Source: Crossaster papposus (taxonomy: Eukaryota; Echinodermata; Asteroidea; Velatida; Solasteridae). From it: a stretch of 64,000 nucleotides of DNA. Positions 1-64,000 of this stretch are shown here, one piece after another. Both the position numbers and the translations under genes were made by a program. Within the stretch, counting starts at the first letter, position 1, and each line of letters opens with the position of its first letter. A model generated the notes under the pieces. It had not been told where the DNA came from. It made no database searches and was given only the letters and a program-made list of their open reading frames with translations. The stretch lies in assembly GCA_037893245.1 (NCBI GenBank), contig JBAIAA010000237.1:1426001-1490000 (forward strand). The letters are read 5' to 3'.

Positions 1-544
1 AGTTCGCATATTGTCGCAACAGTAAAATATTGAGAAAATAGTCTTTAAAGTTTTGAGTTTTGTACATGTACATGTACTGTTTGTGATATGAAAAAAAATG
101 CTTTTAAGTTTGCCAGAACGTCTTACTGACAAATGTACAAATGTACGTACCAGTACACTGTTGGTACCAGTAGCCCCATTTGACATTCAATTAGTTGCCT
201 ACTGTACTCTATGAAGTGGACCCTTATGACAACAAAGCATGCAGCCATTAGTTTTGGGGCAGTGCATGTACATGTACCTACACACAGTACTGTAAGTGGT
301 TTATTAGGCATTCTGTTGTCCCAACCCTGCATACATGTACATGTAAGTGTACTACATAACCCTTGAGAACAGAAGCACAATAGACGAACAAGAGATCCTT
401 TCAGTCCTCCAGCGTTTGTCTTTTGTTGAATTTTGTCCTCTGTCTTTAAAGTGTACGATAAGTGAATTGGGTTATGTTACAGTACAGGAACAAAGAAAAC
501 ACAACAGGGAATCCTCAGTCGTTATGTAAAACACGACTGTACTG

Positions 545-870
545 GTATGTAACACGATAAAGGAAGAATATTTGAAGCTAGTGTGTTGCCAATTGAGATC
601 GCTGAGACAGTACGTGTATCTCTGCATTTTCCTCGGACACCGGCAGCCTGATCACAGCATTCATATTTGGCACGGAGACCGGCAGGGATCCCGAACAGAC
701 AGTGACGGGTATGTAACACGATAAAGGAAGAATATTTGCAGCTAGTGTGTTGCCAATTGAGATCGCCGAGAGAGTACGTGTATCTCTGCATTTTCCTCGG
801 ACACCGGCGGCCTGATCACAGCATTCATATTTGGCACGGATACCGGCAGGGATCTCGAGCAGAGAGTGAC
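545..870. repeat. 163-bp tandem duplication, two units
   Basis: Two adjacent units (about 545-707 and 709-870) share the order GGTATGTAACACG, AGTGTGTTGCCAATTGAG, CCTCGGACACCGGC and AGTGACGGG with few differences. No coding potential is apparent. The source looks like local duplication rather than a transposon, because no inverted ends are seen. Confidence 0.85.
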
Positions 871-1639
871 GGGACCGGATTTTAAAATTACGTAATTAAT
901 TACGGGCGATTAAATGAAAAAAAATGACTGATTAACGTTTGTGATAGCCAGGCAGATCTGAACAAAGACGTTAGTGATAGCCTTGCAGATCTGAACAATG
1001 CGTAGTATTTGACTTGCACAAGATTTTTGATGACTGTACTCCAACTGTACTCCGACTGCCACATTTTGAATAGGCACTGCACTATATTCTGTGGTGTAAG
1101 AACTGTCTACGTACATGTACGTATACAACAATCGACGGGCGTCAACAGGCTCACAATAATAGGGAGAACAACTAATCATTGCAATCAATCACTACATGTA
1201 CATGTACAATGTACATCCATCAACTCTATGCGCCCCACAAACCACTAAAGACGGGTAAATAGTGATTACACTGTATAACATTGGTAGATTAAAAGCTTCA
1301 TATAAATGGGAACAGTTTCCTACAATGTAAAAGGAGTATGGTCCCCAACAGAAAGTTTTGGGTTTTGGGGGAACACAGTTGCATTTGTTTATGGTGTATT
1401 TATCAAGGACACCCCTGTGAAGCCATGTCAAAGTGTCTAATCGAGGACGTCCTCAATTAGAAAACGTGTACAAAACAAATTAGAGCTGTTGCAAAAAGGT
1501 ACATGTATACATGTACATGTAGTACAAATCGTTGATTAAAGGTATCCGGTAGTATTTATGTACACCATTTACATGGATGGGTTAAGGGATTCATATTTTA
1601 TAGTAAATGTTATGACACTGACCTTTAAACAAACGAGTG

Positions 1640-1865
1640 ATGCTAAATCTTCGTGCCAAGATTATTTTGACATTGACCGGACTCAGGCAAGAGATTGTTT
1701 TTCAAGAACCTCGATTAGAGATGAGTTTGGGCTGGCATCTGTGGGTAGCACACTCTGATATTTCTGGCATGTTCATTTCGAGCTGGTCGCTATTACAGAT
1801 ACCTATATTTTCAGCCTTGTTTCGTTACGTGTTTATCTGTCATCCGTTTAGAATGCCAGAATTAT
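1640..1865. mobile_element. Diverged copy of the CCAGTTCGCGCC piggyBac-like MITE
   Basis: The internal order (TTATTTTGACATT, TTTCAAGAACCTCGAT, TTTCTGGCATG, TTTATCTGTCATCCG) follows the copy at 12458-12691 at low identity. The ends are too worn to show TTAA flanks. Confidence 0.45.
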
Positions 1866-3230
1866 TTTTTGGGTGTACATGTATAAACAACAACCGACGC
1901 GAACTATTTAAAAATTGAGACTTTAAATCTTTGCAGCTTCCAAATTATATCAGAGTGGAAGACCTTGTTCACCCCCCCCCCCCCCCCCCCCCCTTCCCCG
2001 AGAAAAACATCAATATTCCATTGTACAGCCAACATGAACAAAACACAATGTAATTAATGCTACAAACAGGAATATCACCCAAGGTTGCAATAACAGCTGT
2101 GCTATACACCAAATTTGTTTCCCTGATATTTTTCATAAAGTTTGCATTTCTATGCTCCATTGATGCATGGACTTGATAGGTTTTTCTCTTTTGTATTATG
2201 TTTTCCTCCAGTCCTTTGGTATGTATGTGGCGTTATTGGATTTTCTCCCTAGTCCGGTGGCATATGGCTTGTCGTTTATCATTCTATAATGAAGATTGAC
2301 TTAATTGATGTGTTGTTTACACAAGGGAGACACATGTACACTTGGATGATATACATGTAATATTACACGTATGATGCTTCCTCCAAGTATTCTATGTGCA
2401 CATTTGTTGTGACCCGCTCCACAAAAATCGATATTATGTCGCAAGTTGAAATGGAGTTATGGTTGGAAAGCCCGCAACGTACATGTACATGTACGCTTTT
2501 ATTTTGTATATATTGCAGAGCTCCATAGCCCCTCCTGTTCTGGAGATATGACATGTTTGCATATTGATTACTTCTTTAGAGTTCAAAATACACAACTGAG
2601 AAAAAAAAGGCTTTAAAATTGTTGGCTTTGCTGTAACGCTGCCCACACAATAGTCAGTTTTTGTTACACTTTGTACATCAAAATAAACATGTCTCTAAAT
2701 GAAACCTGAAACTGTAAAAATATTAAATATGTCGTTCGTGACAAAAAAAAAAAATCACATTTGAACAAAATGTTCAACCTCTCAACGTTAAGCGTGTTAT
2801 TATATATCGGGAGTGAAGGACAGTGGATTTGGTCAAGTCCAATGACAATGTTCGGGGTTTTTGTACACAAAAATTGAGAGCCAATGTTGGTGTTCGGTAT
2901 AGCGGTGTTCGGTATAGTGATGTTCCATTGTATTGACAATTCAAAAATTCTTGCTGGTTACCATATAGTTATTATTCATCTGTCAATAAGCCGATTACCC
3001 AAACCATATGGCATCTGCCTCATCAACATTTCATAGGGGACTTGAATTATTAATGAAGCATTTTTCTGGGCAATTTGTGGCCTTTTAACAAGAGGCTTAT
3101 TTTAATTGCTCACTCAACAAGAGAGCTACTCAATGACATTTTCTCCAGTCAAGGTTATATACTTGCTGACTGCTTGTGCTCAACTATAGACTGTGCATAT
3201 TTCCAGTCGTTTTATGGTAGTGGGAACTGC

Positions 3231-3390
3231 ACTATTTCAAGCTAGGATACACCATTGGTAATTGCTTGAATTATCAGAAAAGGGTGGATTTTGGGGCTGT
3301 ACTTTATAGTAAATATCGTTTAACAAGCCTGTACAAAGTTTTACAATCATGGATGCTGAGAAAAGCAAGAAAAATGGCGTTTTCTGAGAG
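3231..3390. mobile_element. Partial GGTAGGATACACC-type MITE
   Basis: It begins with the family end (TAGGATACACCATTGG) and continues with family landmarks such as GTAAATATCGTTTAAC and ATCATGGATGC. It then stops after the AAAATGGCGTTTT stretch, so the right half is missing. Confidence 0.75.
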
Positions 3391-3632
3391 AAGTCTCTAA
3401 AATAGCTGTAGGCGTCAACATTAAAGTGGGTTGTTAGGGGCACAAAATTTAATTAAAATTTATACAAGATTTAAAAAAAATGGTAAATTATCCTTTGTGC
3501 ACGAGTTTAAAAAAAAATTAAGCAATATTTTCTTTGAATATTTATAAGTTCCATAATTTATCGGTTCTTTTTTTCTTCTTTTTTCCTACTTTTTTCTTCC
3601 CTTTTCTTCCCTTTTCCCCCCTATTTATGCAG

Positions 3633-3730
3633 TCGACTGCCTGTGTGGATACAAAAATCATTATCAAAAATATGCAACTACTTTTACGTCAGCGAGAAAG
3701 CTTGGAACTACTTCCCTCACACCATCACAG
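3633..3730 (+). CDS. PITPNC1: PITPNC1 exon a (first visible)
   Basis: The acceptor is TTTATGCAG and the donor is GTTGGTC. The exon is 98 nt. Its first base completes a codon from an upstream exon and its last base starts the Glu codon finished by the 8-nt exon. It encodes RLPVWIQKSLSKICNYFYVS and then EKAWNYFPHTIT, matching the family segment before EYT. The longer open frame overlapping it is out of register and is not the real frame. Confidence 0.9.
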
Positions 3731-6700
3731 GTTGGTCAATTCAAATATCCAGTTTGTTAGTCTCTCTTTCTTTTCTTTTTTAACAGGTGGGGGGTTGTTT
3801 CATTGTTTTGGGGATTTATGTTTTGGGGTTTTAGACTTTTGGGGTTTTGGGTTTTTTGGTTTTGAGTTTTTTGGTTTTTGAGTTTTGGGTTTTTGGGGTT
3901 TTGAGGTTTTGAGGTTTTGAGGTTTTTGGTTTGTGGGTTTTTTGTTTTGGGGGTTTGGTTTGTGGGATTTGGGTTTTGTTGTGGGGGAATATAGCCTAGT
4001 TTAGGGTTCGTGACTCATCATTCAGAGGGTCAGGGGTTCGAATGTTTTTTCCTTGGGCAAGCCACTTCACCCCATTTGCCTCACTCCACCCGGGAGTATA
4101 AATGGGTACTAACGATATTAACAACTTTTCTTTGTTTGTTTGTTTTGTTTCACAAGCCAGAACCTTGATCTTTTTTTTTTGTCTTTGACAAGGCACGAAT
4201 TAAAACGACAAATATAATTATCTGTTTAGTGAGACTTTTTGGTCAATCCATGTCAAATCACCCTCCCAAAAATAAAATATTAGACCGTGTCCTCTTCAAA
4301 TAAGTTTATGTATTATTAAGTTTATTAAAAAATGTATACCAATATATGTTGGTTTGGGCCAGTAGTTTTACTGGACCAAATCAGGAATTCTTGTTACATG
4401 TATTACATTTCTTCAGGAATGATTCCCCATCCATTGGTTTAGGTAGTTTTGGCCTCAGGGTAGTGGTAGTATGCTTGTTAGTTTTCTTGTGGGCTTCCCT
4501 GTATTTGAAAGAAGAGTAGTTCAGATATAAATTTATTTACAGAAAAAACAGGAAGTGTAACGTTTTGTAATAGTAGTTTAAAAAGTGTTAGCACTTATAT
4601 TATAACCACATGATTTAAAAACCATGTGTTGTAATGTTTATGGGAAATTCCACTGTTCTTTTTTTACACAAAGTTTTTTTTTTTTTTTAAATTAGAGGGA
4701 AAAGGGCCTTGTCATGTCCTCATCAGAATGATTGCAGGAACATCCTGGTTCGACATCCTTTCAATGGTGTGGGAATTCCCACCAATTAGAAATTGTAAAA
4801 TCCTTTTTTGTATGTTGATGACTGCGTTGCATTTTTTTGGTGGGGGGGGGGGGGGGGGTTGGGGTTAGTGGTTGTGATTTTAGGATGGAGATCTGGGGAG
4901 ACAGTTTTCCGTTGGCTATGTACTGGGTTTTTCCCAGGACCAGCAACATTTTTGAGTTTGTTGTACTGGGTTTTTCCCAGAACCAGCAACATTTTAGTTT
5001 GTTTGATTGCTTGAAGTAGTGTAAAGATTTTGGAGTAGTGTAAAGAATTGTTTTGATTGAGTTAAGGCATGGTTGAGGTGACAAGATACATGTACATTGT
5101 GGTTCTTTTATAAACTACATAAGACTCGCATATTTGGTTATAAACCAAACATACTGTAATTCTTGTTGGTGTTAATTCTATTAAGCGTCTCTGGATTTAC
5201 ACTTTTGAAGGACTTAGTTTAAAGAGATCGTATACGTTTGGTATTTGGAACCCACCGTTTGTTTCAATCCTATATAGTTATAGATATATACCATAAAACT
5301 AACCTGTAAAAATTTCATTTCAAAAGATGGTAGCGATTTTGAGATATTGCCGGAATTGAGCGATTATGTCCACGCAGGAAGAATAATCTGCATTGGAATA
5401 CACAGTCTGAGAAACGTCACTGCAGTAACGCTTCTCAGATTCAAATTTTTGGGGATAAAAAGTGATATCTTTTTCCATAACCGCAGTACTTCGAAGTGAA
5501 CAGTTTCTAAAAATGCATTATACTATCCAAAGCTGCTGTACTTCTTACCAAGTAAGTTTTTATTGCCATTAATTTTTGGAGTAATTACCAAACGTATACG
5601 ATCCCTTTGAGTTCCAACTGTATTTCTGTATTTCTATGTTGTAGCACAAAGCTTGATCCAGGGCAAGGCTTTGGACCCTCAATGCCCTAAATTGTGTAGG
5701 GCCTTAAGGCCTTGAGAGTCCAAAGCCTTGGGTCTAAATTTCAACCCAGGAAATTAACCATGGTTGAAATAAGGAGCGTTTGAATAGAATTTGTTACAAT
5801 CCAAAAATTGTGTACACGAAAACGAAAAGATGTCTCCCCAGGAATATAAATTGGCAGATGTGTGACCAGCTCTCATGTTTATACACGGAATTGATTTTCT
5901 TCCTTCCTAATGTCCGTAGCTTCCGTGACAAATTCCGGGCATTCCGTGCACCTGCTCTTACTCGCAATTTATGTGTTCCGAAGTTGTTTTTTTCATGATC
6001 TTCAATCCTTTTCAGCAGTTTCCTTTGAACTACTGCTTTTTGAAAAACGAGACACATATATTTCTGTGTATGTACATGTACGTATATAGAACCACACAAT
6101 GTGTTGTATACCGTGTGTACAAATGTGCAATGATCTGAAATTCGGTACCCTCTGGAGACCTGAACACAATGTGTATAATGGAGACAAAAGGACACTGGAG
6201 GGTAAATTTCTATAGATAAATAGGTAGCCACAGGGAATTTCACGAAGTAGATTTTTGGAGTGTGCCTCAAATTACTCAAAAACTAGGTTTATGATGTGGG
6301 GTAGGGTTAGTGTTTGGGTTAGGGTATGATATAGGGTATATTGGGTCGAAATTTCAACCCAGGAAATTAATTGTGGTTGAAATAGGAGCATTTTGAAAAA
6401 GGTGCCTGACTTTTTAAGCAGTTTGTACACGAGAACAAAGAGATGTCTCCACTAGGATACAAATTTGAGAGTCCATGTACACATATAGCGCAGAGATTTC
6501 TTAGCACTTGATTTCTGGTCCAGCAAAATGCCACCTACATGTATCTATTCAGCTCATCTAAGATGCCTTCCATACCTTGCGGCCGTCGCGTCGCGACCGA
6601 GGCCACGGTAGGCCTACACCGGCCGAATTTGCTCAATCGTCGCTGATCATGTGTCAAATTCATCTAGCTGCCTAGGGTGAATGATACATGTAGGACCTCG

Positions 6701-9700
6701 GGTCAAGATCTTGTGATAGCAACGGTTCAGCATCTGATATTGCGTGTATTGAACTTCCTGCTTCCGGCCCCGAAGCTAAAGGAAACGGTTGATGTATTGT
6801 GAGGTGTCGTTACGCCGGATTGTTGCCAAAGATGAGGTTTTTCTAACAATGACAAGGATGGCAGACTTCAAAATGTGCATGAAGCCGGAAATACGAGTTT
6901 TATTTCAACAGACTATTTCCACATTTATTAAAGAGATTCCAAAAAAATTAAGATTTTAAGGGAAACAATACATGAACACACACACGCAAGTGGGTAAATG
7001 CCGTCAATAGGGGACGGGGCATTGTCCGACCGTCTTCCCTCTTTTGTTTGTACTCTAACGTTTTCGGATGATCGCCATAGGATTTGCACACGTCTGAATC
7101 GGGGACCTTTGCGGAATAGGGGACCCCATTGTTCCCTTTGTCATACGTCCCCTATTTCAATCAAAAAACAAACGCACGTATGTGCATTTTACTGAGCAAG
7201 TTTTCGCTCAGTAACTGTTTTCGCTCAGTAAATGTTTTCGCTCAGTAAATGTTTTGTTTACGTTCCAGGAGACTGCTTAGTATTAATTTTAGGGGGAAAT
7301 AACTAGGCAAACCATTAACTGCCGGTACGTACAAATTACTAATATTCAGTTCGTGGAGAGTATTTTTATTTTATTTTAAATTTGTATTTCTCGTGCATTT
7401 CCTCTCTTTCATGTTTCACATTTTCTCTCTTAATAAATTTTCAACTTGTTTGTTTTATTTCAACCTAAAAATTTGTTTGTTGTCTGCAACTCAAGAGATC
7501 GACTGGCTCCCCAGTCCCTAAATTATTGATACTGATCGTAGTGGTGGGGGGGGGGGGGGGGGGGGGGGATCAGTCTACCTTGTGAGAATATTATTGTCCG
7601 GCAGGCAAGACAAATTTCACAATTTGTAAAGTAATAACCGTAAATAATTCAGATACTACATGTACAAATGTAGATGGTATTTTTGGGGGTTGCTTGACAT
7701 CTCATTATCCAGTGAATAATATTTGAATTTCTAAAATTAAGGACTATGAAATACTGACTCGTTTGTGGTATTGCGCATGCATTGTGAGGTTTTAACCAAT
7801 AAAACGGCAAAACGACCAGATTTCACTGGTGTCAAAGTTCATGTGACACTGAAAAAGTGTTTAAAACCAGCCAACCAGTCCTTATCACCCGTATAAAACC
7901 AGCCACTTGATGGGCTTTCGACCAATCGGAATGGGTAAACTGTCTTAGGTATTTATGAATGAAGGTTGTTAATCGGTGCTTGTAACATAGATGCCTTCAA
8001 AGAATCTTTAATATTAAATCTTTTCCTTAACCAGTTCGCGCCAGAAGACGTACTGGTATATACCAGAAAGTTTTCCCTAGATTTGAAACGAATGACGCAT
8101 AAACACGTCACGAGCAAGGCCGGAAATGTCTGTCAGCAGCGAGCAAGGCCGGAAATGCCTGGGTGTGCTTCCTGGTACGGAACCCGCCACGGATCGAGTT
8201 TCGTTAAAAATAATCTCGCGCCTCGGCTCGGTGATGTTAAAATAATCCCGGCGCAAACTGGTTAACAAGTAGTATGCCTGTTTCCATCAGGTGTACGATT
8301 TCGTAACAAAAACAACAACTTGTTATTAGTTTACACTGAGCAGGATAACACTGAGGCTCCGACCGCCGACGCATTCGATAGTAGGGGGGGGGGGGGAGGG
8401 GGTGTGTTGGCTCGGTGATGTTAAAATAATCCCGGCGCAAACTGGTTAACAAGTAGTATGCCTGTTTCCATCAGGTGTACGATTTCGTAACAAAAACAAC
8501 AACTTGTTATTAGTTTACACTGAGCAGGATAACACTGAGGCTCCGACCGCCGACGCATTCGATAGTAGGGGGAGGGGGGGGGGGGGGAGGGGGTGTGTTT
8601 CGCGAGAAGATCAAAGGTGGTCTTCGAACTGCATCTTTGACATTTGTTTTCAGAGACGCTAAGGATTTATGTGGGAAAATGATTAAGTACTAAGTTTGAT
8701 CAGTGCTGGTACTACGGCATACCAATTATAAAAGGTCGCGGATTGTATGTAGAGATCTTAAGATCCTTACCATTTTTTCGGTTACAGTGAATAAAACTTT
8801 AAAGGATGCACAAGTTTGTATGCCAAGAAATGAAAATAAGTCTTCGCATTGTATTATTATTAATGGACACAGACATTCTATGTAACACAGCTACCGGTAT
8901 GTACACTGTTTCGCGTTTTTGTATCACTGTGCAGACATGGCTTTGTTCTCGTGTACAAAATTGTTAGAAAGTCGAGCACGTTTTTCAAAATGCTCCCAAT
9001 TTAACCACAATTATTTTTCTGGGTTGAAATTTCGACCCAATATACCCTATATTAAACCCAAACACTAACCCTAACCCACATTCTAATCCTAGTTTTTGAG
9101 TAATTTAAGTACAATCCAAAAATCTAATTCGTGAAATTCCTAATGGAGACCTATTCATCTATAGAAATTACCCTTTGAAGACCTTTTCACTCCCATTGTC
9201 CCCATTGTATTCAAGTCTCCAGAGGGTACCGTATTTCGCACCATACATGTACATGTGCTGAACTAAAGGTTTTCATCAGAATTTCCTGGAAAAAGAAAAA
9301 AAAATGTATCGGGGAAAATGTATCGGGGAAAATTTGCCTGGATAAAGCTTGTTTTATCAAAAAAAATTAATTTTGTAATTTATTTTTTTGATAAAACAAG
9401 CTTTATCCAGGCAAATTTGCCACTGACAAGCGCCTTTAAAACATGTTTGTATTGGTTGTGTGAGCAGTAAAGGATAAACATTTGTGATGCGATCAAGCAA
9501 AATCAGTCTGAAGTAAGCCTTGGTCATTTTTGGGATTTTTACATATTCTTTTGTAGCTTACTTCAGGCTCCATTTCAGTGAAAACCCCATGTGAATACGA
9601 CCTTTGGTTAAACAATTACAACCATTTGAACATCAGCACGTTAAAAATAAAGAAACTGAGAAAGTTTCCCCTTCTGTTTTTGTAAAAAAGTCAATTTTGA

Positions 9701-10591
9701 TTTTTCCACCCCTACGAACATATTTTGGCCCGATCTCAAAACAAGAATTTCCGAGTTCCGACTGATTTTGCTTGATCGCATCACATTTGTATTCAGTACA
9801 ACTCAATGCAATTAATTCCCTGACCCAGGACTACACAAGAATGGTCAATGGTCAGTGAAATAAAGGTTTGACAGTTCTGTCCTCGAAAGCACTTTCACTA
9901 TAATGTTATGGTTTCTCGCTTCTCGGTCCTTGAGAAGGACTGAGAAAAACAGCCCTAGATAGGTTAATAAACCCTATACCCCCAGGCGGCTATTACTAGT
10001 GAGTGAATAAGAATTGACCCTCACCACCCATTTAAGGGCCACTGGTGCTCATGCAATTCAATTAATTAAATCCCGTTTAAGAGCAGGTGTATTGGGTTAC
10101 CATGGTAACCACAGGATATTTAAAGACTAGTTGGCCTCTGGAGAGGCACTGGCAACACTTTTTAGAACGAGAGCATTGACAGAGTTTCCGTTGATTACTT
10201 ACGTTGTTGTCCAGATGGGTCTAAAGAAGGTTGGGGAAGGTAGATGAGAAAATTAGTTTAAATGAAAGATAATTTTTAATTGAGTGATTTCCACCATTTG
10301 CAGATATCGAAAAAATTTACTACCGAATTTTTAAGAAATATGTTACTCATCTGAAAGTAAATAATGATTCTAGGCATCCAGCAAAATGATTGCGCTAGAT
10401 ATCCTTTGATTATTCTGAAAAATATAATTTTATAAAGAAAAATTCGCAATCGCCGGACGGTGATTGCAAAAAAACACAAATAAGATAAGAATAACTGCTC
10501 GACGCCGGTTGAAAACAAACGCTGTTTTTTGTGCTTTTCTCGGCATTCATGCTTGTAAAACTTCGGACAGGTTATAGTTAAATGTTAATAC

Positions 10592-10625
<34 letters not shown>

Positions 10626-13600
10626 AATCCACCCATTTATGATAATTTAAGCTAGTACCAATGGTGTATCTAACCTTTAAGTAATAAATATGAGAAAAAC
10701 TATTTTTTGGGGGAATGGCAGCTTAATAAAGGTAGAATACACCATTTGCATATATCGAAAACTTTTACTACAGAATTATCAAGAAATATCTTACTTTTTT
10801 GAAAGTAAATAATGATTGTAAACAATGATTTACTAACGCACCCTCCCCTACCTCTAAAAACCTAAAGATAATTCCTGAGAAACCACAACATTCCGCAAAA
10901 GAGGGAGTTCTCTCCTTCCCATATCTTATATCATATACCGGTACCTTATTATATATCCCATATTATATATCCCATATTATATATCCCATATCATATATTG
11001 ACGCAATGATTTAAAGGTAGTGTACACCATTGGTAATTTGTTGAATTATCAGGAATGGGTGGATTTGGGGGGATGTATTTTATAGTAAATATCGTTTAAC
11101 TGACCTGTCCGAATTTTTACATTCATGGATGCCGAGAAAAGCATGAAAAACAGCGTTTGTTTTCCACCGGAGTCGAGCAGTTATTCTTATGTTATCTTTG
11201 TTTTTTCGCGCTCGCCGGACGGCGAGAATGAATTTTGGTTTATACAATTCAATTTTTTGGAACAATTACAGGATATCTAGGGCCCTTATTTTGCTGGATG
11301 CCTACAATCATTATTTACTTTTAAATAAGTAAGATATTTCTTAATAATTCGGTAGTAAATTTTTTCGATATCTGCAAATGGTGTATACTACCTTTAAGTA
11401 AAAGAAAACATGAGAAAGTGTGGACTAGTAAGTACGAAATTCACGAGGTGCAAAGCGCCGAGTAATTTCATAATTCTCTTTTAAGGTAGGATACACCATT
11501 TGCAGATATGGACAAATTTTACTACCAAAATATTAAGAACTATCTTATTTGAAAATAAATAATTATTGTAGGCATCCAGCAAAAAGATTGCGTTATAGAT
11601 ATCCAATAATTGTTCCGTAAAATTGAATTGTATAAAACAAATTAACGATCGCGGGAAAACATCAAGAACAACATAAGAACAAATGCCCAACGCCTGTTCA
11701 AAACGAACGCCATTTTTCTTGCTTTTCTCAGCAACCATAATTGTAAAACTTCAGACATGTCAGTTATTTACGATATTTACTATAAAATACAACCCCCAAA
11801 TCCACCCATTCAATCCACCCATTCAATCCACCTTCCTTCGAAATTCGTCCGGAAAGGAAAATCGAATTTTTGAAAAAAAGGACGGACAACCCAACATTAA
11901 TGAGCACGACTACATTTTTGCGCACGACTACATTTTTGCGCACGACTAAATTAATGCGCACAGATTAATGCGCACTCAGTGATGTACATAATCAACCTAG
12001 ACATAGTTCTATGAAGTACACAATAATTCATGTTGAATATAATGCACGTGCACACAGCCGTGGCGTTTTTGCATACCGTTAGCATCAGGCGCCGTCAGAA
12101 ATTGTCCCAACAATTGGTCTCCCCTAAATCTCTTGTTGTAAAAGTTGAGTTGGGTACTGTTAACCAACCTAGAAAGAAGAGGACATTTTAATGTACAAAT
12201 CTAATAATACTTGTTTTCTTTTTTTTTCCAACTTTTTTATGCATGCATCTACTGTGGATGGTTCTAATCTGATGGATTTCCTTCATTACGATGTCTTCCC
12301 ATGACGATTTACTGGGCCGGATTTGTCTAATTTCCTGCTACAGAATATACGGTAAGTGCATGAAATCATACACACCAGTACTGCTTGTACACGTATTCTC
12401 ATACATTCTTTTAGTACATGATGTTATGGAGACATTACATTGGGTTCGTGTGCTTAACCAGTTTGCGCCGCGCTTATTTTAACATTATCGAGCCGAGGGG
12501 CGGGATTATTTTTAACGAAACTCGACCCGAAGCGGCATTAGGCCGATAGTGCCGGGACGCACACCCACGCATTTCCGGCCTTGCTCGCTGCGGACAGACA
12601 TTTCTGGCCTTGCTCGTTGCGTGTTTATGCGTCATCCGTTTTGAATCTGGGGGAAACTTTGCGTTTATATATGTCATCCGGCACGAACTGATTAAGGAAA
12701 ATCTCTCTAAACTCAAACTTTGCAAATTATTTCCACCTAAAATTTCAAAATAACCCTAATTTGTCGTCTTCTCCATTTTCTTTCAGAATACCCTAACCAA
12801 ATTCTACATCTAGAACCCTTTACTGGAGACCCAAAATGTTATGGGGACACAAAAATGTCCCCACAACTTGATGCATGCCTGTACACATGTATTTTCGCCC
12901 TTAAATTCACGGGCCCATCTTTTTGTTGTTTTATATTTTGCAGTGTTCGTTTTTACCGAAGTTTAGCATCTTTATAGAAACAAGATATGAAAATAATTCT
13001 GGAACTACAGAAAACGTAAGTAAATATTTCTTTGTTTCAAAGGTCAAGTACTGAGATTAAAGTCATTTGAGGTGAAGTTGTAAATTAGGCTGGAATTATA
13101 AAACTTATGTCATTTAAAAAACTTGGAGTTCAGTTGCAAACAAACTTGGGTCACAGATGCAATATGGAAATGTACACGTGAGGGGTAATAATAAAAGGTC
13201 ACACATACCCAGATTCTTCTTGGGTAATAATGAAAGGAGTTGAGAAATGCCTTGTTTAAATGCCTTCATTACTTGGATTGGAGTCTGGAGCATTTAGATT
13301 TTTTTCTTTTCTTGTTGACACCCATTTCCACAGTGCCTACGTCTTTCCAACGAAGAAATAAAGGAGCGCCAAGTCTTACATTTAGATATCGCCTACGATG
13401 ATATACCAGAGAAACACTTCAGGGAGGAGGAGGTAATTAAGGCTTTTTATCTACCAAGCCCGTCATTGCTGGCCACTAGCCAAATGAGTGGCCATTGGCC
13501 ACTAGCCAAATGAGTGGCCATTGGCCACTAGCTGAATAATAGCCGCCAGAGTTGTAGCTACGCCAGTGCCGGCCGGTGCTAGCTGGCATGTGCTAGCCGG

Positions 13601-16600
13601 GATTCCCAATCACCGGCCGGCACTCGGGATGAAAATGAAGCCTGCCAGCCAGCACAAATTGTGCTGCATTACATGGCGACCGGCATGTGCTAGTCGGCAT
13701 TTCCAATCACCAGCCGGCACTTGGGATGAAAATGAAGCTTGCCAAATTGTTTTGCATTACATGGCGAATGCGTGTTTTGACAGAGAAAATAGGTCGATAC
13801 TACAATGGCTCAACCCTCCAGCCCCAAAACAGCCGGCACTAAAAAAATGTCTAGCTACAACTCGATCTGATAGCTCCCAGGATATTCAGTTGTGACTGAC
13901 ACATTAAATATGCCAGCAAGTAATCATGGTACAAGACCAAATGTGCTCTGTGTTCAGTTTGAACTTTTTCATCATGTACTATATTATGGTGTCTGGAGGA
14001 TGTCAGTTCGTCCTAATTTATTAAAATGTTGTTTTAAAAATTACCCCAAATATGTTCTGAACAACATCAAAACAAATCTGTGTAACGTTCACTTATTTGT
14101 GAAGAGTTGAGGCGCGGCAAAGCCAGCAAAAAATATTTGATGCTCGTATACAAGGCACTGAAAGCCTTATATTGTTGAAGCATTTTTCATTGAAGTGGCG
14201 TTTAGAAGATTGTGCACATGCTTAACTCTTTATGTTCCCAACTTTTCTCTATAGAAAGGCTATATGTGGGACCATGGAAAAAGTCCTTCCTCCATGGTTG
14301 GACACAATCAAATTTTCTGTTCCTTGTTTATTCAAGGTTTTCCCGAAATTCCAATCTCTCTCTCTCTCACTCTTGTTTATTCAAAGGACCTGACCAAATT
14401 CCAATCCAGGAAAACAGGAAGGGGACCTTTACAGCCAGGATGGAAGGTAAATAGATCAGACATTTTGTTGTGCTGCCTAGTCATTCACAACCGGTAGAGG
14501 GCGACATTTACTTTTCATGGAAGAAGTTTATTCAGAGTGAACTGGCCACTGTAATTGTATTGTATAGCAAATATTGTTACACTGACTTGTTTGAAATTTT
14601 GTATTTGTAGATGCTGGAAAACTTAGGAAAAACCAGGAAAAACCAAGAAAAAACAAGAAAAAACAATCATGTTCTTGTAGTCTGGTTCCCAGTCCCCGCT
14701 TAAGATTAACAGAGTAATTTATAAATGTTGGGGAATTGTACGGTCTGGAAACCAGTCTAGCTGTTTACAAAATGTTGACTAACTATATGGTAAATTGGGG
14801 TTAACCTTAACCCCCTATAGGCCCTTCTGGCCAGGAACCATTCTAAATATATTTCCTATACCCGGTATGTTACCAAGACTTTGTTTCTATAAATGTGCAA
14901 ATTTTTAAAAACAATTTTGGGAACGGTTGCATGTTTATGAAAAGTTATACATACACAGTATAATACTTTATAGACTATAGCTTTATAGTATAACACATTT
15001 TGGAAACGAACTCTTCAAACATTCTCCACAGTGAAGAAAATAATAGCCAATTTGTGGTGCACAATCCTCTACTAATTAAATTGGTTGCCAGATTGCTAAT
15101 AATGGAGCTTTAGAGGCCAAAAATATCCAATCGAGGAGGATCTAATAATGAAAGAAAATAACCCACGGGGTAAATAATGCACAATTAGAAATGATGCATA
15201 CATCATGTACCGGTAGTGCAGATGTTTTTATATTTTTTGTTTGTTTGCTTTTTGTGTGTGTGAATGCAGAAACATTGCGAGACCATCATGTGTTCCTATA
15301 AAGTGGTACGAGTCAAGTTTGAAGTGTGGGGCTTTCAATCCAGGGTAGAAAGTGTCGTGCACAGGGTGAGTCCGCTTCATATATATACTGGTATGTGACC
15401 GACTCTAAAAAAAAAAAAGCGCTGTGCATTATCATGTATTGGCCCACACAACTTTGAGAGGGTAAACAATTTAACAAAATGTGATTTTTGTTATTTGTCG
15501 TCATGAATGACAATTTTAATACCTACATTTTCAGGTTTCATTTTGATTTTTATGAATAAAGTGAAGAAAAAAACGAATATTTTGTGTGCATCGTTCTAGA
15601 GCCAGCTATTTGAAAGCCCGTTTTTTTCAGAATTGTGTACCTCCAAGTTGAACTCCAAGAAAGTAATCGCCATGTCATATCTCCGGGACAGAAGGGGCTA
15701 CGGAGCTCTATTATAGTCAACATTTTTAAAACTAAGCCATAGTAATGTACACAAAACATTTGTGGCTGTTCCCACCAATGAAATTAGTGTATTCAAGAAC
15801 ACGATATAAACCGACGGAATTGATGTGATGTCCGAGTTTAACATCGTTGGATAAAGCCATTGTGATCTGTAATGGTTTACATTGGTCTTTTTTAAATGTT
15901 ATTTACATCGGCCTTTATTTAAATGTTATTTACATTATTTACATTATTTACATGTAGGCAATTCAGGATATTCTGTTGCTTGGGCACAAACAAGCATTTG
16001 CATGGATTGACGAATGGTACGGTGAGTACTGGCCTGCTTGTCATTAATACTAACAGTTTAATGTATAGGCAGCGTTTTGGTAAGGAAAGGTATACCCAGC
16101 ACAATTCAAAAGGTAGTAGGATACACCATTTGAAGATATCGAAAACAAATTACTACCGAATTATCAAGAAATATCTTACTTATTTGAATATAAAGAAGGA
16201 TTGTAGACATCCAGCAAAATGATTGCGCAAGATATCCTGTAATTGTTCCAAAACATTGAATTTTATTTAAAAAATTCACGATCGCCAGACGGCGGTTAAA
16301 AACGAACTCCGTTTTTCATGCTTTTTTTTTGCATCCGGCCATGATTGTAAAACTTCGAACAGGTCAGTTAACCAGTTCGCGCCGGATGACGTATATAGAC
16401 GCAAAAATGTCCACAAATTCAAAACGGATGACGCATAAACACGCCAAGTTCAAGTTCGTAAATGTATGTCAGCAGCGAGCAAGGCCGGAAATGCCTGAAC
16501 CCGCTTCGGATCGAGTTTCGTTAAAAACAATCCCGCCCGTGGGCTCAGCGATGTTAAAATAATCCCGGCGCGAACTGATTAAATGATATTTACTATAAAA

Positions 16601-17862
16601 TACAACCCCTCACATCCACCCATTCGTGATCATTCAAGCAATTACCAATGGTGTATCTTACCTTTAAGCCAAAGTGGACCCCCCCCCCTTTTGTTTGTAT
16701 ACACTCCAGACTATTGTTACCTAACGCATTCACCCTAGATATCCGAAGAGAATTTGAGATTTCAGTGCTGTCAAGTGTCAAGGCACTGTGACAGTAGATG
16801 CCATTATCAACAAGATGAATCAAATTCCATTCAAGATACTGTTTAATGCACAGGCATGATGTATGCTGGAGATCTCTTCGTCTCATGTAAAAACGTTGTT
16901 GTTTATGAGTTACGCGATCACTTCCCGCAAGAGAGCGTAATAATCACAGCGGATTTACCATCACCCGTGAGCCGCTATCGCAACAATATTTTGGGGACAA
17001 AATCCAATATTTGACCAGTGTCGCCACGAGATAAGAGAAAACTCGGACCTTTTAAGAATTTAGATATTCTGGATCCCGCAGAACAAGAACTGATCCAATG
17101 GTAGACAACATTGAGAGAAACTGAGTTCAGTAATGGAAATGAGGACCAACGACTTACTTTAATTGTTAAAACTGATTCTTCAGAAAATGACTTTTAAAAG
17201 CCTAGAGTCTAGCTGTGTCACAGTGAATGTGATAAAAATAGGATGAAATAGGTCTCAATGTTTGACAGAAGAACAAAATTGGTGAAAGGTAAAACAGGAC
17301 TTACAAATTAATGTTTCTAATGAAAACAAATACAAAATCGACCACCCCTTTAAATTTTGGCTTTTGCCCTCTTTGGTAATTTCCAACTTTACTCTCATTT
17401 TGTGGTGACGGGTCACATACCGTATGTGACCATCTACGACAAAAGGGCTGTAAAGTCGCCAGAGCTTTTTTTGAGAAAAGGACCATTAAAATATGTGAAA
17501 AACCATTAAAAACTAAGTATTTTCATATTTAGTGTTACTTGTTGTAGCTAACCATAAATACCAACAATGTCTTGTAATACATCATTTTAAAGCTTATTTC
17601 TTGTAGATTTAATTTCTCTAAATATCTCAAAACGTCAAGATGCCTACTTTACAGTTATTTCTTCTCTTGGCGACTTGCAGACATGAGCGAAGACGACGTC
17701 AGGAACTATGAGAAGAGACAGCAGGAGGCCACCAACACCAAGGTGCACTCGGGCCTAAAACGGGAGAGCAGCCGAGAGTCGGCCGAGGACGAGGAATTCA
17801 CACTTGCCTCGGAGGAACCGCTGGAGGAAGAGCAAGAGGTGTTGGCTTTGAGTCCAAAGTAG
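3633..17862 (+). CDS. PITPNC1: PITPNC1-like phosphatidylinositol transfer protein (RdgB-beta class), 3' eight exons
   Basis: This is a soluble START-like lipid carrier. Family knowledge: class IIB PITPs bind phosphatidylinositol and phosphatidic acid in a single pocket. Eight exons (3633-3730, 12344-12351, 12944-13015, 13334-13432, 14387-14446, 15270-15365, 15958-16021, 17681-17862) join in frame with GT-AG junctions and give about 225 residues. Visible family motifs in order are EKAWNYFPHTITEYT, CSFLPKFSIFIETRYE, LDIAYDDIPEKHF, KTGRGPL, IMCSYKVVRVKFEVWG, GHKQAFAWIDEWY and the C-terminal helix DMSEDDVRNYEKRQQEATN. The GHKQAFAW...EWY and QEATN segments fit PITPNC1 better than PITPNA/B. After the helix there is only a short Ser/Glu-rich acidic tail ending ALSPK, shorter than the long vertebrate isoform. 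The N-terminal ~70 residues are upstream of the window. Introns are 0.3-8.6 kb and MITE-rich. Confidence 0.93.
3788..3990 (+). repeat. T/G-rich low-complexity block (TTTTGGGG-like)
   Basis: About 200 bp of irregular TTTTGGGG, TTTTGAGG and TTTGGGTTT units lie on the + strand, starting about 60 bp after the donor of PITPNC1 exon a. Strand asymmetry is extreme, with almost no C. It is not a telomere array because the unit is irregular. Confidence 0.8.
3998..4110 (+). mobile_element. tRNA-derived SINE fragment with conserved core
   Basis: A B-box-like GGTCAGGGGTTCGAATG is followed by CCTTGGGCAAGCCACTTCAC, TTGCCTCACTCCACCCGGGA and GTATAAATGGGTAC. To my knowledge this core is widespread in SINEs of marine invertebrates. 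The A-box half is weak (TATAGCCTAGTTTAGGG). Confidence 0.65.
5221..5609. mobile_element. Full-length GATCGTATACG MITE (~390 bp)
   Basis: The inverted ends are AAAGAGATCGTATACGTTTG and CAAACGTATACGATCCCTTT. The interior includes GATATTGCCGGAATTGAGCG and GAAACGTCACTGCAGTAACG. Two more copies occur at 23209-23476 and from 63683 to the window end. No ORF is present. Confidence 0.85.
8031..8261. mobile_element. piggyBac-like MITE, family A, copy 1 (TTAA flanks)
   Basis: The element is 231 bp and starts CCAGTTCGCGCC. It ends GGCGCAAACTGG. TTAA is present on both sides (8027-8030 and 8262-8265). The TTAA duplication is the hallmark of piggyBac transposases. It encodes nothing, so it would depend on a transposase elsewhere. 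Confidence 0.88.
8227..8599. repeat. ~185-bp tandem duplication with terminal G runs
   Basis: Two units (about 8227-8406 and 8411-8599) both start with the right end of the adjacent MITE (GCTCGGTGATGTTAAAATAA) and both end in a G-rich run followed by GTGTGTT. The break at the G run suggests slippage or template switching there. Confidence 0.85.
9331..9417. repeat. Perfect hairpin with ~34-bp arms
   Basis: AATTTGCCTGGATAAAGCTT is followed by its exact reverse complement after an AT-rich spacer of about 17 bases. It may be a very small inverted-repeat element. No target duplication was identified. Confidence 0.85.
10281..10680. mobile_element. GGTAGGATACACC-type MITE with internal C31 run
   Basis: Left landmarks are CCATTTGCAGATATCG and AAGAAATATGTTACTC. 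The right end is ACCAATGGTGTATCTAACCT. An uninterrupted run of 31 C at 10594-10624 sits where other copies have a short C run (ACAACCCCC). Confidence 0.8.
10729..10840. mobile_element. Truncated GGTAGGATACACC-type MITE
   Basis: Only the left ~110 bp is present (AAAGGTAGAATACACCATTT, AAGAAATATCTTAC, GTAAATAATGATTG). Confidence 0.75.
10940..10996. repeat. ATATATCCCATATT short tandem repeat
   Basis: Three to four units of about 16 bp (TATATATCCCATAT) are preceded by irregular versions of the same unit. Confidence 0.75.
11012..11398. mobile_element. Full-length GGTAGGATACACC-type MITE
   Basis: This 387-bp copy has inverted ends AAAGGTAGTGTACACCATT and AATGGTGTATACTACCTTT. It serves as the reference copy for the family here. 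It has no coding capacity; the short open frames inside are incidental. Confidence 0.88.
11481..11830. mobile_element. GGTAGGATACACC-type MITE, right end lost
   Basis: It starts TTAAGGTAGGATACACCATT and runs through ATGATTGTAG-like and CGATCGCGGG segments. It breaks off in a TCCACCCATTCAA short tandem repeat. Confidence 0.8.
12344..12351 (+). CDS. PITPNC1: PITPNC1 exon b, 8-nt micro-exon
   Basis: The exon is AATATACG. It follows the pyrimidine-rich acceptor TTTCCTGCTACAG and precedes the consensus donor GTAAGTG. With the G left over from exon a it reads Glu-Tyr-Thr, exactly the residues the family has between TIT and CSFLPKF. An in-frame TAA at 12328-12330 rules out a longer exon in this frame, and there is only one AG between that stop and the donor. 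Confidence 0.88.
12458..12691. mobile_element. piggyBac-like MITE, family A, copy 2 (TTAA flanks)
   Basis: The 234-bp element starts CCAGTTTGCGCC and ends GGCACGAACTGA, with TTAA at 12454-12457 and 12692-12695. It is in the opposite orientation to the copy at 8031 and lies 106 bp after the PITPNC1 micro-exon. Confidence 0.87.
12944..13015 (+). CDS. PITPNC1: PITPNC1 exon c
   Basis: The acceptor is TATTTTGCAG, the donor is GTAAGTAA, and the 24 codons are phase 0 at both ends. It encodes CSFLPKFSIFIETRYE and then NNSGTTEN, a beta-strand segment of the lipid-binding fold. Confidence 0.93.
13334..13432 (+). CDS. PITPNC1: PITPNC1 exon d
   Basis: The acceptor is TTTCCACAG, the donor is GTAATT, and there are 33 codons in phase 0. 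It contains LHLDIAYDDIPEKHFREEE, corresponding to the family FIDIA-DEIPERY segment. Confidence 0.94.
13448..13533. repeat. ~30-bp tandem repeat (GGCCACTAGCCAAATGAGT)
   Basis: Two to three units of GGCCACTAGCCAAATGAGT plus GGCCATT lie inside the intron between exons d and e. Confidence 0.8.
13560..13770. repeat. ~115-bp tandem duplication
   Basis: Two units are seen containing GGCATGTGCTAG, ATTCCCAATCACC-like and CTCGGGATGAAAATGAAGC-like segments. The open frame across it is a by-product of the duplication and resembles no protein I recognise. Confidence 0.75.
14387..14446 (+). CDS. PITPNC1: PITPNC1 exon e
   Basis: The acceptor is TTATTCAAAG, the donor is GTAAAT, and there are 20 codons. It encodes DLTKFQSRKTGRGPLQPGWK. 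The KTGRGPL block is a family signature near the lipid-binding loop. In vertebrate PITPs the matching loop carries a conserved kinase-type site (KFxSxKTGRGPL). Confidence 0.95.
14554..14680. mobile_element. Diverged fragment of GGTAGGATACACC-type MITE
   Basis: AGCAAATATTGTTACACTGA, CTTGTTTGAAATTTTGTA and GATGCTGGAAAAC follow the internal order of the full-length family copies. The segment ends in an AAAACCAGGAAAAACC simple repeat. Confidence 0.55.
15270..15365 (+). CDS. PITPNC1: PITPNC1 exon f
   Basis: The acceptor is TGAATGCAG, the donor is GTGAGT, and there are 32 codons. It contains IMCSYKVVRVKFEVWGFQSR, the strand and turn that follow the KTGRGPL loop in the family. Confidence 0.95.
15958..16021 (+). 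CDS. PITPNC1: PITPNC1 exon g
   Basis: The acceptor is TTTACATGTAG and the donor is GTGAGTA. The 64-nt exon ends after the first base of a codon. It encodes AIQDILLLGHKQAFAWIDEW plus Tyr. The WxDEWY motif is a membrane-interaction signature of the PITP fold. Confidence 0.95.
16108..16668. mobile_element. GGTAGGATACACC-type MITE carrying a nested element
   Basis: The ends are AAAGGTAGTAGGATACACC and GGTGTATCTTACCTTT. The copy is 561 bp rather than ~390 because a family A piggyBac-like MITE (16372-16578) is inserted at the internal TTAA of CAGTTAAACGATATT. The other MITE copies show the unbroken site. Confidence 0.88.
16372..16578. mobile_element. piggyBac-like MITE, family A, copy 3 (nested)
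   Basis: The 207-bp element starts CCAGTTCGCGCC and ends GGCGCGAACTGA, with TTAA at 16368-16371 and 16579-16582. The host MITE supplies the empty-site comparison, so this is the best-proven insertion of the family. Confidence 0.92.
17281..17425. mobile_element. Half copy of the ATATGTGACC MITE
   Basis: AAAATCGACCACCCCTTTAA and ACTCTCATTTTGTGGTGACG then GGTCACATAC match the right half of the full copy at 59600-60031. Confidence 0.75.
17681..17862 (+). CDS. PITPNC1: PITPNC1 terminal coding exon
   Basis: The acceptor is GCGACTTGCAG and the stop TAG is at 17860-17862. It encodes the C-terminal helix DMSEDDVRNYEKRQQEATNT, then a Lys/Arg/Ser patch (KRESSRES) and a strongly acidic tail. Vertebrate RdgB-beta has a longer Ser/Pro-rich tail that binds 14-3-3. 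Only a short tail is present here, and whether an alternative longer terminal exon exists cannot be seen. Confidence 0.93.
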
Positions 17863-17962
17863 AGGACCACCGTTGATCCTTTCCCTAATACCAGTGAACT
17901 TTCTGTGTTGTACAGTCAAGTGTCGATCACAAATCAATCGAATGTTTAAAAGGGTGGGACTT

Positions 17963-17968
17963 AATAAA
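17963..17968 (+). terminator. Poly(A) signal AATAAA of PITPNC1
   Basis: A canonical AATAAA lies 100 bases after the PITPNC1 stop. It is the first one in the 3' flank and sits just before the 16-bp minisatellite. Confidence 0.6.
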
Positions 17969-18121
17969 CCTACGACCTGCTTACTTATGACTCGAGATAC
18001 TACAGTACATGTGGTTTACTTGTGATTGACTTGTGACTGATCTGTGACAATTTGACTTACAACAATCTTGCAGATACATGGACAAGTTGAAGTTGACCAA
18101 AAGTAGGCTGCTGTTTCGAAC

Positions 18122-18424
18122 TTGTTGGAACCGACCTTGGTTGGAACCGACCATGGTTGGAACCGACCTTGGTTGGAACCGACCATGGTTGGAACCGACC
18201 GCGGTTGGAACCGACCGCGGTTGGAACCGACCGCGGTTGGAACCGACCGCGGTTGGAACCGACCGCGGTTGGAACCGACCGCGGTTGGAACCGACCGCGG
18301 TTGGAACCGACCGCGGTTGGAACCGACCGCGGTTGGAACCGACCGCGGTTGGAACCGACCGCGGTTGGAACCGACCGCGGTTGGAACCGACCGCGGTTGG
18401 AACCGACCGCGGTTGGAACCGACC
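18122..18424. repeat. 16-bp minisatellite, ~19 units (GGTTGGAACCGACCGC)
   Basis: The array is uninterrupted. The first four units vary at two bases (CCTT or CCAT instead of CCGC) and the remaining units are identical. Because 16 is not a multiple of 3 and the unit lacks stops, every frame on both strands stays open; these frames are not genes. The unit is largely self-complementary (GGTTGGAACC). The array lies 150 bp past the PITPNC1 poly(A) signal. Confidence 0.97.
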
Positions 18425-18983
18425 ATATGGTTGCAGCTTTCAACCAGTAACCAGAAACTATTTTTCTAAAGAATCTCGTCTTTATCTATAAATAATTCCC
18501 TACAACCGCTCTTCCTGGGAATTTAAGAGCCTGGCATTCAATCCAAAAGGGCATTATTTTTAATGAACTGTTTTTAAAGGTTGCTTTTATCTAGTTGTCC
18601 AAGAACTTTTTATTGAGAGTAATGCAACTTGTGTGGTCCAAATAACGACCAAACACGAACACAGATTGTTTCTGATTGGCTACAAACAATCCCATGGGTG
18701 GCATGTTCAAGTTGCAATTGTCTCCGGAAATGTTTTCCAATGTCCAATGAGAACACTTTTGGAGGCATTACTTAGGCGTTGCCATGCACATTTTGGACAG
18801 TATTATTGGCCGGAAAAAAGCATTTAATTACGTGGTATCCTAGGTGTGTTCGCATTGGACTTCGTTTGTAAAGCTCACCGATCGCCCAGGAAAAATGTCT
18901 TCCAAGTTCAGTGGTTAGTTGTACCAGCCAAAATTGACCCCGTAAAAGTGACTAGGTTGAGTACGTGTCAGTTACACTGCCAG

Positions 18984-19122
18984 CGGCCGATTTCACCAAT
19001 GTTAGGATTAATCCTAGGAAGAGTAACTCCTCCTAACTTGCAATAGATCCAATGCAAGTTAGGATGAGTTACTCATCCTAACTCGAGATAGGATTAATCC
19101 TAGCGTTTCGTGAAATCGGCCG
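18984..19122. mobile_element. 139-bp palindromic MITE
   Basis: The ends are CGGCCGATTTCAC and GTGAAATCGGCCG. The inner arms repeat TTAGGATTAATCCTA and CTAACTTGCA in inverted order around ATAGATCC. No target duplication is clear. Confidence 0.8.
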
Positions 19123-19224
19123 CAGTAAGAACTATTGACTCGTCAAGCAGATAAGTAAGGGAATACTTTGACTAGTTTTTACTATCAATTGGCTGGGAGG
19201 CTACCACTAAATAATTAATAATAA

Positions 19225-19550
19225 TTTAGGAGGTTAATCCTCCTTAGCCGCAGCTAGGGTGCTGAATTGTGAAGGACGCGGCTACAAAGTTTTTGAGTCG
19301 ATGGTACGTAAAGGCAAATCTGGCAGCCGGCCACACGACCCATATCTGACCATGGGTCACAGCCAGCCAAAGATTGTAAATGTTGATTTTCGTGAAGGGA
19401 GGAAAACTTAGGAACCCGGAGAAAAACCTCTTGTGGCACAGTAAAACAATTAAGGAACAGCTCTACTTGCATATGGCTCAAGCTGGGAATCGAACCCAGC
19501 CACATTGGTGAGAGACAAGTGTTTTACACACTTGGCACCCAAGCTACTAA
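19225..19550 (-). mobile_element. tRNA-derived SINE, family 2, copy 1
   Basis: Read on the minus strand, a tRNA-like head (B-box GGTTCGATTCCC) is followed by a core that reads on the + strand as GAGGAAAACTTAGGAACCCG then GAGAAAAACCTCTTGTGGCA. The element ends near ATTATTATT. It matches the copy at 57885-58235. It is not a functional tRNA because the cloverleaf cannot be completed. Confidence 0.75.
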
Positions 19551-20939
19551 AGGTTGAACCCATGTCAATTAAAAAGGAAGTCCGATGTGAATGCAGCTAA
19601 ATTGAGGTTGCCAGAATATTTGATTCACAGCTCTAAATAGGACCATTCCTCGGTGTGCTATAATGGCGTAAGTTGTTTTAATGTTACTAAAAGTATTACT
19701 AAACATATTTTATGTGCTAATGTTTTAGAGCATTTTATTATACACGGTCGGTTAAAAAAGTGTTTAGGATTCATCATCATTCGAAACAGAGATGCGAGAA
19801 ATAATCATGATCTGAACACAGTAGGACCTTATTGTAAATTTATGAAAACAGGTCTTCCCCTATAACCACCTCTTTCAAATTATGAATTTTTTTTTACTGA
19901 AGTGTTTTTAAAATAGAAAGTTTTCTCTCCTTGTTGTTCATCTCTCTTAAATTATTTCATGGTAATGTTTGAAGAAAATGTATTTGTATTTGTTTAAACC
20001 TATGTATAAAAATTTTAAAAATGTGTATCTTCCAAAAAAAAAAAATTAATTCACAATCGAGGTTTACAGTTTTCTTTACCTAAAGCAGAAATGAGTATTT
20101 TAACTGCTACAATAGTTGGGATAACTCAATGTAAATGTAATAATGCCAAACACTCTTAACGTCACCTAAAAATACTACAAAATACTACTTGAGTAAACTA
20201 TAGGCAGTATGCAGCACTCTTACTATGAGGATTGTGTAGCAGGATTTTATGGAGCAAATCTCAAACCATTTGTAAAGACACAAGACACAAGGCCGAAATT
20301 GTAGATGAAGCCATGGTTTGCTATAATTTATTTTTCTGCCAAACAGATTCTCATTACAACTTGGCTTTTATTTTGCTTGCTTTATAAAAATCTAGACATC
20401 TTTAATTTTTTTCAACATGTTCATGTGTCTAAACTTTCCGACCTCAAAACGAATGCAACATCATAGATGCATCATATCACAAGGGGTCATTGTGTAGTGT
20501 CATTTGACAATACATGGAGCATTCCATTAACATTGTGGTTGTAGGATGCAGTTTTTTGTGGTCAGCGCCTAACATTTATGTACAACTGGTGGCAGAAGTA
20601 CTCCTCACAAACAAAGGGGGTTTCAGTGTGTAGGAAGCAATTAAGTTACAAGGCAAAGGTGATATTTCCCTTCTTTGTGTTGGTCATTGTTCCTGGAATC
20701 TGGCGAATACTTTTCCGATAATTAGGGTGATGTGTTAGGTAACAATAGTCTGGATCACACTGTATATGGTATACAGACAAAAGGGCTGGTGCCAATTTAA
20801 GACCAATGCAATTAATAAGCTGGTGCTCCATGGTAAGACATAGTTTGTTAAGATCCACTATGCACACTACATGCACAATGTTGGCAAAACCGTCCATAAA
20901 CTTCCTTTCCTGAGAAAGTTTCTAACTTATAAGTTCTAT

Positions 20940-21035
20940 AAATTTCAAAGTGAACAAAGAATGTGCTAAGGCGGGACTTGAACCTGCGACCTCTGAAATA
21001 CTAGACCGGCGCTCTACCAACTATTAAGATTTCTA
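20940..21035 (-). mobile_element. tRNA-derived SINE, family 1, fragment
   Basis: AAGTGAACAAAGAA is followed by GGCGGGACTTGAACCTGCGA (B box in reverse) and GCGCTCTACCAACTA (A box in reverse). The tail AAGTGAACAAAGAA is the family-1 marker. Confidence 0.75.
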
Positions 21036-21317
21036 TAAAAAAATCTCAAGTTGATTATTTGTTTTAGCTAGTGTGTATCCCTGGAAGGTTCTTAAACTAT
21101 ATTGGGTTTTCTTAAACCATATTTTGTTTTTAGCACATTTTAACCTAAATGTAATGTTTTCACAGTGAAAGATTTGTAAATTTTGTGGTTTTGAATGATA
21201 ATCTGGTTATGTCTGGAGTTTGACATTATAAATACTCCATCATATATTCGTTATATGATTGTCAGTAATTTCAAATAATTATGAATATTGTGTTCAATGA
21301 TTTGAAAACCGTTAGTT

Positions 21318-21686
21318 TTAAAGGTAGGATACATTGGTAATTGTTTTAGTTACCATGAATGGGTGGATGTTTTTGGGGTGTTGTATTTTATAGTAAATAT
21401 CGTTTAACTGACCTGTTCAAAGTTCTACAATCATGGATGCCGAGGAAAGCAAGAAAAACGTTTTCAACCGGCTTCGGGCGGTCGTTCTTATGTTGTTCTT
21501 GTTTTTTCGCGATCGTTGATTTTTGTAAATAAAATTCAATTTTTCGAAACAATTATAGGATATCCAGCACAATCATTTTGCTGGATGCCTACAATCAATA
21601 TTTACTTTCAAATAAGTAGGATATTTCTTAATAATTAAGTAGGATTTTTTCCCCGATATTTGCAAATGGTGTATCCTACCTTTTAA
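21318..21686. mobile_element. Full-length GGTAGGATACACC-type MITE
   Basis: The ends are AAAGGTAGGATACATTGG and AATGGTGTATCCTACCTTTT. The copy is 369 bp and keeps all internal landmarks (TATTTTATAGTAAATATCG, TTTTTTCGCGATCG). Confidence 0.85.
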
Positions 21687-22670
21687 GCATTTAAAAATGA
21701 ATTTATAAACATCATTTTTATTGACAAAATTATTTAGGATTTAGGGACGATCGGTGGCAATTTAAACTTTTGCAACAAAAAAAATTCATAAAATAAAATG
21801 ATCAATCAATTTTGGACTTCCTTAGTTTGGACCTCGTTTCAAGATTTTTTTTCTAGTTTAATTAAATCATGTTCTATATATTTATCTACTAATCATTGTG
21901 ATATTTTGTAGTGGCGCACTCCATTTATTGAACTGTGTAATGTACATGTTTCAATTTTATTTTTTTAATTTTGTGTAAATAGGGAAGGAACAATAGGTTA
22001 TTTACTTTAATTTATGTTGATCCACAATAATTTTGATCTCTGAAAAGTATCACACACTTGACTTGGAAAATCTATATTTCATGTAAACTTTATACTAAAG
22101 GTGTCAATTATTGTTAGCATGTAACTGTAGGAACCACAAACATATAAAATGGATTCGAGGGAAAAAATTGTGATAATGGAACTAATATTAGAATAGGATA
22201 TTTGAAATGTAAATGAGATAAGCATAAGCATGGGACGAATGTTTTGAACCCCCCCCCCCCCCCCCCCCCCCCCAAACACGTTACAAAATTACATTTATAG
22301 CATAAAGAGAATTGGTTGAACACTGTTGAATCCCTGCACGTTTTTGTATGCATTTATTATTTTTGAGTCGGTGTGTGTAATAACCATAACTCGGCCAAAG
22401 CATAGGCTATGCCAAAGTTTTAGAAAATCTCAATGTTATTCTCGAGCAATGAAATGCATTTTGAGCGCAAAAATGTGTACACAAAAACTCGTAATAATAC
22501 TGGTTTGTTTTTCTTTATAATTCGAACGTTTGCTTTGTGTACGTGTGGACGTGTACACGTACCCATCAACACGTGTATATGTACGAACGTGTGAACAACG
22601 CTAGTTCAATTCTGCACACGACACGAAATGGTCTCCTTTAGATACGCCCACTAGCAGTTGTCTGTACTAC

Positions 22671-22685
22671 GTCCGCATTACGGAC
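22671..22685. promoter_or_regulatory. Short palindrome upstream of H4 (GTCCGCATTACGGAC)
   Basis: Perfect 5-bp arms flank CATTA, 73 bases before the H4 ATG, where a core promoter element would sit. No canonical TATA box is seen. A regulatory role is inference only. Confidence 0.25.
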
Positions 22686-22703
22686 ATAAACTTCACTGAC
22701 TGA

Positions 22704-23069
<366 letters not shown>

Positions 23070-23098
23070 GCAGACAAGTCCAACCACTAAAACCAACC

Positions 23099-23114
23099 GG
23101 CTCTTTTCAGAGCC
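23099..23114 (+). terminator. Histone mRNA 3' stem-loop of H4
   Basis: GGCTCTTTTCAGAGCC is the canonical 16-nt stem-loop bound by SLBP. It lies 30 bases after the stop and is followed by the purine-rich CAAAAAAGAGAAT, the U7 snRNA target type. Confidence 0.98.
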
Positions 23115-23208
23115 ACACATTTTCAAAAAAGAGAATAGAATATCGGAATGTCTGAATTTCTTGTGCATGAGTGATTTATTTTTAAGGGAGGCCTAAACCG
23201 TAAGGTAT

Positions 23209-23476
23209 TTGTAAAGGGAACGTATACGTTTGGTAATTACTCTAAAAATTAATGGCAATAAAAACTTACTTGGTTAGAAGTACAGCAGCTTTATCATGCA
23301 ATTTTTAGAAACTCTTCACTTTTTTTTAATTCGAAGTACTTGTGGAAAAAGATATCACTTTTTATCCACATATTTGAATCCGAGAAGCGATACTGCATGC
23401 AGTGACGTTTCTTACAGGTTAGTTTTATGGTACATGTATATATTATAGGATTGAAACAAACGTATACGATCTCTTT
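23209..23476. mobile_element. GATCGTATACG MITE, shorter copy
   Basis: AAAGGGAACGTATACGTTTG at the left and ACGTATACGATCTCTTT at the right, with the family interior reversed relative to 5221-5609 and about 120 bp missing. Confidence 0.8.
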
Positions 23477-23739
23477 AATAAGAAAAAATGGTAATGTTTA
23501 TGCGTTATGCTGTGGTATTGCGTTTAAACGGTGACCTGTGAAACACGTCGACGTCATTAAATTGGTCCATTGGGAAGGGCGCCGTTTACGGCGAGTAGGG
23601 AAACTCCATCTGAAGCTGTCCGCCATCGCCACACCCCCTCCCCTTTTTGGGCGCGTGGTTGATTTTAATTTTGTTTTACGAAGATCTAAACCAAACGGCC
23701 ATAAATATGAAAAATTTGGTTTGGTTTATTTGGGATTAT

Positions 23740-24062
23740 AAGAGAAAAAGTCGTATCCTCATTGAGTGATCCCCACAATGTCGCTTCCCAGGTTGTATCG
23801 TAAACTTCCCACGCCCGAGATGCGAGATGATCTGCGACTAGACTCGCGGTGGCAGTAGAACTTCATACGGGCGTGATCCCTGACCATACGAAATTCTGGT
23901 GTTTATAACTTCTGATTAGTGCCATCGAACAAAGATACCGACAATTTGGGAAACCGCCAACATTAGGTCAAGATAGCCTAGTTGGTAGAGCTTTAGTCCG
24001 GTATAATCCTGGCGGTCAAAGTTTTGAGTCCCGCCAGTTGTTTTTGTTCACTTTGAGATTTC
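23740..24062 (+). mobile_element. SINE family 1 copy with upstream associated repeat
   Basis: A TCCTCATTGAGTGATCC...ACAATGTCGCTTCCCAGG segment (also at 56350-56460) precedes a tRNA-like region with A box TAGCCTAGTTGGTAGAGC and B box GTTTTGAGTCCCGCC, then the tail TTTTTGTTCACTTTGAG. The cloverleaf is incomplete, so it is not a tRNA gene. Confidence 0.75.
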
Positions 24063-24107
24063 ATTTTACAATATATAAAAACATTCACGACTGTCTAAAT
24101 TATTTTT

Positions 24108-24399
24108 TAAAATGGATGGGTAGAGAATTTGTATTTATTTGTATAGTAAATATTGTGACGCTGACCTGTTTAAAGTTTTGTATAATTTATAAAAGCGGAA
24201 AAATCAAAGAACAAAAAGGCTGTTCTTGCAAATGCAATCTGGTTTTTTGACTGCCTTTAGACGAATTCAATAAATTGGGGGCGGTGTTTGAAAATATATT
24301 TTACAGGATGCTTGAGACATTCACTTACAGTCAAGTAAGGTATTTCATAATAATTCAGTAGGTTTTGTTATGTTGGAAACTGGTGTATACTACCTTTAA
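24108..24399. mobile_element. Diverged GGTAGGATACACC-type MITE
   Basis: AGTAAATATTGTGACGCTGA, TAAAGTTTTGTATAA and the right end TGGTGTATACTACCTTT are recognisable. The left end is lost. Confidence 0.65.
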
Positions 24400-25144
24400 C
24401 AATCAATTACAAAATATATTGTTTACTTTAAAAAAATCCTGTCGAGAATAAGCCACAAGAATAATACATTTATACATGTATGCCAAAGTGGAAAGAACAG
24501 GGTGAAAACTAAAATAGTTCGCAACACCCATCACTATATAGAAATTAGTATATAGTCCATACAGCTCATGTAAAGCTCAGCATAAATACTCTAAACCATC
24601 AAAAAGAAATCGGCACTTTTAGGCATTACCCCATGAATCACGAGTGGTGCTGTTAAAGTATTAATCGGATAATTATCTCCTTTAAAATTATCGCCTTTTA
24701 TTTAATACACGTACATCCCCATCGTGACCTGTGAGCAAGTACGTACAATGTACATGTACATGTACATGTACTTCCTGTTTCACTTTTTAAGCGGACTGTC
24801 CTATCGCACAAAAGCTCTTACCATTATAACAAAGGAAAACGCTACCACCACACACGGGCCAAGGCCGGCCCGGCAAGTCGTATTATGAATATTCATTATC
24901 CAATGTGCTTGTCAGGATTCGTTTACGGGACAATATTTCTACGATTTTCAATCTCTAATGAACAGTTTTCGCCAAAATATTCACATCTTTGGTTGTAAAT
25001 CTTGTCAGTGCTTTTATAGTTACTGTTTTAACTGTTATTTATACGTAAATTCGTCCGAAAAATCATGTTTTCATCCCCAATAATTATACGATTAGATCCT
25101 TAGACTGGATCCTAAATGGGATCCACCCGTGCTGCGCCGTTTGT

Positions 25145-25217
25145 GATTGGTTCAATTGTGACCAATGGCAGCAAGGTAGTATCGACTAATCAGAGGGCCT
25201 GCGCCAAGGGTATAAAA
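25145..25217 (+). promoter_or_regulatory. H3 promoter: two CCAAT boxes and TATA box
   Basis: A reverse CCAAT (ATTGG, 25146-25150), a forward CCAAT (25162-25166) and TATAAAA (25211-25217) precede the H3 ATG at 25278. This order and spacing is typical of replication-dependent histone genes. Confidence 0.85.
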
Positions 25218-25220
25218 TGA

Positions 25221-25688
<468 letters not shown>

Positions 25689-25721
25689 GGACTTGACACT
25701 TGTCCCCCCCCCCAACTAAAC

Positions 25722-25737
25722 GGCTCTTTTCAGAGCC
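25722..25737 (+). terminator. Histone mRNA 3' stem-loop of H3
   Basis: GGCTCTTTTCAGAGCC is identical to the H4 stem-loop, 33 bases after the stop, and is followed by the purine-rich CAAAAAAAGAGATTG. Confidence 0.98.
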
Positions 25738-26017
25738 AACACAAAGTCAAAAAAAGAGATTGAATTCATGTCGTGTTTGTTTTCCCGCTTGTAATTGTGT
25801 ATACTTATAATAATATCTAGGTAGGTCACTAGGTGGTGTTTCTCCATACAACAATTGGTCGTTGGACTTGGAAAGAACTTCTAAAATGAAAACCAATGAC
25901 AAGGAAACTACTATTTTTTATTGGCTCAGCCTTGGAACAATACATTTTTAACTGCCTTGTGTAATGAGAGCGCGCGTAAGATTAAACTGCATTACTTATC
26001 GCATGGTGGCCAATTTC

Positions 26018-26150
26018 ATAAAATGTGTAAGAAAACAAGAAGTTGCTTGGTATAAAAACGTCTTGCTCGGTAAAAACAGGTTACTTGCCAAAACCTTCAT
26101 GTGCTTTAAATGCTAAGCAAAAACAAGCTGAATATCAGTCGTATAAACAT
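26018..26150. mobile_element. Remnant of the CCAATTTCA...GCTAAGCA MITE
   Basis: AATTTCATAAAATGTGTAAG and TGCTAAGCAAAAACAAGCTG match internal parts of the complete copy at 63116-63359. Confidence 0.55.
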
Positions 26151-26299
26151 CTTCGGAAAAACAGGGTTATAAACAGTTATAAACCCAAATTTCTAGTGAT
26201 TTACAGACAGTGAATGGGGAGAATTCGACCAGATATGAAAAACCAACAGTCCTACTCCTAAAGTCTAACCCAGAGACAGGGCGATGACGTGGCCATGCA

Positions 26300-27042
26300 C
26301 AGGGGGGGGCCGGAGGGGGGCCCAAGAAAGTGCGCCACCAACGTTGAAATGTATCTCATTCGTTCTTCCACGCTCGAGCTCAGGAGCCACACATCTCACA
26401 CAGTAAATACGTATGATCGCTACCGCGAAGCGCACCATTGAAACACGTACAGATTTGCTCCGTGTATCGCTCTCCGCATTTAGTGATTCATACAACGTCC
26501 GCAAAGCCAGGTACGCAGGCACGATCTACACGGATTTTGTTTGGGGCGATGTCATTTTCTGCCATTTTCGTTCGAAAACAACACGATAAAACGCAAGGGG
26601 GTCACAGGCAGATTTTTTTAAAAATTCAGTATATCACTGCTACATCCTTTGTTAACGTATCCATGGAAAAAAATGAGTGGGGTCAAAGCACGATTGTTCA
26701 CAATTTATCGATTATTATTGCCCTTTTTAGGGGAGGTATTTGTTAACGTCGTTTGAGTATTTGTGCACAATCTCCACGCGCATCAACGGTACGTCAACGC
26801 TTAATTTTTTCGACTGCTTTTTTCATTTTCAATACAATTTTTGCCATTGGATGATAAACATTAAGGTAAATAACAACCTTGTACAACTACAAAAGACAAG
26901 ATGTTAAGATTGGAAGCCAAAAACTCTTTATTTTTCGAGTGAGAAAATTGTTCCCCCCTATTTTGAGAATGGACGGTACCACAGCGTTTCGCAATCACAG
27001 CCTCGAAGGGCCCCCCCTCCGCCCCCCCCCCCCCCCCCCCTG
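26300..27042. mobile_element. Non-autonomous hAT-like element, copy 1 (8-bp TSD)
   Basis: The element is 743 bp, starts CAGGGGGGGGCCGGAGG and ends in a C run plus CTG. It is bounded by the 8-bp direct repeat GCCATGCA (26292-26299 and 27043-27050). CAGGG ends with an 8-bp duplication are the hAT signature. It has no transposase ORF. The second copy, reversed, is at 30404-31136. Confidence 0.93.
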
Positions 27043-27086
27043 GCCATGCACTTGCTTATAATACTTGTCTGTAGCTGTACTATAGT

Positions 27087-27250
27087 ATACAAATATTGAC
27101 TGCTTTGAGTGGTATAGTAAAACTAGCCTCCCGAGGTGATCCATGGAGCATTCTATTTTCCCGAGGCGAAGCCGAGGGAAAATAGAATGCTTCATGGATC
27201 ACCGAGGGAGGCTAGTTTTACTATACCGCGAAATAAAGCAGTCAATATTT
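27087..27250. mobile_element. 164-bp palindromic MITE
   Basis: The ends AAATATTGACTGCTTT and AAAGCAGTCAATATTT bracket arms of about 75 bp (GGTATAGTAAAACTAGCCTC, CATTCTATTTTCCCGAGG) around GCGAAGC. Confidence 0.88.
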
Positions 27251-27603
27251 GTTTTATAACACCCCACTCACAGATTCTGCACAATTTAAGCTTCCTGAAA
27301 GTATAGTAATGACAACAAATCTCCGAATTATACGTCTCTCGATCATACGTGTACTTTGTTGCCTTGATGAACGGGTGCGAAGGTGATAGAGCAATGTTTA
27401 CGCAATGCACCGAAACACCGTCTGGGTTTCAGTCACGCTTTCGTTGCTATGCGCATAGTTCGTGTGTTGCTATGCGCATAGTCCTTTTTTGCGTGGTATA
27501 GTCTTTTTGGATAGCGCAAGTAAAAAATAGTAAAAATAGCAAGTGACACGTGCCGCGCTTTCGGCCAATCAAGACACAGAATCTGTGAGTGAGGTGTTAT
27601 AAT
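27251..27603. mobile_element. Inverted-repeat element, TTATAACACC ends (~350 bp)
   Basis: The ends TTATAACACCCCACTCACAG and its inverse CTGTGAGTGAGGTGTTATAA bound a segment with no ORF. It abuts the palindromic MITE at 27087-27250. Confidence 0.7.
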
Positions 27604-27609
27604 AGCAGA

Positions 27610-29980
27610 TACTCGACCTTCACAGACCTAAAAAAAATAAAAATAGTGACGAATGGTTGAATTCTCCCCCCCCCCCCCGGCCCTGCCAACTCTTATTGAT
27701 AATTTGGCTGGGGTCACTTTTCTGGCCAAGGACCATTGTCAATGATTGTAGTTCTGCACAAGAAATAAACACAAAACGCCGTTTTTTTAAAGATGGTTGT
27801 ATGATAATTGATATGAATGTTTTATTCTTTTATTTTTAAATGATCTTTCCAAACATCAGTTGGTTCAAAACGCGTCAGTTTTGTAGCCCGAAAATTGTAA
27901 AAGGTCACGCCGCAATTTGAAAAGACCATTAGCCTCTGTCATGACCTTTCTAAAAGGTCAACGCGAGGAAAATTGTCAAAATGGCGGCGCTTACCAACAG
28001 CAACACGTGTGTCGTCGATGTCAGAACTTTATGGCTTACGACGGAGCTCTAAAGGCTGTGGTTATTTCGAGAGGATAAACCGTAGGCATAAGGTTAAATG
28101 TCATCCAAAACCGTAAAATTACGAAAGAGAAAGAAACAGCGACTGAAAAAATGGTCAGTTTGTGAAAGCGTGCTGCGCTATATACGTACGTGCGTAGCTA
28201 GCGGATGTCAGACAAGTCGACCGTTGAGACAACTCGACTCGGGACAAGTCGACCGTTGAGACAACTCGCCCGTTGAGACAACTCGCCCGTTGAGACAACT
28301 CGACCATTGGGAGAGCTATAGCTGTACTTCGACGTTTACATTGTTTATAAACAGTAAATGTTGGGCCGACTTTCCTCATGCAATGTTGCCATACTTCTTT
28401 GTTGACAAACTGCAAATTCATTGTACCTTTACCATGTTAATGTTATTAATGCTTGCTATTTACCCTCTGTTAACAATTTAGGTGTAAGCTTAGTCCGAAA
28501 AAAAAACCAAAACGGTGGCGTCCAGAAATTGTGCACACAACCGAGTGCTCCCTAATTGGTCGTGGCGCAATTGAATAATTCTTGAAAAATTCAAGTTTAA
28601 TATTTACGAACTTCTTTTAATGTCAGGTTTCAGTCAATAAAAGGGTAAAATATTACTAGATTTCACAGGCGTCTGTACATTTAATGTGACAGTATTTAAA
28701 ACTGGTTTTTAAATTAACATTGCAGGATCAGGAATGTTGAGGTTTAACGTCCATATAGTAATTATGTGAACCAAGTGCTTGTGTGTAAAGCCCCAAATTT
28801 ATATTTGATGTCAAAAAATAATTAAAAATACAAAAATAATATTGCTTGTACATGTATCAAGTTGTATGAATTGGCCCCAGAATTTGTTTACTGTATGGCA
28901 TTCAAATATGGCTTTCAAATAAAGCTTCAGTTCAGTGCCACTGAATTTTTTGTTTTGTTTAAATGTTAATTGGGCCTAACCGGTTTTCTAAGGAGCATAA
29001 ATACACGGCGGGTCTTTTCAAGTGCAGGAAAGAAAATCTAGTTTTATGATTGGCCGTTTTTTATTAAGTATTTCCCCGCAATTCACTAACTATCTGTTGT
29101 CTTTCCTCCATGGTATAGCTACTTACGTTAGTCTTACGCGAGAGCTCGGAAGCCATATTGACAAATTTCCGCAAAACGCCCTCTTCGGTTGATTTTCGTC
29201 ATTTCATGACAGAGGCTAATGAGCACACTGCGCGCGTGATCAAGCAAGGGATGGATATATATCGTGCCGTTAATTTAATAGCGGGCGCACTTTCTATCTA
29301 CGGCTAGGCTCTGCCTCCATGGTCACATTTAGTGGTCTCCATTGTATTACATGTAGTACAGTACGCGCACGCGTTTTTAAAGGACACGTGTGACTGGAAA
29401 TACGACTAGTGTACACGGTCCGTTATTATTTCAAACATTTGAAATTAAACGAAATTAAAACAAAAACTACCTAATTTGGAGGAATACATGTAGTTACATG
29501 TATATATAATTTCTAGCTGAGCTAATCGATTTGCATAAGCATTGAAGTGTTTACAAAGCAAGCGCTGACCTCATTCGGCACGCAAGACGCGCGACGGACG
29601 TACGTGTGTAGTACTAGTTTTGTGATAAAAAGCTTACCGGACGGAGAAAGGATGCAAGTCAGGATTAGAACTTTGGCACCTCAGGAATGGAAGCACATAA
29701 TTGGGTACTACTACTAGTCTTCAAGACAATGGCCTCGTCTGGCGCACCAATTGAAGAGGTAACGATGGAGAATGGACATCTGGAAAGATATTGGAGATTG
29801 TGAGTATTGTTTAAAACAAAGTACGGACTACGGAGATGCTGCCTAGCGGTTCCCATCCGGCCCGTGAGGCTGGTACCGGTAAGTAAACAGCTCGGACTCA
29901 TTTCGTTCGCTCTGTGGTATTTTGTTATTTAAAAGAAATAGGCCTTATACAGTGCATGTACACACACAAACATCAAGCAG
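27610..29980. other. Intergenic stretch between H3 and the H2A pseudogene
   Basis: No gene was recognised. A YY1-like CAAAATGGCGGCG at 27978-27990 next to a CpG-containing stretch could be an orphan promoter, but no exon follows that I can identify. A short tandem repeat sits at 28205-28310. The remainder shows no structure I recognise. Confidence 0.5.
28205..28310. repeat. 17-bp tandem repeat (GTTGAGACAACTCGCCC)
   Basis: About five irregular units carry GTTGAGACAACTCG followed by CCC or ACC. The unit shares the ACTCG-CC core with the 16-bp arrays at 41.5-45.9 kb and with a short patch at 54570-54640. Confidence 0.85.
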
Positions 29981-30015
29981 ACATGATTTTCAATTCTCTT
30001 TTTTGAAAATGTGGT

Positions 30016-30033
30016 GGCTCTATAAAAAGAGCC
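30016..30033 (-). terminator. Damaged histone stem-loop of the H2A pseudogene
   Basis: On the minus strand it reads GGCTCTTTTTATAGAGCC, with the 6-bp stem intact but the loop expanded by two bases relative to GGCTCTTTTCAGAGCC. A purine-rich CAAAAAAGAGAAT follows at the normal distance. Confidence 0.9.
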
Positions 30034-30056
30034 GGTTGGTTTTGAAAGTTCAGCGT

Positions 30057-30332
30057 CTATGTTTGAGCCTTGGAGGTCTTGCCAGCCAACTCGAGGATCT
30101 CAGCGCAGCGGCCAAGTACGACCATGGAGGAATAAATCTAGTTTATTCCTTCATGGGTCGACCGGGGGAACCGGCTCCCACACGCTGGGCATAGTTGCCC
30201 TTGCGAAGAAAACGGTGAACACGGCCCACGGGAACTGCAGACCAGCTCTGGAAGATCGGCTCTTGGCCTTGGCGCGAGCTTTTCCTTCCTTCTTATTCCT
30301 CCATGCTTTCCGCGTCCAGACACTTTCACATG
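30057..30332 (-). pseudogene. Histone H2A pseudogene
   Basis: Read on the minus strand, the H2A protein is recognisable in pieces: SGRGK, then [18 protein letters not shown], then [20 protein letters not shown] after a 1-base deletion, and AAEILELAGK. Defects seen are an insertion of CATGGAGGAATAAGAAGGAA-like sequence after SGRGK, the frameshift at FPVGR, a second hairpin insertion (about 30121-30154) replacing part of APVYLAAVLEYL, and loss of everything between ELAG and a lysine-rich terminus (KTSKAQ). The usual ~125 codons are reduced to about 90 scrambled ones. It is divergent from the H2B pseudogene 1.9 kb away, as in normal histone pairs. It is non-functional as H2A. Confidence 0.93.
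30121..30154. mobile_element. ~33-bp hairpin insertion in the H2A pseudogene
   Basis: CATGGAGGAATAAA, TCTAG, TTTATTCCTTCATG: near-perfect 14-bp arms around a 5-base loop. The ends match the 29-bp hairpin at 37065-37093 and another fragment of the same sequence near 30290-30305. Confidence 0.7.
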
Positions 30333-30403
30333 TTCAGCAAAATTAAGTGTAGGATTTCATAACTCATAAAATGTGCGCCTTACATTTGTATAGCTACCGG
30401 GGG

Positions 30404-31136
30404 CAGGGGGGGGGGGGGGGGGGGCGGAGGGGGGGCCCTTCGAGGCTGTGATTGCGAAACGCTGTGGTACCGTCCATTCTCAAAATAGGGGGGAACAATT
30501 TTCTCACTCGAAAAATAAAGAGTTTTTTGCATCCAATCTTAACATCTTGTCTTTTGTAGTTGTACAAGGTTGTTATTTACCTTAATGTTTATCATCCAAT
30601 GACAAAAATTGTATTGAAAATGAAAATAGCAGTCGAAACAATTAAGCGTTGACGTACCGTTGATGCGCGTGGAGATTGTGCACAAATACTCAAACGATGT
30701 TGACAAATACCTCCCCTAAAAAGGGCAATAATAATCGATAAATTGTGAAAAATCGTGCTTTGACCCCACTAATTTTTTTTCATGGATACGTTAAAAAATG
30801 ATGTAGCAGTGATATACTGAATTTTTTAAAAAATCTGCCTGTGACCCCCTTGCGTTTTATCGTGTTGTTTTCGAACGAAACTGGCCGAAAATGACATCGC
30901 CCCAAAACAAATTCGTGTAGATCGTGCATGTGTTTCTGGTTTTGCGGACGTTGCATGAATCACTGAATTCGGAGAGCGATACACGGAGCAAATTTGTACG
31001 TGTTCCAATGGTACGCCGCGCGAGAGCGATCTATACGTGTACTGTGTGAGATGTGCAGCTCTCGAGCGTGGAAGAATGAATGAGATACATTTCAACGTTG
31101 GTGGCGCACTTTGTTGGGCCCCCCCTCCGCCCCCTG
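30404..31136. mobile_element. Non-autonomous hAT-like element, copy 2 (8-bp TSD)
   Basis: A 733-bp copy in inverse orientation to 26300-27042. It starts CAGGGGGGGG and ends CCGCCCCCTG, with the 8-bp direct repeat ACCGGGGG on both sides (30396-30403 and 31137-31144). It lies immediately 5' of the H2A pseudogene, where that gene's promoter would have been. Confidence 0.94.
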
Positions 31137-32044
31137 ACCGGGGGATGGACCGATCCGGCCTGTCAATCACTACGCGCGCATTGACCAATAAGATTACGAG
31201 TTTTGTTCAGGCAACTTAGCAACGGTTGCTACAGGCGTGGTCCGCCATTAGCTCGGTCAAACTATCACATGTGGTTAGAAACGTGTACACAAACAAATGG
31301 CTTCGGTACGAAAAAGCACCGTATTTGACAATCAAAATACGGCTTTATGGAGTTTTAAAAATTGTCAAAAATATGCATGAATGGTCATGAAATATGTAAA
31401 TAACACGCTGGTACTCGGATTACGACATCATTTTTTTCCGTTAAATACCAAAACAAATCTCGAAAATGAGAATTACCGTTGAACTCGTGTGACGTGAACG
31501 GCGGGAATGTCAAGAACATCAAGGTCAAGGACAGTGCAGTCTAAGGTAGGATGTAATGCTCTACATGTATAGCAGTCTATTAATTAGGCTATGGTTTAAT
31601 CCTGTTGTGACAAAATACGCGATTTATTCCAGTACCGGTAGTGACTTACCAAGCAACACTTGCATGCGGATATACACCGTCCATACAAATTGACATGCAT
31701 GCATGCTTCATTTCCCCCAACTGCAACTTAACCATCCTCCATGTACTGTTCATACCGTTCCTTAAAATAATGGTCATCCTTTTAGTTCGCCCGCTAGCTT
31801 ACTGATAGTAATTTTGTCCCCGCCTAAAAGTTTAAATCAACATTTTCGTTGTACGTGTTCTACGCCTAGCCTACACGTACATGTACATGTACATGTGTGC
31901 AACTTGACCGAGGTAATGGCGTCGCCATGCCGTTGCTAAGGTGGGCGGGGCTTATGGTCAAATCCGGATCGGTCCATTCTGATCAGCTGAGAAGGACTCT
32001 GTGCGGAATTCTGCGATTGTCCAATGAGCACTCGCCATATCGAC

Positions 32045-32172
32045 CAATCACAGAGACCACTGCCGCACGCTGACTGTGGATTTTAGTGCCGTGTGCAAAC
32101 AACAGTGCCGGTGACCAATAATAAGCACGTGGTTTTTTTTAGGATCCTGATCAGAATCCATATAATTTGCAT
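32045..32172 (+). promoter_or_regulatory. Relic H2B promoter: CCAAT boxes and octamer
   Basis: CCAAT at about 32045 and 32115 and a perfect octamer ATTTGCAT (32165-32172), the Oct-1 site characteristic of H2B promoters, lie upstream of the H2B pseudogene start at 32244. Confidence 0.75.
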
Positions 32173-32243
32173 AGCAGTTGTACATGTACATACAGGGCAG
32201 TAATTTCGTCAAACGTTTGACAACGCGCGCCCTGACGAGAATC

Positions 32244-32567
32244 ATGCCTCCAAAACCAAGCGGAAATGGTGCTCCCGGTCCCAGCACCAAGAAGAAGGAG
32301 GCACAAGAGACGATAAAACTACGGCATCTACATCTACAACAAGGTGATGAAGAAAGGCCACCCCGACACCGGTATCTCAAGCCGTGCCATGAACAGCTTC
32401 GTCAATGACATTTTTCGAGCAGATTGCCCACTACAACAATTACAACAAGAAGTCGACCATCCACACTAGCCGTGAGGTACAGGCTGCCCGGTGCTAGTGG
32501 CCAAGCATGCAGTCAGCGAGGGCACCAAGGCCGCCACCAAGTACATATGTACATCACTTCCAAATAA
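32244..32567 (+). pseudogene. Histone H2B pseudogene
   Basis: Recognisable H2B blocks are MPPKPSGNGAPGPSTKKK (N-tail), [48 protein letters not shown] and LVAKHAVSEGTKAATKY. Frameshifts separate the tail from YGIYIY and follow VNDIF. SI (before MNSF), GEASRL (before AHYN) and most of LLLPGEL are missing. An internal stop ends the first frame at about 32406. The C-terminus runs into an ATGTAC insertion before a relic TAA. The promoter octamer and a degenerate stem-loop show that it descends from a real replication-dependent gene rather than from a processed mRNA. Confidence 0.94.
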
Positions 32568-32608
32568 CAAGTGTGCAGGAGACTGCAGAAAATGCCTTCA
32601 AATCACCA

Positions 32609-32639
32609 GGCTCTGTTTCTTTCTCTATGCTATGGAGCC
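32609..32639 (+). terminator. Degenerate histone stem-loop of the H2B pseudogene
   Basis: The stem halves GGCTCT and GGAGCC are kept but separated by about 19 bases instead of 4, followed by the purine-rich AAAATAAGAGATT. It could not bind SLBP normally. Confidence 0.75.
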
Positions 32640-33253
32640 ACCAAATATTCAAAATAAGAGATTAGACCCATGTCTGCTACTGTACTGTGCAAAGAAAATA
32701 AAGTGAACAGTTTTTAATGTTATAATTTGTAAAATCTTTCCAATAACTAGTTTTTTTACGCCTATTTTTATTCAGCCCTAGCCCTATAAATGAAGTTTAA
32801 TTTTCCTTTACCCCTAAGCTTTTGGGTGATTTTTTTTTTTTTTTTTATATTTCAGATTGTTACAAAAATTTGAACATGGTCATTTACATTCTGTAAAAGT
32901 TGGGAAAAAACGGAAATTAGTGATAAGAAGATGAAAATAAATCTGGAATTTTTGTAACCTCGGACATTCCAAGGGGCATTAGTCAACTGACTAGTAGGTA
33001 AATTTACAAAGAAATTGGCAAGGCGAAGCACGAAACGTTGCTCTATGTTGGTGGCAGTCTCCCAAATTGTCAGTATCTTTGTTCGAGGGCACTAGTCGAA
33101 GTCAAAAACACCAGAATGCTTTATGGCCCAGGGATCACACCCAATTTTACGATTACAACCTGGGAAGAAATATTGTGGGGATTAATCAATAATGAGGATA
33201 CAACTTGTTTATCTAATAAACCACTACAAAAATGACGGTAAATTTGCATACAT

Positions 33254-33405
33254 TTAAAAGTGAACAAAGAAATTGGCAAGGCAGGACTCGCCCCTGCGAC
33301 CTCCGGAGACTGCCAACATAGGGCAAGATAGCTCGCCGGTCCGGTATTCCAGAGGTTGCAGGTTTGAGTCCCGCCTTGCCAATTTCTTTGTTCACTTTGA
33401 AATAT
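33254..33405. mobile_element. SINE family 1 foldback (inverted half plus full copy)
   Basis: AAGTGAACAAAGAAATTGGC, AAGGCAGGACTCG and CCTGCGACCTCCGGA appear first in reverse. After about 50 bases, the same B-box-to-tail segment follows in forward orientation ending TTTCTTTGTTCACTT. The ~50-bp arms could form a stable hairpin RNA. Confidence 0.8.
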
Positions 33406-33419
33406 ATGTGGCATGTACC

Positions 33420-35100
33420 TACTTTACCCTAATTTCCAGCATTTTTCAATTGAACGACTTTTGTTTCCCACCCTTTTTTTAAAAAGTATTTTTCGATTAC
33501 CATCTGATTGTTTCTTGAATACAATCATCTTCAGGGATGAGAATGTCAATTAAGTCTTAAAATCGATGAAATGTATAAAAAAAGACCTTGGGGAGGGGCG
33601 GGGGTGTCGTCCCATTACACACTGGTTTTACATTAGAAAACATTAGGTCGGATAATACAAAGAATTTGACGAGGTCCTGCGGAGTTCGTTATACAGAAGT
33701 CGACTGTACATGCCACACAATTCGTTAGAAATCACAATACATGTACATGTATATGTCTTTTGTATAATTACATAAGAATGTATTCAGAATTTAGAAGATT
33801 TATTTAGAATTAACTGAAGACAAATTATTTCCATAGCACTATCAACCATACCCCCACAGGTGCATTATAAAAAATAAATTGTTAATCCATAAACTGTGTA
33901 CATGTACTATAAACTGGGCAAAATACAGTCATTTGCATGTGTTCCTATAGGAAACAATTCTGCCCACATAATACATACAAACTCTATGCACAAAAGACAG
34001 TCTGTGCATTTGTGTGCTGAACAACTGACCCAAATAGTGACTTCTGCATAGGAGGGTTAAGCCACCTTCTTGTAATTTATCTAACTACAAAAAAACATGA
34101 TTATGTAACTCAACCATTTAGGAACAAACAAAAAAGAAACAGTCCAAAACTCCAACTACAGAGTTTTCTTAAAGTAAACAGGAAATTGTATATAAAAAAT
34201 AAAATTGTATACGAAACCAAAAAATCATAGAATACCGTAAATTAAATTTCCTAAGCCTTAATTATACACACAAAAGATTGTGAAAATATTGCAGTTTTGC
34301 AATTTATTTGCTGTTTTCAAGACTAATTATATTGGTCACATTCCCAGTCCAATGCTTCATGTACATGTAGTGTACACACTGTGTTGCATATAAATTACAT
34401 TATTATATAAACACCTTTACAACAAGGTCATTAGGACTTTGGAAATGTCCTTGTTATAACAGGTACCAAGCTTGTATTATCAGTAATGGAAAAACAAAGA
34501 AAAACCAAAACTTAGGACCTAAGTGTTTTCCTTGTTATAAAGCAGTGCTCTTATTATCACTGGGTTTGACATGCAACTTCACACAATAATGTTGTCGACG
34601 TTGCATGCGACTGAGGACTGCAACTACTCAGTCTCAATGTCTGGCAGAAAACAAAATGTGATGTAATTTAGTTCTTGCAGGAGTTAAAAACTTATCAGCA
34701 TGATATAATAAAAAATATATAAAATTTACTGACGTGATTTTTCATTTTTAAGCACCCTAAATTTTTCCTCTGTTTAATCAAAAGTGCAAAAATATGAGGG
34801 AAAAATAGCCTATTAAGATTTTATAATAGAAAAGAAATTTCATAACCAAACTCTGGTACTGACCCCTATTTCCCAATAATTTGTATTGAATATAAGTTGT
34901 TTATTATCTGTTATTAACCCTAACAATCCCTATCCAGTCAAACTCCAGCACCAGTTTTTTTTTGGAATCTGTTGTTAGGATGAGTAATGGACCCCTAAAG
35001 TGATTGACTTTTACTTACAGTCCAGGAATTTGTGTGTTCAGTTTTCCAATAAGTGTTGGGATTTGCAAGGATAGGTGTGGTTCCTGGTAAATTAGGCTAG
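33420..35100. other. Intergenic stretch before the MPST cluster
   Basis: AT-rich unique-looking DNA with scattered TGTACATG motifs. No exon, RNA gene or bounded repeat was recognised. Confidence 0.6.
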
Positions 35101-35401
35101 GGGGAATTAGGGTTATTGACTCCACTGTTGAATGAGCAGGCAAGTCGTTTGATATGTTCAGTTACCCAACAACTTGTTGAGTTAGACTGAGCAGTAAAGT
35201 CATACAAGACACAACTGGAATCAGTTAGATTTAGCAGGCAAATCCTGGGGAAGTGGGAACCATTAGGGGTTTAGGTTGATGATTTTGTTGAAAAATTTAT
35301 GAAATGCAAGGAACTCTTGCAGTGGACCGAGAGCTAACCAATAAGCTTGGGCGACTGTCAGTTAGTCACTGGAGCCTACTGCATTCTGCCCACTCGATTA
35401 T

Positions 35402-35700
35402 TTATCCCTTCAGGATGTTTTCTGGTTTTGTGTCCTTCATCTTGAGGTAAAATTCCTCCCAGGATCCGTCAAACACCGGCACGTCCTCCTTGCCAGCCAA
35501 GAAGGCCCCCAAAGCCAGGATGCAGGCCGAGATGCCAGACCCGCACGACGTCGTGATGGGCTGGCTCAGGTCCAGACCTGCCTCGGCAAAAGCTTCCTTG
35601 AGCACGTCGGGAGATTTGTACTTGGAGATTCCGTCTTCCTCTTGGAGCAGAGTCAGAAAGGGGAGATTGATGGCATTGGGCATGTGACCCGACTCAATGC
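35402..35700 (-). CDS. MPST: MPST copy A exon 2
   Basis: The acceptor on the minus strand is TTTAATACCAACAG. The exon begins by completing Gly194, continues IESGHMPNAINLPF, carries the CGSG active-site loop and ends ENILKG-stop. Confidence 0.95.
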
Positions 35701-36766
35701 CTGTTGGTATTAAAGTACAATTAACAGAACAAATTTGAGTTAATATGCTAATTATTTCCGGGGGAGGGGGGGTGAGTGGGTTCATCGTATTCAATCAGAG
35801 ATAATCTGATCCACGAATGAGATACATGTACACACATTTTCTCTACAGTAGTCAGTCTTTGTATTTTATACTTGACAACGCACTCTTTAGTCCATGCCCG
35901 AATCACATTGCTATGGCTAGTAACAATGCACAAGTCATGGGAATTGACTACAGCTTCTAGCTGGCGGCTTCCATAGGACAGGGCCTTATGTATTTAGATC
36001 AGGAAATGAGAAAACGAGTTATTAACCATGACCATTCAATAAAGGAAGGTGAAAGTGAAGCTGCCTATTCACAAGGCATTTTTCTGTCCATTTTCCTGTC
36101 CACTGCACGTGCAGTGAAATGTGACAGACGGAGGTGGAAATCAACTTAGAGACTACATTTGTACATCAATAAAAGTCCCAAGATACCTTTTCGAGGCTCC
36201 GGTGTCTCTCCTGTAAATCGGCCTTTGGGTCGAGCATCCATAACTTTAAACGTCTCCGCCTCCAAATTTGCCTCGATGTCCGCTAAGGTCTTCATAAGCT
36301 CGGGAACGAAAGAAGGCCTAAATTTGACCGGGTCAACCTCAAGAACAACGTCGGTTGTTTTGTGTCCTTCTTTGATCCAGAGAGGAAGACCACCTTCCAT
36401 GATGGAGACGTTGTTGTGCCCGAATACGCGGAACATCCACCAAATCCGGGGAGCCGAAAACACCCCTACCTTGGCGTTGTTCTCGTACAAAACTACATGG
36501 GTATCGTTGTCGATGCCCAGTTTTCCAACAAATTCTGCGAATTTATCCGGACTGGGAAGGGTATGGGCTAGGTTAGTAGACGCGGAGCATTTTGGGAGGT
36601 CGAAAAACAGGGCCCCCGGGATGTGAGCCTCGAGGTACTCTTTCAAGGGATCTCGTTTGGCCACAGAAAGGTGCCATGACGCGTCAATGATGCGGAGTTT
36701 CTTCGCTTGGGAATTTATCTGCTTGGCAACCCAACTCACAGAGACTAAAGTGGAAACTTTCTGCAT
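35402..36766 (-). CDS. MPST: 3-mercaptopyruvate sulfurtransferase, copy A (two exons)
   Basis: The protein transfers sulfur from 3-mercaptopyruvate to a thiol acceptor through a cysteine persulfide (cysteine catabolism, H2S production; cytosol or mitochondria). Exons 36766-36187 and 35700-35402 join in phase 1 across a 486-bp GT-AG intron and give 292 residues, close to human MPST (297). There are two rhodanese domains, N-terminal inactive (~8-135: DASWHL, HIPGALFFDL, SAPRIWWMFRVFGH, EGGLPLW) and C-terminal catalytic (~155-285). The catalytic Cys246 lies in CGSGISA; CGSG is the MPST loop, whereas thiosulfate sulfurtransferase has CRKG. Arg183 and Arg192 match the substrate-binding arginines. 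An upstream in-frame Met would add 13 residues; the internal Met is chosen because copy B has a stop there. No clear mitochondrial presequence is seen. Confidence 0.96.
36187..36766 (-). CDS. MPST: MPST copy A exon 1
   Basis: The exon runs from Met (MQKVSTLVSV) to PEPRK plus one base. The donor on the minus strand is GTATCTT. It encodes the inactive rhodanese domain, the linker and the start of the catalytic domain. Confidence 0.95.
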
Positions 36767-37064
36767 CTTGATGCTGATGATGGATTTTTTCGAACTGCAA
36801 TGCAAATAGTAACGGTATACTAAACACTTAAATATTGGACAGGAAAGGCTTGTTTGTTTTAATACGCACGATCCAGCTGTCCAGATCTCGATCAGTGTGA
36901 CCCGGCCGTTGGTTCACAATAAAATCCCATGTAATTAATGGAACTCTGTCGGAGCGAACCAGCGGCTGGATTTATGATTGAGATTCGCGTGAACTGTGTG
37001 AAACCATAGACCTGAAGCCGGAGGGGAAAAATCCTACAGAGTTACGTCTATCAGTATGTGAAAC

Positions 37065-37093
37065 CATGGAGGGTTCCTTCTTATTCCTCCATG
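37065..37093. mobile_element. 29-bp hairpin insertion with 7-bp TSD
   Basis: The insertion starts CATGGAGG and ends TTATTCCTCCATG. GTGAAAC is present on both sides (37058-37064 and 37094-37100). The paralogous flank of MPST copy B (about 40788-40800) reads TATGTGAAACAAACGGG with no insertion, which is a natural empty site. Confidence 0.85.
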
Positions 37094-37489
37094 GTGAAAC
37101 AAACGGGTCCAAAGTTCCAAGCTAGGTCATATAAACCATAGAGCAAGGAACACCTGCATGAATAGCAAAAATCGTATACGATGTTTGTTTAGGTCGTGCT
37201 GCAAATACCGCTTTAAGCTTAGACCAAGCACTAGGGAGGAAATCGTTATCTATTGCATTGTGCAAATTCACTCAAACTGTTTATAGCTTCATGCTCGAAA
37301 CATATTTCCATGGTCAAAGTCAAACGACATTTGCGCCGCGCCCACGTACCTAGCTACTTACATTTGTACATGTACATGGGATATGTACGGACGTGCATGA
37401 TCCGGTTGAACTTGCAACGTGTCCTAAACTCCTATCGCGGTGTGCAGCGCGCGTAGGCCGCCGATGCGGGCGCCCTCTAACGTACGCCG

Positions 37490-38016
37490 ACCAGTCTCCT
37501 TCTTAAATTGTGTACATATCACAATTGACCAATTGTGTGTATATCACAATTTAAGAAACTGTACATGCGCAGTAATACCGGCAAAACGGAGGTTGGTCTT
37601 GAAAGAGTGAATAAACAAGTGTATGATGTTCTTATTACTTGAATTAGTTGGTTTAAGTTCATTACTTTGTTTTGGGGTAGAATAAGGGAAAAGTCGGGTT
37701 AGGGTACAGAAAGAAAAACAAAACTTGAGATACAATGCAATTAAACTTGCGTCAAATAATAACAATAATAAGAATTGCTGTTAATGCGGTAATATGAATT
37801 GTTTTTTTCTTGTACCCTAACCCGACTTTTTCCTTTTCCAATCCCAAACTTAAACAACTACTGCAACTAATAAGAACATCATACACTTGTTTATTCACTC
37901 TTTGAGGGCCAACCTCCGTTTTGCCAGCATTACTGCGCATGTACAGTTTCTTAAATTGTGATATACACACAATTGGTCAATTGTGATATGTACACAATTT
38001 AAGAAGGAGACTGGGT
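37490..38016. mobile_element. ~520-bp foldback element between MPST copies A and B
   Basis: The ends CAGTCTCCTTCTTAAATTGT and its inverse extend into imperfect arms of about 200 bp (containing GTACATGCGCAGTAAT, CCTAACCCGACTTTT and CATCATACACTTGTTTATTC). The matching flank at 47955 lacks it (ACGTACGCAGAGTAAATCC), so it is a true insertion. A target duplication is not clear. Confidence 0.85.
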
Positions 38017-38751
38017 TGGTAAATCCAATTCTTCACTCGTGCTCGACCTCAGGGCCTGTTGATATGGTACGTACGGTGTCGACATGATTACAGTACAGAA
38101 AGACAGGTCAGCATTGACCGCAAGTTTTATTTCCCTTTATTACTAGACCTAGTTATTTATTTTTTTAAATTACAAATCACACGCAAACAGTTGCCTTATT
38201 AGACATATACAATCCAGTTTTGTTTTGGTTGTGACCAAATGAGGCATACGGATGTAAATGTATATGTATTATTTGCATTCTACATATGTATATTAATGTT
38301 ATTGTTTACTCTAGCCATGGAGTCAAGCTGATATCAAAACGACATATAATTGTAAATAGTAATAATCATCACCATTTTCTTTACTCGTGATGTTGGGGTA
38401 AATTATCGTTATATTCCTATATAAGTTATGTTCTTTAATGTGATATGACAGAATAGGACTGATATAATTAAGTATTTTATTATACAAGTCATTGCACTTT
38501 TACTAATTTTTTACGATTGCAAAATGCCTAATTGCATTTCAAATTGGAATTTAACTTGACTTTTCTGTTTTCAGTTGAATTGAATTATGTAATTCGATCA
38601 CTTTAAGCCTTGGGCTACAGCACTGTTTGAATATGATTCAACCAGTTGACATTCCCATTGGAACCTGTTAGATTTAGCAGGCAAATCATTTGATTTATTC
38701 CGGTACGCATTCAGAATCGCATTACTAGGTTGGGTTACCAGTACTGGTTAA

Positions 38752-38837
38752 CCCTAACTCCCTCACCATTGTTATTGAACAATACAATTCCTTCAAAATC
38801 CTCCAACTTCCTTTGTTGTGTAAGGATCGAGTTAGGG
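38752..38837. mobile_element. piggyBac-like MITE, family B, copy 1 (TTAA flanks)
   Basis: The 86-bp element starts CCCTAACTCCCTCACC and ends GAGTTAGGG. TTAA is on both sides (38748-38751, 38838-38841). TTAA-CCCT is the classic piggyBac terminus. The second copy at 62694 shares the interior TTCCTTCAAAATCCTCCAAC. Confidence 0.87.
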
Positions 38838-39144
38838 TTAATAATGCCAAGCTTGACTCCACTGTTGGATGAGCAGGCAAGTCATTTGATATGTTCAGTT
38901 ACCCAACAACTTGTTGAGTTAGACTGAGCAATAAAGTCATACAAGTCACAACTGGAATCAGTTAGATTTTGTAGCAGGCAAATCCTGGGGAAGTGGGAAC
39001 TATTAGGGGTTTAGGTTAATGATTTTGTAGAAAAATGTATGAAATGCAAGGAACTCTTGCAGTGGACCGAGAGCTATTAAACAATAGGCATTGGCGACTG
39101 TCAGTTCGTCAGTGGAGCCTACTGCATTCTGCCCACTCAATTAT

Positions 39145-39443
39145 TTATCCCTTCAGGATGTTTTCTGGTTTTGTGTCCTTCATCTTGAGGTAAAATTCCT
39201 CCCAGGATCCGTCAAACACCGGCACGTCCTCCTTGCCAGCCAAGAAGGCCCCCAAAGCCAGGATGCAGGCCGAGATGCCAGACCCACACGACGTCGTGAT
39301 GGGCTGGCTCAGGTCCAGACCCGCCTCGGCAAAAGCTTCTTTGAGCGCGTCGGGAGATTTGTACTTGGAGACTCCGTCTTCCATTTCGAGCAGAGTCGGA
39401 AAGGGGAGATTGATGGCATTGGGCATGTGACCCGACTCAATGC
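39145..39443 (-). CDS. MPST: MPST copy B exon 2
   Basis: 299 nt. The acceptor on the minus strand is TTAAAACCAACAG. It ends ENILKG-stop, identical to copy A. Confidence 0.95.
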
Positions 39444-40495
39444 CTGTTGGTTTTAAGAGTACAATTAACAGGACATATTTGAGTGAATATGCTAATTATT
39501 TCTGGGAAGGGGGGGGGGGGGGGGGGTCATCGTATTCAATCAGAGATAATCTGATCCACAAAAGAGATACATGTACACACATTTTCTCTACAGTAGTCAG
39601 TCTTTGTATTTTATACTTAAACTTGACAACGCACTCTTAATTAGGCCATGTCCGAATCACATTGCTATGACTGGTAACATGCAATGCACAAGTCATTGAA
39701 ATTTACTACAGCTTCCAGCTGGCGGCTTCCCTAGGACAGGGCCTTAAGTATTTAAATCAGGAAATGAGAAAACAAGTTATAAACCATGACCATTCAATGA
39801 AGGAAGTTAAAAGTGAAGCTGTCTTTTTAACAAGGCATTTTTCTGTCCATTTTCCTGTCCACTGCACGTGCAGTGGAATGTGACAGACGGAGGAAGAAAT
39901 TAAGTTCCAAGATACCTTTTCGATGCTCCGGTGTATCTCCTGTGAATCGCCCCTTGGCTCGAGCGTCCATAACTTTAAACGTCTCCGCCTCCAAATTTGC
40001 CTCGATGTCCGCTAAGGTCTTCATAAGCTCGGGAACGAAAGAAGGCCTAAATTTTACTTGGTCAACCTCAAGAACAACGTCGGTTGTTTTGTGTCCTTCC
40101 TTGATCCAGAGAGGAAGACCACCTTCCATGATGGAGACGTTGTTGTGCCCGAATACGCGGAACATCCACCAAATCCGGGGAGCCGAAAACACCCCTAACT
40201 TGGCGTTGTTCTCGTACACAACTACATGGGTATCGTTGTCGATGCCCAGTTTTCCAACAAATTCCGCAAATTTATCCGGACTGGGAAGGGTATGGGCTAG
40301 GTTAGTAGACGCGGAGCATTTTGGGAGGTCGAAAAACAGGGCCCCCGGGATGTGACCCTCGAGGTACTCTTTCAGGGGATCTCGTTTGGCCACGGAGAGG
40401 TGCAACGACGCGTCAATGATGCGGAGTTTCTTCGCTTGGGAATTTATCTGCTTGGCAACCCAACTCACAGAGACTAAAGTGGAAACTTTCTGCAT
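39145..40495 (-). CDS. MPST: 3-mercaptopyruvate sulfurtransferase, copy B (two exons)
   Basis: Tandem duplicate of copy A, with exons 40495-39916 and 39443-39145, the same phase-1 junction and 292 residues. The CGSGISA loop (Cys246), Arg183 and Arg192 are intact. About a dozen residues differ from copy A, including Trp31 to Leu in the DASWHL motif that is conserved in copies A and C and in vertebrate MPST, Pro180 to Ala (DARAKGRF) and Pro191 to His (PEHRK). The upstream 13-residue extension possible in copy A is blocked by a stop. It is intact and probably functional, but it is less conserved than A and C. Confidence 0.95.
39916..40495 (-). CDS. MPST: MPST copy B exon 1
   Basis: 580 nt, the same length as in copy A. 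The donor on the minus strand is GTATCTTGG. The open frame that reads on past the donor is intron. Confidence 0.95.
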
Positions 40496-41475
40496 CTTGA
40501 TGCTGATGATGGATTATTTCGAACTGCAATGCAAATAGTAACGGTATACTAAACACTTAAATAATGGACAGGAAAGGCTTGCTTGTTTTAATGACGCACG
40601 ATCCAGCTGTCCAGATCTCGATCAGTGTGACCCGGCCGTTGGTTCACAATAAAATCCCACGTAATTAATGGAACTCTGCAGTCAGTCCGCAGCGCACGCG
40701 TTAAATAATGCGTCATATCCCGAACTTTATTTAATAGACCTGGAGCCGGAGGTGAAAAAATCCTACAGCTAGTTACGTCTATCAGTATGTGAAACAAACG
40801 GGTCCAAAGTTCCAAGCGAGGTCAAATAACAAAGATCGTATACGATGTTTGTTTAGAACAAATTAGGTCATGCTGCAAATACTGCTTGCTTAGACCATAG
40901 ACCAAGCACTAGGGAGGAAATCGGGGCAGTGTCAATTCTTGTTATCTAATGCATTCTCGCAGTCGGCATGACGTCACCGGGCCCTGTTTCCTGTCTCTGA
41001 TTGGTCATTGGTGGCTGTTAGTTATCACCCCCTCTGGACTCAAAGGGGAATGAGTAGCAATAAATAGTGTTGTGGTCTATGTGAAACAAATCTAAATAAT
41101 TAATTATTGTCTAATATCTATTAAACACTACACCGAAAAATTTCCAAATTTCTTTGTTTTATGAAGTAACAAAATCTCCAACGATACACCGAAAAAAAAA
41201 GTATGCATGTTTTTATTGCTGTAAAAAAAAATAGAAAACACGTAATTCCCTGTACAAATTGAATGGAGGGCTACCCCTTTGCCCGACGGTGTGTGCAATA
41301 GGTGGAACAGCCTCCGACCGTGAGAATTGTGCAAATTCACTCAAACTGTTTATAGCTTCATGCTCGAAACATATGGTCAAACTCAAAGTCAAACGACATT
41401 TGCGCCGCGCCCACCTAGTACCTAGCTATACTTGCAATGTACGCTTCGTATTAATGCACTACATTATCGATTGTA

Positions 41476-42051
41476 GGTCAACTCGCCCCTTACCGACTCG
41501 CCCCTTGACCGACTCGCCCCCTGACCGACTCGCCCCCTGACCGACTCGCCCCCTGACCGACTCGCCCCCTGACCGACTCGCCCCCTGACCGACTCGCCCC
41601 CTGACCGACTCGCCCCCTGACCGACTCGCCCCCTGACCGACTCGCCCCCTGACCGACTCGCCCCCTGACCGACTCGCCCCCTGACCGACTCGCCCCCTGA
41701 CCGACTCGCCCCCTGACCGACTCGCCCCCTGACCGACTCGCCCCCTGACCGACTCGCCCCCTGACCGACTCGCCCCCTGACCGACTCGCCCCCTGACCGA
41801 CTCGCCCCCTGACCGACTCGCCCCCTGACCGACTCGCCCCCTGACCGACTCGCCCCCTGACCGACTCGCCCCCTGACCGACTCGCCCCTGACCGACTCGC
41901 CCCCTGACCGACTCGCCCCCTGACCGACTCGCCCCCTGACCGACTCGCCCCCTGACCGACTCGCCCCCTGACCGACTCGCCCCCTGACCGACTCGCCCCC
42001 TGACCGACTCGCCCCCTGACCGACTCGCCCCCTGACCGACTCGCCCCCTGG
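41476..42051. repeat. 16-bp minisatellite array, ~36 units (ACCGACTCGCCCCCTG)
   Basis: Nearly perfect array. The first two units and one unit near 41881 (15 bp) deviate. A 210-codon open frame on the minus strand (repeating ESVRGRVGQGASRSGG) exists only because 16 bp without stops reads through in all frames; it is not a gene. Confidence 0.97.
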
Positions 42052-43290
42052 TTTGATTTACATGTATTTTTAATTCTATAATTTGTATCATTTATCCCTT
42101 GTAGAACTTAACAACTGAAAAGACGATGTGGGTAAACTTTTTCCTTGATTATTCTCTTGCATAGGCCATAATCTCGATTATTTTTATCTAAGTTTTAGAA
42201 AATACCTTTTGATGTTCGTTTCGGTGGTGGAAATTAAAGACAAAGCAGTAGGCCTAAATCCTCGAATCCAAAAAAGTTAAGCTCATAACAATTTATCTAT
42301 ACATTTATATATTTAAAGAAAATTGGGGGGGGGGGGGGGAAATAATCATGTTTGGTTCTTGTTTTTATGAGGGTTTTTTCGGAGCGCGGGGGGACAAGTT
42401 GATCACATAATTTGATGCGATTTTGTTTACTCGGCTTTCCAACCCAATAGGGCTTTTCAAGGAAGCTATAGGGAATCTGTCAATCACTCCACCATTCTTT
42501 GTTACGAAAACCAACGCTCTTAATGAGGGATTGAACTGGGTGTTACGACGCTCATCTACAAAACTGTCGGCTCCCTCTGATCAGTCCGCCAAACGTGGTG
42601 AAAGATGGTGAAAAACCCAGATCAAAGAGCTGACAGTGAATACAATAAAGTCGCTAATTTGACCAATGAGGTTGCTACTTTTGGAGAAGGGGGGACTGTT
42701 TTTGGTATTTTGTATGTCCAATGGTGTTAAATGTGATTTTCACATTTTATAAGACGTTTGGTATGTCGTGTTAGACCTGAGAATATTTAGAACATAAAAA
42801 GCACAAACTTTTTAAAGACACATCCATAAACCGTTTTTATGCATGCTTTAGGGTGGGTTTTTGCGGGGCACGCGAACGATTTGCGAAGGATGCGAATGCC
42901 AAAAAAATGGCAAAGTCACATTCGTATTTTTAAGTTTCCAAAAGTTTGCAAAACATGCGCGGGGGTTCGGAATCGTCGTCATTTATTGTTCGCGGGAGTC
43001 CAGTCTAGTTCATCACATTGTAGATTTCTCCTTAATTATAATATTTGAATCATTTCTTTGTATGCCTAATGTAAATAAATTGTACACAACTTGAGGAAGA
43101 ATATTATTAGAAAGTTGTCCATTTCCATTGATTTCTTGGAAGTCGCATTATTGCAGCCTATTTTTTGCTTCCTCTGATCAGTCCGCAAAATGTCTAAGTT
43201 GAGAGTTCGTTTTTATTCCTTAAAATGACGAATTTTATGGTAACGAATATACATAATGTACATCGATCGTACAAGGTCCATAAATCAAAC

Positions 43291-43434
43291 GAGGGAGGCG
43301 AGTCGGTCAGGGGGCGAGTCGGTCAGGAGGCGAGTCGGTCAGGGGGCGAGTTAGTAAGGGGCGAGTCGGTCAGGGGGCGAGTCGGTAAGGGGCGAGTAGG
43401 TAAGGGGCGAGTCGGTCAGGGGGCGAGTTGACCT
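43291..43434. repeat. Inverted 16-bp repeat array (GAGTCGGTCAGGGGGC)
   Basis: About nine units in reverse orientation to the array at 41476, more diverged (units with TAAGGG or AGGAGG). It forms the right terminus of the foldback element. Confidence 0.92.
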
Positions 43435-43478
43435 ACAATCACGCACACATGTACAGTACGTACGTGCAAAGGGTTTCA

Positions 43479-43622
43479 GGTCAACTCGGTCCGTGACCAA
43501 CTCGGTCCGTGACCAACTCGGTCCGAGTCAACTCGGTCCGTCACCGACTCGGTCCGTCACCGACTCGGTCCGTGACCAACTCGGTCCGTGACCAACTCGG
43601 TCCGTGACCAGCTCGGTCCCTA
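43479..43622. repeat. Related 16-bp array (CTCGGTCCGTGACCAA)
   Basis: About nine units, starting after CAGGTCAACTCGG, which echoes the start of the ACCGACTCGCCC foldback terminus. It may be the end of a second foldback family. The copy at 45798-45941 is identical by segmental duplication. Confidence 0.9.
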
Positions 43623-43735
43623 TGGGAGATTGTACACAAAAAGGTTGCATTTCCTTGTAACTGGCGATCTCGAGCGCGTGTTTTTGTACTTGAGATTTTC
43701 GTAGGTACGCACTTAAAAGTTTCTGTTGCCTCAAT

Positions 43736-43958
43736 TTCTAGGCAGCATGTAGTCTTGGTCAAGACCAAGCTAGCCTGTTCATTTGTTCTGCGCGCGGCGC
43801 GCCGTCCGTATTATTGAGGGCGCCCTTAATTATCGCCAGAAGAGATCCAGGAATCTGGCGATAATTAAGGGCGCCCTCAATAAAACGGACGGCGCGCCGC
43901 GCGCAGAACAAATGAACAGGCTAGCTTGGTCTTGACCAAGACTACATGCTGCCTAGAA
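43736..43958. repeat. 223-bp near-perfect hairpin
   Basis: Arms of about 105 bp from TTCTAGGCAGCATGTAGTC to GACTACATGCTGCCTAGAA, with one mismatch noted, around a 13-base loop AGAGATCCAGGAA. The arms contain GCGCGCGGCGCGCCGTCCG. The right arm ends where the next 16-bp array starts. Confidence 0.93.
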
Positions 43959-44369
43959 CTCGCCCCCTGACCGACTCGCCCCCTGACCGACTCGCCCCCT
44001 GACCGACTCGCCCCCTGACCGACTCGCCCCCTGACCGACTCGCCCCCTGACCGACTCGCCCCCTGACCGACTCGCCCCCTGACCGACTCGCCCCCTGACC
44101 GACTCGCCCCCTGACCGACTCGCCCCCTGACCGACTCGCCCCCTGACCGACTCGCCCCCTGACCGACTCGCCCCCTGACCGACTCGCCCCCTGACCGACT
44201 CGCCCCCTGACCGACTCGCCCCCTGACCGACTCGCCCCCTGACCGACTCGCCCCCTGACCGACTCGCCCCCTGACCGACTCGCCCCCTGACCGACTCGCC
44301 CCCTGACCGACTCGCCCCCTGACCGACTCGCCCCCTGACCGACTCGCCCCCTGACCGACTCGCCCCCTG
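43959..44369. repeat. 16-bp minisatellite array, ~25 units (second copy)
   Basis: Same unit as at 41476. All units appear identical. It forms the start of the second 2,319-bp unit. Confidence 0.97.
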
Positions 44370-46054
44370 GTTTGATTTACATGTATTTTTAATTCTATAA
44401 TTTGTATCATTTATCCCTTGTAGAACTTAACAACTGAAAAGACGATGTGGGTAAACTTTTTCCTTGATTATTCTCTTGCATAGGCCATAATCTCGATTAT
44501 TTTTATCTAAGTTTTAGAAAATACCTTTTGATGTTCGTTTCGGTGGTGGAAATTAAAGACAAAGCAGTAGGCCTAAATCCTCGAATCCAAAAAAGTTAAG
44601 CTCATAACAATTTATCTATACATTTATATATTTAAAGAAAATTGGGGGGGGGGGGGGGAAATAATCATGTTTGGTTCTTGTTTTTATGAGGGTTTTTTCG
44701 GAGCGCGGGGGGACAAGTTGATCACATAATTTGATGCGATTTTGTTTACTCGGCTTTCCAACCCAATAGGGCTTTTCAAGGAAGCTATAGGGAATCTGTC
44801 AATCACTCCACCATTCTTTGTTACGAAAACCAACGCTCTTAATGAGGGATTGAACTGGGTGTTACGACGCTCATCTACAAAACTGTCGGCTCCCTCTGAT
44901 CAGTCCGCCAAACGTGGTGAAAGATGGTGAAAAACCCAGATCAAAGAGCTGACAGTGAATACAATAAAGTCGCTAATTTGACCAATGAGGTTGCTACTTT
45001 TGGAGAAGGGGGGACTGTTTTTGGTATTTTGTATGTCCAATGGTGTTAAATGTGATTTTCACATTTTATAAGACGTTTGGTATGTCGTGTTAGACCTGAG
45101 AATATTTAGAACATAAAAAGCACAAACTTTTTAAAGACACATCCATAAACCGTTTTTATGCATGCTTTAGGGTGGGTTTTTGCGGGGCACGCGAACGATT
45201 TGCGAAGGATGCGAATGCCAAAAAAATGGCAAAGTCACATTCGTATTTTTAAGTTTCCAAAAGTTTGCAAAACATGCGCGGGGGTTCGGAATCGTCGTCA
45301 TTTATTGTTCGCGGGAGTCCAGTCTAGTTCATCACATTGTAGATTTCTCCTTAATTATAATATTTGAATCATTTCTTTGTATGCCTAATGTAAATAAATT
45401 GTACACAACTTGAGGAAGAATATTATTAGAAAGTTGTCCATTTCCATTGATTTCTTGGAAGTCGCATTATTGCAGCCTATTTTTTGCTTCCTCTGATCAG
45501 TCCGCAAAATGTCTAAGTTGAGAGTTCGTTTTTATTCCTTAAAATGACGAATTTTATGGTAACGAATATACATAATGTACATCGATCGTACAAGGTCCAT
45601 AAATCAAACGAGGGAGGCGAGTCGGTCAGGGGGCGAGTCGGTCAGGAGGCGAGTCGGTCAGGGGGCGAGTTAGTAAGGGGCGAGTCGGTCAGGGGGCGAG
45701 TCGGTAAGGGGCGAGTAGGTAAGGGGCGAGTCGGTCAGGGGGCGAGTTGACCTACAATCACGCACACATGTACAGTACGTACGTGCAAAGGGTTTCAGGT
45801 CAACTCGGTCCGTGACCAACTCGGTCCGTGACCAACTCGGTCCGAGTCAACTCGGTCCGTCACCGACTCGGTCCGTCACCGACTCGGTCCGTGACCAACT
45901 CGGTCCGTGACCAACTCGGTCCGTGACCAGCTCGGTCCCTATGGGAGATTGTACACAAAAAGGTTGCATTTCCTTGTAACTGGCGATCTCGAGCGCGTGT
46001 TTTTGTACTTGAGATTTTCGTAGGTACGCACTTAAAAGTTTCTGTTGCCTCAAT

Positions 46055-46236
46055 TTCTAGGCAGCATGTAGTCTTGGTCAAGACCAAGCTAGCCTGTTCA
46101 TTTGTTCTGCGCGCGGCGCGCCGTCCGTATTATTGAGGGCGCCCTTAATTATCGCCAGAAGAGATCCAGGAATCTGGCGATAATTAAGGGCGCCCTCAAT
46201 AAAACGGACGGCGCGCCGCGCGCAGAACAAATGAAC
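46055..46236. repeat. Truncated second copy of the 223-bp hairpin
   Basis: The left arm and loop are complete. The right arm stops at GAACAAATGAAC, where similarity to unit 1 ends. TAGTCTTGACCAAGACTA at 46684 resembles the lost arm end, as if the element at 46248-46680 had inserted there. Confidence 0.85.
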
Positions 46237-46247
46237 GGTACTAGCTG

Positions 46248-46680
46248 GTGCGTTCCACTCCAGCGAACGTTGCCAACGTTGGCCAACGTTAGCGTTGTTC
46301 GCGTAAGTGGAACACAATGTGCGCCAATTATGTTGGCGAACGTTAGCGAAAACGGCGAACGACATTCCGAGCTGTTCGCTGTTGGCCAGTGACGTATTTT
46401 AATGATGGCGAAGCGGTTAGCAGACGGCAGGGTTCTTTTCACGGTTTTGATTTACGTTTTATACTTTTCGTTATAAACGGTGGTCGTTTTGAGCATTCAC
46501 AGGGATCTTTTAAAGAAAAATAAGGAGTTGGACAAAAAGCAGCGAACCAAACGATGTCACTTTCACTGGGCGCCGCCATTTTGAAAACGTAGTTTTTAAA
46601 ATATCGTTCCACTTCAACTAACGCCAACTCAAAACGTAGGCGAACGTTCGCGCAAACAGTTCGCGTAAGTGGAACGCACC
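46248..46680. mobile_element. GGTGCGTTCCAC inverted-repeat element, copy 1 (433 bp)
   Basis: The ends are GGTGCGTTCCACTCCAGCG and GCGTAAGTGGAACGCACC. The sub-terminal parts are rich in AACGTT/GTTCGC repeats and the interior has GGCGCCGCCATTTTG. No ORF is convincing. An inverted, interrupted copy follows. Confidence 0.85.
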
Positions 46681-46794
46681 CATAGTCTTGACCAAGACTA
46701 CGTATGAACCGGCCTTTAGGGGGAGTGGAACGATATTTTAAAAACTACGTTTTCAAAATGGCGGCGCCCAGTGAAAGTGACATCGTTTGGTTCG

Positions 46795-47585
46795 TAGACT
46801 TGGTGCCAAGTCGGTAATAGCGGTCCACTACTAGGTATATACAGGGGGGAGGTTGCGGTTGCCTCGTTCCAAATTTCGAAGTTAATTTTAATATCTGTCG
46901 CAACCACTGATCTTTACAAACTGGATAGGTCGAGCGGCTCTGCACGTGAAGCCATTGGCGGCCATATTGGGATATTCAAAACATTGCAGGCGTACACACG
47001 ACCGAGAAAACTCATTTAATATCACAGGAAACGACGTTAACGTCGCAAAAACGATCCAGTTTGGTTAGGAAAATTAAGTTAAACATAATAACACCCAAGA
47101 ATGAGATGTATACGCCAAGTTTGAATATTAAAAAGCCATATTTTCGGGAAAAGATATGGGACCAACTTTTTGTTTTAACATTTCCAACATCATAACCTTA
47201 TGCACAAACCATATGAAAATTAAAAACAATTTCTTGGCTCTGCTTACCGTTAGCGAAGAATCCCTGCTTACTATAGCAGAAAATTCGGTACTTACGGTAA
47301 ACGTATTTCACGCGTTAGCGCGGAATGTTGGTCTCTGAGCATGCGTACATCCCGTAACTAAGGATTCTGTGCTTACCCGGTGAGCAAATAATTTTTCTGC
47401 TAGCGCGGTTAGCGGAAAATGATGACCGTAAGCGAGGAATTCTGTGGTTAGCAGAGCCAAGAAATTGGGCCCAGTGGTCGCAACTTAACTCGGCACGTTA
47501 CTAGTCTTAAACCAGCCGTGCCGATGAATTTCGACTGAAATACACGGATGAAACCCGACTATCTAACGACTTGTCATCAAGTCTA
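46795..47585. mobile_element. 791-bp element with TAG...CTA ends and 9-bp TSD (Mutator-like)
   Basis: The ends are TAGACTTGGTGCCAAGTCGG and, inverted, TAGACTTGATGACAAGTCG. The flanks are TTTGGTTCG (46786-46794) and TTTGGTTGG (47586-47594), and the uninterrupted copy 1 shows a single TTTGGTTCG. The 9-bp duplication points to the Mutator-like superfamily. It has no transposase and contains a nested GCTAAGC-type MITE at 47226-47472. Confidence 0.87.
47226..47472. mobile_element. CCAATTTC...GCTTA MITE variant nested in the 791-bp element
   Basis: The ends CAATTTCTTGGCTCTGCTTA and GCAGAGCCAAGAAATTGGGC are inverted. The interior has TTAGCG/CGCTAA-rich hairpins as in the copy at 53376. Confidence 0.75.
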
Positions 47586-47896
47586 TTTGGTTGGCTGCTT
47601 TTTGTCCAACTCATTATTTTTCTTTAAAACATCCCTGTGAATGCTCAAAACAATCCACCGTTTATAACGAAAAGTATAAAACGTAAATAAAAACCGTGAA
47701 AAGAACCCTGTCGTCTGCTAACCGCTTCGCCATCATTAAAATACGTCACTGGCCAACAGCGAACAGCTCGGAATGTCGTTCGCCGTTTTCGCTAACGTTG
47801 GCCAACATAATTGGCGCACATTGCGTTCCACTCACGCTAACAACGCTAACGTTGGCCAACGTTGGCAACGTTCGCTGGAGTGGAACGCATCCCTGG

Positions 47897-49090
47897 CCTA
47901 AACTCCTATCGCGGTGTGCAGCGCGCGTAGGCCGCCGATGCGGGCGCCCTCTAACGTACGCAGAGTAAATCCAATTCTTCACTCGTGCTGCTGTTGGTAC
48001 CGGTGTCGACATGATTACAGTACAGAAAGACAGGTCAGCATTGACCGCAAGTTTTATTGCCCTTTATTACTAGACCTAGTTATTTATTTATTTTAATTAC
48101 AAATCACACGCAAACAATTGCCTTATTAGACATACAATCCAGTTTTGTTTTGGTTGTGACCAAATGAGGCATATATCGTATGTAAATGTATATTATTTGC
48201 ATTCTAGTACATGTATAATGTTATTGTTTACTCTAGCCATGGAGTCAAGCTGATATCAAAACGATATATAATTGTAAATAGTAATAATCATCACCATTTC
48301 CTTTACTCGTGATGTTGGGGTAATTTATCGTTATATTCCTATATAATATATGTTATGTTCTTTGATGTGATATGACAGAATAGAACTGATATAATTGAGT
48401 ATTTTATTATCCAAGTCATTGCACTTTTACTTGTTTTTTGTATTGCATGTGCATTCAAAATGTGCATTCAAAATGTCCTGCATTTCAAATTGGAATTTAA
48501 ATGGTAGTCACAATGTAGGAAAACAGTTAAACTGCTTTGACAAATTTGATCTGTAATGACAAATATTTAATGATAAATGATTGTTTCTGACAACATTGAA
48601 TATTGGACTTAGAACTTGAAAGAAAAGGTTTATTTTAAAGTTTTGTTCAACCCTGCAGAAAGAAAGATCATCTGTACATAGATCATTATTTGTGGCGCTA
48701 AGCTAAGCTAGGTCTATTAAATCCCTTTTTTTAGAAGTACCTATTGTTAAGAAATCAGGAAGAACAATTTTACCATTAGTAATTAATTTAACTGATGTCC
48801 ATCAATGTTATATAGTCAGCTGACCACCACTACTGATTTTTTTAGGCATTCAAATCTATCAAATGCAAGATCATGCAGCGAACTGAACTAACTAACCACT
48901 ATGTTTAGTCACTGTTTGTGAAACAAGTGGCGTATCCAGCAGGAAGGGTGGAAGTAGTAATAGTACCTATTATTTCGAAGATTTTAAGACAGTTCAGCTA
49001 CTAGTAAAGTGTTATTTACTTAATGCCCTTCCCCAAAACAAATTATCATAAGCTATAATGTGTAAGACGTATTGTGTTCTGTCAACTTAT
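47897..49090. other. Resumed 3' flank of MPST copy B, then unique DNA
   Basis: 47897 to about 48500 matches 37422 to about 38540 (CCTAAACTCCTATCGCGG onwards) minus the foldback at 37490-38016. From 48500 to 49090 nothing was recognised. Confidence 0.75.
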
Positions 49091-49389
49091 CTATCCCTTC
49101 ACGATGTTTTCTGGTTTGGTGTCCTTCATCTGGAGGTAATACTCCTCCCAGGCTCCGTCGAACACCGCCACATCCTGCTTACCGGCCAAGAAGGCCCCCA
49201 TGGTTATGATGCAAGCTGCTATGCCAGACCCACAGGACGCCACGATGGGCTGGCTCAGGTCCAGACCAGCCTTGGCAAAAGCTTCCTTGAGCGCGTCCGG
49301 AGATTTGTACTTGGAGATCCCGTCTTCATTTTGGAGCAGGGTCGGAAAGGGGAGACTGATGGCATTGGGCATGTGACCCGACTCGATGC
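49091..49389 (-). CDS. MPST: MPST copy C exon 2
   Basis: 299 nt. The acceptor on the minus strand is TTTTTCAAACCCACAG. It encodes IESGHMPNAISLPF, the CGSG loop and ENIVKG-stop. Confidence 0.95.
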
Positions 49390-52300
49390 CTGTGGGTTTG
49401 AAAAATACAGTTTGAAAGGACATACATGTACATTATATGCAAATTATTTTGTGGGTGGAAAATAAAAACCTTCAAGTACATGTAGTAACATTTCAATTCT
49501 CGCAACAGTAGCCTATCTGACAAAATTAACGATCATGTAATGTATAGTGTCTTATATACCGCTACAACCTACATTTACATAATAAATTCCCTTCAAAACC
49601 CCTCAAATCTCATCTAACATTATTGATTTATAGTTCCAAGAAACAATCGATTTTCACGCCATGTTTGTGCGTTAAATCCACAGTGAAAGTCAGTGGTCAA
49701 GGTCGTCAACAGAAGCGCGACGGCAATGAAGAGGCTTAATTATATTGACCGTACTGTATTAACATGACCGACTTGCTGCAGGTTTGGTCAAGGTTAGTTT
49801 ACCATAGTTCGACCATGGTTCGATTAAATCTGGTCGAACTCACGCTAGTCGACGAATAGACTATAGTCGACCATTCGCAACTAACCTGCCGCGGTTGGTC
49901 GCGCTGGTTACCAATAGCAAAAGTTTGATGGCACGGTGCACTGAGCCGGGACCAACTCACTATCACTCCATACAAAATTAGCAGACAACGAAACTTTTCC
50001 GTGCAATATGTTTTCCACGTTTATATTGTGTAATTCTGTCACTTTATTCACCATGGTACGATAAGTTTTCCTAAACTATACGCAATAACTACCACGGTGT
50101 AAATAAACATAAACATGAATATGAATATCGTGTTGAAATATTGTTTTGCCGGTGTGAGTAGATGTTTTTGTGCGCCACAAAAGAGTTCGAGTCGTGACGC
50201 TGCAGAAACAACCCAAAAACCATTTGTCCGGCCGTGATCAAACTTGCTCATGGTTGCAGATAAAGGCCACTATAGAATGAAAACTACTGGACCGACTCGG
50301 GTGACCTAGATATCGTTTTCATTTTAAAAAGTTCCTTGTCTATTTGAAGAATACTTAAACTATAAATGGGCCGTTTTGGGACAATGTATGAACAGTTATT
50401 ATGTTGGACGATACCATTTACAAACAGGGGTACGGTGTATGCGGCACCTCCCAGACTGATACATCATTTCATTTTGTGCATACAAAAACACCTCATGCGC
50501 ATTGACAGATTTCCCTAATATTTTTAATACACAATTGATAATCAATATAAATATAATTTACAATGTATAGCTAGGGCTGGCGAATTTTTTTTGTTTCGTA
50601 TAGTCGATTTTTGTTCCCCGCGATATCGCCGATATGGCGATAAAATCGGCAAAAAATTAAGGCATGAAACAAAATTTGTCGCCAAAGTCCTGACGCTCAA
50701 ACAGCTTTCGAACACCCCCCAAAGCTTTCTGTAAGTACCGCCATGGTCGTCCATCAAACACGTTGCGGCGTACGTACCCCCCCCCCCCCCCCCCCCCCCC
50801 ACCTCCCCGAGATATGGCGATAAAATCGGCAAAAAATTAAGGCATGGAAAAAATTTTGCGAAAGCTACGCTCAAACAGCTTTCGAACACCGCCAAAATTA
50901 AACCGCCATGAACGTCCATCAAACACGTACAATGCTGCGTACGTAACCCCCCCCCCCCCCCCCCCCCCCCCCGCTATATCCCCGAAATTGGCCAAAAATT
51001 AAGGCATGAAAAATTGTCGCCAAAGGTACGCTCAAACAGAATACCTCCATGATCGGCCATCAAACGTTGTCTTTTTTCATTTTTTCTTTCCTACGTGCGC
51101 GAACTGGTAATAAAGCAACCATCCGAGTTATCAAACTTTGTCAGCAAACGGTCATAGCACTTTCAGGCAAGTATCGCCGAATTTCTTAAAGGAAAATAAA
51201 ATGCGAATCACGAAAAAATCGTCGATTTAAAAAACGATATTGGCTATAGGCCTATTTATATGCCAATTTTGTTAATGTATTAAAATGTATCGTCTAGCGT
51301 TCATTTTATAACACTTTGGAAACACCCGAACTTTTCATGTGTTTGGTGAGTAATTAACACTGTTTTCAGGCGTGATTTTCAACCGAATTTTTCATCACAT
51401 CAGGGAGTACAATGTACATTGACGAATCCTACAAAACCATACAATACTTCAGAAAAATAAGTTCAACATTTTGCAGAATAAGCAATAACTCAAATAAGAC
51501 AGTTCCCCTAACAAATCGGAAAATAACTTAAACACGGAGAGAGCGTGATTATAAAGACCTTCTTGGACTGGAGCTGCACAGCGTTCTATGCCACGCCTTA
51601 TGTACCAGATCACATGGCAGCCTAGGACTGGTAAGAGAGATGCCAGGGGGCGGATCCATGATTTTCCAAAGAGGGGGCGTGCCTCTTTTGTTTCCTTCTT
51701 ATTTTGAGTCTGTCGAAAAAGATCTTTTAGTTTCTTTTTTTCTTTTAAAAGAAAAGGGGGGATGTACCCCCCCCCCCCCCCCCCCCCCCCCCGCCTCCTA
51801 GATCTGTTCCTGAATGCTGCCCATCCGCCCATCTATTTGTATCTGTTGTATTGTGCAGTAATGTGACAGACACAGGCGGAAATTAACTTGGTCGAGACAG
51901 CTTGAGAATTCTAGGCCTAAAAGTTCACGACATGGAGAATCTCCCCCATGTCCTGGGCTTTTATTTTAGGGCTGGAATTCTCAAGCTAGTAGGAGACTAT
52001 AGTCTAAAGATACCTTTTCGAGGATCTGGCATCTCTCCTGTAAATTGCCCCTTTGGTCGAGCATCCATCACTTTGAAAGTCTTCGCCTCTAAATTTATCT
52101 CGATGTCTGCAAAGCTCTTGAAAAGCCCGGGAACGAAAGAAGGCCTAAATTTGACTGGGTCAACTTCTGGAACAACGTCGGTTGTTTTGTGTCCTTCTTT
52201 GATCCAGAGAGGAAGACCACCTTCCATGATGGAGACTTTGTTGTGCCCGTATACCCGGAACAACCACCACACCCGGGGAGCCGACAGCACGCCCAACTTG

Positions 52301-52596
52301 GCGTTATTCTCGTACAGAACTACATGGGTGTCGTTGTCGATGCCCAGTTTCCCAACAAATTCTGCGAATTCTTCCTGACTGGGGAGGACGTGGGCTCGGC
52401 TAGAAGTAGACGACGAGCATTTTGGGAGGTCGAAAAACAGGGCCCCGGAGATATGGGCCTCGCGGTACTCTTTCAGTGGATCTCGTTTGGCCACGGGCAG
52501 GTGCCACGATGCATCGATAATGCGGAGATTCTTTGCTTGGGAATTAATCTGCTCGGAAACCCAACTCACGGAGACCAAAGTGGAAAATTTGTGCAT
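49091..52596 (-). CDS. MPST: 3-mercaptopyruvate sulfurtransferase, copy C (two exons)
   Basis: The older paralogue in the cluster. Exons 52596-52014 and 49389-49091 join in the same phase-1 position across a 2.6-kb intron and give 293 residues (one extra residue in the SSSTSSRAH loop). DASWHL, the SAPRVWW segment, Arg in KGQF/PDPRKG and the catalytic CGSGIAA (Cys247) are present. The KGRF arginine of copies A and B is Gln here (ARPKGQFTG), which changes a residue equivalent to a substrate-binding Arg of mammalian MPST. It starts MHKFSTLVSV. No clear targeting peptide is seen. Confidence 0.94.
50629..51065. repeat. ~170-bp tandem repeat, three units ending in C runs
   Basis: Each unit has ATATGGCGATAAAATCGGC (worn in unit 3), AAAAATTAAGGCATG, ACGCTCAAACAG and CATCAAACACGT-like parts. 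Units 1 and 2 finish with C24 (50777-50800) and C26 (50947-50972) runs directly after GTAC or GTAA. Confidence 0.85.
51899..51986. mobile_element. ~88-bp inverted-repeat element
   Basis: AGCTTGAGAATTCTAGGCCT and its inverse (GGGCTGGAATTCTCAAGCT, one gap) enclose ~45 bp with a small inner stem (GGAGAATC/CCCCCATG region). It lies next to the donor of MPST copy C exon 1. Confidence 0.7.
52014..52596 (-). CDS. MPST: MPST copy C exon 1
   Basis: 583 nt. The donor on the minus strand is GTATCTTTAG after PDPRK plus one base. The reading frame stops 5 codons into the intron. Confidence 0.94.
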
Positions 52597-52842
52597 CTTG
52601 ACGGGTTATTTATTTATTTCGACTTTCGGCTCAGATAGATATGATTACATGTACTTGAATTTTTACTTGAACAAAGCTGACAGTAATAGTGGCTGGATGG
52701 ACAATGTACAACGTCCACTTTCAACTAAAAGCTAGAACTAAAGTTAGTACATGTACTGTGTATGCGCGCTCTAGCGCTACTGTAAATGTATACGGTGCAT
52801 GCAGCTGATGCAGTGATGCATTTAATAAAACCGGGCGCGCCC

Positions 52843-53010
52843 TCGCTTAGCACAAAAAATAGTTTGGCTCAGTTAAAACTGTTTACCAGCCAAAAGTAAC
52901 TCCATGTGCTTTTTCATGTTAAGCAAAAATCAGCTGAATTCCATCACAGACGATAAACATCTCCTAAATATTTGATTTGTTTTTCCCAAGGCAGAATGTT
53001 AATGCTAAGC
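52843..53010. mobile_element. Remnant of the GCTAAGC MITE
   Basis: AGCCAAAAGTAACTCCATGT, TTAAGCAAAAATCAGCTGAA and ATGCTAAGCAAATT follow the order of the copy at 63116. The termini are missing. Confidence 0.6.
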
Positions 53011-53254
53011 AAATTGGAACAATATTATCTGCATTCCAACCCCCAGTCCAGCTCCAATGACTAAGTCGCGCCTTTTATCGATCCCAGTTATGAGCAAGTT
53101 AATTTACCTTTTTCATCTGAAGGGCAACGCGCGTTTGTCCGCGCAAAACGCGTAATCACCAAAACGTTCCTAGCAAAAGGGCATATTTTAATGACATTTT
53201 AACATTTCCGTCGGAATTTAACACAAATTGCTCCCAAAAATTGAGATTCAGACA

Positions 53255-53335
53255 AATTTAAAGTTCACAAATAAACCACAAGGGAAACTGACTAGTGAAC
53301 AAAGAAATTGGCAAAGCGGGACTCGAACCTGCGAC
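53255..53335 (-). mobile_element. SINE family 1 fragment with tail
   Basis: CACAAATAAACCACAAGGGA is followed by AACAAAGAAATTGGC and GCGGGACTCGAACCTGCGAC (reverse B box). The tRNA-like 5' part is lost. Confidence 0.75.
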
Positions 53336-53375
53336 CTCACCGGTTTTGTACGTATCTTCTCGTCCAAGAAGAGCA

Positions 53376-53653
53376 GGGCCCAATTTCATAGCGCTGCTTA
53401 TCAGTTAGCGGAAAAGTTGTGCATGCTAACTTTAGCAGAAAAATTTGCTAACCTTAAGCGCTATTTCACGGCGTTTTTGTGCTAACGTTTGCGCGCGCAT
53501 GGAGATTCTACTGTTACGTCACTGATTTAAGCAAATTTTTCCGCTAGGTTAAGCGTGCCTTTTGCTGCGCTTACTGCTTACGGTCCCCATGAAATAGACG
53601 GAGGCTCGGTTAGCAGAAAATCGTGTGCCTAGCAGCGCTATGAAATTGGGCCC
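53376..53653. mobile_element. GGGCCCAATTTCATAGC MITE (278 bp)
   Basis: The ends GGGCCCAATTTCATAGCGCT and AGCGCTATGAAATTGGGCCC are perfectly inverted. The interior carries repeated GCTAA/TTAGC motifs. It belongs to the same superfamily as 63116-63359. Confidence 0.88.
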
Positions 53654-54569
53654 TGGTATAAAGGGTGCACCATTGTGTGCACCACCCTAATTAAAAGGAA
53701 AATTTCTACGCGAGGTCATTTGCATGAAATGTGCCCCCCCCCCCCCACCCCCCCCCCCCCCCCCCCCCCCCCCCCCACAATTTCTTTTGAAATAGGATGC
53801 CGTTTGGTGACAGAAATGGTGGGATTGTGTAAATATAGCATAGAATCAACTCCCTGGTTTTTGAGCTTCAATCTGAGGGCAGACTTGACAAAATTACGGT
53901 TGAAAAATGGGTCCTAATTGCCCTAGAACGTGGAGGGATGCCATTTGTAAAATGGCTGCTTGCAGGCTCGGGAAGTATCACTTTTCGGGAGGTGAGTTTC
54001 TTTTGGTGTGAATATTAAAAAATGTAATTGGCTAACCTACTAAAAATTGAAAAGAAATGGAAAGATAAAGACCGAGACAATAATCTGATTGTTGTTTGAG
54101 AAACCCCAGTGATGTCGGTGTGCATGAAACTTTGTCGTGAACATTGTTGATTTTACACTGTTTTCAATGGGACTTGAATTAGGCCAGTGCACCCTGTAGT
54201 GGTGGGAGTTCACTACGCGACATCAGTGGGAACGAGGGGGGGATTTCGCCGCCTAGTCAGATTCCCGTTTATCATTTTGCACATTAATTTTGCAGACGGA
54301 TTTTTTAAAACTGGCGATGGTGACGTCTAGACACCGCACACATTTCTTTCCCTGTCGCCCCTTTCCTTTCGCGTTGACTGACCAGAGTCCGCGAATTTGT
54401 TCGAGTAAAATAAGAACAATTTCCACTTTTTGTACACAGAGAAACTGAGAGGTAAGTCTCTATTGTGCGGTTATTCTCACATGGTTTGCCAAGGTATTTT
54501 ACTTGAATTTTTGAGGGAGTATTTCGTGACAAATGATCCAGTACACAACCAGGAAGTTACACAGCCAGG

Positions 54570-54640
54570 AAGTCGGCCCCAAGTTGAGACAACTCGGCCC
54601 AAAGTTGAGACAAGTCGAGACAACTCGACCGTCAAGACAA
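54570..54640. repeat. Short patch of TTGAGACAACTCG repeats
   Basis: Three to four irregular units (AAGTTGAGACAACTCGGCCC) are related to the 17-bp repeat at 28205. Confidence 0.7.
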
Positions 54641-54684
54641 CCATACTTTACGTGTACTGGGCAGCGCAAACGATGCGCCGTGCT

Positions 54685-54884
54685 ACTGCATGCAAGATTG
54701 CTCAGTTGGTGGAGCGCTAGCCCTAGTCTATGGCCCCGCACTAGACTACCTCTGTACCATAGCACAGAGGTAGTCTAGTGCGGGGCCATAGACTAGGGCT
54801 AGTGGAGCGCCAGTCCGGTATTCTGGAGGTCATAGGTTTCAATCCCGCCTTGTGAATTTCTTTGAAATATATATGCAAATTTAC
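54685..54884 (+). mobile_element. SINE family 1 copy, split by two insertions
   Basis: The A box (ATTGCTCAGTTGGTGGAGCGC) and B box (GGTCATAGGTTTCAATCCC) are followed by AATTTCTTTGAAATATATAT. An 84-bp palindrome interrupts the A-box region and a 1,409-bp foldback element interrupts the tail. The tail resumes at 56294 with AAATTTACCTAGTCAGTTTC. Confidence 0.82.
54718..54801. mobile_element. 84-bp perfect palindrome with 9-bp TSD
   Basis: The ends are TAGCCCTAG and CTAGGGCTA, with perfect 37-bp arms around a 10-base loop TACCATAGCA. The flanking 9-bp direct repeats are GTGGAGCGC (54709-54717 and 54802-54810). The host SINE supplies the expected unbroken sequence. Confidence 0.92.
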
Positions 54885-56293
54885 TAGACCGAGTTACTGG
54901 CCTCTAGTTATCGCTTGTTTAACATTTGGAGTTGGACATCATCTGGCGCTACTAGAGGCCGAGGACGTTAACGCGTTAAATTCCAAATCTCTTAAATGTG
55001 ATTCAAAAAGTTGCCCAAATCCACACAAATACCTAACAAAATACCTTAAAATCACCTAAACAGCCTTCCATGTGTGTCCAAGTACGTCGGGGTGGTCTTC
55101 GGGGGTACTCACGATCAATTATTTGCTCGCAAATCAAGGAAATTCGACCCAGTATTCGAGCGACTACTGCATAGTTGCTGTTCACAACCAGGAGAGAATG
55201 TGACGTGCGCGCGCATCATATCGTGGATGTCAGTGACGTAACGGGTCAAAGTGTATCGACCGGCGGTAAACAACAAGCGCGCGGCGCAGCGACTGTTTTA
55301 TGTCATGGCACAAGCTGTACGGTGGCTGCGTGCTGATGAGGAGACACCAATCGCTCTCGGCCGGGGATAGCGCACAATGCTTGCAATCGCGAGGAGTATG
55401 ACAATGCAAAATACTAATGTTTATTATAATCATAACAAAACAATAATAATAATTTCGGTTAAGTGAAGTGAAATGGTAAATTATAATGCCTTCCTAGATG
55501 CGGATCCGCGCGCGAGGGGCGCGACGGATGCTGCTACAATTTATTGGCCTCTTTAGAAGAGATGATTTTTAGGCTTTACGTTTCAAGAAAGAAATTGCAA
55601 GAACCGTGCGTATATAATCTCCAGCACCTATCTTTTCTTGTAACATGGTATGGAATGATGAAGCTCTGTAATTCAAATGCCCCCTAAAACAAACATCAAG
55701 CTTCATCATTCCATACCATGTTATACCGAAATTATTATTATTGTTTTGTTATGATTATAATAAACATTAGTATTTTGCATTGTCATACTCCTCGCGATTG
55801 CAAGCATTGTGCGCTATCCCCGCCCGAGAGCGATTGGTGTCTCCTCATCAGCACGCAGCCACCGTACAGCTTGTGCCATGACATAAAACAGTTGCTGCGC
55901 CGCGCGCTTGTTGTTTACCACCGGTCGATACACTTTGACCTGTTACGTCACTGACATCCACGATATGATGTGCGCGCACGTCACATTCTCTCCTGGTTGT
56001 GAACAGCAACTGTGCAGTAGTCGCTCGAATACTGGGTCGAATTTCCTTGATTTGCAAGAAAATAATTGATCGTGAGTACCCCCGAAGACCACCCCGACGT
56101 ACTTGGACACACATGGAAGGCTGTTTAGGTGATTTTAAGGTATTTTGTTAGGTATTTGTGTGGATTTGGGCGACTTTTTGAATCACATTTAAGAGATTTG
56201 GAATTTAACGCGTTAACGTCCTCGGCCTCTAGTAGCGCCAGATGATGTCCAAATGTTAAACAAGCGATAACTAGAGGCCAGTAACTCGGTCTA
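54885..56293. mobile_element. 1,409-bp foldback element with 9-bp TSD (Mutator-like)
   Basis: The ends are TAGACCGAGTTACTGG and CCAGTAACTCGGTCTA. The arms are about 570 bp (54885-55458 and 55725-56293) and enclose ~266 bp that itself ends in a 25-bp hairpin (55641-55723). The 9-bp direct repeat is CAAATTTAC (54876-54884, 56294-56302). Very long inverted repeats and a 9-bp duplication fit a non-autonomous Mutator-like element. No transposase is present. Confidence 0.92.
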
Positions 56294-56459
56294 CAAATTT
56301 ACCTAGTCAGTTTCCCTTTATGTTTATTTGTGTATTATATTTATAAGATAAAAAGTCAGATCCTCATTGCTTTTTTAGTGACAATGTCGCTTCCTGGGTT
56401 GTATTGTAAAATTGGGGTGTGATCCCTAGCCACACGGCACACTGGTGTTTTACTCTTTA

Positions 56460-57880
56460 GGATGGGCTTGGAATAGGGTTAAGTTATCAAACTTTAAAAA
56501 GTAATTTAGTAAAATTATATTAAGCTTATTCAAAAGAGGACATTTTGGTGCAAACCATACTGTTTGTAACGATATATGTAAACGTTTCTCGCACACAGCG
56601 CGCAATGTAGCAAAATAATCAGCCTAAACGATATTTAACATAGACTGTTTTTGTGCATGAAAGGGAACCTACAAAATCACATAAAATTAACACCAAAATT
56701 AAGGATAAATAAACTTCACAGAATTAGCAAAAACTATAAATTGTTTTATATTTGTTTAGATTAATGACGTTTGCTTTGTATTTGTTCTAAAATACTTGAA
56801 TTGTGTCATGCAGCTGGTATTCAGTGGTCGTTCTGCCTAAGGTTTTATAATGATGGGATCAGGAACCAGTGTACAAACACGTAGTCGGTCCGACGGCTAA
56901 ATATTGTTTACAAAGACAAATCCGGCGGGTGCCGTGCGCATGCTTTTGTTAGTGTCAAAATGTCTGAAATGTGAACAATAGGCTTATGTTTTTAGACATT
57001 AAATGTCTGAATTGTAAGTAGAGATTTAGCTTAAAAGTAAGGTGTTTCACGGTAATACGCGCCATCTTGTTCACTCAGCAAATTGACACGCATTGATGCT
57101 GTGTTTGCATCGTCGAGCAAAAACTTTGTGCGTGCGTCTAGCAATGCGTGTTCTTTTTGCCCCGTGAACAAGATAGCGCATAAAATCAGCTCCAAAAGCC
57201 CATGACATTAGCTTGTTAGGTTGTGTCAATGTTCTGAAACGTAATACCCTGATTATGTTTCAGACATTTTTAGGGTTGGAAATGTCCTATATGTAATTGG
57301 TGATTAGAAAGCCTATGTTTCAGACATTTCAAATGTCTGAATTTAATGTTCACTTGCATTTCAGATATTTATTGTGAAATAGCAGCAACCATTTGAACAG
57401 TATCCATCTGCACTACTAATAGACGGGTGTCTCCATGGGCTCCTATCATTTTGAATGTTGAGGAGTCTGGGAACAGTGCAAAAACCAATGCACAATGGTT
57501 GTGATATTTTCTGTATGATCCAGCAAAATTCTTTTTACGTCGTTTTTGGGTTTCACAATGATTTTGTTTTTCTTCTGGGGTATTGCAAGTACCGGGCAAA
57601 TGACGGTTAACTGATAGACTTTTAACACTAACTTGCTAGGGTATGTGCACAATTTTGGAGGTTTGAGGAATATTGCAAGTCTCACTTATTCAGTGTGCTA
57701 ACTTCTCTGGTTTAAAATTTTTGCTTCAACACGCATACAACGAATAAATGACTGAGTATGTGCTTGTAATGTACTCAATATTCGCTGAATCTGCCCGGAG
57801 ACGTTAGCACACCGGTCGGATAATTGAGACTGTTACACTGTGACCAATGTTCGTCTGGTTCTGCGCCAACATTGATAATA
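56460..57880. other. Intergenic stretch upstream of ARPC1
   Basis: No gene was recognised. A ~124-bp inverted-repeat segment lies at 57058-57181 (GCGCCATCTTGTTCAC and GTGAACAAGATAGCGC). Repeated AGACATTT/AAATGTCTGA palindromes lie at 56990-57345. Confidence 0.6.
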
Positions 57881-57884
57881 ATAA

Positions 57885-58235
57885 TAATAATTGGGGAGGC
57901 TAATCATCCTTACTCGCAGCTGGTGTGCTGAATTGCGAAGGACGCGGCTTGGCTACAACGACGTAGTCAAGCCGCTGGCATGTAAAGGCGCCTATGGCAG
58001 CCGGCCACATCGACTCATGTATCACTACGGAGCACAGCCTGAGATCATAAGTGTTTGATTTGTCAGGAGGGAGGAAAACCGGATGACCTGCAGAAAAACC
58101 TTTGTGGCACAAGAGAGAACCAACGCACAACTAGTCACATATGGTCCGGGTCGGGAATCGAACCCGGGCCACATTAGTGAGAGGCAAGCGCGTTACACAC
58201 AAGCCAGTTACACACAAGCCACCCATGCCTTCATA
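57885..58235 (-). mobile_element. tRNA-derived SINE, family 2, complete copy
   Basis: On the minus strand, a tRNA-like head (B box GGTTCGATTCCC, 58150-58170 region) is followed by the conserved core (GGAGGGAGGAAAACCGGATG and GCAGAAAAACCTTTGTGGCA on +) and a 3' (ATT)n tail at 57885. Related copies are at 19225-19550 and, truncated, at 60848-60960. Confidence 0.8.
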
Positions 58236-58493
58236 GTTCTTTCTATTCACTAGACAGGAATCTGACAATTTTACAATTTCGGACATTATTTCCCTTAAAA
58301 ACAAAATAATCCTCCTGGAGCCATAAAACAGAAAAAGATAAAAAATTGTCCAAAATGACCACGATGGCAGCCATATTGCATCAACGAGTGTTGCGTGTCA
58401 TTCAGTAAATGTCGATATTCTGAAGGGTGAATGTAAATTTATGGTTCTCATTCATAAACTGTCATGTTTTTGTTGTTGAAATATCTTTTTCAG

Positions 58494-61400
58494 AAATTAA
58501 CCTTGCCACAAGATGTCAAACAATGAGAATTTTAACTTTGAGTTGGGGCCCATCACTTGCCATGCTTGGAACAAGGATCGTACCCGTAAGTCCCTGTCCA
58601 GTTGTATTCTAAGCTTTTTTTATCAAGATTTTGTAAGTTTAAAGGTAGAAAATACCATTTGTTGGTTGTGCATTTTTATCATTTGAAGCAGGAAAACTGC
58701 TCAAAGTCTAAAGAAAGGTGCTTGTTGACAAACAACCTGATGAAGTTTTCTAGTTTTGTGAGTGATGCATATTTTGAGAAAAGAATATTCTAGGTTTTCG
58801 ATTTCAATTTAAAATTTGATTTGCGACCACAATCTGCTTTAAGGGTACATTCTTATCCAGTGTATAGAAGCTACTCGTGTGTCACACACACCGAACAAAC
58901 CATTTTTTAACAGTATTTTTGTTTGGTTACTTTTTGGATAGCTACAAAACGTATATTGCCCCTTTAACTTGAAGGGTTGTGAAGTATAGAAGGCTAGAAA
59001 GATATATTTTTTGTTTAACCCCAACCTCTCTTAATCCATTAACCAAATCAGAGTCAGACCGCTGAAATCACTTTAAGGTTAAAGTGATTTGGCACGAAAT
59101 GACCCTGGTATATGTTTTGTTCTTGCGATAGAAATTGCCATCTCCCCTAACAGCCACGAAGTGCACATCTACGCCAAGAAGGGGCCCAACTATGAGAAGC
59201 TTTACACCTTGAGTGAGGTTTGTATTTAGGCCAAGTAAAACGTTCCACGTCCATGCATTTTGAAAATGAAAAAAAAGAGGTGCCAAAAAGAGCCCAACCC
59301 CAAGATGGCAAATTGTTTAAGATGGCAAAAAAATTTAAGATGGCAATTTTTTTTAAGATGTCGGATGGATTCTTACATTTTATCACCACTTTTGCTGATA
59401 CTTTTTGTACAAAAGAGTTTTTACCACATTTGAGGTTGAGGTAAGCGCGCCTTTCTTTTGGTACTTATTGCTTCCAGTCTTCATGAAATAGACGAAGGCT
59501 CTGTTAAGCAGAAATTCCTGAGCTGAGCAGAGCAGCCACATGAACTTGGGTCCAGACTACGGCTGCATTTGAATTACTTGGCCACAGCTAGCAGTGACAC
59601 ATATGTGACCTGTCATCACAAATTGAGCGTCAAGTCAGCAAAATAAAAAATTGAGATATGGGTTTTTCTAAATTCTGTGGAAACAGAGCTTTCCAATGGT
59701 ATATAACACTTGGAGGTTTGATACTCAATATTGTTTTATTTGTATTTTTTAGTCTGGAGTCTTAATACAGAGATTATGAGAAAACGGGCATTTCTTGCGA
59801 GAAATTGTGTGAACGCGCATAGAAAGGCATAGTCAAAATTGTCTCAAAAACTTTTTTTTTTTTTTATCTGATCGTCCTGAAAAATTTGGAATTGATTGTT
59901 GGGATTTAGTCTTTAAAAAAACATATAATCTCAAAATCGACCACCCCTTCAAATTTTGACTTTGACTGGCCGAACTGGGAAATCACTCCGTGCGACTTTA
60001 CGCTCATTTTGTGATGACAGGTCACATATGAGCACATGTGTATTTGTAAGCCATGAACTTGAACTTTAAACTGTGTTTATGAGTCTATGAGAGTTGCTGC
60101 AGCCACTTCTCATAGACTCGTGTGTAATTTCGAGCCGCAACTAAGTGATTCAGACACGGCCTTATAATCAGAGGTGCGCTCACTCATACGCGAACGTTTG
60201 CCAATAATGCGAACATTTCTTTAGGTTGGCGAAAGTTTGCATTATTTGCGTGAGTGGAACGCAGCCCCTATCTGGATGAGAATTGATTCCAAATTGATTT
60301 ATATTTTTATTACAGCATACCCAGCGTGTGACAAGCATCGACTGGGCCCCTACCAGCAACCGCCTTGTGACCTGTGGCACGGTGAGACGTTGCATTGGTT
60401 TGTTGTCTGAACCCTAAGCCTGCCAGGCACAACACAGCAATCTCAAAAAGATTAACCTGACATTATGATTTGCTAGTATTACATGCGTTGTTTCTGAAGT
60501 CAAAAGTAAAACTGATTCAGAGTAGCATCCTTGTGGTTCAACCTCAGTTCCTCCATTACCAATTACTTGCATGTACGATCAGTTACATGGGTGTAAGAAT
60601 TGGAGGTATAACGACGGACATCTGGCTTATTATTTTAACGGAACTGCCTCAGGTCTTAGTGAGGCAAGGAGAAGTTAGAGTCCTACATACATGTATACCT
60701 AACTCTGTCAATTAGTCCGTAGCTGCACACGTGTGTTATAATAACATGCAATGGCTTCTGACACCTTATTAGTTGCTGTGCGTCTTGGCTTTGATGCCTC
60801 CCTATTATTTGTAATTATATTATTTTTAATTAATTTGCCTGCACAATTTAATTTAATAATAATAATACGGGAGGTAATCATCTTTACTGGCAGCTGATGA
60901 GCTAAATTGCAAAGGATGTGTCTACAATGTGGTCGATGGCATACGACCCTATATGTGACCTGGCACCACAAAATGAGCAGAAAGTCGCACATGGCCGAAA
61001 CGAGTTATTGGCCGAAACGTCAATTTTAATCTTTGTCTTTGCGTGTCTTCGCCGGAAGAATGCTTAGATTGGTGTTCCATGCCATGGTGGACGCGGCCTT
61101 AAAATTTCAACTTTTCTTTGGGGGAAAAACAACCTATTTGCTTTTCTTACACATGACATGTTCAATGAACAAAAACGAAAATTGCTTTCATACTTTTTAA
61201 TGACAGGACCGTAATGCCTATGTGTGGACACACAACGGCACTGACGGATGGAAACCCACCCTTGTGATCCTACGTATCAACCGCGCTGCAACCTGCGTCA
61301 AGTGGTCCCCTCTGGGTAGGTTTGCCACTCGCATTTTGCCAATTTAGATCTTAGACATTATGTAATATTACATTATGTAATAATGTCTTGTGCTTATAGA

Positions 61401-63050
61401 ATATAAATATTGAGTGGCCCAGAGTAGAATGGGAGGAATATTATCGCAGATTGGAAAGTCCAGATTTTGCTGAGCAATAATTTTTTTTTTTCCATTCCAT
61501 AATTTAGAGCCACTCAATATATATGTTTTATATAACAATATATAAAGGTAGGATACACCATTTGTAAATATTGTACATTTTTACTACTGAATTATTAAGA
61601 AATATCTTACTAATTTTAAAGTAAATAATGATTATATGCATCAAACAAAACAAAACAAAACAATGCACGGACACGGCACTCTGCAGAAATATTCTCACAC
61701 CACCCGCATACACCAGTACAGTCGAACCCTGATAATAAGAGCACTGTTAATACAACATCTTGCTTATAACAAGGGGAAACAATTTCCCGAATCTTTGTTT
61801 TACTGATAATACAAGGTACCTGTTATAACAAAGTAATTTGTAAAGTTCCGAGGACCTTGTTATAAATGTGTTCAACAGTATTATGGCATGAGGATTTAGT
61901 TTGGTACATTCTAACATCTATGACAATTTCTGTCGTGTTGTTTAATAACAGAAAACAAGTTTGCCGTTGGCAGTGGAGCTCGTCTGATTTCCGTTTGCTA
62001 CTTTGAGCAGGAAAATGACTGGTAAGGGAAATATTATAAACATATGGACTGGCAATGAGGTCACTAGAGCACATCTTTCACCCCGAGGGACTACGAGTGT
62101 CCAGAAGGGGAACCTATTTCTCAAGACCGAAGGCCGAGTGAACTAGCAAGAGGTGTTATAAAAAATATTAGTGAACGTTGTTAACAAAATGTCCACCCAT
62201 TAACATTGTGGACACGATTAGTTCTCTAATTCTAGTTAAACCCCAATATTTGTGGCATGTATCATATGTGACCTGTTCTAATGAAACCAGACAAAGTCCC
62301 ACAATGTGTTTTATCACAATGTACACATGAAGTCATTTTCTGGGTGGATTTTACCATTTTGAGGTTTTGGGGTTTCTTAATCACAAAATATTGATTTACA
62401 ATCTACCAAAATTTGATTAAAATCCATCATCCAGAAGTGTGTTTGTTTTGGTCGATTTTGTAAAACAATTGTGTGTATAAATAAGAAGCTTTTCTGAACT
62501 TCAAAGCTGTTTATCTCATAATTAGGTTATCATGGTTTTATCACTAAATCCTACTCCCAGGGGAGAAGGATTTGAGTACTTTTCTATCTGAGTACTTTTC
62601 TAAGTACTTTTCTAAGTACCTCTGTCCATTTAATTTTATCCATCCTAAAGTCCCAAGTTAATTTTTTTTCTCTAACAATGTTTGTTGCATTAACCCTAAC
62701 TCCCTCACCATTGTTATTAAACAATACAATTCCTTCAAAATCCTCCAACTTCCTTTGTTGTGTAGGGAGTTAGGGTTAAGATGCAACAAACATCTTAATA
62801 TTTGGCAACAAACAAAGACCTCAGAAAGTACACGGAAAGTACTGAACTACAACACTGCCATGCTCATTAGGAATACCCAACGAGCGAGTCTATGGTAGCT
62901 GTAGCCAAGTAAATCATACACGGCCTTATTGTGTCGATACAGGTGGGTGAGCAAGCACATCAAGAAGCCGATCCGTTCAACCGTGACCTGTCTGGACTGG
63001 CATCCCAATAACTACCTACTTGCTGCTGGGTCTGCTGACTTCAAAGCAAG
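58494..63050 (+). CDS. ARPC1A: ARPC1, WD40 subunit of the Arp2/3 complex (first six coding exons)
   Basis: ARPC1 (p40/p41) is the seven-bladed WD40 subunit of the actin-nucleating Arp2/3 complex. Exons 58494-58585 (ATG at 58513), 59132-59217, 60316-60381, 61207-61315, 61952-62021 and 62943-63050 join in frame with GT-AG junctions and give about 170 of the usual ~370 residues. Visible: [139 protein letters not shown] and [12 protein letters not shown]. This covers blades 1-3. An intron in the 5'UTR is implied by the acceptor before the first coding exon. The gene continues past the window. The 1A versus 1B assignment is vertebrate-specific, so the symbol is approximate. Confidence 0.95.
58513..58585 (+). 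CDS. ARPC1A: ARPC1 coding exon 1
   Basis: The acceptor is TATCTTTTTCAG at 58493. The ATG context is CACAAGATG. It encodes [20 protein letters not shown] and then KDRT plus one base. The donor is GTAAGTCC. Confidence 0.92.
59132..59217 (+). CDS. ARPC1A: ARPC1 coding exon 2
   Basis: The acceptor is TTCTTGCGATAG and the donor is GTTTGTAT (weaker than consensus). It encodes [20 protein letters not shown] and then YEKLYTLSE. Confidence 0.95.
59440..59555. mobile_element. Remnant of the GCTAAGC/CCAATTTCA MITE in ARPC1 intron 2
   Basis: TCATGAAATAGACGAAGGCT, GTTAAGCAGAAATTCC and GCAGAGCAGCCACATGAACTT resemble the right half of the 53376 copy. Confidence 0.5.
59600..60031. mobile_element. ATATGTGACC MITE, full copy (432 bp)
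   Basis: The ends ACATATGTGACCTGTCATCA and TGATGACAGGTCACATATG are inverted. The interior includes CCAATGGTATATAACACTTG and AAAATCGACCACCCCTTCAA. Partial copies are at 17281-17425 and 60949-60990. Confidence 0.85.
60174..60268. mobile_element. Short GTGCGTTCCAC-related inverted repeat
   Basis: GGTGCGCTCACTCATACGCG and TTGCGTGAGTGGAACGCA bound 95 bp with AACGTTTGCC/GGCGAAAGTTTGC inner stems. It is a deletion derivative of the 46248-type element. Confidence 0.7.
60316..60381 (+). CDS. ARPC1A: ARPC1 coding exon 3
   Basis: The acceptor is TTTTTATTACAG and the donor is GTGAGA. The 22 codons encode [20 protein letters not shown] and then GT, in phase 0. Confidence 0.95.
60848..60960 (-). mobile_element. 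SINE family 2, truncated copy
   Basis: The ATAATAATAATACGGGAGGT start and GCAGCTGATGAGCTAAATTG match the 3' end of the copy at 57885. The tRNA-like head is missing, a normal 5' truncation. Confidence 0.7.
61207..61315 (+). CDS. ARPC1A: ARPC1 coding exon 4
   Basis: The acceptor is TTTTTAATGACAG and the donor is GTAGGT. It encodes [20 protein letters not shown] and then [16 protein letters not shown]. Confidence 0.96.
61543..61645. mobile_element. Truncated GGTAGGATACACC-type MITE in ARPC1 intron 4
   Basis: AAAGGTAGGATACACCATTT through AAGAAATATCTTAC and GTAAATAATGATT. It ends in an AAACAAAACAAAAC simple repeat. Confidence 0.8.
61952..62021 (+). CDS. ARPC1A: ARPC1 coding exon 5
   Basis: The acceptor is TTTAATAACAG and the donor is GTAAGGG. 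It encodes [20 protein letters not shown] and then END, splitting the following Trp codon. Confidence 0.96.
62694..62775. mobile_element. piggyBac-like MITE, family B, copy 2 (TTAA flanks)
   Basis: The 82-bp element starts CCCTAACTCCCTCACC and ends AGGGAGTTAGGG. TTAA is on both sides (62690-62693, 62776-62779). Its flanks (TTTGTTGCA and GATGCAACAAA) are also inverted. It lies in ARPC1 intron 5. Confidence 0.88.
62943..63050 (+). CDS. ARPC1A: ARPC1 coding exon 6
   Basis: The acceptor is GTGTCGATACAG and the donor is GTAAACAG. It encodes [20 protein letters not shown] and then [15 protein letters not shown], splitting an Arg codon. Confidence 0.96.
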
Positions 63051-63115
63051 GTAAACAGATACACACGTCTGTCAAGTGTAGATGGTACCATTTTGATTAA
63101 AAGAGACACATGATC

Positions 63116-63359
63116 TGGGGCCAATTTCACGGAGCTGCTAAGCACAAAAATTTGCTTAGCACAAAAAGTGTTGCTCAATCAAAACAATTTCTCAGCCAAA
63201 ATTCTACGTGTTTTTCATGCTAAGCAAAAAACCAGCTGATTGTCAATCAAAAACAATAAAGATCACGTGAAAATTTGGTCTGTAACCTTGTTTTTACCAA
63301 GGACAAATTTTTATGCTAAGCAAATTTTTGTGCTTAGCAGCTCCGTGAAATTGGCCCCT
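63116..63359. mobile_element. GGGGCCAATTTCACGGAGC MITE (244 bp)
   Basis: The ends GGGGCCAATTTCACGGAGCT and AGCTCCGTGAAATTGGCCCC are perfect inverses, continuing as GCTAAGCACAAAAATTTGCT. It is the best-preserved member of this family and lies 65 bp after ARPC1 exon 6. Confidence 0.9.
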
Positions 63360-63410
63360 GTACCCATCGAGGAGCAATGCCCAATTTCTTGGACGTTGCT
63401 TAACGGTGTG

Positions 63411-63650
63411 AAAGTGCCGTGGCCTAGTTGTCTGGAGCATTGGATTCGTGGTCTGCAGGTAGTTCTGCAGGTTGGGGGTTCCAGCACATAATATGGGTAG
63501 AGGCATTATTAAATGCCTTGTTGTGGACTAGTTGCCCATCCCAACACTATTTGTGCTGTGAAGAGATCAGAATGTCTTGTTTCAGTGTGAGGGGCTGGTT
63601 CTTCCACACTTTCTTCTAGTAACCCACACCTCGAGTGGCCTTTGACCTTG
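63411..63650 (+). mobile_element. Another tRNA-derived SINE fragment
   Basis: An A-box-like CCGTGGCCTAGTTGTCTGGA and a B-box-like GGTTGGGGGTTCCAGC are spaced 40-odd bases apart, followed by non-tRNA sequence. It is a third SINE type here, and the assignment rests only on the box spacing. Confidence 0.5.
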
Positions 63651-63682
63651 TGATGGGCGATTTGCATAACAATTTTTTGTTT

Positions 63683-64000
63683 AAAGGGATCGTATACGTT
63701 TGGTAATTACTCCAAAATGTAATGGCAATAAAAATTTACTTGGTAAGAAGTACAGCAGCTTTGGATAGTATAATGCATTTTTAGAAACTTTTCACTTTGA
63801 AGTACTGCGGTTATGAAAAAAAATATCACTTTTTATCCCCAAAAATTGGAATCTGAGAAGCGTTACTGCAGTGACGTTTCTCAGACTGTGTATTCCAATG
63901 CAGATTATTCTTCCTGCGTCGACATAACCGCTCCAAATTTTCGGCAATATCTCAAAATCGCTACCACCTTTTGAATTGAAATTTTTACAGATTAGTTTTA
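63683..64000. mobile_element. GATCGTATACG MITE, cut by the window end
   Basis: It starts AAAGGGATCGTATACGTTTG and runs through GTACAGCAGCTTTGGATAGT and GTTACTGCAGTGACGTTTCT. It is in the orientation opposite to 5221-5609 and continues past 64000. Confidence 0.88.

Follow-up and report, generated by a model that had tools for sequence, protein, structure and literature searches.

An atypical foldback element in Crossaster papposus, most likely a recombined member of an abundant cut-and-paste family

Introduction

The window analysed here is a stretch of 64,000 nucleotides from the sea star Crossaster papposus (assembly GCA_037893245.1, contig JBAIAA010000237.1, positions 1,426,001 to 1,490,000), in which a long and very uniform array of a 16-bp repeat faces a short, less uniform array of the same repeat in inverse orientation. 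The questions raised by this locus are what kind of structure it is, what might have moved it and how its two ends came to be so unequal. An earlier reading of the sequence (the original prediction) saw a relative of the sea-urchin TU and Drosophila FB elements; the TU elements have inverted ends of about 15-bp tandem repeats and 8-bp target duplications. The classic TU elements were described before transposases could be assigned.

Results and discussion

Layout of the window copy

Tandem Repeats Finder (TRF) gave 35.8 copies of the 16-mer on the left (41481–42050, 98% match) and 8.7 reverse-complement copies on the right (43292–43428, 86%), separated by about 1.24 kb, in good agreement with the roughly 36 direct and 9 inverted units across about 1.2 kb that had been predicted. 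The sequence GATTGTAGGTCAACTCG at 41469–41485 has its exact reverse complement at 43424–43440, so the predicted 17-base end and its inverse are both exact, the right end lying at 43440 and not at 43441. The family to which the element belongs is called FB-A, its two types of tip T and G, and a related family FB-B. The features of the locus, in positions of the window, are as follows.

41469–41485, plus strand: T-type tip GATTGTA and core GGTCAACTCG, in place of the expected G-type tip
41481–42050, plus strand: expanded array of 36 units, 32 of them identical (ACTCGCCCCCTGACCG), with an inner boundary, CTGGTTTGATTTACATG, of the G-arm type
42050–43291, minus strand: non-coding middle domain, within the part that aligns to copy L043
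43292–43428, minus strand: T arm of about nine units in conserved order, from TRF and unit typing
43424–43440, minus strand: true T-type tip of the minus-strand element, matching the inverse of GATTGTAGGTCAACTCG exactly
43472–43741, plus strand: left end of an FB-B element, with tip GGTTTCA, core, and an array of CAACTCGGTCCGTGAC at 43482–43619
43736–43958, no strand: near-perfect palindrome at the junction of a tandem duplication; the second copy lacks the final 40 bp, which start at 43918
43958–44369, plus strand: second expanded array, 26 units, without a tip
44369–45610, minus strand: second middle domain, identical to the first
45611–45759, minus strand: second T arm and T tip (tip at 45743–45759)
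45791–46236, plus strand: second FB-B end and incomplete palindrome, to the end of the duplication

Aligned in reverse orientation, the window copy matched the canonical copy L043 at 94.9%, over a stretch bounded by the right tip and the inner units of the left array of the window copy. Its orientation is minus, and each arm is a long inverted repeat of the other. Two features, a tandem duplication with an offset of 2319 bp and the related array family starting at 43472, are additional to the original prediction.

The window also holds a clean 16-bp array at 18124–18424 (GTTGGAACCGACCGCG, 18.8 copies, 98%), which has no inverted partner among the TRF repeats of the window and is apparently unrelated to FB-A. 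Three similar minus-strand open reading frames (36146–36913, 39827–40513 and 51997–52605) resemble mercaptopyruvate/thiosulfate sulfurtransferase and presumably form a local gene cluster.

A dispersed family with two different tips

A genome search for the ends, which the original prediction had proposed, was run over the 1.02-Gb assembly. The assembly also gave a bindin match (PF02084, 119.8 bits, above the cut-off), where 14 control genomes gave none; bindin is not known from outside the echinoderms, and the match agrees with the echinoderm host. The T-tip 19-mer gave 416 matches with at most one mismatch and the G-tip 19-mer 317, the control patterns (reversed in the case of the T tip) giving none in either case. 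With 416 T-tip matches against zero for the control, the FB-A ends are not a product of chance.

The usual FB-A element is about 1.6 kb long and consists of a tip, the core, about ten units of 15–16 bp, a non-coding middle and then the inverse of the same arrangement. The outer 7 bp differ between the two ends, GATTGTA (T) or GGTGTCA (G) preceding the common core GGTCAACTCG. Elements running from a T to a G tip were present in 14 of the 20 loci taken around T tips (19 loci of 8 kb, and L048 of 2.3 kb, to the contig end). All fetched loci together yielded 18 distinct complete FB-A sequences of 197 to 4910 bp, ten of them at 1.5–1.67 kb; this count omits the window copy, for which an FB-A tip had been falsely paired with an FB-B tip. 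Perfect 8-bp target duplications, sought across loci as had also been proposed, flanked 15 of the 18, or 13 of 16 when counted by site with the shared sites (L045/L046 and L040/L061) taken once, and were absent from the T/G copies L008, L043 and L049. FB-A is thus a foldback family in structure, with inverted ends of tandem repeats, dispersed copies and target duplications of fixed length, and in this the original prediction of a foldback-type transposable element with ends built of short repeats was right.

It was less fortunate in taking the exact 17-base inverse for the end structure, as usual copies bear two different 7-bp tips. Among the matches listed (the first 100 T and first 100 G places, 70 of these 200 tips being unpaired), 63 of the 65 tip pairs were T/G, one was G/G (C35) and the single T/T pair was the window copy itself.

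That the two arrays might be independent loci had been named as one of the findings that would overturn the prediction. Two unrelated minisatellites facing each other by chance would account for the difference in uniformity between the arrays, and for nothing else; they are ruled out as an explanation by the co-occurrence of common tips, both arms, middle and target duplications at many loci in the genome, and the probability left to chance is negligible.

Some loci (L040 and L061; L045 and L046; L060 with L020 and L062) have the same flanks on different contigs or at different places and differ in length or in nested insertions. As their flanks are shared, they are alleles or segmental duplicates. 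On C279 (3440147–3573673) FB-A tips recur five times in a fixed pattern, in steps of about 26–35 kb and with 35 bp between the starts of T and G tip, which suggests a large segmental tandem array. No description of FB-A was found in open-licence papers, which were searched without the FB-A sequence or the species name.

Origin of the odd left end

As the window copy aligns to the canonical element in reverse, its left arm is expected to carry a G tip. The arm does have a G-type inner boundary, yet it ends in a T tip. When tip and inner type were compared over all readable arms, 42 were concordant and one, the left arm of the window copy, was discordant (a further 22 arms were untypable on one or both sides). 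The flanks of the window copy, ACATTATC and ACGCACAC, are mismatched and the target duplication is absent. A crossover between the forward arrays of two copies explains the mismatch of tip and arm, the T/T pair and the absent target duplication together, and is the most likely origin of the left end, the mechanism and the order of events being those that we infer. The absent target duplication alone is no proof of a crossover, because L008, L043 and L049 also have no perfect one. A precedent exists in the nematode genus Meloidogyne, where one Tm1 element bears identical terminal motifs and lacks a target duplication, and a crossover was proposed (PMC3169594).

The double T tip might instead have arisen within one element, whose two arms would have undergone gene conversion or template switching with each other. 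The arms, as long inverted repeats of each other, would offer the substrate, and the G/G pair at C35 shows that a doubled tip has a counterpart elsewhere. A conversion confined to the element would, however, have kept the 8-bp flanks, and those of the window copy differ. Homogenisation of arms within copies was also looked for and not seen: arms of the same copy had a mean likeness of 0.785 (n = 16), and T and G arms of different copies 0.764 (n = 236), in a comparison that skipped L011 and L049 and whose mean includes poorly cut arms such as those of L042. We therefore regard conversion within the element as rather unlikely and retain the crossover between copies.

Unit order and array expansion

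The units of FB-A arrays are of several types in a preferred order. The commonest pattern, read from tip to middle, is a-b-c-a-a-e-a-f-g-a in T arms and a-b-d-a-a-e-a-f-g-a in G arms, with losses and gains in both, the two kinds of arm differing chiefly in their third unit and their inner edge. A start with a-b was seen in 14 of the 35 T arms and 14 of the 20 G arms that were parsed. In third place, 19 of these T arms and one of the G arms have c, and d stands there in 13 of the G arms and in none of the T arms. The right arm of the window copy keeps the family order and, because this order is conserved in the arrays of the family, it is to be seen as ancestral-like. The contrast of a clean and a worn array drawn in the original prediction was therefore mistaken: the less uniform arm is not a decayed array.

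The left arm consists almost purely of unit a (32 units, with a longest identical run of 23), and the view that it is a derived expansion has been borne out. Expanded arrays occur at other loci on both types of arm, and expansion is therefore a recurrent secondary event. In L003, L004, L006 and L008 the tip-proximal a-b-d is kept and a run of a lies towards the middle, and the G-tip array of L002 has at least 108 units. From position 1507 that array comprises 61 units of type a and then about 45 of type f, continuing past the edge of the locus, and is satellite-like. The prediction that the element is much longer than its relatives does not hold for the family, in which arms usually have about ten units and only some copies are expanded.

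The order of the units could perhaps be a functional code, in which ordered transposase binding sites confer polarity on the element. Families A, B and C (see below) would then each possess a unit and a transposase of their own, array and enzyme having co-evolved. This is a speculative proposal and we think it doubtful; if it were true, a uniform expansion of unit a would mark copies that have lost the code and are turning into satellite DNA.

Tandem duplication and palindrome

Positions 42050–43917 and 44369–46236 are the same over 1868 bp without a difference, and the locus is therefore a tandem duplication with an offset of 2319 bp. The duplicated segment starts at the inner edge of the left array. 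At the junction stands the palindrome at 43736–43958, which matches itself at 94% over its whole length, centre included. Only the first copy has the 40 bp that complete it, and there the sequence runs straight on into an array unit; the incomplete second palindrome occupies 46055–46236. By its form this junction looks like the scar of a fold-back template switch.

Long identical arrays are hard to assemble and the duplicate copies are identical over 1868 bp, so that array expansion and 2.3-kb duplication might both be artefacts of assembly. Against this, the two copies of the array are unlike in length (36 and 26 units) and in interruptions, a specific palindrome marks the junction, and other loci have expanded arrays too. 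An artefact is thus improbable, and expansion and duplication are treated here as real.

Sister families and the candidate transposase

FB-B has tips GGGTGCC and GGTTTCA and unit CAACTCGGTCCGTGAC, and one of its ends lies in the window from 43472. Its two types of tip occur 33 times each in the genome; 40 of these 66 tips form 20 pairs within 8 kb, and all 20 are asymmetric. One FB-B copy (L063) is 6.3 kb long with the 8-bp duplication ATTCAGAA on both sides. Nested in it is a member of a third family, FB-C (unit CCAACTCGGCACCTTG), flanked on both sides by GATGTCTT; its tips, GAATGTC and GGTATCC, are from this one copy, in which the right core deviates at a single base. The tips of FB-A, FB-B and, from the single copy, FB-C are all 7 bp long and asymmetric. 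Two short TRF arrays in the window (28210–28309 and 54573–54617), with units AGACAACTCGACCGTTG and TCGGCCCAAAGTTGAGACAAC that have ACAACTCG in common, are possibly further, decayed foldback families.

The FB-B copy in L063 contains an open exon (positions 4824–5204 of the locus), for which the best Pfam match was DUF2135, at an E value of 0.22 that is not significant. A search of the genome with this exon gave 128 matches, some in open reading frames of up to 652 aa. The best 7 of the 128, at 93–100% identity, are without exception no more than 3 kb away from FB-B arrays, where 0.03 would be expected. Of the 79 MULE domains, 32 have an exon match no farther than 800 bp away, where 0.016 would be expected. 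In C258, C217 and C263, FLYWCH, MULE and exon match follow one another in open reading frames of 493 aa each. FLYWCH itself matched at 22 places. In a comparison with 25 of the 79 MULE matches, 10 of these places had a MULE match no more than 2.5 kb away, and so most MULE matches show no FLYWCH. From this sequence evidence FB-B looks as though it carries the C-terminal part of a FLYWCH–MULE transposase of the Phantom type of Mutator. No MULE (catalytic) or FLYWCH domain was seen inside any FB-B copy.

In C90, C171, C916 and C1179 a MULE match in an open reading frame of 240 aa stands 4–8 kb away from an FB-B tip, the relative orientation being the same in all four; these matches are on the strand opposite to that expected from L063, were left out of the evidence, and perhaps belong to one duplicated block or to larger elements. 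A fifth such match (C510) has no listed FB-B tip.

For FB-A the co-location test covered 39 distinct arrays (of 65 matches), as compared with 40 FB-B arrays (of 76 matches), and 113 of the 200 listed tips, the C279 cluster and most paired G tips being left out. Exon matches within 3 kb of FB-A arrays numbered 2 of 128 (C1542 and C1097; 0.03 expected). The one in C1542 sits between FB-A arrays facing each other. Both are weak, at 38% and 41% identity and E values of 9e-9 and 9e-5. Around the 113 tips no exon match came within 3 kb; within 8 kb there were two, where 0.23 would be expected, and one of them, at C87, is an FB-B exon. On these two co-located matches the link to a Mutator transposase appears weaker for FB-A than for FB-B.

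No autonomous FB-A element was found among the copies read. The long copies (L060, and L020 with L062) were considered for this role, and no transposase was recognised by eye among their open reading frames; each seems to contain another nested element. The inserts in L042 and L049 are unrelated to each other, and no gene was recognised in them by eye.

Proposed mechanism

Taken together, the results are best read as follows, with a probability of roughly 0.8: the window copy is a non-autonomous cut-and-paste foldback of the Mutator superfamily (MULE, Phantom-like), with one end derived from a crossover and with an expanded and duplicated array. On this reading family A would be moved by a MULE transposase that is encoded elsewhere, binds to the 16-bp repeat units of both ends and cleaves the DNA at the asymmetric 7-bp tips, with the 8-bp target duplications as the outcome. 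A crossover of forward-facing arrays would then have made the left end T-type, removing the original G tip and the target duplication. Unequal exchange or slippage may have multiplied a single unit type until there were 36 copies and, after the crossover, a 2.3-kb tandem duplication would have copied most of the expanded element. A role for repeated units in binding has a parallel in Galileo, in which, according to PMC4079207, tandem repeats within the ends hold extra transposase binding sites, more of which may raise transposition.

The assignment to Mutator has support from structure, in that FB-A has a target duplication within the 8–10 bp of this type and short, non-inverted terminal motifs as in Tm1. 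The 8-bp length is also typical of P and hAT elements, and the family might accordingly be a foldback of another superfamily that makes 8-bp duplications, whether P-type like Galileo, hAT or the mover of TU. FB-like ends can indeed be those of P elements, as Galileo demonstrates (PMC3169594), and none of the 39 arrays and 113 tips of FB-A that were tested has a MULE domain match within 8 kb. On the other hand, the sister family FB-B has closely similar tips and carries the MULE-type C-terminal exon, two matches to this exon lie beside FB-A arrays, and the asymmetric 7-bp tips parallel those of Tm1 (PMC3169594). Another superfamily seems distinctly unlikely on this balance, and a Mutator-type mover is preferred.

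Comparison with known systems

A close likeness is that to Tm1, which encodes a Phantom-type FLYWCH and MULE transposase and has many non-autonomous copies. Like FB-A it has asymmetric 7-bp motifs inside the target duplication, a short common motif and a variable number of tandem units. The units are 13–15 bp long in Tm1 and 15–16 bp in FB-A, where there are usually about ten per arm and at the maximum at least 108. Target duplications are commonest at 9 bp in Tm1 and are 8 bp in FB-A. FB-A is set apart from Tm1 (PMC3169594) by its conserved order of unit types, its echinoderm host and the lack of an autonomous copy among those read.

The MULEs of Aedes aegypti are similar in having 8–9-bp target duplications and long TIRs composed of a short terminal motif and subterminal repeats, and they include hundreds of non-autonomous derivatives with mixed middles. 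Muta1, a type 2 foldback, has a transposase that works in yeast. Subterminal repeats are present in nine copies, of 12 bp in Muta1 and 15 bp in Muta5. Unlike FB-A, Muta1 has a terminal motif described as an imperfect palindrome and a demonstrated transposase (PMC5225508).

Two foldbacks of Drosophila can also be compared. Tetris of D. virilis likewise has TIR tandem repeats of varying number, for which unequal crossing over may be responsible, and seeds satellite arrays, but its repeats are of 220 bp (a size taken from the name TIR-220); its superfamily was suggested from target duplications and other foldbacks and not from a transposase (PMC4079207). Galileo shares with FB-A the long FB-like TIRs, which in Galileo have multiple transposase binding sites, and differs from the reading given here for FB-A in its P-superfamily transposase (PMC3688188).

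Where the original prediction had named TU and FB, the evidence points to Mutator/Phantom-type foldbacks such as Tm1 and Muta1 as the nearest in kind to FB-A. The window copy itself is most likely a non-coding, atypical and recombined member of an abundant cut-and-paste family; it seems to be spliced from two other copies and has a swollen end, and this pattern is already described for foldbacks in other animals. FB-A would extend the Mutator/Phantom type of foldback to an echinoderm. The presence in one genome of several sister families with different 16-bp units provides a data set for the divergence of transposase binding sites, and FB-A, FB-B and FB-C also bear on recombination between foldback ends and on the seeding of satellites by transposon ends. 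TU, by its description, resembles FB-A in its echinoderm host, its inverted ends of short repeats and its 8-bp duplications, and FB-A makes the membership of TU in the same superfamily testable.
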